Source: Haematobia irritans (Eukaryota > Arthropoda > Insecta > Diptera > Muscidae). From it: DNA of 64,000 nt. The stretch is from contig NC_134398.1 of NCBI RefSeq assembly GCF_050003625.1, forward strand, positions 65,790,891 through 65,854,890, given 5' to 3'. This document shows positions 1 through 64,000 of this stretch, in pieces. A program made the position numbers and the translations under genes. The notes under the pieces were generated by a model. That model saw only the letters and a list, made by a program, of their open reading frames with translations, had not been told where the DNA came from and made no database searches. The first letter of the stretch is position 1. The number at the start of each line of letters is the position of its first letter.

Positions 1-360
1 GTTCGTTCGTCCGTCCATGTATTTGTTGTTCGCAGGATTTCGGTCGCAATTATTAACCGATTTTGATGACATTTAGTATATGACGCTTTTTTGGCACAAG
101 GACGAACGCTATTGAATCAAATTTATATAGCTCCCATATATATGTATGGACCGATTTTGATAATTGGGGTCAGATTGCGCTCATTTACTAACCGAATAGT
201 GTCAAATTTACATCCGATCCTTGCGTGAAAATCAACAGGATCGGATGAAATTTGCATGAAAAAATGCAAAAATTGGTTCATATGGGTCGATAATTGTACT
301 ACATATACGTATTTGTTATGCAAAGTTGCGTTTTTTAAGAATGACTCCAATTTCACTTTT
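1..360 (-). mobile_element. Helentron-like B-type fragment cut by the window edge
   Basis: The first 20 bases carry the GTCC-type microsatellite. The following text (tatttgttgttcgcaggatt onward) matches the fragment at 32,480-32,570. Bases 125-150 hold the family hallmark TATATAGCTCCCATATATA followed by GGACCGATTTTGAT. The GGGTATA end lies outside the window. The 77-codon frame on the minus strand here is a repeat by-product, not a gene. Confidence 0.6.
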
Positions 361-2043
361 AATAAAATTCATAATATAAAAAAAGTATTTACAAAAAAAT
401 TAATTATGTAAAATATTATAAATTTTATGGAATATTCCATAAATTTGTAAAAATGTACATTATTTTTGTTTTTATGACAACATTCCTATTGTTTCAATTT
501 ACGAACATATACCTTCGAGACCACAGTGCCTTGCATGACTTTCAGAGTTTAGTCAATTTTAAAATCATTTTTGTGATAGCAACAACAGTCCTTTAGTTGT
601 TTGAATTAAGTCGCACCTCAAATGGTTATTTCTATCCTTAGAGTATTCCCTTTTTGGTCGACGCACCAAGGCGTCAGAGATGGTTGAAGTTGGATATGCC
701 TTACAGCTTTCTAAGCGCGTTAAACATTTTGGGAACAGCCGCACAACAATGGAAAGCACCATGGAAGCAAAGGTAAACCTAATGAACTTGGCATGTATAT
801 ACATGAAAAGTATCGTTTTCTCTTCTTGTCATATGGCTTTTATTGTATACGGCATTGTGGCAATAAAATTCCATTTAAAGTGGCAGTGATTATATCTCAA
901 CAGACCATTAAAGTCACTCAAATGACAACTACTATTCTACCCGCTAGCAGCATCCCGATTCAAAGCCCAGTCAGTCCAGCCATCTCCAACATTTTACTCC
1001 TCAGACTCATAACAATAATTATAATCATCATCATCATCATCAGCATCGTCATCATGGGCATGTTGACCATAGAAAAGGTAGTCATCTCCAACGCTGTGTC
1101 ATCTCCTTATCAGGTAAAAAAGCATCTGCTTATGGCTGGCTGTTCATGTCAATCGTTTGGGATTTCTCTTGATTTTTGTTAAATGCATGTAATTTTTTTA
1201 CTCCCGGAGTTTATGTTAAAGAATACATTAAACAATTTATGAAGTTTCTTAATTTGTTTATTTGTCTCCTTCGTCATATGGACTTTAAGTTATTTACAGC
1301 TTATTAAAGATCCCCTGGTGAGTGGAGATTGAAATATGTTGATATGAGTATATGTCTTTTCCCTGGGAGGAGGCTTTGTTGAATATCTTGTGAAATTATT
1401 GAAATTTGATATGAGTAGTAGATGAGATGGCCAATCTGATGGTTTCCGGTTACTCACAACTCAACACTCTTTTCCATGTCTGGGGAGGGAAGGGATGTGA
1501 CAAATATTAACTAGTAATTCCTGGAATTCCATTTATCAAAATTCAACAATACTTTGAATAAAATCCTATTTAACAAAAAAAACAAAGACAAAAAGCTAAA
1601 GATAAGAAGACAGACAGGCAAACTGGCAATACGTATATCTTCCAAAAAATCTTCTTATTGATAGTATATTATATAAGAGTGGCAGATTGAAATACTATAT
1701 TAAGTTTTCCAAGAGAATATCTTTATTAAAACGCACATTTAAATCTTAGTCGATTTGGTTCAAGAACTGATCTCAGATACTCAATTCAGTCCATATTATA
1801 GGAAATTTAGAAAAATAGACAAAAGGTATAGAACTTATGTTTGTAAAAAAATAATTATCTAACTTATACCGTCCTCTTTTTAGATACACAAAGAGTATGA
1901 CTTTGTCCATTCTTTATAAATTTTTTTATTGCAACTTTTATATTCGTTTACACAGAAAAAAAATCCGTAGTTAAATTAACGCTGGATTTGACTTATTTTA
2001 TTCGATAAAAATTATTTGTTTGTAGTTTTATGTTATTATTATT
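361..2043. other. AT-rich stretch without a recognisable gene
   Basis: No coding signal on either strand beyond short chance frames. It holds a trinucleotide microsatellite (1017-1058). A possible single MITE end lies near 1951, where TACACAGAAAAAAAA resembles the terminus of the element starting at 24,990. No partner end was found. Confidence 0.5.
1017..1058. repeat. (ATC)n / (AAT)n trinucleotide microsatellite
   Basis: A run of ATC triplets with a few AAT, AGC and GTC variants. It creates the Ile-rich tract of a 129-codon plus-strand frame (793-1182) that I do not regard as a gene. Confidence 0.85.
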
Positions 2044-3162
2044 TTTATATCCTTCACCACTACTGTGGTACAGGGTATAATAAGTTTGTGCATTTGTATG
2101 TAACGCCAAGAAGGAAAAGTCTGAGACCCATCGTTTAGTATACCGATCGTCTTAGAATTAAATTCTGAGTCGATTTAGCGATGTCCGTCTGTCTGTCTAT
2201 CTGTCTGTCTGTCCGTCTGTCTGTTGATGTATTTTTGTGTGCAAAGTACAGCTCGCAGTTTTAGTCCGATTGCCCTAAAGTTTGGTATAGGGTCCTGTTT
2301 CGGCTCAAAGACGATCCCTATTGATTTTGGAAAAAAACGGTTCAGATTTAGATATAGCTGCCATATATATTTTTCACCGATCTGGTCATAATTGGCGTGC
2401 ATATCAACCGATCTTCCTCAAATTCCGTACATCCGAATATTTGATGAGTCTCGAAAAACTTGCAAATTTTCAGCCAAATCGGTACAGATTTAGATATAGC
2501 TCCCATATATAGCTATCGCCCGATTTACACTCATTTGCCCACAGAGGACAATTTTTTGCTCCGATTTAGTTGAAATTTTGCACAGGGAGCAAAATTAGCA
2601 TTGTAGCTATGCGTGTCAAATTTGGTTGAAATCGGTTCAGATTTAGATATAGCTGCCATATATATTTTTCACCGATTTGGTCATAATTGGCGTGTATATA
2701 GACCGATCTTCCTCAAATTCCTTACATCCGAATATTTTATGAGTCTCGAAAAACTTGCAAAATATCAGCCAAATCGGTTCAGATTTAGATATAGCTCCCA
2801 TATATAGCTTTCGACCGATTTAAACTCATTTGCCCACAGAGGCCAAGTTTTTGCTCCGATTTAGTTGAAATTTTGCACAGGGAGTAGAATTAGCATTGTA
2901 GCTATGCGTGCCAAATTTGATTGACATCGGTTCAGATTTAGATACAGCTCCCATATATATGTTTTTCTGATTTCGAGAAAAATGGTCAAAATACCAACAT
3001 TTTCCTTGTTAAATCGCCACTGCTTAGTCGAAAAGTTGTAAAAATGACTCTAATTTCCCTAAACTTCTGATACATATATATCGAAAATTTAGATCTTCAA
3101 GGTGGTGCAGGGTATAATATAGTCGGCCCCGCCCGACTTTAGACTTTCCTTACTTGTTTTTC
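2044..3162 (-). mobile_element. Helentron-like element, family B, copy 1
   Basis: One end (about 2046-2080) can fold as TACCCTTCACCAC...GTGGTACAGGGTA. A GTCT/GTCC microsatellite at 2187-2223 follows. Diverged units with GATATAGCTNCCATATATA sit at about 2350, 2495, 2650, 2790 and 2945. The other end (3119-3162) reads AGTCGGCCCCGCCCGACTTT and then TTACTTGTTTTT; AGTCGG and CCGACT form a stem. This layout, with a proto-microsatellite (GTCY)n downstream of a TATACCC end, is that of INE-1/DINE-1/mini-me elements, known non-autonomous Helentrons. There is no coding capacity. Minus denotes the GC-hairpin end lying to the right. Confidence 0.75.
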
Positions 3163-3180
3163 CTATGAAACAGTTTACTT

Positions 3181-4765
3181 TTTTATACCCACCACCATAG
3201 AATGGTGACTGGAATGGGGTATAATAAGTTTGTCATTCCGTTTGCAACACATCGAAATATCGATTTCCGACTATATAAAGTATATATATTCTTGATCAGG
3301 GAGAAATTCTAAGACGATATAACTATGTCCATCTGTCTGTTGTAATCACGCTATAGTCTTCAATAATGGAATGGCAATCGTGCTGAAATTTTGCACAAAC
3401 TCGTCTTTTTTATGCAGGCTGGTCAAGTTCGAAGATGGGCTATATCGGTCCAGGTTTTGATATAGTCCCCATATAAACTGACCTCCCGATTTGGGGTCTT
3501 GGGCTTATAGAAATCGTAGTTTTTATTTGCCTGAAATTTGAAATCTAGAGGTATTGTATGACCATAAAGAGGTGTGCAAAAAATGGTGAGTATCGGTCAA
3601 TGTTTTGGTATAGCCCCCATATAGACCGATCTCCCGATTTTACTTCTTTGGCTTATAGAAACCGTAGTTTGCATCCAATTTGTCTGAAATTGGAAATCTA
3701 GAGGTATTTTCGAACCATAAAGAGGTGTGCCGAAAATTGTGAGTAACGGCCCATTTTTTTGTATACCCCCATATAGATCGATCTCCCGATTTTATTTCTC
3801 GGGCTTCAAGAATCCGCAGTTTTTATTCAATTGTCGTGAAATTGGAAATCGAGAGGTACTTTAGAACCATAAAAATGTGTGCCTAAAATGGTGAGTATCG
3901 GTCCATGTTTTGGTATGGTCCCCATATAAAACGACCTCCTGATTTGGGGCCATGGGCTTATAGAAACCGTAGTTTTTATCAAATTTGCCTGAAATTGGAA
4001 ATCTAGTTGTATTTTAGGGCCATAAAGAGGTGTGCCGAAAATGGTGAGTATCGGTCCATATTTTGGTATAGGCCCCATATAGACCGATTTCCCGATTTTA
4101 CTTCTTCGGCTTCTAGAATCCGAAGTTTTTATCCCATTTGCTGAAATTGGGCCATAAAGAGTTGTGCCGAAAACGATGAGTATCGGTCCATATTTTAGTA
4201 TAGCCCCCATAAAAACGATCTCCCGATTTAACTCCTCGGGTTTCTACAAACCGTAGTTTTTATCCGATTTGCCGGAAATTGTAAACATTCTGGTATTTTA
4301 GGCTCACAAAAACGTGTATCGGATTAGTTTTTTATCGGTTTGGTAATGCCTCCATATAGACCGATTTCACTTCTTGAGGGTATAGAAGGCGCACTGATCA
4401 TGAAAATTGCTTGAAACTCAATGTAAAATTTCCAGATTTTACTTCTCGGGTGAAAATCTACAGATTTAAGATTTCAAATCAAGACGTTATTTTATAATTT
4501 TCTTGCACACTTACAAGAGATGTTAATGATTCCTCTAAAATTCAAACAAAAATGGTTCTTATAAATGCAGAATCTGATATAGTCTTCATAGGTAAAATCT
4601 TGAAATTAATCTTGGGGAAGTGTACTAGTTGATCTGCTCTGCTTGGAAGAATATCTGTCATCAAACCCCCCTGAAATTTCAAAAGAAACTCTAATATTTG
4701 ATTCATGGTGGTGGATATTTAAGATTCGGCCCGGCCGAACTGACTGCTGTATATACTTGTTCGGT
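3181..4765 (-). mobile_element. Helentron-like element, family C, copy 1
   Basis: Starts with a TATACCCACCACCAT...ATGGTG...GGGGTATA hairpin. Then comes the INE-1-like core with CGACTATATAAAGTATATAT and TTCTTGATCAGGGA, and a short GTCY stretch (3328-3343). About six 153-bp-type units follow, each with GGTATAGCCCCCATATAGAC. It ends at ATTCGGCCCGGCCGAACTG...TATATACTTGTT, where TTCGGCC and GGCCGAA form a hairpin near the terminus. The 127-codon minus-strand frame at 3827-4210 is a by-product of units whose length is divisible by three. Confidence 0.78.
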
Positions 4766-4849
4766 GTGAAAAATGCTCCAGCTATTCAAAATGAGTGAAA
4801 ATATTAAAGAAATTTGTTATATCTTGACATTGTTTGTAAAAAATTAAGA

Positions 4850-5452
4850 GAAATCGAGTTTAGATTTTTTGACCTTCCCTGAAGGATTTTGGTATTGATT
4901 CCGAGCCAAAGATCCGACTTCTTTAAAATAAAGGAATTTTTTAGCGACCTATCCGGCTTTAAATCTAGAATCAGTAAATTAAAATTAAAATTATATATAC
5001 AGATACAGATCACATTTATCGAATTTTCATTGCATTTTTGCGGTATTTTAATAAAGCTATTCATGTACAAACATATACTAGTAAAAAAAATTTAAAGGAT
5101 ACTTCAAAGTAAAAAAATTGTTTTCTTAATTCCAAACAAAGTTTTAAACCAAAGGTACTAAATCTTCAACATAAAGATTCAATATTTCAGTTAATTTAAG
5201 GACGATTTCTTTAAATTAAAAATGGGTTTCTTTCCTTTAAGTCCTTAGTTAAAATACATACGACTTTAACGGAGGGACGCAAATTTCCAAAATGTGTGTC
5301 CTAAATTAAAAAAAAAATAATCAAAGATTGTAAACCTTATTTGAATTTAAATTTAATTATTTTAAAGAAATTTTTCCTTAATAATATGTAAATTGCGCAT
5401 AATAAAATTTTGGTTGCATAATCTTCAATATAACGTAAATACTTTTTCAGTG
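4850..5452 (-). mobile_element. MITE family E2, copy inserted in an E1 element (left end unclear)
   Basis: Reverse-complement relative of the complete E2 copy at 39,038-39,672. The shared segment TTGGTATTGATTCCGAGCCA is at about 4890-4910. The right end is TTTTTCAGTG at 5452 followed by TA. I could not place the left terminus; it may start near 4766, directly after family C. Confidence 0.5.
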
Positions 5453-5940
5453 TACAGTTATGTGATTCCACCCAAAACTGGGTATCTTTACGTGAAAGAA
5501 ATTTTTGTTGAGGTCAACTGGACTTTAATAATTCTGAAAAATTCTTCAAAATTAACGAAATCGTCTTTAATTTGTTGACTTTTTGTGTCTTGACTACAAC
5601 GCAAAAAATCATTTAGATATAGGACATGTTTATCAAACTTTATTCTAAAGACTATTTTTACTTGAAATATAGCATAATTGCTAATTGAAGTCGAGTCTAA
5701 ATTTGGAAATTGAAATTGTCGTTAAGACATTTTAAAGAACTTTTATAGATCATGAAGAAAAAAACTGAAAAGCGAATAAATTAAAATTTGTTTCTTAGAG
5801 TAAAGTACGCAAAACTCAAATTTTAAAAGAATTGTGTCTTAAAGGTATCCTTACTTCAATTCGCCGCTGCTTTGGCTCGGAATCAATACCAAATTCATTA
5901 GTGCCAAAATCATTGGATCCGGGCAGCTTTTTTTTCAGTG
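5453..5940 (+). mobile_element. MITE family E1, right-hand part
   Basis: The interior matches the E1 copies at 26,998-27,609 and 36,106-36,674: 'actttaataattctgaaaa', 'ttaaaagaattgtgtctta', and a terminal GGCAGC...TTTTTTTTCAGTG followed by TA. The left half is absent because the E2 copy abuts it. Confidence 0.55.
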
Positions 5941-5942
5941 TA

Positions 5943-6125
5943 TAAACCGCTCCCAGGAAATGGGCTCCTGAGCCTCTTGGAAGAGCAAATTTCATCCGAT
6001 CCGGTTGGAATTCGGTACGTCAAGTTAGTATATGCCCTCTAATAACCATGTAAAATATGGTTCATATCGGTCCATAATTATATTTAGGTTCCATATAAAC
6101 TGATCCCCTGATGGGTCTAAGCTGA
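5943..6125 (-). mobile_element. Family D fragment (about one unit)
   Basis: One antisense D unit: 'gagcaaatttcatccgatcc', then 'tcggtccataattatattta', then CCATATAAACTGATCCCC. Both termini are missing. Bases 6126-6394 beyond it are AT-rich and unassigned. Confidence 0.55.
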
Positions 6126-6394
6126 TACCAAAATGTCCTTGACAAGATTGCACAGTGACAATTTTTCTTAATATTTCAATTCTAGTTTGTAGTTTCTCAT
6201 CAAATATGATAAAACAAAATTTTCTGGATTGGTTTTGAATAAAGCAATAAAGTATATATCACGATCTGTCTCTTGGCCTTAAAATATCGTGGGCAGGATT
6301 GCACAGTTGGTCATTTCTCCTTATATCAATCCATCGTATACTGAAAAAAAAATTGTATAAATTGTGTGAAAGGTCACATAATTGGAAAGTATTA

Positions 6395-7284
6395 AAAGTT
6401 TATAATCGTTGGGTTTATAGAAACCGCAGTTTTTATTCAATTTACCTGAAATTGGAAATCAAGAGGTATTTTAGGACCACAAATACGTGTGCCAAAAATT
6501 GTGAGTATCGGTCCATGTTTTGGTATGGTCCCCATATAAAACGACCTCCCGATTTGGGGTCTTGGGCTTATAGAAACCGTAGTTTTTATCCAATTTGTCT
6601 GAAATTGGAAATCTAGAGGTATTTTAGAACCATAAAGAAGTGTGCCGAAAATGGTGAGAATCGGTCGATTTTACTTCTTGGGCTTCTAGAATCCGAAGTT
6701 TTTATCCTATTTGCCTGAAATTGGAAATCTAGAGGTATTTTCGGGTCATAAAAAGGTGTGCCGAAAACGGTGAGTATCGGTCCATATTTTAGTATAGCCC
6801 CCATAAGAACGATCTCCCGATTTAACTCCTTGGGTTTCTAGAAGCCGTAGTTTTTATCTGATTTGCCTGAAATTGTAAATATTCTGGTATTTTAGGCTCA
6901 CAAAAACATGTATCGAATTAAGTTTTTATCAGTCCATTTGGTAATGCCTCATATAGAGCGACTTCACTTCTTGGTCATGAAAATTGTTTGAAACTCAATG
7001 TAAAATTTCCAGATTTTACTTCTACAGATTTAAGATTTAAAATCAAGACGTTATTTTATAATTTTCTTGCACACTTACAAGAGATGTTAATGGTTCCTCT
7101 AATACTCAAACAAAAATGGTTCTTATAAATCCAGAATCTGATATAGTCCTCATAGGTGAAATCTTTAAATTTATCTTCGGGAAGTGCCCTCCTGAAATTT
7201 CAAAGGAAACCCTAATATTTGGTTCATGGTGGTGGGTATTGAATATTCGGCCCGGCCGAACTTACTGCTGTATATACTTGTTTT
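6395..7284 (-). mobile_element. Helentron-like element, family C, copy 2 (left-truncated)
   Basis: Two to three C units (CCCCATATAAAACGACCTCC; 'agaaaccgtagtttttatcc'), then the C tail and the terminal hairpin TTCGGCCCGGCCGAACTTAC with TATATACTTGTTTT. The TATACCC end and microsatellite are missing. Compared with copies 1 and 3, some unit segments are deleted near 6663 and 6970-7020. Confidence 0.7.
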
Positions 7285-7831
7285 AATTACACTTTCCTTT
7301 TTTACATTTTTTTAATTACACTTTCCTTTCCACGTGCCACTTCTGAATAAATAAATTAACACAAAACACAGTAATTCCGTATTCTCCGTCCATTCCAAGA
7401 AACAATCAACACACGAATGACGCGCAAAATGAAAATCGTGTGTATCTGCTCAATGTTTTTATAAAATTCTTTTCGCTGCAAAAAAGTTAAAAAATTAAAT
7501 GGTCACGAAAAAATGTAAATGGTCTTTATGGGCATGTAATGGTTCTAGACATGTGTATACTTAACCTATATAAATAATTGTTTCCCTGTAAAAAAGTCAA
7601 AAACTTGAATGGTCAGGTACATGATTTTCCCGACCATTTAATGGTATCAAATTCTATCATTTAAATTATAGAACATGTTTGCGGTATTTGCTTATTGCTC
7701 CCACACATTTTTCTCGGCTCCAAAACTATTTTTACAAAGACAAAATACATGGTTTTCGCGGCAATTACATGCTCTAGATAAGCATTAAATGGATGCGGCA
7801 ACCATGTCCAAGCATGGTTTTTCTGTGCGTG
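7285..7831 (-). mobile_element. MITE family F, partial copy, inverted relative to 9491-10386
   Basis: Bases about 7380-7620 are the reverse complement of about 9495-9735, for example TTCCAAGAAACAATCAACAC against its complement near 9700. The right terminus is TTTTTCTGTGCGTG at 7831 followed by TA. The interior is rich in ACATGGT and CATGTA words. Confidence 0.6.
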
Positions 7832-7833
7832 TA

Positions 7834-8177
7834 CAAAAATACCCTGGGTAGGATTTCACAGTTGTCCTATTTGAGAAGAATCAAGGTTTAATTTTTGCTT
7901 CCTCCACATTTTGAGATTTCCACAAAGCATCTTTAATACCAGGAAAAATTGCATGTCCTGGTGTACTTTTTTAACTGCATTTCACGAAATTATACATTCT
8001 CATAGAAGCAAAAAATAGCTAAAATTAAAGAAAAATCATTGGCGCTAAACCCGCATTTATTTCATAAAATGTTTGAAACATACTTAAAAAAAGAAAATTT
8101 CATTGGGCTGTGAAAATTTCGCAAAAATATAATAAAATTTAACGACAAGTAAATATTTTTTTGCGATAAAAATAAGT
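7834..8177. repeat. Unclassified dispersed repeat G, copy 1
   Basis: A segment including CCTGGTGTACTTTTTTAACT, 'gcatttcacgaaattataca' and 'tctcatagaagcaaaaaata' recurs in diverged form at 24,690-24,989 and appears to continue at 35,374. This copy gives the uninterrupted version at 8062-8105, used as the empty site for the insertion at 24,990. No ends or coding capacity were recognised. Confidence 0.45.
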
Positions 8178-9490
8178 AAAAACAAGTACATACGGCCGTA
8201 AGTTCGGCCAGGCCGAACCATATACCATATGGTGTTGGTATATGGTCTCTAACAACCATGCAAAAATTGGTCCATATCGGTCCATAATTATATATAGCCC
8301 CCATATAAACCGATCCCCAGATTTGGCTTGTGGAGCCTCTAAGAGAAGCAAATTTCATCCGATCCGGCTGAAATTTGGTGCATGATGTTGGTATATGGTC
8401 TCTAACAACCATGCAAAAATTGGTCCACATCGGTTCATAATTATGTATAGCCCCCATATAAACCGATCCCCAGATTTGGCTTGCGAAGTCTCCAAGAGAA
8501 GCAAATTTCATCCAATCCGGTTGTAATTTGGAACATGGTGTTAGTATATATATATGATCATTAACAACCGTGCCAGAATTGGTCCATATCGGTCCATAAT
8601 TATATATAGCCCCCATATAAAACGTTCTCCAGATTTGACCTCCGGAGCCTCTTGGAGGAGCAAAATTCATCCAATCCGGTTCAAATTAGGAACATGGTGT
8701 TAGTATATGGTCGCTAACAACCATACCAAAATTGGTCCAATCACACAAAAATTGGTCCATATCGGTTCATAATCATGGTTGCCACTAGAGCCAAAAATAA
8801 TCTACCAAAATTTTTTTTCTATAGAAAATTTTGTCAAAATTTTATTTCTAGAGAAAATTTTGTTAATATTTTATTCGGTTCATAATAAAATTTTCATCAT
8901 TGTCAAAATTATATTTCTATAGAAAATTTTGTCAAAATTTTATTTCTATAGAAAATTTTGTTCAAATTTTATTCGGTTCATAATCATGGTAGCCACTCGA
9001 GCCAAAAATAATCTACCAAGATTTTATTTCTATAGAAAATTTTGTCAAAAGTTTATTTCTATAGAAAATTTTGTTAAAATTTTCTTTCTGTAGAAATTTT
9101 TGTCAAAATTTTCTTTCTATAGAAAATTTTGTCAAAATTTTTATTTCTATAGAAAATTTTGTGAAAATTTTATGTCTATAGAAAATTTTGTTAAAATTTT
9201 ATTTCTGTAGAAAATTTTGCCAAAATTTTATGTCTACTTTGTCAAACTGAATTATATACGTATTGGATCGATCTTTTTTGATGTAATATATACCACGTAT
9301 GGACTTGCATACAATTTAGAAGATGGTGTTAGGAGGTTTTAAGATACCTTGCCATCGGCAAGCGTTACCGCAACTTAAGTAATTCGATTCTGGATGGCAG
9401 TGTTTAGAAGAAGTTTCTACGCAATCCATGATGGAGGGTACATAAGCTTCGGCCTGGCCGAACTTACGGCCGTACATACTTGTTTTTTTT
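8178..9490 (-). mobile_element. Helentron-like element, family D, bounded by two inverted GC-hairpin termini
   Basis: The right end (9445-9490) is the normal D terminus, TTCGGCCTGGCCGAACTTAC then GTACATACTTGTTTT. The left end (8178-8219) is a second, inverted copy of the same terminus, where a TATACCC end would be expected. Three D units (153-bp type, about 8225-8700) and a 29-bp minisatellite lie between. The 202- and 70-codon minus-strand frames are unit by-products. Confidence 0.7.
8815..9245. repeat. 29-bp minisatellite (TTTTATTTCTATAGAAAATT type)
   Basis: About a dozen diverged copies of a roughly 29-bp unit built on TTTCTATAGAAA, itself a palindrome, plus ATTTTGTCAAAATT. The same array, in the opposite orientation, occurs in the D elements at 21,080-21,400, 49,410-49,690 and 57,040-57,440, so it is a fixed component of family D. 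Confidence 0.85.
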
Positions 9491-10386
9491 ACTTTTTTAC
9501 AGGGAAAAAAGTATTTTTACAGGGAAAAAAGTATTTTTACAGGTTAAGTATAGACATGTCTAGAATCATTACATGGCCATAAAGACCATTTACATTTTTC
9601 GTCAACATTTAATTTTTTAACTTTTTTGCAGCGAAAAGAATTTTATAAAAACATTGAGCAGGTACACACGATTTTCATTTTGCGCGTCAGTCGTGTGTTG
9701 ATTGTTTCTTGGAATGGACGGAAAATACGGATTTACTGTGTTTTGTGTTAATTAATTTATTCAGAAGTGACACTTGGTTTTATGCGAACACAAAAAAGGA
9801 AAGTGTAATTGAAAAAAATGTACCTGTTTTTTTTCTGCATTTTGCTATATGGATCATTAATTTTATTTGCAGTTACATGATGGGCGCGATGTAAATATGG
9901 AATAATTACCTATTGTTGAAATTGAAATAAAATAGAGTGTGTAAAAATATATGATGTTTGCTTGAACGACATTATAAATACAAATAAACAATGAATTAGT
10001 TTATAAATAAATAAAAACAAACAAATAAAGTTAATTTTGTGTTTTCTTTTCTCAAGTGGCGTCCTTTTTTCGACGATGAAAAATGTTTTTTCATAAAGAT
10101 CAAAACATTTTAGGTTGTGACCATGTTCTTTTAACTAGGAGAAAAACATTTTTAATGAATACCATAACATTTTAAATCGTGACCATTGTCTTTTCATTCA
10201 AACAAAATTCTTTTTATCAATATAATAACATTTTAGATGAGGACAATTATATTTTTCTTAGAACCATGTTCACTGAGCCAACATGGTTGCAGGTTAAAAT
10301 GCTACATGGTCGCCGCAAAAATAGCTCCTATCATATTATTTTGCTCTTCGAATATGATTGTGACAATCATGTTTCTTCTCTGCGTG
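9491..10386 (+). mobile_element. MITE family F, second copy, left-truncated
   Basis: The left part mirrors 7290-7620. The right part continues through ACATGG-rich sequence to a terminus TTTCTTCTCTGCGTG at 10,386, the same end type as the fold-back element ending at 15,650. It is followed by CA and then D sequence ('gatcatatactaacaccatg'). Confidence 0.6.
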
Positions 10387-10388
10387 CA

Positions 10389-11371
10389 GATCATATACTA
10401 ACACCATGTTCCTAATTACAACCGGATTGGATGAAATTTGCTTCTCTTGGAGACTTCGCAAGCCAAATCTGGGGATCGGTTTATATGGGGGCTATATATA
10501 ATTATGAACCGATGTGAACCAATTTTTGCAAGGTTGTTAGAGACCATATACCGATATCATGTACCAAATTTCAGGCGGATCGGATGAAATTCGCTTCTCT
10601 TTGAGACTCCGCAACCCAAATCTGGGGATCTGTTTATATGGGCGCTATATATAATTATGGACCGATGTGGACCAATTTTTGCACGGTTGTTAGAAACCAT
10701 ATACCAATACCATGTACCAAATTTCAGCCGGATCGGATGCAATTTGCTCCTATTTGAGGCATCGCAAGCCAAATCTGGAGATCGGTTATATGGGGTCTAT
10801 ATATAATTATGGACCGATGTGGACTAATTTTTGCGTGGTTGATAGAGACTATATATTAACACCATGTACCAAATTTCAGCTGGATCGGATGAAATATGTT
10901 TCTCTTAGAGGCTCCACAAGCCAAATCTGGGGATCGGTTTATATAGGGGCTATATATAATTATGGACCGATGTGAACCAATTTTTGCATGGTTGTTAGAG
11001 ACCATATACCAACACCATATACCAAATTTCAGCCGGATCGGATGAAATATGCTTCTGTTAGAGGCTCCACAAGCCAAATCTGAGAGTCCCTTTATATGGG
11101 GGCTATACGAAAAAGTGGACCGATATGGCCCATTTTCAATACCGTCCGACCTACATCGATAACAACTACTTGTGCCAAGTTTCAAGTCTATAGCTTGTTT
11201 CGTTCGGAAGTTAGCGTGATTTCAACAGACGGACGGACGGACATGCTTAGATCGACTCAGAATTTCATCACGACCCAGAATATATATACTTTATGGGGTC
11301 ATATAGCAATATTTCGATGTGTTACAAACGGAATGACAAAGTTAATATACCCCCATCCTATGATGATATAA
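10389..11371 (+). mobile_element. Helentron-like element, family D, copy lacking its GC-hairpin end
   Basis: Five to six D units with GGTTTATATGGGGGCTATAT and GGACCGATGTGGACCAATTT. Then the INE-1-like core in reverse: ACGGACGGACGGAC (11,230-11,243), 'agatcgactcagaatttc', 'atatatatactttatggggt', and an end with CCCCATCCTATGATG. A closing GGGTATA is degenerate. Frames of 71 to 109 codons on both strands are unit by-products. Confidence 0.72.
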
Positions 11372-12796
11372 TTAGGGTTGGTTTATGTACGGATTTTTTT
11401 TTTTTTTTTCAGTTTGTATAATTAAATTCAGAAAATCGATTTGTATGGATTATGGACCCACTTTTATATCCTACATCACTTTGTGGTTAGAGTACAATAT
11501 GTACACGAACGCAGCAATCCTGTTTGAATCAAAATAAATCGTCTACAACTAGACTGACACCTTTGCATTGAAATCATATTAATGTCCTTTAAGAAACTTT
11601 CATTGTACTCATTGATTATATTCAAACTGCATCTCTCACCCATTACTAGCTCTCGCCGGTTTAGCCGCCTCATCAAAGATTTTAATCACTGATAACTTCT
11701 CAATAAATCAAATTCTTGAAGATATAAATTTATTTTGCAGCGGGCGTTTTCTTTCTTCACCGACAAAATGTTGCTAGCGCATTCATCATTCATGCAATCG
11801 AGGTAAAACTCTGCACTTTGTCGTTTCACTCTCCTTCCCTTCTATTGTGGATGTCTGTGGATCTTTTGCAATCCTGTTAAAATCACAGCTTGAAACTAGA
11901 TAAATACAGGGTTGCAGCAATATATTATTATTTAGTTTTCACTGTGCTCGAGAGGACATTCAAGAATAAAAATTTACGGGGTATTTGGTTAGGTACGTTA
12001 ACCATTATAAGGTCGGCGATGCGACCAGCATCATTGCCACCACAGCCATCACCACATGACATGTGAAAGAATAACGATGCCTGTAGAGCGTATAAAAGAT
12101 GTGATTTTAAGTAGACTTTATGCACACATAAACATAGGCATTGGCAGTGCTGCTAGTAAATTTGTTATTAACAACGCAGTAAAAATGAATTAATACGATA
12201 AATTATACATTGCTATAATAGCACGCACATGAATATTGGCCACACACGTACAGTGGCTCAAAGAAAACTATACGTTTATAGAAGAAACTCTAGTAAAAAC
12301 AGCAGTAAATGTCTACTGTTAGACTTTGCATCACAATTTCTTAGGTTGTGTTTATGTTAAAAACATAAACAAATATAAGAAAATCTAAATCTTTAAATCC
12401 CAATATTCATAAAATGCAACATAAAATCCCTAACTTCCACCTGGGTGATATCTGCACAGCTTTGAATTCTTTGTGCTATCATTATTTGTTAATGAAACTT
12501 AGGGTATGATCACACTAGGCAAATATTTGATCAAAATGAGTGTCAAGCTTTTTTCCAGAAAAATACTCTTATCATTATGCAATTCTCCAAAAATGAGCTA
12601 AAATTTTTTACAAGTTTGAGTGTGACGACGAATTCTTTTTTGATTTCTGTGAAATATTTGCCTATTAAACTGCCAATGAAACAACTTCCTTCCTCTCTGT
12701 CCACTCATTCTACAGTAATTGTGCAACTGTACTAATATATTTTTTCCGGTTTTTGTGGTTCGATCTTGGTTTCGTCTTCCACACCAACTGGAGAAT
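11372..12796. other. AT-rich stretch without a recognisable gene or repeat
   Basis: Only chance frames of up to 66 codons. No splice-bounded coding signal, RNA gene or terminal repeat seen. A poly(T) run occurs at 11,397-11,409. Confidence 0.45.
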
Positions 12797-13955
12797 AAAC
12801 AAGTAAGTAAAGTCTAAAGTCGGGCGGGGCCGACTATATTATACACTTCCCCACTTTGTAGACCAAAATGTGTGTTACCATCTCAACTCCTTCATGAAGG
12901 TTTGTATTCCCATATACAAATATTTATATCTTAACCGGTTTGGAGGCTTCTACAAAATCTCTAGAACTAAAATTTAAATCGGCTTATGCTCTGAGATGAA
13001 GTTCAATGTTACTAAAAAAATGGGAAACATTTAATTCTGAACCAATTTTGAGGCAACTTTGCAAAAGCGTATTTATGATTTATCAGTCGATAGATGTGTA
13101 TTAGAGTAATAGGAATATTGGAGTCATTTTTACAAGTGTTCGACTTAGCAGTGGCGATTTTATAAGGAAAATGTGGGTATTTTGGCCATTTTGGCCTAAA
13201 TCGGAAAAACATATATATTTCAATAAAATTACACATGCATAGTTACTCCCTCTGCAAAATTTCACGTAAATCAGAGTAAAACTTTTGCCTCTGTGGTCAT
13301 ATTAGTCCAAATCGGGCGAATGATATATATGTGAGTTATATCTAAATCTGAACCGATTTCAATAAAATTTACCACACTTGACTACACTACTAATTGTATT
13401 CCTAGTGCAACATTTCAAGCAAATTAGGGTAAAACTCTGGCTTAAAGGGCCGTATAAGTCCATATCGGGCGAAAGATATATATGGGAGCTATATCTAAGT
13501 CTGAACCGATTTCAACTAAATTTGGCACAATTAACGATACTATTAATCGTACTCCTTGTGCAAAATTTGAAGCAAATCAGGATAAAACTCTGGCTTTTGT
13601 GGCCATATAAGTGCAAATCGGACGAAAGATATATATGGGAGCTATATCTAAATCTTAACCGATTTGGCTGATATTTTGCATATTTTTCGAGAGCCGCAAA
13701 CCATTTAGCTGTACGAAATTTTAAGAAAATAAGTTGATAAATACGTCAATTATGACCAGATCGGTGATAATATATATGGCAGCTATATCTAAATCTGAAC
13801 CGACATTTTTCAAATCGAAATCCATTGCAAATTGCATTTTCAAGAGTTGTATTGTATGCAAAACATTTATACGAAAGGGAGCAACTAAAGTTTTTTTGCT
13901 TTTTTTTAAACGAAGTTTATTTAAATGCGCTTGTATGTGCAATAAGACTTCGATT
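12797..13955 (+). mobile_element. Helentron-like element, family B, copy 2 (right end missing)
   Basis: Starts with AAACAAGTAAGTAAAGTC and the stem-loop AGTCGGGCGGGGCCGACT. The units with ATATATGGGAGCTATATCTA begin at about 13,470 and 13,630, roughly 153 bp apart. It runs into the next B element without a TATACCC end. Confidence 0.68.
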
Positions 13956-14657
13956 TAAATAAATAAGGAAAGTCTAAAGTTGTGCGGGCTCGACTATAAT
14001 ACCCTTCACCACTTTGTAGACCAATATTTTGATACCATCTCAACTTTTTCAAATTTGTTGGAAGCTATATAAAGTTTCATATTCCCATGTATGTATATTT
14101 GAATCTCTGGGACGAAACATACTCTAAGTAAATAAAGAAGGGACATATTTGAAGCTAATGTCATTTGTATGCAGTTTCGCAAAAGTGCATTTAAGATTTA
14201 TCGGGCTATACATATGTATTAGAGATATAGATAAATTCGATAGATTTCAACAATTTTTTCTACCTAGCAGTGAATATTTTACAAAACGGCCATCGACTGC
14301 CGCAAATCTCTCAACGAGATGGCTGAGCAGTACAATATTCCTGTGACCTATACCTAATATGGGCGCCCTGACACAGGAACATCCCAGGGAACACCGAAGC
14401 GAATGAGCAAGCAAGCCTAGGAACTACCATACATATTCAAGTTAATTTAGTCAACGATTGAAAATTTTAAAATTTTTAATTAAAAAATACATGGACAGAC
14501 GGACGGACGGACACCAAGCGCTAGATCGACTCAGGAGGTGATTCTGAGTCGATCGGTATATATTTTATGGGGTCTAAAATCAATATTTCTGGTAGGCACA
14601 TTTTTTGGCCGATCAAACTTATTATACCCAAACCACTATGTGGTTTAGGGTATAAAA
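13956..14657 (+). mobile_element. Helentron-like element, family B, copy 3, with a captured coding fragment
   Basis: Begins AAATAAGGAAAGTCTAAAGT with a decayed hairpin (GTGCGGGCTCGAC). It follows B sequence to about 14,284, where B text is replaced by a GC-richer segment. It resumes the B core at about 14,490 with GACAGACGGACGGACGGACA, then AGATCGACTCAGGAGGTG. It ends with CCCAAACCACTATGTGGTTT and AGGGTATAAAA, a complete terminal hairpin. Confidence 0.68.
14286..14406 (+). pseudogene. Captured C-terminal coding fragment of an unidentified protein
   Basis: This segment is visibly GC-richer than its surroundings and reads like coding sequence. From 14,286 the frame gives TAIDCRKSLNEMAEQYNIPV and then TYT before a TAA at about 14,355. 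Shifting by one base gives a continuation NMGALTQEHPREHRSE that closes with TGA at 14,404-14,406. The simplest reading is the last roughly 40 codons of a host gene with one inserted base, followed by a little 3' untranslated sequence to about 14,450. No initiator, promoter or splice site is present, so it is presumably non-functional. I do not recognise the protein. Its position inside a Helentron-like element suggests gene-fragment capture, which is established for Helitrons. Chance coding appearance over 40 codons cannot be excluded. Confidence 0.45.
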
Positions 14658-15400
14658 ATTAATGGATATGTTACAATTAACATTTTAATAAAACTAAGAA
14701 GACTAAGGCAATTAAAAAAGGTAATGACTTTTTTATATTTAACTAAAACAATCAATTTTTTAGTCAAAATAAAAACACAATATCAGTTAAGAAAATAATT
14801 AAAACTAGTAACGTTTATAATGTTGAAATTAATCAACATCAATTAAATATTTTATTGAATCAATTAAAAACTTAATATTGGTTTACTTGTCGCTACCATC
14901 AATTGTACTTTTTGTGCAAAATCTGAAGCAAATAACCTATTGAAACTCAGGCCTCTGGGACATCCGTATCAAGTGAAAGATATATATGCGAGCTATATCA
15001 AAATCTGAAGCGATTCCGGCCTCTAGGGCCATATAAGAGCATATCGGAATTTAATTCTAAGACCATCGGTATACTAAACGACAGAACAAACTTTTAAACA
15101 AACGAAATTCCGTTTTATTCACAAAAAAAAAAAATCGTTTGCCCTATGGTACCAAGAGGAATACGAATTAGCAAATATTTTTGCGTATTTCAAATTTTTT
15201 TCCTTTAAGCTGAGTACTATGAAACCAGCTTGTTTTCACGGTTACTTTTTTAATTATTTAATTTAGAAATATAAATTATTTGCAGTCAATTCCTTGGATC
15301 TTTTCCATCCATTATTTGGCAAGACTTGATCAAAATTTAATCGTCTTCAAAAATATATTTGCACTTTTAATTTAGTATTTTGGTGAAAAAACCGAACATA
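14658..15400. other. AT-rich stretch with a short family B remnant
   Basis: Bases about 14,885-15,070 hold a decayed B unit ('caattgtactttttgtgcaa', then GATATATATGCGAGCTATAT) and a bit of the B core. Bases 15,071-15,120 resemble the ends of the MITE at 59,728. No gene seen. Confidence 0.5.
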
Positions 15401-15650
15401 CACCCAGAGAAGGAATTTGATCACCTCAAACATGTTTTAAGAGCAAAATGTTATTTTTGGGTGGTGACCATGTAACATGGTTTTAGCAACCATGTTATTT
15501 TCTCGGAAATCATGTATCTGATTTCGGCAAGCAGGTTATATTTGACGAGAAAATAACATTTTAGTGACAAACATGTTACATGGTCACCATACAAAAATAA
15601 CATTTTGCTCTTGAAACATGTTTGAGGTGATCATATTCCTTCTCTGCGTG
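15401..15650. mobile_element. Fold-back MITE with long inverted repeats, TA target duplication
   Basis: Exactly 250 bp, flanked by TA (15,399-15,400 and 15,651-15,652). The two halves are imperfect reverse complements over about 110 bp. Shared words include CAGAGAAGGAA, GATCACCTCAAACATGTTT, GAGCAAAATGTTATTTTTG and GGTGACCATGTAACATG. Ends are CACCCAGAG and CTCTGCGTG. Family F has the same outer ends. Confidence 0.88.
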
Positions 15651-15655
15651 TAATA

Positions 15656-16029
15656 CAGCATTCCCTCGGTTTACGTTGTTTCGATTTACGTCGTCAAATT
15701 TTTTGTTCCATCCAACTTCGATTTACGTCGGCATTAGATTTACGTCGTCGATTTTTTGCAAACTTTATCGGAAACGCATTCCATAAGTGAAATAAGTACC
15801 AACGATGATGACATTGAAACATTTATTTCTTAAATTCTTACGGAAAATTCGAAGTGGCGGTGTTTTTTTTATATGCATACAACGTAACCGTTTTTCATTT
15901 AGTTATGAAGTTAATTTTTAAACCCTGGACTTAAGAGAAAGTATGAGCAATTGTTAATTCGGTTTACGTCGTTTCGATTAACGTCGTTAAATTCCTGAAC
16001 CAACCACGACGTAAATCGAGAGATTACTG
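15656..16029. mobile_element. Tigger/pogo-like MITE, TA target duplication
   Basis: Flanked by TA (15,654-15,655 and 16,030-16,031). Terminal repeats are CAGCATTCCCTCGGTTTACG on the left and, read from the right, CAGTAATCTCTCGATTTACG, with further internal GTTTCGATTTACGTCGTC repeats. CAG starts, TA duplication and TCTCGATTTACG-like ends are typical of Tigger-type members of the Tc1/mariner superfamily. It carries no transposase. Confidence 0.8.
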
Positions 16030-16031
16030 TA

Positions 16032-17862
16032 CTCACCTTTAGCAAGAACATTTTTGAGCCACTGTTATTAGCATTTCTCACAAAGGGAAACCCTTATGGA
16101 CTATATATCACATTTAACTATTTAGGGGTTCCGTATTGAGATACCAGAACAATGGAATTGGAAAAAAATGTGATTTTGGAAACAGCAGGCGGTCAATACA
16201 AGAAAACAGACATGCCGACAACAACACTCATCTAACCTCGCTTTTTATCTCAGTTCCTGAAAAACTCGTACACATATTCACAGCTTCATTGGCCCTGCCA
16301 GACAAACTTTGTTTGATTTAACTGACAGCGAGCAACAGCGGGGTGGCACCACCTTGACAGTGATAGGTCTTTGGTCTGTCTACTGATTTAACAGACTTAA
16401 TACCACAAAGTAACAGCAACAAGGGAATTAGAGTTCAATTTTGCTGACACAACGAGTAACCTTTCTTTAGGCCCACTCCCCTTCATTCGTCCTGAGTGTC
16501 GAAGTTTGCGATGCTTGCCTTTTTCGCAGCATAATTCTCCAGGACTAGATTGTTTGTCTTTGAAAAGGCTCACGGTATGTGTAGAAGTTCCCACAGGCTT
16601 CTAATGCTGCCAGTTCAATTGTGAGCTCCTGCTGATGCCTTTGCAAATGACGCTTAGAACGCCTCCTTTCTTCAATGGGATATAAGCGAAAATAAAAATT
16701 TGTTAAAGCATTCCTGTGAAATCTGTAAATTGCCATGTCATTATTTGTTAAAATCAAACCTGGTGAAATGTTCATCTATTCAGGGTGGAATAATTGAGGG
16801 CAAACACTAGCCACCCATTGACATGGCATTGGTTGTTGCAAACATTGCAGGATATTGAACCCAAAAGGCGTTTACTCTTTATTGAAATTTTTGGGCAGTT
16901 ATTATTACAGTTGGTGGTGTCAAAATGTATAATTGGCAACATGAAAAATAAAACTGGGGGACAATAAGGATTGATGAAAATATCCGCTTGAATAGATGAG
17001 GTAAAACAAATAAGCATGGGGTGAGGACCATTCGGTAGGATCGAAGTTCATATATCATTATTAATTGTCTAACAATCTAAACTTCGTATTATAAAAGTTA
17101 AAACTGCACAAAAAGAAATCTTGTAGATATAAATATAGGTTAATTGCTTATAAAATACGTGAGAGTAAATTCTTAGTGCTTAAAAATTAAAATAAAAAAG
17201 ATACATCATGAGCAGGATTCATTGTGGATGTAAATAATTGGAAATTCTATATAAATTGCGGCTCGTGAATTCAAAACACATATAATTGAGATATTGTCCT
17301 TTATTAGAGATTGTAACCAAAAATTGACGGATAGAATTGCGGCTTCTAAAATCTCAAAAAATCAAAACGGTATATTTGGGAGAATGATATATCTGTAACT
17401 AAACTTTTAAAACTTTTGATCGCAAAACCAATTATTTTTTTCATTGAGGCAATCAATTATTAATTGTAAACAGAGAATTTTTCCTCTAATTCAATCATAA
17501 CATCAATTGATATAATTTGTTTTTAATTGAAATGTCTTCAAAGATTTGATTGACAAATTTCAATTAACTGTTTTAATAATTCAAATAAGAATGTAATTAA
17601 TGTTCATGGTCATACTCAATTAATTTTTTAATTAACTAACGATTTTCAATGACTTTGTTAACTGACTTACCCCCATTTTCATGAAGCTCCGTTTGCGCTA
17701 CGTTAGCTAACGAACTGTTAAACTGTACTATGGACGTATCTGTCATATTGCTTATATTCCATATGTCAGTTATGAACTTAATTCCTAAAAATTTTTCAGT
17801 TAAAGTTTGATAAAAAAAATTTATTGTATCCACAAATTAATAGTCTTTGGTTTACATTTTCA
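16032..17862. other. Stretch without a recognisable gene
   Basis: Six short frames (61-81 codons) overlap on both strands with no consistent coding signal. GC content is slightly higher at 16,320-16,700. I see no RNA gene or terminal repeat. Confidence 0.4.
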
Positions 17863-18096
17863 TACCCATAGAATGGTGATGGGGGTACAAATTATCAGGA
17901 GGAAATTCTAAGACGATATAACCATCCGTATGTCTGTCTGTAATCACGCTAAAGCCTTTGATATAGCCCCCGTACAAACCTGCCTCCGATTTCGAGTCTT
18001 AGACTTGTAGAAACCGTATTTTTTTTCCGATTCACCGGAATTCTACAGGTATTTGAAAGGTATTGTGTCAAATCAGTCCATGTATTCATATATCCC
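17863..18096 (-). mobile_element. Helentron-like element, family C, copy 4, left piece
   Basis: Begins ATACCCATAGAATGGTGATG, the C hairpin end with a small deletion. Core words follow ('gaaattctaagacgatataa', GTCTGTCTGTAATCACGCTA). A unit then stops at TATATCCC where the consensus is TATAGCCCCCATATAG. It resumes at 24,286. Confidence 0.6.
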
Positions 18097-18585
18097 TAGG
18101 GTGTCAAAGTAACCGGTTTTTTGGAAATGTCGGGTTTTGGTTTTTTAAATGTCGGTTTTCGGTTTTTTGACGCTTACAAATATACATCTTCAGTGCATTG
18201 TATATACTGAAAAAAAATATATTTTTTTTTAAGGACCCGTGTAAAAATTGGAGGATCCAATAATATCTAATAATATCAAATTTTACCGAATTGGATCTGT
18301 TCAGATATTGGTTCAGATATAATTGGATCTGCACAGATATGCTATATATAGCGCTAGACCTGGTTAGATATAATCGCAGATCTCATCATATATGGTGTAA
18401 TATCTAATTATATCTCCCATATCTAATAATATATGCTTAGATAGGACCATGTATAGCACTATATCTAATAAGATATGGTATATATAACATCATATCTGAC
18501 TATATATGGGGTTAAATGCGGTCCAAAAGATAATAAAAAATCATGAACACGTTAAAAATACTTGAAATACACCACTTAAAAAAAC

Positions 18586-20060
18586 AAAAACAAGTAAGGA
18601 AAGTCTAAAGTCGGGCGGGGCCGACTATATTATACCCTGCACCACTTTGTAGATCAAAATTTTCGATACCATATCACATCCGTCAAATGTACATTTAAAT
18701 ATCACTCGATTTGGACAGAATTTGATAGACTATTACAAAATCTATAGACTCAACATTTAAGTTGGCTAATGCACTAGGGTGGACCACAATTTTAGTAAAA
18801 AAATATGGGAAACATTTAAATCTGAAGCAATTTTAAGGAAACTTCGCAAAAGTTTATTAATGATTTATCGCTCGATATATATGTATTAGAAGTTTAGGAA
18901 AATTAGAGTCATTTTTACAACTTTTCGACTAAGCAGTGGCGATTTAACAAGGAAAATGTTGGTATTTTGACCATTTTTGTCGAAATCAGAAAAACATATA
19001 TATGGGAGCTATATCTAAATCTGAACCGATTTCAATCAAATTTGGCACACATGACTATATTACTAATTGTACTCCTAGTGCAAAATTTCAACCAAATTGG
19101 GCCAAAACTCTGGCTTCTGGGGCCATATAAGTCCATATCGGGCGAAAAATATATATGGAAGCTATATCTAAATCTGAACCGATTTCAATCAAATTTGGCA
19201 CACATGACTATACTACCAATTGTACTCCTTGTGCAAAATTTCAAGCTAATCGGGATAAAACTCTGGCTTCTGGGTCCATATAAGTGCATATCGGGCGAAA
19301 GATATATATGGGAGCTATATCTAAATCTGAATCGATTTCAACCAAATTTGGCACGCATAGCTACAATGCCAAATCTACTCCCTGTGCAAAATTTCAACCA
19401 AATTTGGCCAAAACCCTGGCTTTTAGGACCATATTAGTCCATATCGGGCGAAAGATATATATGGGAGCTATATCTAAATCTGAACCGATTTCAATCAAAT
19501 TTTGCACAATTGACTATATACTACTAATTGTACTCCTAGTGCAAAATTTCAACCAAATTCGGCCAAAAATCTGGCTTCTGGGACCATATAAGTCCATATC
19601 GGGCGAAAGATATATATGGGAGCTATATCTAAATCTCAACCGATTTCAATCAAATTTTCTACACTTGACTATACGACTAAGTGTTATGTTTGTACCAAAT
19701 TTCAAGCAAATCGGTATAAAACTCTGGCTGCTGGGCCCATATTAGTGCATATCGGGCGAAAGATATATATGGGAGCTATATCTAAATCTGAATCGATTTC
19801 AACCAAAACCAATGGGGTTCTATTCTGACCCAAATTAGGAGCATGTGCCAAATTTGAAGGCGATTGGACTTAAATTGCGACCCAGACTTTGATCACAAAA
19901 ATGTGTTCACAGACAGACGGACGGACAGACGGACATGGTTATATCGACTCAGGGACCCACCCTGAGCATTATTGCCAAAAACACCATGTGTCTATCTCGT
20001 CTCCTTCTGGGTGTTACAAACATATGCACTAACTTATAATACCCTGTGGCGCAGGGTAAT
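18586..20060 (+). mobile_element. Helentron-like element, family B, copy 4 (best tandem array)
   Basis: Starts AAAACAAGTAAGGAAAGTCT with the hairpin AGTCGGGCGGGGCCGACT. The units begin (CGATTTCAA) at 19,027, 19,180, 19,333, 19,486 and 19,641, with spacings of 153, 153, 153 and 155. A GACAGACGGACGGACAGACG microsatellite lies at 19,911-19,933 and the terminus is ATACCCTGTGGCGCAGGGTA. The overlapping 156-, 153- and 70-codon plus-strand frames are translations of these units, for example YIWELYLNLNRF repeated, and are not genes. Confidence 0.8.
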
Positions 20061-20838
20061 ATATACACAAAGTCGTAATATATACACAAAGTTTCAGATG
20101 GAAAATTACTTTTATTTATTTATTTAATCGCAATATCTTGGTTTCCGGAAACGTTTCCTACAAAATAGCAACGGTTTGGTTGCTTGTGTGGCACGTAATT
20201 GTTAAAAGCAAACGTTGTCCAGATAACCAAACAGCCGTACCTTGAGGATGTAGGGGCTTCTCAACAATACCTCCTTGGTTTTCTGAGCTTCAGAAAGGAC
20301 AATTTTGCTTATTGACGCAGGCACCGAATGTTAATGAAATCATTAGTCAAGATGATTATCCGATGGAATTCCGGATTCTGTGACTACAACAATGCTTTTT
20401 TAATATTTATAGAGTAAATTTAATTTAATGCGTTTTACTTTTATTAATTGCGCAAATTGTACTTGTTAAATTTCAAATAACAAAAGTTTATTTTTTTCTA
20501 TCTATCATATCGATGTCCTCATTCCAGAGTACGCTAAGTTGACTTAGAATTTTTTGATGGAGTTCGTTGTTTTTTATTCGGATTGATGTGAATTGCATCC
20601 TGTCAAAAGTTCGAATTTATTGGACACTTCTATCAAAAGTTATTGTTAATATTGTACGCAGCCCGTGACTAACGTTTTAACAATTTCCAATCCAAAAAGG
20701 GCAACAAGCTTTGTTCGGTCTAAAGGGGTCTAGGTCATTTTTAGCCATGTACATACTAAAAAAATCCACAATAAACATGATTTTAAAATCGAAAAAGTGA
20801 ATTTATATCTTATACGGTATTTGAGAAATTCCAAAAAA
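20061..20838. other. Stretch without a recognisable feature
   Basis: No coding frame of note, no inverted ends and no RNA signal. It lies between complete B and D elements. Confidence 0.4.
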
Positions 20839-22489
20839 AAAACAAGTATATACGGCCGTAAGTTCGGCCAGGCCGAAGCTTATGTACCCTCCACCATGGA
20901 TTGCGTAGAAACTTCTACTGAAGACTGTCATCCACAATCGATTTACTTGGGTTGCGGTAACTTTTGTCGATGACAAGGTATCTTAGAACTTCCTAATACC
21001 GTAATATATACCTCGTAGTTCATACGTGGTATATATTAAACTTAAAGTGGCCGATTAAATACGTATATAATTAGGTTTGACAAAATTTTCTATAGAAATC
21101 AAATTTTAACAAAATAAAATTTTGACAATATTTTCTATAGAAGTAAAATTTGGACAAAATTTTCTATAGAAATACGATTTTAACAAAATTTTCTATAGAA
21201 ATAACATTTTGACAAAACTTTCTATAGAAATAAAATTTTTATTAAATTTTCAAAAGATTTAAAATTTGCCAACATTCTCTATAGAATTAAAATTTTGACA
21301 ACATTTTCTACAGAAATAACATTTTGCCAAATTTTCTATAGAAATAAAATTTGACAAAATTTTTTATAGGAATAAAATTTCGACAAATTTTGCTAGATTA
21401 TTTTTTCTCGAGTGGCAAGCATGATTATGAACCGATATGGACCAATTTTTGTGTGATTGGGGATCGGCTATATATAACTATAGACCGATATGGACCAATT
21501 TTGGCATGGTTATTAGCGGCCATATATTAACACCACTTTGCAAATTTCAACCGGATCGGATGAATTTTGCTCGTCCAAGTGGCTCCGGAGTTCAAATCTG
21601 GGGATCGGTTTATATAGGGGCTATATATAATTATGGACTGATATGGACCAATTTTTGAATGGTTCTTAGAGACTATATACTAATATCATGTACCAAATTT
21701 AAGCCGGATCGGATGAAATTTGCTTCTCTTAGAGGATCCGCAAACCAAATCTGGTAATCGGTTTATATGGGGGCTATATATAATTAAGGACCGATATGGA
21801 CCAATTTTTGCATGGTTGTTAGAGACCATATACTAACACCACGTACCAAATTTCAACCGGATCGGATGAATTTTGCTCCTCTAAGAGGCTCCGGAGTTCA
21901 AATCTGGGAATCGGTTTATATGGGGGCTATATATAATTATGGACCGATATGGACCAATTTCTGCATGGTTATTAGAGACTATATACTATCACCATGTACC
22001 AAATTTCAGCCTGATCGAATGAAATTTGCTTCTTTCAGAGCAATCGCAAGCCAAATTTGGGGGTCCGTTTATATGGGGGCTATACGTAAAAGTGGACCGA
22101 TATGGACCAATTTTTGCATGGTTGTTAGATACCTAATTACTAACACCATGTACCAAATTTCAGCCGGATCGGATGAAATTTGCTTCTCTTAGGGCAATCA
22201 CAAGCCAAATTTCGGGGTCCGTCTATACGTAAAAGTGGACCGATATGGCCCATTTGCAATACCATCCGACCTACATCAATAACAACTACTTGTGCCAAGT
22301 TTCAAGTCGATAGCTTGTTTCGTTCGGAAGGACGGACGGACGGACGGACGGACATGCTCAGATCGACTCAGAATTTCACCACGACCCAGAATATATATAC
22401 TTTATGGGGTCCTAGAGCAATATTTCGATGTGTTACAAACGGAATGACAAAGTTCATATACCCCCATCCTATGGTGGAGGGTATAAAAA
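20839..22489 (+). mobile_element. Helentron-like element, family D, complete copy
   Basis: The left terminus AAAACAAGTATATACGGCCG is followed by AAGTTCGGCCAGGCCGAAGC (stem TTCGGCC/GGCCGAA). The D head follows ('ctccaccatggattgcgtag'), then the TTTCTATAGAAA minisatellite (21,080-21,400), about five units, and the reversed INE-1-like core with a GGAC microsatellite (22,329-22,353). The terminus is ATACCCCCATCCTATGGTGG then AGGGTATAAAA, an excellent hairpin. Frames of 73-126 codons are unit by-products. Confidence 0.8.
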
Positions 22490-22529
22490 CTTTGAACTTG
22501 TTTCCTGTAAAATTCTCTTTTTAGACTTA

Positions 22530-22771
22530 TGCGCTCTACAGATTATCAGTTATTCCAGACGACAGTGCTCGTGTGGAACATATCCCATATAGTGTGCACA
22601 TTTTCAGTTAAGTCCGGAGGCATAATTGATACTGCTGCATGTTTATGAGATCGATAACACATTTACCGATTATTCAGTCATCGCCGACAAGTCGTATCGA
22701 TCCGACACACTGTGAGATTCTTTACAAACACCGACATTGCGTCCGGAATAACTGATAATCTGTAAAGCGCA
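22530..22771. mobile_element. Inverted-repeat MITE with TTA flanks
   Basis: The left end TGCGCTCTACAGATTATCAG, continuing TTATTCCAGACG, is repeated in reverse complement at the right as CGTCCGGAATAACTGATAAT, continuing CTGTAAAGCGCA. That is about 32 bp with few mismatches. TTA is present on both sides, a likely 3-bp target duplication. About 242 bp, no coding capacity. Confidence 0.8.
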
Positions 22772-23129
22772 TTAGTGTACTTTAGAATGGAGACATCGAT
22801 ATTTTCTAATAAATGGGTTCTATACATTAAAAAATTAAAAAAAAACCCTTCATGTTTCTATTAAATTTGACAAACCAATTCGGCCTTTAGTGTAAACGGA
22901 CCATCAGTTTCTACAAAATTTGGGCCATTATGTCAAATGTAAACGCCGTCAGGGGCATCACTAAACACTAGAAAAGCGAGAAAATTAAGAAATACAATAT
23001 AATTGTTTTAATATGGTAAAGTGTAGTTTCTTTTATTGAAGAGATTATGTAGGTAAGTAGATTGTATTTGTCATTTCCTTCCTAGTCTTTTTCATATGTT
23101 GTTTTAATACTTTCTAGATTAGGAAAAAG

Positions 23130-23400
23130 GGAAACACGGTGGTATTGGTTACCATGCCCTCCTTTCATTCAAAAGGTCATGCGTTCAATCCCAGTTCCGA
23201 CCAAAAATTATCTCGGTGGTGGATTATCTCCTCACAGTAATGCTGGTGACATTTCTTACTTCTTCAAAGATTCTCAAAATTTTCTCAACGCAACGTGATA
23301 TGCCGTTCGGACTCGATTATAAGAAAGATGTCCATTTTATTGAGCTAAACATTGAATCGTGCATCACTCGATATGTTGATCACTGTGAATTCACGATTTC
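23130..23400 (+). mobile_element. tRNA-derived SINE
   Basis: The head has a Pol III box A-like GGTGGTATTGGTTACCATG and a box B-like GCGTTCAATCCCAG about 40 bases on. The body includes 'acagtaatgctggtgacatt' and ATGCCGTTCGGACTCGATTA. It ends with TTGAGCTAAACATTGAATCG, which corresponds to the start of the insert at 49,772. The copy is diverged and lacks a clear tail. The 63-codon frame inside is not a gene. Confidence 0.65.
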
Positions 23401-24240
23401 TTTTTAAAAGTGAGTATTAAAAGCAACATAAAATTATAACCTTTTTGGCAACTTTTATTGCAACTGTCAATACCTCCTTAATTGGCTTCGATGGAATTCA
23501 ATTTATATCAAAATTGTTTGAGTGTATGTAATGCATATACTTTTTGTATTATTATGAGCAGGTATCCTATGCTGTTGAAAGATCTCGAAAAATACAAATG
23601 TATCAAATAATATACAGGTGTATCAAATTAGATCTGATTAGATGTATCTCATTTTTGAGATCTGATCAGATCCAATTTCATAGTATATAGATCTGACCAG
23701 ATATAACCATTTTTCGGATGTGCTCATATCTGACCATATCTTGGCTAAGATCTAACCATATCAAATCAGATCCCCCAATTTTTACACGGGGAGCGAAGTT
23801 TAGGCAAACGAAGTTTTCTTTTGAATCTAAAATTTTTTTTGAAAGCTAATAACAAGATTTGAGCTAATCGTCAAAATACTTCTAATAAATTGGGATTTAT
23901 TTTTTCTAAGCCGATAGCCTTTGTAGCTAGTGCTTTAATGTTTATTATAGTTTTTAAAATTGTAATAAATAGATAAATAAAATAAAAAATAAAATAAATT
24001 TTTTCTCAATGACTAAAATTTCGGCATGAAGAAAAATATTTTTTTATTTTGTGAAATCGTCGTATAGAGAGTGGTGTTGTTTTGCATCTTCAGTACCTAT
24101 CTACAAAAGTTCATCTTTGTCATATTCTTGACAAAGTAGATTGAAATTTCATTGAAATACAGAAAGCCAGTTAACCGATCGTCAAACACCGATTTTCGTG
24201 ATTAACCGAAAGTGCCAATTTTTTAGTATCCGGTCTCAGA
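23401..24240. other. AT-rich stretch, mostly the right part of the composite insertion
   Basis: Apart from the right half of the GATATC-rich element (to 23,790) and a short piece at 23,791-23,850 resembling the MITE at 59,728, I recognise nothing here. Confidence 0.4.
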
Positions 24241-24285
24241 TTGTGTAAATGAATCCGGTTAACCGGTGTCGGTTTTGGACTCCCA

Positions 24286-24680
24286 ATATAGACGCCATAT
24301 AGACCGATCTCAGAATTCGATTTCTTCGGCTTCTATAAACCGTAATTTTTAATCGAAATTGAAAATCAGACGTATTTTACAACACTTAAAAAATAAGTGT
24401 TCCGAATATATTGTATCGGTTAAAATTTTCATATAGCTCCCATATGACCGATCTCGCGATTTGACTTTCTAGGCCCCTAGAAACCGATTTGGTCGTCCAA
24501 ATTGTCAGAAAGTAAAAGTAAAATTTCCAGATTTTACTTCTCGTAATCATTCGAATAATGAGAAGTAAAAACTTCCTAAATTTAGATTTCAAACCAAGGC
24601 GTTATTACAGCAGTTTCGTGCACGTTTACATGAGATCTTTAAGATTCCTGTAAATCTTATTAAACTAAAGAATGAGCTAC
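24286..24680 (-). mobile_element. Helentron-like element, family C, copy 4, right piece
   Basis: Resumes at ATATAGACGCCATATAGACC, followed by 'cttcggcttctataaaccgt', a second unit, and the C tail ('aaatttccagattttacttc', 'gatttcaaaccaaggcgtta'). The usual terminus is not here; a C-like tail at 35,620-35,697 could be its displaced end. Confidence 0.6.
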
Positions 24681-24689
24681 CTCGTGCGA

Positions 24690-24989
24690 AAATTGAACTA
24701 AATTACACTCCACATTTCGAGATTTCCTCAAAACGTTGTTAAAAACAGGAAAATGTAATTCCCTGGTGTACTTTTCAACTGCACTTCACGAGATTACACC
24801 CTCTCATAGAAGAAAAAATGAACTAAAGTAAAGAATCACTGGCTTGACAATTTTCACCATACAGTAGTTCATTCATACTAATTTTGAGAATAGTACCAAC
24901 ATTTTCTTTTGCTTTAGTTGATATTGGAGTTATGTGTACGGTCATTGAACTATATACCCACGATTAGTTCATAAAAAGTTTGAGATATA
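24690..24989. repeat. Dispersed repeat G, copy 2, left piece
   Basis: Parallels 7900-8075, for example CCCTGGTGTACTTTTCAACT and GCACTTCACGAGATTACACC. Its last bases, 'cataaaaagtttgagatata', align with 8062-8077 just where the next element is inserted. Confidence 0.45.
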
Positions 24990-25381
24990 CACAGAAAAAA
25001 GTGAATAATTGAATCAAATACAAAAATTGTGAATTCAATTATTTTTGTATTTGATTTTCAGCTTATGACGAAAATTGTAAATCCAATTACCCAAATTGTA
25101 AGGTTGTCATAAAACTATTTTCAAATGAAGTAATATTTGCGTTGAGTATAAATGTAATTGGAATTTGTCAAAATATTCAAATGACATAGTACTCAATCCA
25201 AATACATTAGTATTTGAAGTATATAAAGTGTTTTCAATTACAGTCGTAATTGAACTGAGTACAATGTTCATAGAATTTTGTAACCTATACAATTACTATC
25301 GTAATTGTGTTTATTACGATGTTAATCAATACAATCTTTGTACTATATAATCTATATTAATTTAAGAAAATTATACAAATA

Positions 25382-26239
25382 CACTCTGAAAAAAAAAATT
25401 TATGCATTTTATTATAAAAAAGAAATTCTGAAAATATGTATAATTGAAAATACAGCGAAGTACATGTTTGGTAGAAAAATACAGAATATTCATTATAAAC
25501 GACGTATTTAACAGGCTAACTCACAAAGAAAAAACATTTTTTGAATTATCTGTACCACCTGCTTGAATTTCCCAAATCTTCCTCATTTATATGCGATTTG
25601 TTTAAGCATCCTGCTCTTCTGTAATACAAACATCTATTCATTTCAAAGTTTCGAAAATATTTCAAAGTTTTACATGATTTTACCTTCTGTTGCTGGGAAG
25701 AAATCCTCGAAATCCCCGTTTTCGAAGTAAACACATTTTCCTCTAGGCCACATATTTTTGACAGTCGGCTTATATCCATTAATAGGTCAATTTGACGTGT
25801 ACACGAACTAATTGCAAAAACAAAATAGAAAGAATGCAATTGTATATATATTCCAAAGCTTATTCGCAAGTTTTTAAACGACCCAATTCAGGATGTGTGT
25901 AAGTTTATACAACGAAAGAAATCATTTACATATTTTATTAAAGTTTTCAGCGAATTTTAAAAATTTTACGAACGTAGAAATATGTACTAAATATATTAAA
26001 TTAACTTTCCATAGTAAAAAGTTTGTGCTGTGATACTTTCGTCGTGATCCCGACTAATAGTCGAAGTCACGAGTCTAAAAATTGTTGTGAACCGTTAATC
26101 GTCTTTAAAAGTTCTGTTTGCGTGAACGTACATGAGTATTTCGTGAATGTGCTTGAGAGAGAGAAAGAATTCTACCAACACGTCACAGGTTAGACTCACA
26201 ATGAAAATTTTCATTTTTACGAAGAGAATTCTTTCAGTG
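25382..26239. mobile_element. MITE with CACTCTGAAAAA / TTCTTTCAGTG ends
   Basis: Flanked by TA (25,380-25,381 and 26,240-26,241). The left end is CACTCTGAAAAAAAAAA, and read from the right it is CACTGAAAGAATTCTC. 858 bp. The 107-codon minus-strand frame inside (25,546-25,869) has no recognisable similarity and is probably chance. Confidence 0.5.
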
Positions 26240-26552
26240 TAGTTTCCAGAAAATGCGCTTGACCAAAAAACTGGTATTTAGATAAAGGTACTTACCTGCG
26301 ATAAAAATACAATATGGTGCGCCAAGAATGTTGCAAATGTTAACATTTCGAATCGCGGTACCGATACCACGGTTTATTTGCGGGTAAATCCGACCATTTT
26401 CTTAAGAAGATTCTTACACCCTCAAAAAAATCGCTTCTTTAACATATGTTCCAAACATATTTTGCAGGAAGCACATATATTATGGGATACTGCCGAAACA
26501 TTAATATGTTTGTTTTATGTGAACATATTATATGTGTGGAAGCATTTTGAGC

Positions 26553-26665
26553 CAGGGATCCGGAGCGGAGCAAGCCCTTTTTTAGCCGGAGCGGGAGCGG
26601 AGCGGGAGCGGCATTTCTAGAATCCGGAGCGGAGCGGTTTCCAAATGAAAAACCGCTCCGCTCCG
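26553..26665. repeat. GGAGCG subterminal repeats, left hAT end
   Basis: Many copies of GGAGCGG/GGAGCGGGAGCG followed by the inverted CCGCTCCGCTCCG at about 26,651. This is a sharp GC-rich island in AT-rich DNA. Short tandem motifs near the ends are typical transposase-binding arrays in hAT elements; binding is inferred. Confidence 0.75.
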
Positions 26666-26997
26666 AATAAAATATTACTTGAATGAAATGTGTAACTTTG
26701 AAATTACACTGTGTAGGTAATTTCAAATTTAGCTAGCACTTAGCGTAGTGTGAGCAAACGTTTAAAATGTACGATATGTATTTTTGTACGTACGTACATT
26801 GGGGAAAACACAACGTGTTTTTTTAGTAATTGTTTTCAAAAACGGCAAATGTCAAAATATATCTCTAGTATGTGTTGTAAAAGTAACAACAGTACTTTCG
26901 ATCAATTTCATCCCGTATTACTACAAAGATGTTTGTAATGAACGTCAAATAAATGCAATTAAACGATCTTATTTATATTTATTTTTTTAGTTTTCAA

Positions 26998-27609
26998 CAC
27001 TGAAAAAAATATTGTCGTGAAGTCAAAGATTCCATGTCCTTAGAATAAGAATGCAAATTTTGTTTAACATGGAAGACGCATTTCTCTAAAATTACGTTTT
27101 TTTTCTTGTCCAAAAGGCAATAAACTTTTGAATGAAGTTGTAATGTCCTTATAATTAAGTGATTTTACTTAAAAATGTGTATCATAACATGAAAGATACA
27201 ATTTTTGAGGTAAGGTCAACGTGACTTTAATAATTAAGAAAAATTCTTTAAAATTAATAAAATTGTCTTTAAATTTGTTTCCTTTTTGCATCTTGCCTAC
27301 AAAGCAAAAATCGTTAAAAATAAGACATGTTTTTCAACACTTTATTTTAAAGACGCTTTTTACTTGAAACATAGCATAATTTCTACTGGAAGGTGAGTCT
27401 TAATATGGAAAAAAATAACTCGTTAACTCGTTTTTAAAGGATTTTGATAACAACTGACGAAAAAAATCTAAAAAAAATGAAAAATTAACATTTGCTTCCT
27501 AGAAGCAAGTACATAACCCCCAAATTTAAAAGAGAATTACGTCTTTAAAGTATCCTTACTGTTAAAGTAAAGACAAAATCTTTGGAACCGGGCATGCTTT
27601 TTTTCAGTG
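26998..27609 (+). mobile_element. MITE family E1, full-length copy
   Basis: The left end is CACTGAAAAAAATATTGTCG and the right end is GGGCATGCTTTTTTTCAGTG. 612 bp. The right flank is TA but the left is AA, so the duplication has decayed. Interior words match the copies at 36,106 and 32,035. Confidence 0.7.
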
Positions 27610-29030
27610 TAAGGACATTCATATTGCTTTACTATTTACTATATCCTAGCATTCTCTTGTTTCTGATATTAGTTCTCGAAAATTTTATTAAAATTATGGA
27701 TAGTTTAAATTTTGGTTGAAAAATGTGCGCATATACATTTATTATAAAGGGTGATTCTTTTGAGGTTAGGATTTTCATGCATTAGTATTTGACACACTGT
27801 TAGAAAAATATGTTTTTCATATGTTCCGATATAAACAAAATGTGTTTCGGGCACGATTTTAAACCACAATATATTTAAGTGCGAACATGTAATTTTCCTA
27901 AACTAACACTAAATGTTTGGGACATCTATGTTAATATGTTAGAATATATTATGTTTGGGGCATGAATGTTTCATAAAAATCATATGTGTGAATACAAACA
28001 TATATAAATTTACAAATTTCAACTAAACATACATATGTTGTGATATTTTATTCAAAGCGACAGAGAGAGTATAGAGAGAAATAGAGATGGAAACCGGGAG
28101 AGTTGACGAAATATATCAATATAACACAGCAAAAGAGTCAAAAGAGAACAATTTCTGTGAAACCGCTTGTATGTTGTTTCGGAAAACTGTTTTATGATAA
28201 GGCCAAAAATTTGATATGCTTAAGTCTAAATATTATTTAATTTGAATAAAGAGAATAGACATTCGGAACCAAGAGAATAGACATTTGAAAAACAAACAGC
28301 ATATGTTTTCGCCTTGAGAGCAGCATTTTATGTATGTGTGAACATGTGTTTTGTTTATCATTTTGGCATTATGGGCACAATTTTTTTCTTGGTTCGTTAA
28401 AAGAAATCAGGGGTCTTCATAAAAATAGCGAAAGGGCACTATACACTTTTTAGAGTTGGGACAGTAAAATGAAATAAGGAGGAAATAGTGAAAAATTACA
28501 CAGTAAAATGTAAAAAAACAAACTTTAGTTCCTCTTTAGTAGTCCACGAGGAGTTGACGGACACCATCAAATATAAAAGCGGGCATTAAGTTCGAGTTTT
28601 ACAGCTAAAACAATTTAAAAAGTTTATTTCCTTTAAAATGAATTATTAAAGAAAAATAAAAGGAATTTTAGAGCGATGGTGTTAAATGCTAGTAAAAAAC
28701 TGTTCACTCCTAAATAAATTTATGTTTATATTATAAAATTATGTATGTATGTTTATACTCGACTCCATGTTCTTCTTTTGTTAGTTTTTGAATTCCTTCC
28801 AAATTTTAAAGTTTTGTACAAAAAGAGTTTTTTATTACAAGATTGTTATTTTTGCAATAAAAAATAATATTTTATCCAAAAATCAGTCAATTTCGTTTAT
28901 ATCAAGCACTGTTACTGACTATAAATCTTTAATAACGCACATTTCGAAGTTTCATTTAAAATAAATTAATATAGTATAAATATAAATGTGTAAATTAAAA
29001 AAAAAAAAAAAAAAAAACAAAAAAATGTTC

Positions 29031-29101
29031 GGTCGGAGCAGGGATTGAACCCACGACCCTTTGCATGCAAGGCAGACATGCTAACCACTGCTCCACGTGG
29101 C
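29031..29101 (-). ncRNA. tRNA-like Pol III module 1 (SINE-head type)
   Basis: On the minus strand it has box A-like TGGAGCAGTGGTTAGCATG and box B GTGGGTTCAATCCC, about 34 bases apart. GGAGCA near the start can pair with TGCTCC at the end, and CCTT/AAGG can form a stem around a 7-base loop. A proper U33 and D-arm are not evident, so it is tRNA-derived rather than a working tRNA. Beyond it on the same strand is a long T run, which would stop Pol III. The same head type occurs in the SINE at 23,130. Confidence 0.65.
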
Positions 29102-29218
29102 AAACAAATGTATGTTTCTGTTAAATAATGTTATGTTTGCATGGGCTCGTGGGCGCTGCAAACTATGCTATATAAATGTAACTTAAAACGATAATTATCT
29201 ACTGGTGACTATAACAGC

Positions 29219-29288
29219 TACGTAGCCCAGTGGATAGTGTGTTGGCTTACAAACTGTATGGTCCTCGGTTCGATTCTCCGTGCAGGCG
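29219..29288 (+). ncRNA. tRNA-like Pol III module 2
   Basis: Box A-like TAGCCCAGTGGATAGTG and box B-like TCGGTTCGATTCTCC, about 40 bases apart, with a TTACAAA segment where the anticodon loop would lie. Pairing in the T and anticodon arms is imperfect, so a functional tRNA is unlikely. It faces away from module 1. Diverged relatives are at 33,831, 40,751, 41,678 and 54,200. Confidence 0.6.
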
Positions 29289-29672
29289 AAAGGTAAAATT
29301 TAAAAAATTTATAAAAGTGAATAATTTCTTCAACATTATTTGTATTACAGAGAAAGGTGCCAATAACTAAAAAATTTCGTGGAAGTGAAAATTACGAGTA
29401 TGTTAGGGAATGAGCATAATCGTGTTTGGGAAAAATTCTTCCAAGCATATAATATTTTTGGCTCAAAATGCTTCCAAACATATAATATGTTCACATAAAA
29501 CAAACACATTAATGTTTCGGCAGTATGCAATAATATATGTGCTTCCTGCAAAATATGTTTGGAACATATGTTAAAGAAGCGATTTTTTTTGAGGGTGCAG
29601 ATCACGTGGGATTTCAGACATGGTGTCAAAGAGAAAGATGCTCAGTATGCTTTGACATTTCATCATGAATAG

Positions 29673-30377
29673 ACGAACGATCTGCCACAACGTCGAATTT
29701 TCAGTGAATGGGCCCAAGAAAAGTTGGCAGAAAATCCGATTTTTTATCGACAAATTTTGTTCAGCGATGAGGCTCATTTCTGGTTGAATGGCTACGTAAA
29801 TAAACAAAATTGCCGCATTTGGAGTGAAGAGCAACCAGAAGCCGTTCAAGAACTGCCCATGCATCCCGAAAAATGCACTGTTTGGTGTGGTTTGTACGCT
29901 GGTGGAATCATTGGACCGTATTTTTTCAAAGATGCTGTTGGACGCAACGTTACGGTGAATGGCGATCGCTATCGTTCGATGCTAACAAACTTTTTGTTGC
30001 CAAAAATGGAAGAACTGAACTTGGTTGACATGTGGTTTCAACAAGATGGCGCTACATGCCACACAGCTCGCGATTCTATGGCCATTTTGAGGGAAAACTT
30101 CGGAGAACAATTCATCTCAAGAAATGGACCGGTAAGTTGGCCACCAAGATCATGCGATTTGACGCCTTTAGACTATTTTTTGTGGGGCTACGTCAAGTCT
30201 AAAGTCTACAGAAATAAGCCAGCAACTATTCCAGCTTTGGAAGACAACATTTCCGAAGAAATTCGGGCTATTCCGGCCGAAATGCTCGAAAAAGTTGCCC
30301 AAAATTGGACTTTCCGAATGGACCACCTAAGACGCAGCCGCGGTCAACATTTAAATGAAATTATCTTCAAAAAGTAA
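29673..30377 (+). pseudogene. DD41D mariner transposase, N-terminally deleted, copy 1
   Basis: The readable frame runs from just after a TAG (29,670-29,672) to TAA at 30,378. Counting from the TTG codon at 29,724, the catalytic aspartates are D15 (LFSDEAHFW), D108 (WFQQDGATCHTA) and D150 (CDLTPLDYFLW). With 41 residues between the second and third, this is the DD41D spacing known from the rosa group of Tc1/mariner. The helix-turn-helix DNA-binding half is gone. An ATG at 29,665 survives but is out of frame with the catalytic part, and the first in-frame ATG lies beyond D15. The protein cannot be an active transposase, although the catalytic domain has no stops. It is nearly identical to the copies at 32,682 and 56,098 (for example I/L at residue 6). 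Confidence 0.88.
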
Positions 30378-30484
30378 ATGTCATGGACCAATCTAACGTT
30401 TCAAATAAAGAACCGATGAGATTTTGCAAATTTTATGCGTTTTTAAAAAAAAAAAAGTTATCAAGCTCTTAACAAATCACCCTT

Positions 30485-30649
30485 TACAATAAAGGGAAAA
30501 AAAGCGAAATTAGGTAACACTAGATCTGAGTAAGAATATTCGTAGGTATACCACGGACTGATGTCGATGGAGGTTGTTGCAAACATAAACATACACACAC
30601 ACATTACAAATATAACAAAACCTCTTCTCTACGTCTGTTGCAAAACAAA
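30485..30649. other. Spacer between mariner copy 1 and B copy 5
   Basis: Includes a short ACACACACAC tract near 30,592-30,602. Nothing else recognised. Confidence 0.4.
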
Positions 30650-31828
30650 AACAAGTAAGGAAAGTCTAAAGTCGGGCGGGGCTGACTATATTATACCCTG
30701 CACCACTTTGTAGATCTAAATTTTCGATACCATATCACATCCGTCAAATGTGTTGGGGGCTATATATAAAGGTTTGTCCCAAATACATACATTTAAATAT
30801 CACTCGATTTGGACAGAATTTGATAGACTTCTACAAAATCTATAGACTCAAAATTTAAGTCGTCTAATGCACTAGGGTGGAACACAATGTTAGTAAACAA
30901 ATATGGGAAACATTTAAATCTGAAGCAATTTTAAGGAAACTTCGCAAAAGTTTATTTATGATTTATCGCTCGATACACTGAAAAAACAGTGATCCCACCG
31001 GGAAGAAAATTTTGGGTTAATTTTAGAAAATTTTGAATATTTTTAGAATATTTTAACTAAACTATTTTGTGGGAAGCGCTAATTTAGTAAATCTTTTTGC
31101 TTAATTTGAGTATAATTTTTTCCCGTTTTTTAGTTCATTTAACTAACGTACGCAAAAAATTATTAGAGTAAATGAAACTTTCTCCAAACATAATAATTCC
31201 ATGAACTAAAATAAAGTTAAATAGGCTTTAGTGAAATAGAGAGTTCACTTTTTTTTTGTGTATATATGTATTAGAAGTTTAGGAAAATTAGAGTCATTTT
31301 TACAACTTTTCGACTAAGCAGTGGCGATTTTACAAGGAAAATGTTGGCCTCTGTGGGCAAATGAGTGTAAATCGGGCGAAAGCTATATATGGGAGCTATA
31401 TCTAAATCTGAACCGATTTGGCTGATATTTTGCAAGTTTTTCGAGACTCATAAAATATTCGGATGTACGGAATTTGAGGAAGATCGGTTGATATACACGC
31501 CAATTATGACCAAATCGGTGAAAAATATATATGGCAGCTATATCTAAATCTGAACCGATTTTTTCCAAAATAAATAGGGATCGTCTTTGAGCTGAAACAG
31601 GACCCTATACCAAATTTTAGGACAATCGGACTAAAACTGCGAGCTGTACTTTGCACACAAAAATACATCAACAGACAGACAGACGGACATCGCTAAATCG
31701 ACTCAGAATTTAATTCTAAGACGATCGGTATACTAAGCGATGGGTCTCAGACTTTTCCTTCTTGGCGTTACATACAAATGCACAAACTTATTATACCCTG
31801 TACCACAGTAGTGGTGAAGGGTATAAAA
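30650..31828 (+). mobile_element. Helentron-like element, family B, copy 5, with nested MITE
   Basis: Starts AAAACAAGTAAGGAAAGTCT with hairpin AGTCGGGCGGGGCTGACT. Its text parallels B copy 4 (18,586) very closely for the first 300 bp. It ends with a GACAGACAGACAGACGGACA microsatellite (31,670-31,689) and the hairpin ATACCCTGTACCACAGTAGT then GGTGAAGGGTATAA. A 285-bp MITE interrupts it at 30,976. It has only two units. Confidence 0.8.
30976..31260 (+). mobile_element. 285-bp MITE (CACTGAAAAAACAGTG end) with proven TA duplication
   Basis: The ends are CACTGAAAAAACAGTG and CACTTTTTTTTTGTG. Flanks CGCTCGATA and TATATATGTATTAGAAG join to give exactly the sequence uninterrupted at about 18,869-18,892 in B copy 4, with TA duplicated. 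Related copies are at 54,617-55,039 and 55,366-55,490. Confidence 0.88.
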
Positions 31829-32034
31829 ACTTTCGGAGAGTAGTTACTTCTACTCTGTGTATAGACTTTAAATTCCAATCAGCGTTGCCGTTTTGGTCCG
31901 ATCGGACCAAAATTGGTCCAAAAGATTTCTAATTTTTAAATTTGGTCCGATGGTCAGACCAAACAGAATTTGGTCCATTTTGATCCATTTTCATAAATTT
32001 GGTTTCTATCACATATTAAATAGTAGATGGTGCA

Positions 32035-32315
32035 CCGCAAAGAATATTGTCGGGAGGCCAAATATTTCACCTGCTTAAAATACGAATTTTGCTTAGAATA
32101 GAAGACGTATTTCTCTGAAAAAAAGTTTTTCCTTGTCTAAAAGTCTCTAAACTTTTCAATGAAGTCTGTTTGTCCTTATAGCTAAGTGATTCGACATAAA
32201 AATGTGTATCCTAACATGAATGCAAATTTCGTTTTAATGAAGTCAAAATGGATTTAATATTTCTGAAAAAATCTTCAAAATTAATAAAATGTTTCAACAC
32301 ATTGTTTTAAAGTCA
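32035..32315 (+). mobile_element. MITE family E1 fragment
   Basis: Matches E1 interior from 'aatattgtcgggaggcc' through 'aagacgtatttctctga' to 'ttgttttaaag'. It is interrupted by the B fragment that follows. Confidence 0.6.
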
Positions 32316-32316
32316 T

Positions 32317-32572
32317 TATACCCTAAACCACATAGTGGTTAGGGTATAATAAGTTTGATCTGAAAAAAAATGTGCCTACAAGAAATATTGATTTTAGACC
32401 CCATAAAATATATACCGATCGACTCAGAACCACCTCCTGAGTCGATCTAGCGCTTGGTGTCCGTCCGTCCATCCGTCCGTCTGTCCATGTATTTGTTGTT
32501 CACAGGATTTCGGTCGCAATTATTAACAGATTTTGATGAAATTTGGTACAGGGAGTTTTTTTGAACAAATAA
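32317..32572 (-). mobile_element. Helentron-like B-type fragment, TATACCC end with microsatellite
   Basis: Hairpin TATACCCTAAACCACATAGT then GGTTAGGGTATAATAAG. The core has CGATCGACTCAGAACCACCT, mirroring the end of B copy 3. A GTCCGTCCGTCC microsatellite is at 32,458-32,485. It stops where mariner copy 2 is inserted. Confidence 0.7.
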
Positions 32573-32574
32573 TA

Positions 32575-33507
32575 AAGGGTGATTTGTTAAGAGCTTGATA
32601 ACTTTTTTAAAAAAAAAAACGCATAAAATTTGCAAAATCTCATCGGTTCTTTATTTGAAACGTTAGATTGGTCCATGACATTTACTTTTTGAAGATAATT
32701 TCATTTAAATGTTGACCGCGGCTGCGTCTTAGGTGGTCCATTCGGAAAGTCCAATTTTGGGCAACTTTTTCGAGCATTTCGGCCGGAATAGCCCGAATTT
32801 CTTCGGAAATGTTGTCTTCCAAAGCTGGAATAGTTGCTGGCTTATTTCTGTAGACTTTAGACTTGACGTAGCCCCACAACAAATAGTCTAAAGGCGTCAA
32901 ATCGCATGATCTTGGTGGCCAACTTACCGGTCCATTTCTTGAGATGAATTGTTCTCCGAAGTTTTCCCTCAAAATGGCCATAGAATCGCGAGCTGTGTGG
33001 CATGTAGCGCCATCTTGTTGAAACCACATGTCAACCAAGTTCAGTTCTTCCATTTTTGGCAACAAAAAGTTTGTTAGCATCGAACGATAGCGATCGCCAT
33101 TCACCGTAACGTTGCGTCCAACAGCATCTTTGAAAAAATACGGTCCAATGATTCCACCAGCGTACAAACCACACCAAACAGTGCATTTTTCGGGATGCAT
33201 GGGCAGTTCTTGAACGGCTTCTGGTTGCTCTTCACTCCAAATGCGGCAATTTTGCTTATTTACGTAGCCATTCAACCAGAAATGAGCCTCATCGCTGAAC
33301 AAAATTTGTCGATAAAAAAGCGGATTTTCTGCCAACTTTTCTAGGGCCCATTCACTGAAAATTCGACGTTGTGGCAGATCGTAAGTCTATTCATGATGAA
33401 ATGTCAAAGCATACTGAGCATCTTTCTCTTTGACACCATGTCTGAAATCCCACGTGATCTGTCAAATACTAATGCATGAAAATCCTAACCTCAAAAGAAT
33501 CACCCTT
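32575..33507 (-). mobile_element. Tc1/mariner DD41D (rosa-like) element, copy 2, 933 bp
   Basis: Ends AAGGGTGATT and AATCACCCTT between TA duplications (32,573-32,574 and 33,508-33,509). Uninterrupted. It carries the same internal deletion type as copy 1, differing by two bases at the junction (agactTAcg against agacGAacg). Confidence 0.9.
32682..33386 (-). pseudogene. DD41D mariner transposase, N-terminally deleted, copy 2
   Basis: The catalytic core matches copy 1 with D15, D108 and D150 intact when counted from the TTG codon at 33,335. One difference falls next to the third aspartate (LDYLLW instead of LDYFLW). The open frame begins after the TAG at the deletion junction, and no in-frame ATG precedes the first aspartate. 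The DNA-binding half is missing, so the product should be inactive. The near identity between copies and the absence of internal stops point to recent amplification by a transposase supplied elsewhere. Confidence 0.88.
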
Positions 33508-33534
33508 TACAATGTTTGTACTATAATTTTCTCG

Positions 33535-33640
33535 AAGAGGAGCGGAGCGGAGCGATTTTTTTTCTCGGAACGGAGCGTGGAGCGGAGCGGTTTTTTTTTT
33601 CTCCGGAGCGGGAGCGGAGCGAAAAAAATGGACCGCTCCG
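33535..33640. repeat. GGAGCG subterminal repeats, right hAT end
   Basis: Repeated GGAGCGGAGCGG blocks with T-rich spacers, then CCGCTCCGGATCCCTG as the terminus. Overlapping 74-85 codon frames on both strands are low-complexity by-products. Confidence 0.75.
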
Positions 33641-33830
33641 GATCCCTGTTTTGAGCCCAAAAATATTATATGCTTGGAAGAATTTTTCCCAAAGACGATT
33701 GTGCTCATTGCCTAACATACTCGTAATTTTCACTTCCACGAAATATTTTAGTTCTTGGCCCCTTTTTCTGTAATACAAATAATGTTGAAGAAATTATTCA
33801 CTTTTATAAATTTTTTAAATTTTACCTTTC

Positions 33831-33902
33831 GCCTGCACAGAGAATCGAACCGAGGACCATACAGTTTGTAAGCCAACACACTATCCACTGGACTACGTAG
33901 CT
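33831..33902 (-). ncRNA. tRNA-like module 2, copy in the outer CAC...GTG element
   Basis: Nearly identical in reverse complement to 29,219-29,288. Box A reads TAGTCCAGTGGATAGTG and box B GGTTCGATTCTC on the minus strand. Module 1 of this element is cut down to GCCACGTGGAGCAGTAGTCAG at 34,017-34,037, so only this module is left. Confidence 0.6.
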
Positions 33903-35373
33903 GTTATAGTCACCAGTAGATAATTATCGTTATAAGTTACATTAATATAGCATAGTTTGCAGCGCCCACGAGCCCATGCAAACATAACATTATTTAACAG
34001 AAACATATATTTGTTTGCCACGTGGAGCAGTAGTCAGTAACAGTGCTTGATATAAACGAAATTGACTGATTTTTGGATAAAATATTATTTTTTTTTTTTG
34101 CAAAAATAACAATTTTGTAACAAAAAACTGGCGTGAACAGTTTTTTACTAGCATTTAACACCATCGCTCTAAAATGCCTTTTATTTTTCTTTAATAATTC
34201 ATTTTAAAGAAAATAAACTTTTTAAATTGTTTTAGCTGCAAAACTCGAACTTAATGTCCGCTTTTATATTTGAAGGTGTCCGTCAACTCCTCGTGGACTA
34301 CTTATTAATAAAGTGGAACTAAACTTTGTTTTTATACATTTTACTGTGTAATTTTTCACTATTTTCTCCTTATTTCATTTTACTGTCCCAACTCTAAAAA
34401 GAGTATAGTGCCCTTTCGTTATTTTTATGAAAACCCTTGATTTATTTTAACGAACCAAGAAAAAAATTGTGTTCATAATGCCAAAATGATAAACAAAACA
34501 CATGTCCACACATACATAAAATGCTGCTCTCAAGGCGAAAACATATGCTGTTTGTTTTTCAAATGTCTATTCTCTTGGTTCCGAATGTGTATTCTCTTTA
34601 TTCAAATTAAATAATATTTAGACTTAAGCATATCAAATTTTTGGCCTTATCATAAAACAGTTTTCCAAAACAACATACAAGCGGTTTCACAAAAATTGTT
34701 CTCTTTTGATTCCTTTTTTTTTCTTTCGCTGTGTTATGTTGATATCTTTCGTCAACTCTCCCGGTTTCCATCTCTATTTCTTTCTCTATACTCTCTCTGT
34801 CGCTTTGAATAAAATATCACAACATATGTATGTTTAATTGAAATTTGTAAATGTATATATGTTTGCATTCACACATATGATTTTTATGAAACATTCATGC
34901 CCCAAACATAATATATTCTAACATATTAATATAGATGTCCCAAACATTTAGTGTTAGTTTAGGAACATTACATGTTTGCACTGAAATATATTGTGTTTTA
35001 AAATTGTGCGCGAAAAACATTTTGTTTATATCGGAACATATGAAAAACATATTTTTCTAACAGTGTAATAATAACAATAAATGACATTTTATTGTTTGTA
35101 TTAATTTATTTTTCGTTACGTAGCAACGTCATAAACAGTTTTATCAGGCAATTACGCATTATACTTAAATCAATAACTTTTATACTTGGTCCAATTGAAC
35201 ATAGTAATTGATGTGTTGTGAATTCAATTACCAGTGAATTTTGATATTTTTGCCAGTTTTTCATTCAACCAATTATTTTCATGTTTGACTTAATAAAAAT
35301 CGTATTTGATATAATTTTTTCATTCAATTATGCCAATAATTGATTTTTATTTTGCTTCAGTTTTTTCTGTGTA

Positions 35374-35697
35374 GTTAAGAAAGAGAAATTTTATAAAATT
35401 ACAGTTAAATTAAATACTTGTTCGCAATTAAAGTTAGTAAAATTTAGCGTTAGTATAACTATGGACCTTCTTAAGTGTAGAACAAAAATTTTGCTATCTG
35501 TAAAATTTTAGATGTAACTACGGGAAGCGCACCATTTGAATCGACCTCTTCAGTTTCTGAAATCCTCCTAAAATTCTATACATTTTTGAGTGACCCGCTC
35601 TACCCAGCGGTTTTTAGAAGAATCTGTTATATTTGATTAATAGTGCTGGGTATTTATGATTCCGCCGGGGTAAACTTAAGGCTTTATATACTTGCTT
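35374..35697. repeat. Continuation of repeat G and a decayed family C tail
   Basis: Bases 35,374-35,400 align with 8077-8105 of repeat G. From about 35,560 the text recalls the C tail ('ttatatttgattaatagtgc', 'tgggtatttatgattccgcc', then TTTATATACTTGC), with the GC hairpin worn down. Assignment as the lost end of C copy 4 is tentative. Confidence 0.35.
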
Positions 35698-36028
35698 CTA
35701 CTATATTTAGGACTTAAATCTGTGTCCTTGCGTTAAAGTCGTATCTCTTTGAAGAGAGGCAAATTTTCTTTTAATTAAAGAAACACATTTTTATTTAAAG
35801 AAATAATCTTCAAATTAACTTAAATAGTGAAGTTTTGGACTAAGGGTAAGAAAGTTATAAATATAGACTAATTTTGAGGAAGTTACGCCTTTTTTCAAAC
35901 TTTTACATATTTGTTAGAAATTGAATTTTTAAGCTGATATTTAGTAGTTCTTGAATTACTTTGTTAATATAGTCCAAAAGGAGAATGAGAATTCGATGAA
36001 TGAGATTTGTATTCATTTTTTTTTACTC
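35698..36028 (-). mobile_element. MITE family E2 fragment
   Basis: Shares 'ttaaagtcgtatctctttga' and neighbouring words with 39,195-39,240 of the full E2 copy. Ends are not defined. Confidence 0.45.
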
Positions 36029-36029
36029 T

Positions 36030-37246
36030 AGACTGAAAAAAAATATTGTTGTGCGGCCAAAAAGTTCATGTCCTTACAATACGAATGCGAATTGTTCTTA
36101 GCATACACTGAAAAAAATATTGTCTTGAGGTCAAAGATTTCATGTCTTTAAAATACGAATGCAAATTTTGCGTAGCATAGAAGACGCATTTCTCTGATAT
36201 AAAGTTTTTTTCCTTGCCCAAAAGCCGATAAACTGTTCAATGAAGTCGTATTTTCCTTATAATTACGCGATTTCACTTAAAAGTGAGTATCCTAAAATGA
36301 AAGAAATAATGTTTGAGCTAAGGTCAACTTGACTTTAATAATTCAGAATAATTATTTAAATTTAATGAGATTGTCTTTAAATTTGTTGTCTTTTTGCATC
36401 ACAAGGCGACAACAAAGCAGTCTTAATTTGGAAAATAAAGTTGTCGTTAACTCGTTTTTAAAGGACTTTGGTAGCATATGAACAAAAAAAGCTAAAAAAG
36501 CGAAAAATTAAAATTTGCTTCCTAGGAGCAAGTACACAAAATCAAAATTTAAAAGAGAATTGTGTCTTAAAAGTATCCTTACTTGTATACTCCGCTTCTT
36601 TGGCTCGGAATCAATACCAAAATTTTTAAAGTAAAGACAAAATCTTTGGAATCGGGCATGCTTTTTTTTCAGTGTAGAAGACGTATTTCTCTGCTACAAG
36701 GTCTTTTTCCAAAAGTGGGTAAACTTTTCAATGAAGTCGTTTTGTCCTTATTGTTAAATGATTTGACTTTAAGCTAGGTATCTTTCTATGAAAGAAAATT
36801 TTATTTTACTAAAGTCACTTGCCTTAAAGAATTCAGAAAAATTCTTCAAAATTAACAAATAAAATCGACTTTAAATTTGTTGACCTTTTGTATCTTTACG
36901 ACAAACCAAATAAGCCTTCAAAGATAGGAGATGTTTTTCAATACTTTATGCTAAAGAATATAACCCACTGCATATTACACGTGTTTATCAAATGCGACCA
37001 AGTGTCTTTATATATAGATAAGATGCAGTATAAAGCTGTCATACGTGTATTTAACCGGGTAGTTTACAAAACTAACGGGTAGCTCATAGTTGTTTGACTT
37101 TAAACAGTTGTTCTCATATGGGGACAGAGAGCGGTAATGGGTTAAATGTATCCTTCCTCCACTTCTCTGTTTCTTTGCTCGGAATAAATACCAAAATCAT
37201 TAGTGTAAAGACAAAATCTTTGGTACCGGACATGTTTTTTTAAGTA
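36030..37246 (+). mobile_element. MITE family E1, outer copy opened by a second E1
   Basis: A decayed left end (GACTGAAAAAAAATATTG) and right end (GACATGTTTTTTTAAGTA) frame E1 sequence that is interrupted at 36,106-36,674. The part after the inner copy (36,677 onward) picks up exactly where 36,105 stops. Confidence 0.65.
36106..36674 (+). mobile_element. MITE family E1, inner copy with TA duplication
   Basis: CACTGAAAAAAATATTGTCT to GGCATGCTTTTTTTTCAGTG, 569 bp. Flanks GCATA and TAGAAGACG join to GCATAGAAGACG, which is present uninterrupted inside this copy at about 36,175. The family inserted into itself. Confidence 0.85.
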
Positions 37247-39037
37247 GGTTAAAAGCTAGATATGTTAGGTTACGTATGGTGGCAGCCCGTTATTTCAGAC
37301 TCACTTAGACTATTTCTTGTGATAACAGTGATGAACTTCTTCTCTTTCAATGAGTGCCGATTCCATTTTTAGTTCACTGCCGACTCGTTTTGGTGTTTTA
37401 CATTACGGTGAAACTATAGACCTTATAATACATAGATGAGCCATGGGTGTCAAACTATGTTTGACAGTTCCGAAGATTAAGAATAAACGAGAAAAATAAG
37501 AGCACGCTTAGAATTTCTTTCGCTTTCCTTTTTGTAGTTTGTTAATTTTACACAAAATTAGACCGTTTATGATGCACCAGAGGATTTATAAATAAATTAA
37601 TATATTAAAAGTTCATATTTGAACAAAAAATTGTGACCAAAACCGCGAAAATATTTAATTTAATTTGGACAGCATTGCTCTTTACGAACAACACAAAAGC
37701 AAATGTTTGGGACTTACTTTTTACGAACAATTCAAAACGAAATGTCAGAAAATTAATTTTTGGAACTGACACATTTTTTTTAAGAGAATAGTGGATCATC
37801 TATGTATTATAAGGTCTATGGGTGAAACCACATAGAGAAGCTGAAATACACTCAAAAATGTCATCAGCGTTACTAAGAGGGATTAAAACACCGCAGAAAA
37901 TCTTTCCGGTGTTCGCTCAGAACTGGGATTGAATCCATGCACACCACAATGGCTTTCAAGCTTCCCAGAATCTATATAGCTCCTGTAAAATTTCTTAAAT
38001 TTAAAGAAGCCGCATCTTGGGGTCGGAGTCAATGCCAGAGATTTCAGTCGCCGCCGCCAAATATGTCGACTCATCTCGACTCAAATTTGGCCGCCAATTA
38101 ATCAAAAATGTCGATTTAAATCAGAAAAATTTATATATAATTGTCGTATTTTTTCCAAAATTTGGAACACAACCAATCATATTTAAGCTGCTATAATAAT
38201 TTAGCAAAAATTTAGCTCAGAAAATTTGAACGAAACATAAATTTGTTTGTAAGATAGGTTGTACAACTAATCTCATTACCATTCGATTAACTTCAAATTG
38301 ATTTTATAATGGATAATTGTCCGCCGCCGAGTGAACAAATCTATATATCGGCTCAGCCGTCAAACAAATAAGTATTTTTAGTTCAACAATTATGTAGGCA
38401 AGTCGCTGAGACCCTAAAAACGTTACAAAAGTGAGAGCAATATTCTTACTACACAAATACAATTGAAAAATTTTATTCACAAAATTTTTGTATTGACGCA
38501 ATTTGTTGCATACTCCATGACAGGGCATAAGAAAATCGATTATGTTGAACTGTAGTGATGACAATATTTTGTATTTTTTGCTCTACGAAAATTTTTCAAA
38601 GTGTATTCAGGAGTATGCCCTGGCTTACCACCGTGCTGTCGTATCATCTTTGAAGATTTTTTTGAAAATCATTCTTTACGAAAAAAAACAAATGCTTGCG
38701 GTAGGGCTTTAGCGGCAATATGCCTAAAATCTCGAAGACATTTGTTTGACATTTCATTTTTAGTTCCTTCCATTTTGTCTTCAGTTGTCTGTTGTTGCTT
38801 TTCGTTTTTTTATACATTTAACGCATGAAATATGACATACGCAATTTTTTTAAATTATTCAGTTGTCATTTGTTATTAATGTCCTCTTTTTGCCCGTTTC
38901 CTTTCTGTCCCAGTTGTTACGGCTGCTGGTATGTCGCCTGTCATTGGTGTCACCGGGCATTGTGAATATGGTGTTGTGTGCTTTAACCCAGTAGCGGAAG
39001 ATATCAAAAAGAGGATGGTTTATTGTGTCAGAGCCTA
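37247..39037. other. Stretch without a recognisable gene; one tRNA-like remnant
   Basis: The minus strand at about 37,897-37,960 has GGATTCAATCCCAGTTCTG, a box B-like word, and an upstream segment that may be a worn SINE head. The remainder holds only short frames (up to 86 codons) with no consistent signal. Confidence 0.4.
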
Positions 39038-39672
39038 CACTGAAAAATTATATTTACGCAACCCAAAATGCGCAATTTACAAAATATTAAGAACAAATTT
39101 ATTTTAAATAACGAAATTTTAATTAAAATAAATTTTATAATCTTAGCTTAAATTTTTTTATTTTATTTAGGACACAAATTTTGAAAATTAGCGTCCCTCC
39201 GTTAAAGTCGTATGTCTTTGAACTAAGAAAAATTTTCCCTTAAAGTAAAGATTTTGATTAAAAGAAATCGTTCTTAAATTAACTACATATTTAATCTTTC
39301 GATTTAAAATAAAAACGCTTCAAATATAGGCTAAGACTTATTTTGAAGATTTAGCATCTTTGGTTCAGTTTTTTTTTTTTTTTTTGAATTAAGAAGTATT
39401 CTTTGAAGTATCCATTACAATTTCGATTTTTTTTACTGGCATTTGTTTGTACGTCAATAACATAGCTTTATTAATATACCCCGAAAAGGGAATGAAAATT
39501 TGATAAATGAGATCTGTATGCTAATTTTATTTTTTTAATTCTAAATTGAATGCCATATATCTCGCTAAAAATATATTTATTTTAAAGAAGCTGCATCTTT
39601 GGCTCGGAATCAATACCAAAATTCTTAATAGGAAGGTAAAAATCTGTGGATCCAACGAAACTTTTTTGAGTG
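39038..39672 (+). mobile_element. MITE family E2, full-length copy with TA duplication
   Basis: Ends CACTGAAAAATTATATTT and CTTTTTTGAGTG, flanked by TA (39,036-39,037 and 39,673-39,674). 635 bp. It contains a T run (39,370-39,385) and TTGGCTCGGAATCAATACCA near the right end, a word shared with E1. Confidence 0.75.
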
Positions 39673-39674
39673 TA

Positions 39675-40640
39675 GAGGTCGGATTAAATCTAGATTCAAA
39701 TAAGAACGGGTTATAAATGCGGTCCACAGAGGCATATTTGGAAAAGAGAGGGATTAAAACATGTGTGGTCAGAATTTTCTATATACGAACGCGTTTGCCC
39801 GCATTCCAATCAAAATTCTCTATGCTCATTTTCGGGAAGACCGTGTGGTGTTGTAGGATTTAATACAAAACTAATTCATTTTTTGTTTCAGAACCCAACT
39901 TTTATATTACTTTATACAAGGTAATGGAGATGAGGTTACTCTTACAAGAGTACCACTCAATTAACTACAATTACCAAATTACTAATTCAGAAATAAAGAA
40001 GCATTAGAATACAATATTCTATAGGGCCTGATTTCCAACTGCATTATAAATTTCCCACTGGATAGCTCTCCGTCTTTGGTTCCCATTTTACCATATCTCT
40101 AGATATATGGGTTCCATTCTTGGTCATCTGTCATAAATGACTAAAAGATATTTTTCATCTTGTTTTTCGAGCTTTCGTTGTAGTGAACGTGTTTGTGGCT
40201 TGTAAACGCTCTGCCGCGGTCGTCTGCGTGTAAGAAACGAATGTCGCTTCTGTCGCTTTCAATTTAATCTGTCATCACTATTTTCTTTTTTAAAAATATC
40301 ATGGACCACAGCAAAGATACACAGGCAAATGCATACACAAATTTATGTTCGAACCGAAAATATATCTCCGTAAAGTCTGTCACATATTCGAATGTTATGA
40401 AGTTTGCCAAAACATAAGAAAATGGAACAGGTAAGAAGGAACGAACGATGAAAGAAATACTTATTAAATTAAAAGTATATACTCTCACTTTATTAAATAA
40501 AGGGTGGACCAACCATAAAGTGTGGTAAAAATTGTTAACGATACACAATGAAAATGTATGCGGCTTAAACTATTGTTGAAATAGAATATTGGTCAAATAC
40601 TTGCCATGTGATATATATTGACGTCTTTACATGATGCAAA
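39675..40640. other. Stretch without a recognisable feature
   Basis: A 94-codon minus-strand frame (40,264-40,548) is the longest. It shows no domain and no support from context, so I leave it unannotated as a gene. Confidence 0.35.
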
Positions 40641-40960
40641 AACAATTTACTGAAGACAGCCTCTAACCACTTTATTTTCAGTAATACAAAGAATACCAAA
40701 TTTTTTAAATTAGACGCAAATATCAAATTTTATAAATTATTTTAATTTTAACCCGGACGAAGAATCGTACCACAGGCCACAAGTTTTGTAATCAACACAC
40801 TATACGTTGGACCATTTAGCTCTTGTACTCATCAATACGCATTAGCACACTCCTAACGCACACATATAAACATGTATATTTATAGACTAGTACGTAATGC
40901 ACACATAAGCACATTTAAAGAAACTTATTTTATAGAAAACAAATGTTTAATGAACTGCCT
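40640..40960 (-). repeat. Worn fragment of the tRNA-carrying CAC...GTG family
   Basis: Text around 40,680-40,750 ('cagtaatacaaagaatacca', then AT-rich) parallels 33,770-33,830. It is followed by a module 2 relative at 40,751-40,822. Neither terminus was found. Confidence 0.45.
40751..40822 (-). ncRNA. Decayed tRNA-like module 2
   Basis: The minus strand reads TAAATGGTCCAACGTATAGTG, then ATTACAAAACTTG and GGTACGATTCTTCG. Box A and box B are each altered at positions that should weaken Pol III binding. Confidence 0.4.
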
Positions 40961-41677
40961 GAATTTATTCTGATACTTGGTTGATAGTTTTGCTACAAGT
41001 AGAGGATGCTGATGAGGAATGTGGTAATTCCGAAACGTTCGTCCATCCAATCATCTTGCAGTCTATAGGGCTTTGCCCAAATAAATTTAACAAACATTCT
41101 TTTCCACTGTTGGTTAAGTTCACATCAAAAAAAACAATGAAAACAAACATCTTTAGTTGCAAATGTTTGATTTTCTCTTTCTTACAAACGATGTATCAAA
41201 ATTTCGAAAGTGCTAAGTTAGGATATGTGGCACTCTGAAACCTCAAGATGTATAATGTTTCGTTCCTCCCAAAATGACAGCACAGAATAAAAAAAGTTTT
41301 TATTTGCCACAAAACCAATCATTTTTAGGCTTTAATTTTTTTTTTTTAATTTATAAGTCTAAAATAGATTTGTTTGGATCCTTAAATGATTTTGTAACTG
41401 TGTTAGAAATGAAATATTCTTATCAAAATAGTATAATGTTGTAGCCAATTTTGAAGTAATTGGGACCTTTTTTCGCGGGACCTTTTTTTAAAATACATGT
41501 TAGAAAAGACTTAATTCTGTTAACAAAATGTGTCATTCAACGAAGTTTTTCGTTGGTATACCGAATGAAACGATTTGTACTATTAATGAAGAATATCATA
41601 ACGGACGGTCACGATTTCACTAACGGCTTTGGTAATGAAAAGTCTTAAAATATTCTTAAGACGTTCTTATGACAACT

Positions 41678-41752
41678 TCATCGGTGGTGCAATGAGCTGA
41701 AGTGACTATTGACGTGTATGGAGCAGATAATCCAGGTTCGAGTTACGGGAGC
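41678..41752 (+). ncRNA. tRNA-like segment
   Basis: GGTGGTGCAATGAGCTGAAG can serve as a diverged box A, and CAGGTTCGAGTTACGGG as a box B, about 45 bases apart. No cloverleaf is convincing. The surrounding sequence is AT-rich and unassigned. Confidence 0.35.
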
Positions 41753-42340
41753 TAATTTTTTTATAAATTCGCAACCATTAAGTTTTCAGATCATGAAAGC
41801 TGGTTGTAGTTTTGACAACGCACGGTCAGAGAGAATAAAAATACAAGAGAACGAAAAGCGCTCTTCTACAAAAACAACAAATATCAACCGTTTAGATGTC
41901 GCACAATGCCTGCAGCTTTGGTATTGCGGTCGAAGCGCTGTTTTGATAAATTCTTTATAAAGGCATCGGAAGTTATAATTTCAAATTGTCTGCCAAAAAA
42001 TTTAATAGAATGAAAAGATTTGTTATTACAAAGTTGGTTCTAAATCCTATTTTCCTTACGTTTCGTAAAGCCGGCAGAGAACTGAACTGGGTGAGGCCGA
42101 CGCAAACTGTATGATATTTGTGATAAGCGCCGACAAAAACTGCATGATATTAGAGAAATTTCCCTCATGACTGCCACCTACTGTAGCAGTTTCTCAGAAT
42201 CTTTTCAAACACAAAACTATTTGTACTGTGCAAGCATATTATGAAATATAATTGTGTTGAAATACATACACCCCAAACATGATTTGAATTTCAACCCAAA
42301 ACAATTATTTATATATAAAATATGCAAGTCCATAAGCAAT

Positions 42341-42456
42341 CATGAAAGTTTACTCAGCAACCTCTATTATTTGTTGTAATTAAACTTAATAAAACGTGCA
42401 TGAAAGTTTACTCAGCAACCTCTATTATTTGTTGTAATTGAAATTAATAAAACTTG
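42341..42456. repeat. Tandem duplication, 58-bp period
   Basis: CATGAAAGTTTACTCAGCAA and the next roughly 35 bases occur at 42,341 and again at 42,399 with only a few changes. Confidence 0.85.
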
Positions 42457-42472
42457 CACTCTTATATATTTT

Positions 42473-43031
42473 CCCAGCAAAAAAAAATTGGAAGTTCTTC
42501 TCCAGGACCAACTTTAAAAGAACTTCCAAAAATGCTCTCCCAAAGATGTTCTTTATTTTAACTGCACAGGAAGTTCATTTGAGTCAATTTTTTTTTATAA
42601 CCCGCTTTTTTATTATTTTTAATGGGTAATTTATATTTATTTGTTTCAAATAGGTTAAAAAGTTATTAAGAATTAATAAAATGGTACAAATTATTTAAAT
42701 TTAGCCAAAAAAGTTAAATCCTTTCTAGAAAAATTGTGAATTTTTGAAAATATTTGATGACAAACGTTCCAGACAAGCGTTATAATGTATTACATATTTT
42801 AAAAATTATTTATTTGTCAAAATATCACAAAACTTCTTAATTCACATCCAAAACACTGAATTCACCTCACACCTTAAGAAGTGATGCAAATTCAGTGCAG
42901 CGTCTGTTGAAATGTTGGACATCCGTCCTATGATTCATGTTAAATTCATCGCTTCTGCGTCAATTTGGCACCACTTCCGGATCCAAAAAGAACATTTTCA
43001 CTACTTTTTTGGCGACGCTTTTTTTGCTGGG
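42473..43031. mobile_element. MITE with CCCAGCAAAAAAA ends, copy 1
   Basis: CCCAGCAAAAAAAAATTGGA on the left and TTTTTTTGCTGGG on the right. 559 bp. Subterminal AGAACTTCCAAAAATG and ACTTCCGGATCCAAAAAG. Related copies are at 43,796, 46,706 and 60,270. The duplication looks like TT here and AT at 46,706, so it is at most 2 bp and not fixed. Confidence 0.78.
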
Positions 43032-43415
43032 TTCATATGTCTTTCGTTATCTATCTCTGTTGCCACCTTTAAGTTTTTTCTCCATTCTCTTAGTTTATAT
43101 GAAATTTCTAAATTAATATATATTTGCATCCAGAGACATTATTTTTAGGAAAATGTAATGTCCCAAACATAATATGTTCTACCATACTAAAATAGATTTA
43201 ACCGTAATCTTAACACTGTTGTACCACGCTCAATAATATCCATTAGCGTAGCTAGACAATTTTCCTAGGGGGGGAGGGGGGGGCTATAGCCCCCCTAGCT
43301 AAAACTTTATAGACTGAACTTATAGGTTCAACTAATGTTTTATTTCATAAAATTTAATAAAAAATAGACATCAAAATAACTCGAGAATCAATTTATAATA
43401 AAGCAACTAAAAGTA

Positions 43416-43780
43416 CCCTACGGGAAATTGGTGCAAATTGTGAAATAAAATTATCAGAATAACCTTTTGTTCGATATATTTCAATTTTTTTTTTCATTTC
43501 GGGTTCGATTAGTAGCCCAAATTGAAAGAGATTTCTAAGAGTTTGTCCGAGACTGGTTCCTGAGGACCTGTTTATGGGTTGCTCCTGCGAAATTGTTCCA
43601 AGACATGTCCTTTGGGGTGAGTCCAAGACGCGTCCTAAAATGTAAGTTTACTCCGTCAATGACAAACCCATGTAAAGGTGGACGGTCCCTTCCATACGTT
43701 TTGATCAGAACTGGGACTGGTCCATACACACCAGGGACTAGTCCTGTACCAGTTCTGTGGTTGATCCATTTCCCGTAGGG
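43416..43780. mobile_element. MITE with CCCTACGGGAAAT ends, TA duplication
   Basis: The left CCCTACGGGAAATTGG and right CCATTTCCCGTAGGG form 13-bp perfect inverted ends between TA (43,414-43,415 and 43,781-43,782). 365 bp. The body repeats CCTGAGGACCTG-, ACTGGGACTGG- and CAGGGACTAGTC-type words. The 84-codon frame spanning it is incidental. Confidence 0.8.
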
Positions 43781-43795
43781 TAGTTCCACACTTTT

Positions 43796-44045
43796 CCCAG
43801 CAAAAAATTGGGAGTTGTTCTAAAGGCACAACTTTAAAAGCACTTCCAAAAATGTCCTCACAAAGAAGTTAACTATTTTAACTACACAGAAAGTTTTTTT
43901 ACTTCATTTTTTTATATTTTAATGCGTAATTCTTTGTTTTCTTTTTTCAAATAGTTTAAAAAAAGAGTAAAAGAGTAAGTAAGAGTGTACCACTTCCAGA
44001 CCCAAAAAGAACATTTTCATTTCTTTTTGGCGACGCTTTTTTGCA
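43796..44045. mobile_element. MITE with CCCAGCAAAAAA end, copy 2 (short, right end worn)
   Basis: CCCAGCAAAAAATTGGGAGT on the left and GGCGACGCTTTTTTGCAG on the right. About 250 bp, missing the middle present in copy 1. Confidence 0.65.
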
Positions 44046-44340
44046 GCATTATTAAGATATTAATTTATGAAAGAATAGTTCTAATATCAATTACTATTTT
44101 TTATTCAACTAAATCATAAGTTCAACCACAGCTTTATTTCATAAATATCAGACTTCTACCACAGCCCAAGTAATTCGATTGTGCATGAAAGTCTTTAGTG
44201 GAACTTTGTGCGTTGTACGAGTATATACTTGCTTAATTTTTATAAAAATGTAAAATCGTAAATAGGTTTTCAAATTCTGGGGGGGCTAAAATTTTTCTGG
44301 GGGGGTCTAAGCCCCCTCCCCAGAGGCCTTCCTACGCTTA

Positions 44341-45155
44341 TGATTATATCTAAATGTGAACATATCCAAAATTTGATATGACAGAGATGGTCTATCAACT
44401 TTACAAATAGATCAGACGTTACAAACAAATTCACGAACTCATAACACACTGTACCACAGTAGAGGTGGAGGTTATACAAACACATACTGATCTTTATGGA
44501 CGAATTACACCACATTATGCTGGGAAATATAAACGAAGGGATGGTTGAAACGAAAGAAAATAAGCAATGTCATAAGACATTTCTTGTCTTAAATTAGCCT
44601 CAATTAAATGTTAACGCATTTTGACATTTTTCCCTGCTATAAGATATGCATTTTCCCTTGTCTGTCGATGATACTGCTGATGTGTGTGCGGCTGCTGTGT
44701 GCACTTATGTCAACGATGATGACAACGTTGTTGCATTACATTACAATTTTACATTTGATTTTGACAGCTCCAGTTCCTTTTAAATGGATTATGGCACTCA
44801 TACATATGCATGAGCCATGGAAATGTATGCAGGATTGTGACTGTGAGAAATTCTGATGACGATAGCATGGATGCCAGCGATTACGACAATGACAATGAGA
44901 ATGACAACTTGACGACAGTTTTTCATTATTTATGTTGAAATCATGCGGCTTCAATGTAGACTGTCATATTCTATAGTAATAATAGGAAGATGAGATGAGT
45001 GAGACCGTAAGTAATGAAGTAGTAGCATATCGATAGTGGAAAATAAATTATGATTTTTAATAGGTTAAGATTAGACAGGAAATGCAGGTGCAGTGGGAAA
45101 AAATTATTTTCAGTTTTCCGAACCCCAAGTTGACAGTAAAAAAATAAATATCATA
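44341..45155. other. Stretch without a recognisable gene
   Basis: Short overlapping frames (72-82 codons) on both strands only. A GACAATGACAATGAGAATGAC run occurs near 44,885-44,905. Confidence 0.4.
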
Positions 45156-46231
45156 TCTTCTTATATATATAAAATTCAATCTATGTTTGTTTATTTGTTT
45201 GTTTGTTTGTATGTTCCGAGTTGGCTCCGAAACGGCTGAACCGTTTTACTTGAAACTTTCAGAGATCGTAGGGGGCGTTCATGTGGTGAAAATAGGGTAC
45301 CTCATTTTTTGACACCTGGTCGCGGAGGGGTACCTCCCCTTTGTCGGACTTTTTGAAAATTGGACCAAAGTTGACCGATTTGCTTGAAATTTCCATTGAA
45401 GGTTTGGTTTGGTATCTAGACAAAGATGCCCTACTTTATATTTCGATATTTGGTGGCGGAGGGGGACATCCCCTTTGTTCGACTTTTTTTAAAGTACAGT
45501 GAAAAAAACTAAAATTCTCTAAATTATCTGAGATTTACAGAGAACATGCGGTGAGGTTATGGAATTAATATGGGGTACCTGATGGTTTCATATGTGGACG
45601 GGGAGGGGGACCTCCCCCTTGCCCTACTTTTTTAAACTTGGAACAAAATTATGCGATTTGCTTGAAATTTTCATTCAATGTTGGGGTTGGCATGTAGACA
45701 AAAGTCCGCTACATTATTTTTCGATATTTGGTCGGGGAGGGGGACCACCCCTTTGCCCTAATTTTTTTTTTTGAAAGTTCAAACAAAACTAAACTCCCCC
45801 GACTGAAATTTTACGGAAAAAATGGGTTATGAAATTTATATCAGGTTCCTGATTTTTTTAATAAAAATAAAAAGGCATAGGGAGACATCCGCTTCTCTTA
45901 AGTACATATAATATAGTGCTTAATTTTCAGATAAGTTGAGGAGAAGGATACCTTTCCTTGACAAACCATACTTAAAATTCACAAGAAATATAGAAGATTG
46001 TCCAACTACTTGAATACAGAACATTATTAAAACAATTTGGAGGAAAGGGTACCCCCTCTCCCGCCGTATTTGTACCTATAAACGAAAAATCAAGTAGTCC
46101 GATTTGTTTAAAAGAATTGAAATCTTTTCGAATTTGTTTTCAGCACGAAGGATATAGTTGACTAAGTTAACGCAAAATGTTCCTCCAAATACGCTTCGGA
46201 AGGCGCAGCGATGCGGGCCGGGTTACGCTAG
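45156..46231 (+). mobile_element. Non-autonomous Helitron with canonical ends
   Basis: Starts TCTTCTTATATATATAAAAT after an A. Then TTTGTTTGTTTGTTTGTATG and TTGGCTCCGAAACGGCTGAA, the common head of a widespread insect Helitron type. It ends GATGCGGGCCGGGTTACGCTAG followed by T. The 5' TC, 3' CTAG, GC-rich segment just before the end and A|T insertion site fit canonical Helitrons, distinct from the Helentron-like B, C and D. Four GGGGAGGGGGACCTCCCC-type blocks lie at about 45,320, 45,450, 45,595 and 45,735. No Rep/helicase. Confidence 0.65.
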
Positions 46232-46705
46232 TTTTTTATATTTTTCTTGAGGGATGTAAATATACTGAGTTCCAACAAAAAACTAGGTATGAATCTTGTA
46301 GTTAATTCGATGGGCTGAAATAACCTTTCGTGGATATTACACTTAAAAAAAAGTGAATCCATAAGGAAATGTATGTCAATTTTAGAAAGTATTAACTGAA
46401 TTATTTTAAAACACTGATATGGTAATAAAAGAGAAAGTCGATAATTTCAATAACTTAATTAGACATAATTATTTTCGTTTGTCTTGTTCAAGCAATATTC
46501 GTATTTTGAAGAAAAAAATTGAGAAAGAGTTTATAAAAATAAAATTAGATCTTTAAAAAATTTCACACATTTTTGGTTAAGTTTACAAATTTTGAAATAC
46601 TTTGTGCGAAATAAGATTTTATTAAAATTTATTTTTTAGTTCATGTAATACCTCACCTCTTTTGAGTGCAATCTAGTCAAAATATCGACTAAAATCGTTC
46701 TATAT

Positions 46706-47237
46706 CCCAACAAACAAATCGTCGCCAAAAAAGTAGTGAAAATGTGCTTTTTGGATCCGGAAGTTGTGCAAAATTGGAGCAGAAGCGATGAAGATAACAT
46801 GGGCTTGTCATAGGACGGATGTCCACAATTTCAACAGCCGTCGCACTGAATTTGAATCAAAAATGTTGTGATATTTTGCTAAATAAATCATTTTTATAAT
46901 TTTTACGTTATTAGTTTTAATATATTCTAAGATTCTAGCTTGTCTGAAAAGTTTGACCTTAAATATTTTCAAAAATTCGCAATTTTTCTTGAATGGGTTT
47001 AGCATTTTTATCGACATAATTTGAATAAAATTATCCTTACTCTGTTTTTAATTTATTTGAAGCAAAAAAGTTAAAATTACCCATTTAAAATATGTAAAAA
47101 GCGAGTTATAAAAAATGAATTAAAAGAACTTCCTGTGTAGTTAAAATAAGGAACATCTTTGGTAGGACATTTTTGGAAGTGCTTTTAAAGAACTTTCAAA
47201 TTTATTAGAAGAACTTCCAATTACTTTTTTTGCTGGG
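46706..47237 (-). mobile_element. MITE with CCCAGCAAAAAAA ends, copy 3
   Basis: The left end CCCAACAAACAAATCGTCGC carries a mutated terminus; the right TTTTTTTGCTGGG is intact. 532 bp, inverted relative to copy 1. Flanks show AT on both sides. Confidence 0.75.
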
Positions 47238-47343
47238 ATTTATTGCCACATTGCGTACAAATAATTTGAAAATTTTCAAATGTTCCGGTACAATAAATAT
47301 CTATTTGCGCCTCAAGTTTCTACAAGAAATCACAGTTACTTAA

Positions 47344-47565
47344 CCCCTTCACTACCGAAATAAACCTAATGTAAAGGTTTAATTTTTCTTGAAATAGAGT
47401 CTGAAAACTTCGTATTTTTCGTGTATTGTAAGAGAAGTTTTTAAAAATTCATTTTAGTCCTCACAATATGAAAAATATTTACAGCTTATTTAGATTAAAG
47501 CCTCTACTTTAAAATAACACCGAGAATTAAATTGAAAATAAGTTGGGACATCGTTAGTCAAAGGG
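47344..47565 (+). mobile_element. piggyBac-like MITE, diverged copy
   Basis: TTAA followed by CCCCTTCACTACCGAAATAA on the left; the right end TCGTTAGTCAAAGGG is a worn version of TCGGTAGTGAAAGGG. Its middle (47,465-47,525) is the reverse complement of 48,580-48,645 in the next copy. Confidence 0.55.
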
Positions 47566-47845
47566 CTATTGAACTAAAAAAGGGGTAAAAATACACTAAA
47601 ATGAAGCATAAATATTACGTTTTGCCCGCAAAACTATACGAATTCAAAGCTAAACTACGAACTTTTCTTTAACAAACGAACTTTTCTTTAACAAAAAAAA
47701 AAAAAAATATGTGTAAAACATGTTTTTGAAATTGTCGAATAACATTTACTTATTTTTGCGATATTGGCGTATGCAATACAGTTTAATTAAAATTTTCTAA
47801 AATTTATTAAAAATACTATTTTTTTGTTCTGTTTAAAAAAAAATT

Positions 47846-48301
47846 CATATGTTTAATGAAAAATTGGATTTAAAAATTGTTGTTGCGCTATACGATGTTC
47901 AAGACAGGTACAATTTTAGTAAAACTTACTTATTTAAGAGACTTATGGACTCAATTTAAGCAAACTTCCCCATTTTAGGAAAATATGAATTATTTTAGTT
48001 TTTATTAACAGTGTGCACTGTATTTTTATAAAAATGTGTTTCTTAATTTTAGTTTATGTAAAAAATTTCATATGTTTAATGAAAAATTGGATTTAAAAAT
48101 TGTTGAAGAGTCCTTAGCGCTATACGATGTTCAAGACAGGTACAATTTTAGTAAAACTTACTTATTTAAGAGACTTATGGACTCAATTTAAGCAAACTTC
48201 CCCATTTTAGGAAAATATGAATTATTTTAGTTTTTATTAACAGTGTGCACTGTATTTTTATAAAAATGTGTTTCTTAATTTTAGTTTATGTCATTACAGT
48301 A
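47846..48301. repeat. Tandem duplication, about 223-bp period
   Basis: The segment from CATATGTTTAATGAAAAATT to TTCTTAATTTTAGTTTATGT is present twice in a row (47,846 and 48,069). The second copy has a few extra bases (AAGAGTCCTTA). Otherwise the two are almost identical, so the event is recent. Confidence 0.9.
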
Positions 48302-48398
48302 AGCAAAATATTATTCAAATAAGGAACATTGAATAAAATTTATCTAAAATCAACTACAGTTAAGTTAAGTTGGCATTATCACCCATTTTTTGAGTGTA

Positions 48399-48496
48399 GA
48401 TTGCGTAAAAAGTTCTACTAAAGACTGTCATCCATAATCTAATTAATTGTGTTATGGCAACTCTTGCCGAGGACAAGGTATCCTAAAACTTTTTAA
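48399..48496 (+). mobile_element. Family D head fragment
   Basis: ATTGCGTAAAAAGTTCTACT then 'aaagactgtcatccataatc' and 'gaggacaaggtatcctaaaa' match the D head at 20,898-20,995. It ends at TTAA, where the piggyBac-like MITE begins. Confidence 0.65.
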
Positions 48497-49152
48497 CCCT
48501 TTCACTACCGATGTTCCCTACAGAGGACATTCGAAAACGACTCCAAGCTCTAACTACTCACATAGTTTCGAATTATTTCTCGATGATATTTTAAAGTAGA
48601 GGCTAAATAAGCTATAAATATTTTCCATATTGCTGGGCATTAAAATGTATTTTCATAACATTCCTTGGCAATAAACGAAAAATAAAAAAAATTGAGACAA
48701 TTTTTCTACTGTACGTCTCTAGTTATTGGATATTCATATAAAAACTATAGCCGATATTATTTTAGATTCTTTATTGATTTTTTTCCAACACTTCAACAGA
48801 TATTACAGGCCAAATAACGTTTAGTTTCGTATGACCATTTGGTCACAATTCAAGAATTAAGTTTTCAGTAGCATTTCATTATAACAACGTAATTTTACGT
48901 TATATTTACGAAACCCTTTATGGAATACATTTCGTAGTACTAACGAATAATTACGTTGCTATAACGTAGCCTTTTTGTTGTATTAACGAAAATTATTCGT
49001 TTTTTATATTCGCAAGAAATTTGGTGTACATTTTGCGAAGTGAACTTTCAGATGAAAACGTGTAACAATTACCGGAATTACCTTTAGTGGCAAATAAATT
49101 AGAGAAATTGTATTATTTCGTACTGTATATAAATTATATTTCTAAGATCTTA

Positions 49153-51056
49153 ACAAAAAACAAGTATATACGGCCGTAAGTTCGGCCAGGCCGAATCTTA
49201 TGTACCCTCCATCATGGATTGCGTAGAAACTTCTTCTAAACACTGCCATCCACAATCGAATTACTTAATTTGCGGTAACGCTTGCCGATGGCAAGGTATC
49301 TTAAAACCTCCTAACACCATCTTCTAAATTGTATGTAAGTCCATACGTGGTATATATTAAATCAAAAAAGATCGATCCAATACGTATATAATTCAAAGTA
49401 GACGTAAAATTTTGACAAAATTTTCTACAGAAATAAAATTTTAACAAAATTTTCTATAGAAATAAAATTTTCACAAATTTTCTATAGAAATAAAATCTTG
49501 GTAGACTATTTTTGGCTCGAGTGGCAACCATGATTATGAACCGAATAAAATTTGAACAACATTTTCTATAGAAATAAAATTTTGACAATGATGAAAATTT
49601 TATTATGAACCGAATAAAATTTTAACAAAATTTTCTCTAGAAATAAAATTTTGACAAAATGTTCTATAGAATTAAATTTTGGTAGATTATTTTTGGCTCT
49701 AGTGGCAACCATGATTATGAACCGATATGGACCAATTTTTGTGTGATTAGACCAATTTTGGTATGGTTGTTGTCATTGAGCTTAACATGGAATCGGGCAG
49801 CACTCAGTGATAAGAGAGAAGTTCACCACTGTGGTATCACAATGGACTGAATAGTCTAAGTGAGCCTGATACATCGGGCTGCCACATAACCTAACCTAAC
49901 CTAGCGACCATATACTAACACCACGTTCCTAATTTGAACCGGATCGGATGAATTTTGCTCCTCCAAGAGGCTCCGGAGGTCAAATCTGGAGAACGTTTTA
50001 TATATATTATATATATAATTATGGACCGATATGGACCAATTCTGGCACGGTTGTTAAAGATCATATACTAACACCACGTTCCAAATTACAACCGGATTGG
50101 ATGAAATTTGCTTCTCTGTGAGGCTCCGCAAGCCAAATCTGGGGATCGGTTTATATGGAGGCTATATATAATTATGGACCGATGTGGACCAATTTTTGCA
50201 TGATTGTTAGAGACCATATACCAACACCATGTACCAAATTTCAGCAGGATCGGATGAAATATGCTTCTCTTAGAGGCTCCACAAGCCAAATCTGGGGATC
50301 GGTTTATATGGGGCCTATATATAATTAAGGACCGATATGGACCAATTTTTGCATGGTTGTTAGAGACCATATACCAACATCATGTACCAAATTTCAGCCG
50401 GATCGGATGAAATCTTCTTCTCTTTGAGACTCCGCAAGCCAAATCTGGGGATCGGTTTATATGGGGGCTATATATAATTATGGACCGATGTGAACCAATT
50501 TTTGCATGTTTGTTAGAGACCATATACCAACACCATGTACCAAATTTCAGCCGGATCGGATGAAATTTGCTTCTCTTTTAGGCTCCGCAAGCTAAATCTG
50601 GAGATCGGTTTATATGGGGGCTATATATAATTATGGACCGATGTGGACCAATTTTTGCATGGTTGTTACAGACCATATACCAACACCATATACCAAATTT
50701 CAGCCGGATCGGATGAAATGTGCTTCTGTTAGAGGCTCCACAAGCCAAATCTGAGGGTCCCTTTATATGGGGGCTATACGTAAAAGTGGACCGATATGGC
50801 CCATTTTCAATACCATCCGACCTACATCGCTAACAACTACTTGTGCCAAGTTTCAAGTCGATAGCTTGTTTCGTTCGGAAGTTAGCGTGATTTCAACAGA
50901 CGGACGGACGGACGGACGGACATGCTTAGATCGACTCAGAATTTCACCACGACCCAGAATATATATACTTTATGGGGTCTTAGAGCAATATTTCGATGTG
51001 TTACAAACGGAATGACAAAGTTAATATACCCCCATCCTATGATGGAGGGTATAAAA
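49153..51056 (+). mobile_element. Helentron-like element, family D, complete, with SINE inserted
   Basis: Starts AAAAAACAAGTATATACGGC with TTCGGCCAGGCCGAA. The TTTCTATAGAAA minisatellite is at 49,410-49,690, and about seven units follow. A GACGGACGGACGGACGGACA microsatellite lies at 50,899-50,920, and the terminal hairpin is ATACCCCCATCCTATGATGG then AGGGTATAAAA. A 131-bp insert sits at 49,772. Confidence 0.8.
49772..49902 (+). mobile_element. 5'-truncated SINE with (CCTAA)n tail
   Basis: D sequence reads GGTATGGTTGTT|AGCGACCATATAC uninterrupted at 57,521-57,545; here 131 bp separate the halves. The insert begins GTCATTGAGCTTAACATGGA, matching the 3' part of the SINE at 23,130-23,400, and ends CATAACCTAACCTAACCT. 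Loss of the 5' head and a short repeat tail fit incomplete reverse transcription. A target duplication of more than one base is not visible. Confidence 0.75.
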
Positions 51057-53639
51057 ATACACTACCAATGACTGCACTCAAATACATTAATGGGTTAGGT
51101 TTCATTACTATAACGTTTGTTTTCATTGATACAACGAAATTTGAGACAAACAAAATTTTCTTTTGATGCAAAAAAAATTCCTTATTTCCATATGAAAAAT
51201 TGTATACGACAGTGCGTTGATCCCAATCAGTATTAATTTTTTGTTTTTATTTCGATTAAAATTTTTTTTGATCAAATATGCTACATACGTTTATCGAGGA
51301 AACTAGACGCAGAAAACCAAAGACAATAAACTTGAGGAAGATAGGAAATTGGCTTGCATCATACCAAATGTAACATTTACCATGTTAGTTCCATACATGT
51401 TTGTAATTTTTTTATTTATTTTTCGTTTTTATTTTTTAAATGAAAAACTTAATTTTCTTAATGAAACAATGTTAAATTTTAGGCTACAACAAAAAGTTAC
51501 ATTTTCCCCTTTATGGAAATTTATTTCGTGCACTTAATTTATTTTTATTTTCATTTTAATGCTATGTCAATACTTGTCGTATACGCGTTTGGTTCGAGTA
51601 TGAAACTAACACAGTAAATGGCAAAAACAATGGAAGATGAAGATGGGAAAATGGCAGCAGAGGGTATCAAACCATTGACGGCGTTCGATGCAAACGTGTC
51701 GTTTATGATTTTTTGTTCCACAAATTAAACTAAGAATAAAAAGAAATTTATATCAGGGAATGACGTAGAACAATCGGTCAAAAGTTTCTCATTATTATTT
51801 ACACAAAATTTAACATCATTTGTGAGTTTTTAACAAAAAATATTGAAAATTAAAAATGAACGAACGTGTATGTATCGAACACTGTAAATTCAACTTTTGG
51901 TATGACGTCGCCCATTTTCCAATCTTCCTTTTCTATTGTTTTTGGTAAATGGTTTGATCTCCTCAGTAGCCAATTTCCTATCTTCCTAGAGTTTATTGTC
52001 GTTGGCTTAGTTTAACTCAACCTTTCAATATGAACTGCACATGTTATGCATAAGGCCATTTCGAACAAAATTCCAAACTCCAGATTAATTACAGCAGCTA
52101 ATGTTCGCGTACTTAGGAAAATGGCTCAAACTACCTTACCACATACATGCATCCATAAAACTAATTTCTGCTTAATAAGCCATACTGTGATAACAAGACA
52201 TTAGGCAAGATTTATTAGCCACCATAAAGTATAATTTAAATAAAATTAAAAGAAACGATTCACAGAAGGGTATCGTAACTACCTTCATTTCACCATTCCA
52301 TGCCAGAACAGAAGCTGTAGTGGCTTCACACGCGAAATACGATGCAGTAGTGAAGTGAACCAATCTTGCCGCTACGCTCGCCTCGTTAGAAGAGTTTTAT
52401 TATGAAATATGGAGATTTTATGACTGGAGAAAAGCAAATGCAGACCCATTTTGGTCGACAGCGACAGCAGCAACAGCAGAACTTGTTTCTTTTCGTGTGG
52501 CATATTTATTGTGCTACTAAACAATTTCTGGTGAATTCATTTAAATCGTCGTATAAATTTCTTGTACGCTTCCATAAATAAGGCATTTCGGTGTTTTTTG
52601 TTTGGATGGGGAGAGGGAGGGAGGGACGGGCATCTCTTCATATTCTTGTATTCTTCATCTCAGTGTAGTCATAAGACATAATAACAGTCATGCCCCTCAA
52701 AATTAGACAAGCGAACCAAAAAAAGTATAAGTAAAAATAGTCATAAAATAGAATTTATTATGACAGTTTATTTTGTGTTGCGTTCAAAAATAAATAATTT
52801 TAAGATTAGGATTTTTGTCCACTCCATGTACACACTAATGCCGAGCAGGCCACTCGTTCGAGGCAAGTGTGAGCCAAATGAGACAAAAGAATAAAATTAT
52901 GAAATGTCGAGTTGACAGACCAAATAACAATGGGGTGGGGTGCGGGAAAAAAGAGACCAACACAAATTACGAGAATACTTAATGTGAAATCCGCGCCAAA
53001 CAAAACAAAAATTAGCCTTAAATGAAAATTTATGTTATGGATTTTTTTCGAGGCAAAACAAATGTCTCTTAATACAACCTATTTCCAAATGAACTGACTG
53101 AATAAATGCCTGGCCTGAGTTATGTGAACGATTGGTATGCTGGCCGGCCTTTTCATTTGACATCAAATTAATTCAAATTATAATCCGCACATTTTGGAAA
53201 TGAATAGATTGCCATACAAATGGTATGGGATATTAAAAGTTTCTCGTTGAGTGCTGCAACTGGGTGGCATAGTTTATTGACAATAAAGATTGACAGTGAA
53301 ATTTTCTTCCTTTGGTGAAACGCTAAAAGAGACAATCCATGAAAAGTCATAAATTGGAACGACTTCAATACACTTTAAATTAAGTATTTGAAGTCTTAGT
53401 TAATCTCTTTTCATTATGTTTTCGAAAATTGTGTAACAATGGCCATTTGATTACCATTTAATTTATACATTTTTTGAGGAATAAAGCGGCTTCTTTGGGA
53501 ATAGTTTCATTAAAAGACAATATGGTTATGGGGAGAATTAAATTACATGTGTTTGGTATAAAAAGAAATTTTGTTATTTACCTATACACACGAAAAAAAA
53601 AAATGTAGGCAACAGTACACTCAAAACAAAGTGTACCTA
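51057..53639. other. Longest stretch without recognised repeats
   Basis: About 2.6 kb with no Helentron words, no paired ends and only frames up to 82 codons. It may be ancestral single-copy DNA within the repeat stack, and so a candidate for regulatory or intronic sequence. A purine tract GGGGAGAGGGAGGGAGGGAC lies at about 52,608-52,627. Confidence 0.4.
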
Positions 53640-54614
53640 CACCCTCACAAAAAATCGCCTCTGTAACATATACTCCCAAACATATTTTGCTTCAAGCATA
53701 TACATTTTTGGGTATTGCCCAAACATTTATATGTTTGATCTCTTCCAATATATAATATGTTTGAAAGCATATTGGTCTAAACAATATATGTTTGGGTAGG
53801 CTAAGTTCCAAACATTTTGTATTTTTGCATCCAAATTATATAATGTTGTCTTCCAAAAAACAATATGTTATTATGTGAACATATAATATGTTTGGAAGCA
53901 TTTTGCACCCAAAAATATTATATGCTTAAAAAAAAATCTCCCAAACAATATTGTGCTCAAAATTTTATTTATTTATATATTTACAATCATAATGAATTAT
54001 GAAAATAAACAGGTAATATAGGTGCTAACAACATAGGTTTTCGACCTGAATGCTCAAAATTTTGTTTCTGCTTAATTGTATATTCCCCCACATCTTTCTC
54101 ACTTCCAAGAGATTTTTTAGTTCTTAGCACCTTTCTCTGCAATACAAACATTGTAGAAGAAATTATTCAATTTTATGATTTTTTTTTTATTTTAAATTTA
54201 CCTTTTGCCGGACGGGGATTCGAACAGCGGACCACACAGTTTGTAAGGATCAAAGAAGTAGCTGATCAATTGCCCAAGGAAAAATAAAATGTTAATTTTG
54301 TAATAACAAGCAACAACCACCAACTTAATTCAATATCGCTCCTTGTTAAATAGCGCACCAAGCTACTAAACACATATATGTTTATAGGCTATTTCTAAAT
54401 TAATATATGTTTGCATCCAAGCATATTATATTTACAAACATTTTATGTCCCAAACATAATATGTTCTAACATATTAACATATATGTCCCAAACATGTTAT
54501 GCTAGTTTATGAACATTATATGCTTGCACTCAAAAATATTGTGTTTAAAAATTTGTGTTCCAAACATATAATGTTTATAGCCAAACATATGAAAAACAGT
54601 CTTTTTTATCCGTG
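53640..54614 (-). mobile_element. CAC...GTG transposon with tRNA-like module, short diverged copy
   Basis: CACCCTCACAAAAAATCGCC to CTTTTTTATCCGTG, flanked by TA (53,638-53,639; 54,615-54,616). 975 bp. It is full of CCAAACATATAATATGTTTG-type words and holds a half-decayed module 2 at about 54,200-54,270 (minus strand GGTCCGCTGTTCGAATCCCC as box B). Confidence 0.72.
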
Positions 54615-54616
54615 TA

Positions 54617-55039
54617 CCAGGAAGGAAAAAGTGGAAAAAGTGGCTTAGAAGTTTTTAAACGAATTTATTACAAATGCCGATATCACAAAAATAAATATTT
54701 TTTTTCGATATATTGAAGAAAATTCATTAAATATAATTATTTTGTTTTTGACTTCTTAAGAAAGTTTGGTATTTTGAAGGCAAAACTGGAATTCGAAATT
54801 GAAAAATGCATTTAACGACATACGAAATTTTGTGGAAAATACGAAATTAGTAAATCTTTATGCTACATTTGTGTATACATTGTTTTGAGTTGTTTAGTTC
54901 ATTTAACTAGCATACAAAAAAATATTAAAGCGGCGAAAACTTTCTCATATTGACAAAATTTCAACTAAAATGTAATGAATTCAAAAAATTATTAACTGAT
55001 TTTAGTGACATAATAAGTACACTGTTTTTTTTTGAGTGT
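54617..55039 (+). mobile_element. Relative of the 285-bp MITE
   Basis: ACCAGGAAGGAAAAAGTGG corresponds to ACCGGGAAGAAAATT near the start of the element at 30,976. 'gtttagttcatttaactagc' matches 31,131-31,147. The end is ACTGTTTTTTTTTGAGTG. The CAC...GTG element seems to sit in its left part. Confidence 0.5.
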
Positions 55040-55365
55040 TGCAATATGATAACAGATTCTGATTCGAAATTTTCCCCAGCCCAACATAGTTTTCATATAC
55101 CAAGTATGTCTCAAACATTTGATTAACTGCACGTGTGTTTAAAATTCAGTGTCCCAACAAATAAGTTCAATATAAACTTCGAAGAATTTCGTTCAGACAC
55201 ACTGTCCGGCATTGCGGGTTCACTTACAATTTTCAATCTATTATTTTCAATCATTTACAATATTAAATACAAATTTCTTTAAAATAAAGAATTGTAAATT
55301 AAGAAAAGAAAAAAGAAAAAAATTTTTTAATCAAATTTGGAATGCTCATGTATAAAATTTGCGTA

Positions 55366-55490
55366 CACTGAAAAACAGTGAACTCACCAGGAAGGAAACT
55401 TTTTGTTAATTTTAGAAATTTTTAGAAAATTTTAACTAAACAGTATTACAATCGCTTGCATCACGCCGATATTACAAAAATAAGTAAATA
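55366..55490 (+). mobile_element. 285-bp MITE family, left part
   Basis: CACTGAAAAACAGTGAACTC after TA (55,364-55,365). It is cut off at TA (55,489-55,490), where mariner sequence begins. Confidence 0.6.
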
Positions 55491-55794
55491 AAGGGTGATT
55501 TGTTAAGAGCTTGATAACTTTTTTAAAAAAAAAAAACGCCTAAAATTTGCAAAATCTCATCGGTTCTTTATTTGAAACGTTAGATTGGTCCATGACATTT
55601 ACTTTTTGAAGATAATTTCATTTAAATGTTGACCGCGGCTGCGTCTTAGGTGGTCCATTCGGAAAGTCCAATTTTGGGCAACTTTTTCGAGCATTTCGGC
55701 CGGAATAGCCCGAATTTCATCGGAAATGTTGTCTTCCAAAGCTGGAATAGTTGCTGGCTTATTTCTGTAGACTTTAGACTTGACGTAGCCCCCC
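55491..55794 (-). mobile_element. DD41D mariner fragment, 3' part only
   Basis: AAGGGTGATTTGTTAAGAGC onward matches copy 2 (32,575-32,880) almost base for base up to GACGTAGCCCC and then breaks off. It encodes the last roughly 65 transposase residues and no catalytic aspartate. It lies in inverted orientation 130 bp from copy 3. Confidence 0.85.
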
Positions 55795-55925
55795 TTCGTA
55801 TGTCACTAAAGACATTCTTGAATTTTTTAACTCCAATTGTTTCCTTCAAACTACAAAATTTTCTTTAACAAGTGAAAAAAAAAATAATTATGTCTAATAA
55901 ATTTTCTTGAATTTGTCGACAAATA

Positions 55926-56858
55926 AAGGGTGATTCTTTTGAGGTTAGGATTTTCATGCATTAGTATTTGACAGATCACGTGGGATTTCAGACATGGTGT
56001 CAAAGAGAAAGATGCTCAGTATGCTTTGACATTTCATCATGAATAGACTCACTAACGAGCAACGCTTGCAAATCATTGAATTTTATTACCAAAATCAGTG
56101 GCAGAAAATCCGCTTTTTTATCGACAAATTTTGTTCAGCGATGAGGCTCATTTCTGGTTGAATGGCTACGTAAATAAGCAAAATTGCCGCATTTGGAGTG
56201 AAGAGCAACCAGAAGCCGTTCAAGAACTGCCCATGCATCCCGAAAAATGCACTGTTTGGTGTGGTTTGTACGCTGGTGGAATCATTGGACCGTATTTTTT
56301 CAAAGATGCTGTTGGACGCAACGTTACGGTGAATGGCGATCGCTATCGTTCGATGCTAACAAACTTTTTGTTGCCAAAAATGGAAGAACTGAACTTGGTT
56401 GACATGTGGTTTCAACAAGATGGCGCTACATGCCACACAGCTCGCGATTCTATGGCCATTTTGAGGGAAAACTTCGGAGAACAATTCATCTCAAGAAATG
56501 GACCGGTAAGTTGGCCACCAAGATCATGCGATTTGACGCCTTTAGACTATTTTTTGTGGGGCTACGTCAAGTCTAAAGTCTACAGAAATAAGCCAGCAAC
56601 TATTCCAGCTTTGGAAGACAACATTTCCGAAGAAATTCGGGCTATTCCGGCCGAAATGCTCGAAAAAGTTGCCCAAAATTGGACTTTCCGAATGGACCAC
56701 CTAAGACGCAGCCGCGGTCAACATTTAAATGAAATTATCTTCAAAAAGTAAATGTCATGGACCAATCTAACGTTTCAAATAAAGAACCGATGAGATTTTG
56801 CAAATTTTATGCGTTTTTTTTTTAAAAAAAGTTATCAAGCTCTTAACAAATCACCCTT
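55926..56858 (+). mobile_element. Tc1/mariner DD41D (rosa-like) element, copy 3, 933 bp, different deletion
   Basis: Ends AAGGGTGATT and AATCACCCTT between TA duplications (55,924-55,925; 56,859-56,860). It shares ends and catalytic region with copies 1 and 2. It retains the first 20 codons from the ATG at 56,039, absent there, and lacks the roughly 50 bp upstream of the catalytic region that they keep. Confidence 0.9.
56098..56751 (+). pseudogene. DD41D mariner transposase, catalytic part only, copy 3
   Basis: The frame opens at a GTG (56,098) at the deletion junction and runs to TAA at 56,752. D15, D108 and D150 are present, with WFQQDGATCHTA and CDLTPLDYFLW motifs. The original ATG (56,039) reads 20 codons of the genuine N-terminus (MNRLTNEQRLQII...) and then enters the catalytic region out of frame. 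As in the other copies, the DNA-binding domains are missing, so activity is not expected. The protein is identical to copy 2 apart from F/L beside the third aspartate. Confidence 0.88.
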
Positions 56859-56935
56859 TACATGCTGTTAGTACAAGTAAAAATAGAAGAAAAACTAAAG
56901 TTATTACCACTAGGTTTATTTCGGTAGTGAAAGGG

Positions 56936-59141
56936 TTAAAACCTCCTAACACCATCTTCTAAATTGTATGTAAGTCCATACGTGGTATATATCAAATCAA
57001 AAAAGATCGATCCAATACGTATATAATTCAGTTCGACAAAGTAGACATAACATTTTGACAAAATTTTCTACAGAAATAAAATTTTCACAAAATTTTCTAT
57101 AGAAATAAAAATTTTGACAAAATTTTCTATAGAAAGAAAATTTTGACAAAAATTTCTACAGAAATAAAATTTTAACAAAATTTTCTATAGAAATAAACTT
57201 TTGACAAAATTTTCTATAGAAATAAAATCTTGGTAGATTTTTTTTGGCTCGAGTGGCAACCATGATTATGAACCGAATAAAATTTGAACAAAATCTTCTA
57301 TAGAAATACAATTTTAACAAAATTTTCTATAGAAATAAAATTTTGACAATGATGAAAATTTTATTATGAACCGAATAAAATTTTAACAAAATTTTCTCTA
57401 GAAATAAATTTTTGACAAAATTTTCTATAGAAATAAAATTTTGGTAGATTATTTTTGGCTCTAGTGGCAACCATGATTATGAACCGATATGGACCAATTT
57501 TTGTGTGATTGGACCAATTTTGGTATGGTTGTTAGCGACCATATACTAACACCACGTTCCTAATTTGAACCGGATCGGATGAATTTTGTTCCTCCAAGAG
57601 GCTCCGGAGGTCAAATCTGGAGAACGTTTTATATGGGGGCTATATATAATTATGGACCGATATGGACCAATTCTGCCACGGTTGTTAAAGATCATATACT
57701 AACACCATGTTCCAAATTACAACCGGATTGGATGAAATTTGCTTCTCTTGGAGACTTCGCAAGCCAAATCTGGGGATCGGTTTATATGGGGGCTATATAT
57801 AATTATGAACCGATGTGGACCAATTTTTGCATGGTTGTTAGAGACCATATACCAATATCATGTACCAAATTTCAGGCGGATCGGATGAAATTTGCTTCTC
57901 TTTGAGGCTCCGCAAGCCAAATCTGGGGATCGGTTTATATGGGGGCTATATAAAATTATGGACCGATGTGGACCAATTTTTGCATGATTGTTAGAGACCA
58001 TATACCAACACCATGTACCAAATTTCAGCCGGATCGGATGCAATTTGCTTCTCTGTGAGGCTTCGCAAGCCAAATCTGGAGATCGGTTTATATGGGGTCT
58101 ATATATAATTATGGACCGATGTGGACCAATTTTTGCATGGTTGTTAGAGACCATATACCAACATCATGTACCAAATTTCAGCCGGATCGGATGAAATTTG
58201 CTTCTCTTTGAGGCTCCGCAAGCCAAATCTGGGGATCGGTTTATATGGGGGCTATATATAATTATGGACCGATGTGGACCAATTTTTGTACGGTTGTTAG
58301 AGACCATATACCAATACCATGTACCAAATTTCAGCCGGATCGGATGCAATTTGCTTCTCTGTGAGGCTTCGCAAGCCAAATCTGGAGATCGGTTTATATG
58401 GGGTCTATATATAATTATGGACCGATGTGGACCAATTTTTGCATGGTTGTTAGAGACCATATACCAACATCATGTACCAAATTTCAGCCGGATCGGATGA
58501 AATTTGCTTCTCTTTGAGGCTCCGCAAGCCAAATCTGGGGATCGGTTTATATGGGGGATATATATAATTATGGACCGATGTGGACCAATTTTTGCATGAT
58601 TGTTAGAGACCATATACCAACACCATATACCAAATTTCAGCCGGATCGGATGAAATATGCTTCTCTTAGAGGCTCCACAAGCCAAATCTGGGGATCGGTT
58701 TATATGGGGGCTATATATAATTATGGACCGATGTGGACCAATTTTTGCATGGTTGTTAGAGACCATATACCAACATCATATACCAAATTTCAGCCGGATC
58801 GGATGAAATATGCTTCTGTTAGAGGTTCCACAAGCCAAATCTGAGGGTCCCTTTATATGGGGGCTATACGTAAAAGTGGACCGATATGGCCCATTTTCAA
58901 TTCCATCCGACCTACATCGATAACAACTACTTGTGCCAAGTTTCAAGTCGATAGCTTGTTTCGTTCGGAAGTTAGCGTGATTTCAACAGACGGACGGACG
59001 GACATGCTTAGATCGACTCAGAATTTCACCACGACCCAGAATATATATACTTTATGGGGCCTTAGAGCAATATTTCGATGTGTTACAAACGGAATGGCAA
59101 AGTTAATATATCACCATCCTATGATGGAGGGTATAAAAAGT
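56936..59141 (+). mobile_element. Helentron-like element, family D, longest unit array
   Basis: Resumes after TTAA at 'aacctcctaacaccatcttc'. The minisatellite is at 57,040-57,440, then about nine units. GGACCAATTTTTG starts fall at 58,124, 58,277, 58,430, 58,583 and 58,736, exactly 153 bp apart. It then has ACGGACGGACGGAC (58,990-59,003) and the end CACCATCCTATGATGGAGGG with TATAAAA. Seven frames of 66-108 codons on both strands are by-products of the units. Confidence 0.8.
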
Positions 59142-59536
59142 TAATATTTGATTTAAGGACTTTTTTGAGACAAAGAATACATTTTCAAAAAACTTTACAT
59201 GGATCTAAAGATTATGACCTTCCCTTAAGGATTTTGATTTCGAAACAAAGAAATAAATACAGTTTCTTGAAATCTTAGGATCCATAAAATGATAATTAGG
59301 ATACAGTTCTGAATCATCGAATTTTCATTCTCGAGCTGCGCCGAAGAAATAAGGGTTGTTTAAAAATTCACATTATAACCGATACTTCAAAGAACAAAAT
59401 GTTCAAAATAAGCCTATATTTAAAGCTTAAATAACATACAGTTGTCCTTTGTGTCGAGTAAATTGCCTTAAAATTTGATTCCATAGTCTTTCATAATAGG
59501 TCAGTGTTTTTTCGTATAGATTTACTTCTTTCCTAA
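59142..59536 (-). mobile_element. MITE family E2 fragment
   Basis: 'gaccttcccttaaggatttt' with flanking words parallels 4870-4900, and 'gaatcatcgaattttcattc' parallels E2 interior. No termini were found. Confidence 0.45.
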
Positions 59537-59727
59537 ATTTATACCCTTCACCGCTACTGTGATACAGGGTATAAAATGTTTGTTTGTTTGTATGTAACGC
59601 AAAGAAGGACCAGTCTCAGATCCATTGTTTAGTATACCGATCGCTTTATACTTAAATTCTGAGTCGATTTAGCAATGTCCGTCTGTCTGTCTGTTCATGT
59701 GTTTTTGTGTGCAAAATACAGCTTGTA

Positions 59728-59956
59728 CACCCAAAGAAAAAATACTTTCCTCAGGAACGAACTTTTAGACAAACGAAATTCCCCTTTCTTACAAAGTCTT
59801 TTCTTTTAGACCAAATGACCCCAAATTTATGATATGCGATTCAACGATTGTCCCCACTTCCTTTTATTTGCCTTTAAATAAAATTCTTTAGCATCAAAAG
59901 AAAACTTAGCTTGTCTAAAACTTCGTTCCTCAGAAAAGAAAACTATCCTTTCAATG
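59728..59956. mobile_element. Fold-back MITE with CACCCAAAGAAAA end, TA duplication
   Basis: TA lies on both sides (59,726-59,727; 59,957-59,958). The inverted halves share CTCAGGAACGAACTTTTAGA and CAAACGAA, with the right half reading TCTAAAACTTCGTTCCTCAG. 229 bp, inserted in B text that is uninterrupted at 2250-2265 (CAGCTCGCAGTTTTAGTCC). Confidence 0.75.
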
Positions 59957-60269
59957 TAGTTAAAGTCCCAACGTCTTCAAAATTGGCATAGGGATTTACT
60001 TCGGTTTAAAGGCAATCGCTATTGTTTGTGGAAAAATCGATTCAGATTTCGATAAAATTATCACCGATAATTGGCGTGTTTATCAACTGATCTTCTTCAA
60101 ATTTTGTACAACCGAAGATTTTGTGAGTCTTGAAAAACTTTAAAATATTAGCGGGATCGGTTCAGATTTTGATACAGCTCCTATATATATTTCGCACATA
60201 CAGGACCAGATTTTCATATTTGCTTCAAATTTTGCACAAGAAGTACATTTGATTGTGCTGTCATTGCAG

Positions 60270-60738
60270 ATAGCGATGAATTTAACATGGGCTTGTCATA
60301 GGATGGATGTCCACCAGCTGTTGCGCTGAATTTGCATAAATTCTTAATGTGTGATCCGAATACAGTTGTTTGGATGTGAATTGGGAAATTTTGTGATATT
60401 TTACCAAATAAATAATTTTTAAATTTTTCTAAGATTTTAAATGCATTCTAGCGCTTGCCTGAAACGTTTGACGTCACATGTTTTCAAAAATTCGCAATTT
60501 TTCTAAAATGAATTTAGCATTTTATTCGACAAAATTGTAATAATTTGTACCATTTTATTAATTCTTACTCAGTTTTTAACCTTTTTGAAACAAATAAAGA
60601 TAAACTTACCAATTAAAAATATGAAAAAAGCGAGTTATAAAAATTTAATTAAAAGAATTTCATGTTTAGTTAAATTAAGAAGCATCTTTGGTTTTAAAGT
60701 TGTGTCTTCAGAAGAACTTCTAATCTTTTTGCTTTTTA
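60270..60738 (-). mobile_element. MITE with CCCAGCAAA ends, copy 4 (ends worn)
   Basis: 'acatgggcttgtcataggat' and 'tggatgtccac' match 46,797-46,830. 'aaagcgagttataaaaattt' matches 47,098-47,116. The terminal CCCAGC is lost on both sides. Confidence 0.6.
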
Positions 60739-61010
60739 TATTGTCAAGTGTGCCCAATTTGGTTCAAATCGTTTCAGATTTAGATATAGCTTCCATATAT
60801 ATCTTTCGCCCAATTTGGATGCATTTGACAAAAATTTCATACCGATTTACTTAAATTAGCATTGTAGCAATGTGTGCCAAATTTGGTTCAAATCGGTTAA
60901 GATTTAGATATAGCTCCCATATAACATATATGTATGTACATCTGATCTACAAAATGATGAAGGGTATAATATAGTGGGCCCAGCATGACTTTAGTCGTTA
61001 CTTACTTGTT

Positions 61011-63047
61011 ATACCCACCACCATAGAATGGTGACGGGGGTATAATAAGTTTGTCATTCCGTTTGTAACACATCGAAATATCGATTTCCGACTATATAAA
61101 GTATATATATTCTTGATCAGGGAGAAATTCTAAGACGATATAACGATGTCCGTCTGTCCGTCTGTCTGTCTGTTGTAATCACGCTACAGTCTTCAATAAT
61201 GAAGCAATCGTGCTGAAATTTTGCACAAACTCGTCTTTTGTCTGCAGACAGGTCAAGTTCGAAGATGGGCTATATCGGTCCAGGTTTTGATATAGTCCCC
61301 ATATAAACCGACCTCCCGATTTGGGGTCTTGGGCTTATAGAAATCGTAGTTTTTATCCAATTTGCCTGAAATTGGAAATCTAGTGGTATTGTAGGACCAC
61401 AAATACGTGTGCCAAAAATTGTGAGTATCGATCCATGTTTTGGTATAGCCCCCATATAGACCGATTTCCCGATTTTACTTGTTGGGCTTATAGAAACCGC
61501 AGTTTTTATCCAATTTGCCTGAAATTTGAAATCTAGAGACCTCTTTATGACCATAAAGAGGTGTGCCAAAAATGGTGAGTATCGGTCCATGTTTTGGTAT
61601 AGCCCCCATATAGACCGATCTCCCGATTTTACTTCTTGGGCTTATAGAAACCGCAGTTTTTATCCAATTTGCCTGAAGTTTGAAATCTAGAGGTATTTTA
61701 TGACCATAAAGAGGTGTGCCAAAACTGGTGAGTATCGGTCCATATTTTGGTATAGCCCCCATATAGACCGATCTCCCGATTTTACTTCTTGGGCTTATAG
61801 AAACCACAGTTTTTATTCAATTTATCTGAAATTGGAAATCTAGAGGTATTGTAGGACCACAAATACGTGTACCAAAAATTGTGAGTATCGATCCATATGT
61901 TGGTATAGCCCCCATATAGACCGATCTCCCGATTTTACTTCTTGGGCTTATAGAAATCGTAGTTTTTATCCAATTTGCCTGAAATTTGAAATCTAGAGGT
62001 ATTTTATTACCATAAAGAGGTGTGCCAAAACTGGTGAGTATCGGTCCATATTTTGGTATAGCCCCCATATAGACCGATCTCCCGATTTTACTTCTTGGGC
62101 TTATAGAAACCGCAGTTTTTATCCAATTTATCTGAATTTGGAAATCAAAAGGTACTTTAAAATCGTAAAGAGGTGTGCCAAAAATGGTGAGGATCGGTCT
62201 ATGTTTTGGTATGGTGCCCATATAAACCGACCTCCCGATTTGGGGTCTTGGGCTTATAGAAACCGTAGTTTATATCCAATTTGCCTGAAATTGGAAATCT
62301 AGATGTATTTTAGGACCATAAATAGGTGTGCCGAAAATGATGAGTACCGGTCCATATTTTGGTATAGCCCCCATATAGACCAATTTTCCGATTTTACTTC
62401 TTGGGCTTCTAGAATCCAAATTTTTTATCCAATTTGCCTGAAATTGGAAATCTAGAGGTATTTTCGGGCCATAAAGAGGTGTGCCGAAAACGGTGAGTAT
62501 CGGTCCATATTTTAGTATAGCCCCCATAAGAACGATTTCCACATTTAACACCTTGGGTTTCTAGAAACCGTAGTTTTTATCTGATTTGCCTGAAATTCTA
62601 AATATTCTGGTATTTGAGGCTCACAAAAACGTGTATCGGATTAAGTTTTTATCGGTCCATTTGGTAATGCCTCCATATAGACCGACTTCACTTCTTGAGG
62701 GTGTAGAAGGCCAACTCATCATGAAAATTGCTTGAAACTCAATGCAAAATTTCCAAATTTTACTTCTCGGGTGCAAATCTACAGATTTAAGATTTCAAAT
62801 CAAGACGTTATTTTATAATTTTCTTGCACATTTACAAGAGATGTTAATAATTCCTCTAAAACTCAAACAAAAATGGTTCTTATAAATCCAGAATCTGATA
62901 TAGTCCTCATAGGTGAAATCTTTAAATTTATATTCCGGAAGTGTCCTCAAGCCCTCCTGAAATTTCAAAGGAAACCCTAATATTTGGTTCATGGTTGTGG
63001 GTATTTAAGATTCGGCCCGGCCGAACTTACTGCTGTATATACTTGTT
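61011..63047 (-). mobile_element. Helentron-like element, family C, complete copy 3
   Basis: Hairpin TATACCCACCACCATAGAAT then GGTGACGGGGGTATAATAAG. Core TATATATTCTTGATCAGGGA, and GTCCGTCTGTCCGTCTGTCT at 61,147-61,166. Unit starts (CGGTCCAT or CGATCCAT) fall at 61,583, 61,736, 61,889 and 62,042, exactly 153 bp apart. The terminal hairpin is ATTCGGCCCGGCCGAACTTA with TATATACTTGTTTTA. The 93-134 codon minus-strand frames (repeating MGAIPKYGPILT) are unit translations. Confidence 0.85.
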
Positions 63048-64000
63048 TTATTTTAGGGAAGTCATGCCTTTGTCTCATAATCACTACAAAAATACTTAAG
63101 TGAAGGTCAAAACCTTTGGAACCAAATACAATTTTTTCTGAGTGTATAGTCTCATCGAATCGACTGCGCCCAACATTCTCTGTTTCTACTGCTTAATTTG
63201 TAATAGGTTAAAAAATGTCTGTAGGCTTTAATAAATATATGGCTTGTTTATTTATTTAACTTTAGATTTCTAAGGATGGTTTCAGCACGTGTTTGCTTTG
63301 AAAAAGTACATATCGTATACGGTACATTAGAGTGGGTTATTTTTGAGTCTAAATATTCAACAATTATTCTGACAATAATAATAGTATAACTTGAGTTAGA
63401 ACTCCAAACGAAACAAATGAGACTACAAAAAAGAACACTTCGCAGACTATTCCACTTCCACACCCGGCTACTCAATAACTCATTGGACTACCCACCTTCA
63501 ATCAACTCCATTTAAAACTTTTGTGAAATCTCTCATTCCCATTGACGTTACCGGATATGAGACTTTTATTTGTGAGGAAAAATATACAAAAACAATTTGC
63601 CATCTTTGCTACTGTGTCCACATACACATTTGTCCATTTAATCATGCGACAATCTCGTGTTATTGCAGATTGTGCGAGTAAATATGAGTAAAACTGAAAT
63701 TAGCGTTGTTTAAAACGTGACACTATTTTTAGTTGCTATTATTTCGACTGTTGTCATAGTGATTATAAGAGTGACAGTGACATTTGAAAACACCAAAGTC
63801 TGTTTGTTTTATGAAGATTAGAGATGATATCCACAATTTATGGTTGATGGAAATATGATGACATTGAATGAGACAACCACACACAGAGAATTCAGTCAAA
63901 AAATGAAAATTATGTCAGAAGATCATGGTGGGATAAACGTTCGAAATATTTTAATGTAATCTAATTAGCCTTATTTTCTTTCAAACAATGAAAATCACCT
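63048..64000. other. Stretch without a recognisable gene
   Basis: Bases 63,085-63,145 resemble the right end of E2 ('aacctttggaaccaaataca', TTTTTTCTGAGTG followed by TA). The rest is unassigned, and the 75-codon minus-strand frame has no features. Confidence 0.4.

Follow-up and report, generated by a model that had tools for sequence, protein, structure and literature searches.

The window, that is, the whole 64,000-nucleotide stretch of Haematobia irritans DNA analyzed here, contains a transposable element, designated Q, that begins with CACTGTTAG and finishes with GAGGGTG. The features that delimit this copy (L003) are:

27795-29597, plus strand: whole non-autonomous DNA transposon of the Q family (1803 bp, CACTGTTAG...TTTTGAGGGTG)
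27793-27794 (left) and 29598-29599 (right), unstranded: 2-bp target duplication CA
27808-28220 (left) and 29477-29572 (right), unstranded: subterminal AACATAT repeats

Using positions 29000-29320 as the query, we scored 40 of 138 candidates, every one of them 99-100% identical, and fetched 30 loci, of which 27 hold an intact 1803-bp Q element. All 27 start with CAC and finish with GTG (the C of CAC is changed in L019), and each is bounded on both sides by matching 2-bp flanks, pyrimidine-purine in every case, which read TA in 20 copies, TG in five, CA in one and CG in one. These fixed ends and flanks bear out the first-pass annotation, which had called the CAC...GTG element a transposon: Q is a non-autonomous DNA transposon. 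Its majority sequence has no long open frame, the longest stop-free stretch spanning 83 codons, and its two ends, as read from the sequence, resemble each other imperfectly when inverted. Twelve copies of the heptamer AACATAT lie in the outer 590 bp and none in the inner 1213 bp, against 0.9 occurrences expected for the whole element from Markov shuffles; they are clustered as transposase binding sites would be, and we consider the repeats putative sites of this kind. As a rule, Tc1/mariner elements duplicate TA only, and the TG, CA or CG flanks of 7 of the 27 copies argue against assigning Q to that group. Subterminal repeats are a property of the CACTA superfamily; Q has the 2-bp duplication of the animal members and neither the CACTA start found in plants nor the CCC start of animal TRC elements.

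The Q copy of the window is inserted within a copy of another element, which we take to be mariner-like, and an inverted second copy of the latter (32556-33520) preserves the undisturbed site. The mariner-like copies (29598-30503 and 32556-33461, likewise named on our own assumption) are 98% alike, each with a frame of 217 amino acids; a Pfam search at E 0.001 returned no family for four frames of the window, both of these included. They lie inside a 7.1-kb insertion (26553-33648) with inverted ends CAGGGATCCGGAGCGG and an exact 8-bp duplication, TTTTGAGC, at 26545-26552 and 33649-33656, a pattern that we presume to be that of hAT elements. This insertion in turn splits another, old copy, designated copy B, so that the nesting comprises three levels: Q in a mariner-like copy, inside the 7.1-kb insertion, inside copy B. 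Arrays of a 153-bp tandem unit are spread across the window (57510-58897, 49902-50807, 10388-11107, 61273-62597 and others).

Two back-to-back tRNA-like modules

The interior of Q holds two tRNA-like modules that point away from each other:

29031-29101, minus strand: module 1, tRNA-like and SINE-head-like (box A 29095-29085, box B 29051-29041)
28997-29025, minus strand: T-runs 3' of module 1 (an A-run on the plus strand), a possible Pol III terminator
29219-29288, plus strand: module 2, tRNA-like (box A 29223-29233, box B 29267-29277)

A motif scan re-located the boxes, and the coordinates, strands and outward orientation given by the first-pass annotation proved right. In both modules, box A and box B are spaced as in a tRNA (44 nt from start to start in each), which is the layout of a type 2 Pol III promoter. 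Specifically, module 1 matches the consensus at 5/6 positions of box A and 9/9 of box B, and module 2 at 6/6 and 8/9. The T run claimed for module 1 is present, beginning 26 nt past the start of box B; 3' of Q module 2, the majority sequence goes 188 nt without four consecutive T. The window has six pairs of box A and box B motifs, where 40 Markov sequences average 5.1, which is chance level, and a box B of 9/9 is found in module 1 only (0.1 expected). We take the modules as real because of homology, not because of motif counts.

Neither module appears to be a functional tRNA gene, both being rejected by ARAGORN at default settings, which reports no tRNA at either, and by the Rfam cut-off. The Rfam tRNA model scores module 1 at 20 bits over 58 nt (cut-off 29) and gives no match for module 2. 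At thresholds of 70% and 60%, ARAGORN returned unassignable tRNA-like hits for Q module 2 and for both modules of a second family, E2 (described below), and none for Q module 1. A 28-base word of module 2 had no match when scanned against viral contigs.

Module 1 is, at the sequence level, related to the head of an abundant local SINE, which is tRNA-headed, at least 330 bp long and represented by long matches of 92-97% identity:

L046:3181-3509, L053:2933-3254, L042:5904-6166, L035:300-648 and, decayed, window about 23146: local SINE

The resemblance to the head of the full SINE reaches 85.7% identity over 77 bp and includes bases past box B. In L035, a Q copy (55-1215) contains this SINE, with a GGTTA-repeat at its far end and an exact 11-bp target duplication. 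Like a SINE, both modules have the tRNA-related head type with box A and box B, module 1 also by its similarity to SINE heads, and they lack a significant target duplication of their own as well as a body or tail; the SINE body (that of L002) is absent at either module. Flanking repeats as good as or better than the one at module 1 arise in 22-34% of random place pairs within the element, and in 33-90% of random pairs for module 2. The first-pass annotation had named SINE insertion with target duplications as one finding that would overturn its proposal; no significant flanking repeat exists at either module. Matches to module 2 in 137.7 kb all fall in cores of these elements or their remains, none of them beside a SINE body.

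A core older than the split of the Q and E2 families

The copies used to assess the modules were chosen independently of them. With a query situated 500 bp away (28150-28500), 40 of 650 candidates were scored, and 20 of these 40 Q copies were read at the modules; three more were the window copy, L002 and L004 (whole), and 17 were left out. Both modules are present in 20/20 copies read, the exact box words being retained in 20 (box A) and 19 (box B) copies for module 1 and in 19 and 20 for module 2.

The E2 family was encountered as a 912-bp element adjoining the copy in L005, with ends CACGCAAAG...TTTGCGTG and TA on either side; L032 holds a second whole copy with TA flanks. An E2 query, for which 40 of 1481 candidates were scored, returned copies 94-100% identical over nearly the whole query, and 12 fetched from these 40, together with L031 and L032, make up the E2 copies read (n=14). 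Q and E2 share a homologous central region:

28769-29391, plus strand: core common to Q and E2 (77% identity over 661 aligned columns with L031:7171-7825)

The E2 core (~620 bp) contains the same back-to-back module pair in the same layout, each box word occurring in 13 of the 14 copies read and at least three of the four in all 12 fetched. The first five bases across Q, E2 and a derivative C family read CACTG, CACGC and CACGG. Since the same pair is found in E2, which has different ends, and in Q copies picked elsewhere in the element, the pair is inherited, and any insertion that gave rise to a module must predate both families. By homology, this shows that the core with its two outward tRNA-like modules is older than the split of the Q and E2 families. 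The first-pass annotation had held that at least module 2 belongs to the element; the 20 Q copies and the E2 layout extend this to both modules. The two resemble a long-established promoter cassette, putatively transcribed, more than a pair of chance insertions. Among 15 random 10-kb stretches, Q or E2 cores occur in L041 only, C fragments in L046 and L049, short weak E2 matches in L043 and L054, and long SINE matches in L042, L046 and L053. The L041 stretch (1-2470) comprises a Q-like copy, a C-family element inserted near its module 2 and, not far off, the 3' end of an E2 element.

The core contains two additional features reminiscent of a Pol II transcription unit:

29168-29177, plus strand: TATA-like word CTATATAAAT between the modules (19/20 Q copies)
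29293-29350, plus strand: 58-nt intron-like stretch, AAG/GTAAAA...TATTACAG/A, predicted from sequence

The E2 counterpart of the TATA-like word, TATATAAA, is present in 14/14 copies, and the splice-like words are found in 20/20 Q and 14/14 E2 copies.

Other members of this group retain the modules in part or not at all:

33649-35065, minus strand: first part of copy B, with module 2 intact and module 1 without box B
26417-26552, minus strand: 3' end of copy B
53640-54614, minus strand: C-family copy with related ends, no module 1 and only the 3' half of module 2
40661-40949 (approximate bounds), minus strand: old core fragment with spacer, decayed module 2 and following stretch

The modules had been said to recur at all of these places. 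At 26417-35065, which is the single copy B split by the 7.1-kb insertion, module 2 is kept but module 1 has lost box B by deletion. Intact modules at 53640-54614 could not be upheld: module 1 is missing from that copy, and of module 2 it retains just the half with box B. At 40.7 kb, the fragment shows old homology to the spacer, module 2 and the following stretch (alignment score 121, against 69 for the best of 100 shuffles), with no module 1 aligned there. Six C-family copies were seen (window, L004, L036, L039 and two in L041), all without module 1 and without box A of module 2, and L036 retains still less of module 2. Both C-family elements and the L035 copy, which is without the core, have both ends and TA flanks and no intact modules; the core deletion of L035 may be later than its insertion. 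Because the C family multiplied without intact modules, these are not needed for movement. Copies lacking the modules, which the first-pass annotation had considered fatal to its claim, do exist (the C family, L035 and old copies), but all 20 Q copies chosen blind to the modules carry both. Further deletions occur in L014 and in the second copy of L010. A Q copy in L010:2227-3114, read with L033, lacks q974-1269 and is 95% identical to the window copy to the right of the deletion and 81% to the left, with an AT-rich insert of ~570 bp further left; it is perhaps a recombinant.

Conservation was evaluated on the copies retrieved with 28150-28500 and with the E2 query, not on the 27 copies that the module stretch had selected. 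The parts most alike between Q and E2 are the intron-like stretch (identity 0.881), then module 2 (0.871) and module 1 (0.845), followed by the spacer (0.809); identity is 0.645 immediately ahead of module 1 and 0.78 farther upstream, and it is 0.727 in the sequence that follows these parts and 0.481 outside the core. The two families agree at all 24 box positions that are fully specified (with 20 mismatches in 141, p 0.018). Variants present in at least two copies affect 1/141 module columns versus 7/140 flank columns in Q, and 1/141 versus 22/421 in E2, a combined deficit with a Mantel-Haenszel p of 0.003 (spacer left out) that derives from few counts, related copies, a post hoc test and flanks of our own choosing (Q 28935-28996 and 29348-29425; E2 61-308 and 655-832). 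The outer 5' end of E2 (13-60), with no shared variants in 48 columns, was not counted as flank. With the spacer counted, the Q figures become 2/258 versus 7/140 (p 0.011), and with the spacer and intron-like stretch, those of E2 become 7/318 versus 22/421 (p 0.037). The ratio of shared to private variants is 2:25 in the modules versus 29:80 in the flanks (p 0.04); for private changes, modules and flanks show no significant difference (p 0.18 in Q with the spacer, 0.23 in E2). The deficit of shared variants weakly suggests that source copies kept the modules under constraint, with drift in the inserted ones.

Possible roles of the core and related systems

The core has the look of a promoter region: a pair of Pol III promoters, Pol II control sequences of a transposase gene since lost, or the two combined. 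In the reading that we prefer, and to which we give a little less than an even chance, the center of Q, a non-autonomous DNA transposon of high copy number, holds an inherited promoter cassette whose Pol III boxes were once functional in the source lineage. The subterminal AACATAT repeats would be bound by a transposase provided in trans, and module 1 and the head of the local SINE would belong to the same tRNA-derived lineage. The modules would act, or would have acted in source elements, as an outward bidirectional promoter, with Pol III boxes on both sides and the TATA word between them; source copies would have retained this promoter as the inserted ones drifted, and with each insertion the genome would gain two box pairs of the Pol III type. 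Against module function speak the motif count at chance level, the failure of the modules to qualify as tRNAs by ARAGORN and Rfam, the lack of a nearby four-T run at Q module 2, the C family and L035 without intact modules, and the loss of modules from old copies. A bolder proposal, which we regard as quite unlikely, is that a partly SINE-related cassette is kept by selection on source copies and carried across families with different terminal repeats, seeding many hundreds of loci with promoters of the tRNA type or TFIIIC sites, its transcripts or bound factors possibly aiding spread or sheltering the element from silencing.

The TATA word and the intron-like stretch in the core make a Pol II promoter a serious rival, albeit one that we place on the unlikely side. 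The core would then derive from an autonomous ancestor, as the control region plus the first intron of its transposase gene, with the TATA word at 29168-29177, a start near 29200, module 2 in the untranslated first exon and the intron at 29293-29350; the Pol III-type boxes would be incidental or secondary, and re-seeding of families from autonomous copies would have kept the cores similar. The prevalence of the TATA and splice-like words in Q and E2 agrees with this account, as do the top ranking of the intron-like stretch in Q-E2 identity and its retention in the C family, where the modules are not intact. No autonomous copy turned up among those read, however, and the account leaves two tRNA-like modules on opposite strands unexplained; nor is the intron-like stretch of E2 poor in shared variants (3 in 60 columns). 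Neutral cargo, namely the remains of an old SINE or tRNA-related insertion in the ancestral element, passively copied and never of use, would accommodate the 85.7% match of module 1 to the SINE head and the multiplication of the C family without intact modules, and has a precedent in MER6, where SINE parts are described as riding a DNA transposon (PMC6887750). The modules are, however, more similar between Q and E2 and show a deficit of shared variants, and we consider this explanation unlikely.

Two recent, independent SINE insertions in this copy or family are very improbable: module 1 does resemble the SINE head, and L002/L035 show that SINE inserted in these elements, but neither module has a significant flanking repeat of the kind exemplified by the exact 11-bp repeat of L035, no SINE body lies at the modules, E2 has the same pair, and the module 2 matches never fall outside cores or their remains. 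Chance agreement with a loose Pol III consensus, a possibility raised by the roughly five box pairs that arise at such stringency per 64 kb of Markov sequence, is practically negligible in view of the Rfam score of module 1, its SINE-head match and the preservation of both box pairs in two families.

Should the boxes work, as in the preferred promoter-cassette reading, a cut-and-paste element would distribute Pol III promoters or TFIIIC sites, a role otherwise credited to SINEs. First-look candidates numbered 650 for the internal part of Q and 1481 for the E2 query, 40 of each having been scored. Since one genome contains copies that have both modules, half a module or none, the effects of such sites on neighboring genes or boundaries could be compared directly. 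Even as cargo, the modules would add, beside MER6, a further instance of SINE-related sequence on a DNA transposon, here the promoter head and not the body.

In the open-licence literature, the scope of our search, we found no element with two outward tRNA-like modules. Several systems share part of the layout. Animal CACTA (TRC) elements such as SmTRC1 (PMC1636069) and Spongebob (PMC4298943) are described with 2-bp target duplications, as in Q, and with ends that start with CCC, whereas Q, E2 and C start with CAC and no transposase turned up for them among the copies read. Insect tRNA-derived SINEs, as characterized in PMC8010984, have a tRNA-related head with box A and box B, as do the modules, of which module 1 is close to the local SINE head; unlike them, Q has transposon ends, 2-bp duplications, no SINE body and no signs of retroposition at the modules. 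The ATon elements of Aedes aegypti (PMC3422177) are, like Q, short high-copy insect elements with a dinucleotide target; ATon-I and II measure 112 and 144 bp and use AT targets, and the main text of that report does not mention tRNA. MER6 and MER6A are described as mariner-type MITEs with a V-SINE domain (PMC6887750). Like Q, MER6 is a short non-autonomous DNA transposon that carries and multiplies SINE-derived sequence. According to that description, it contains SINE body and tail with no tRNA-related head, whereas Q and E2 contain head-like sequence with box A and box B, present twice, facing outward and in two families with different ends. The Q/E2 layout has, in MER6 as described, a known precedent for SINE parts on a DNA transposon, from which it differs in its outward pair of the head type.
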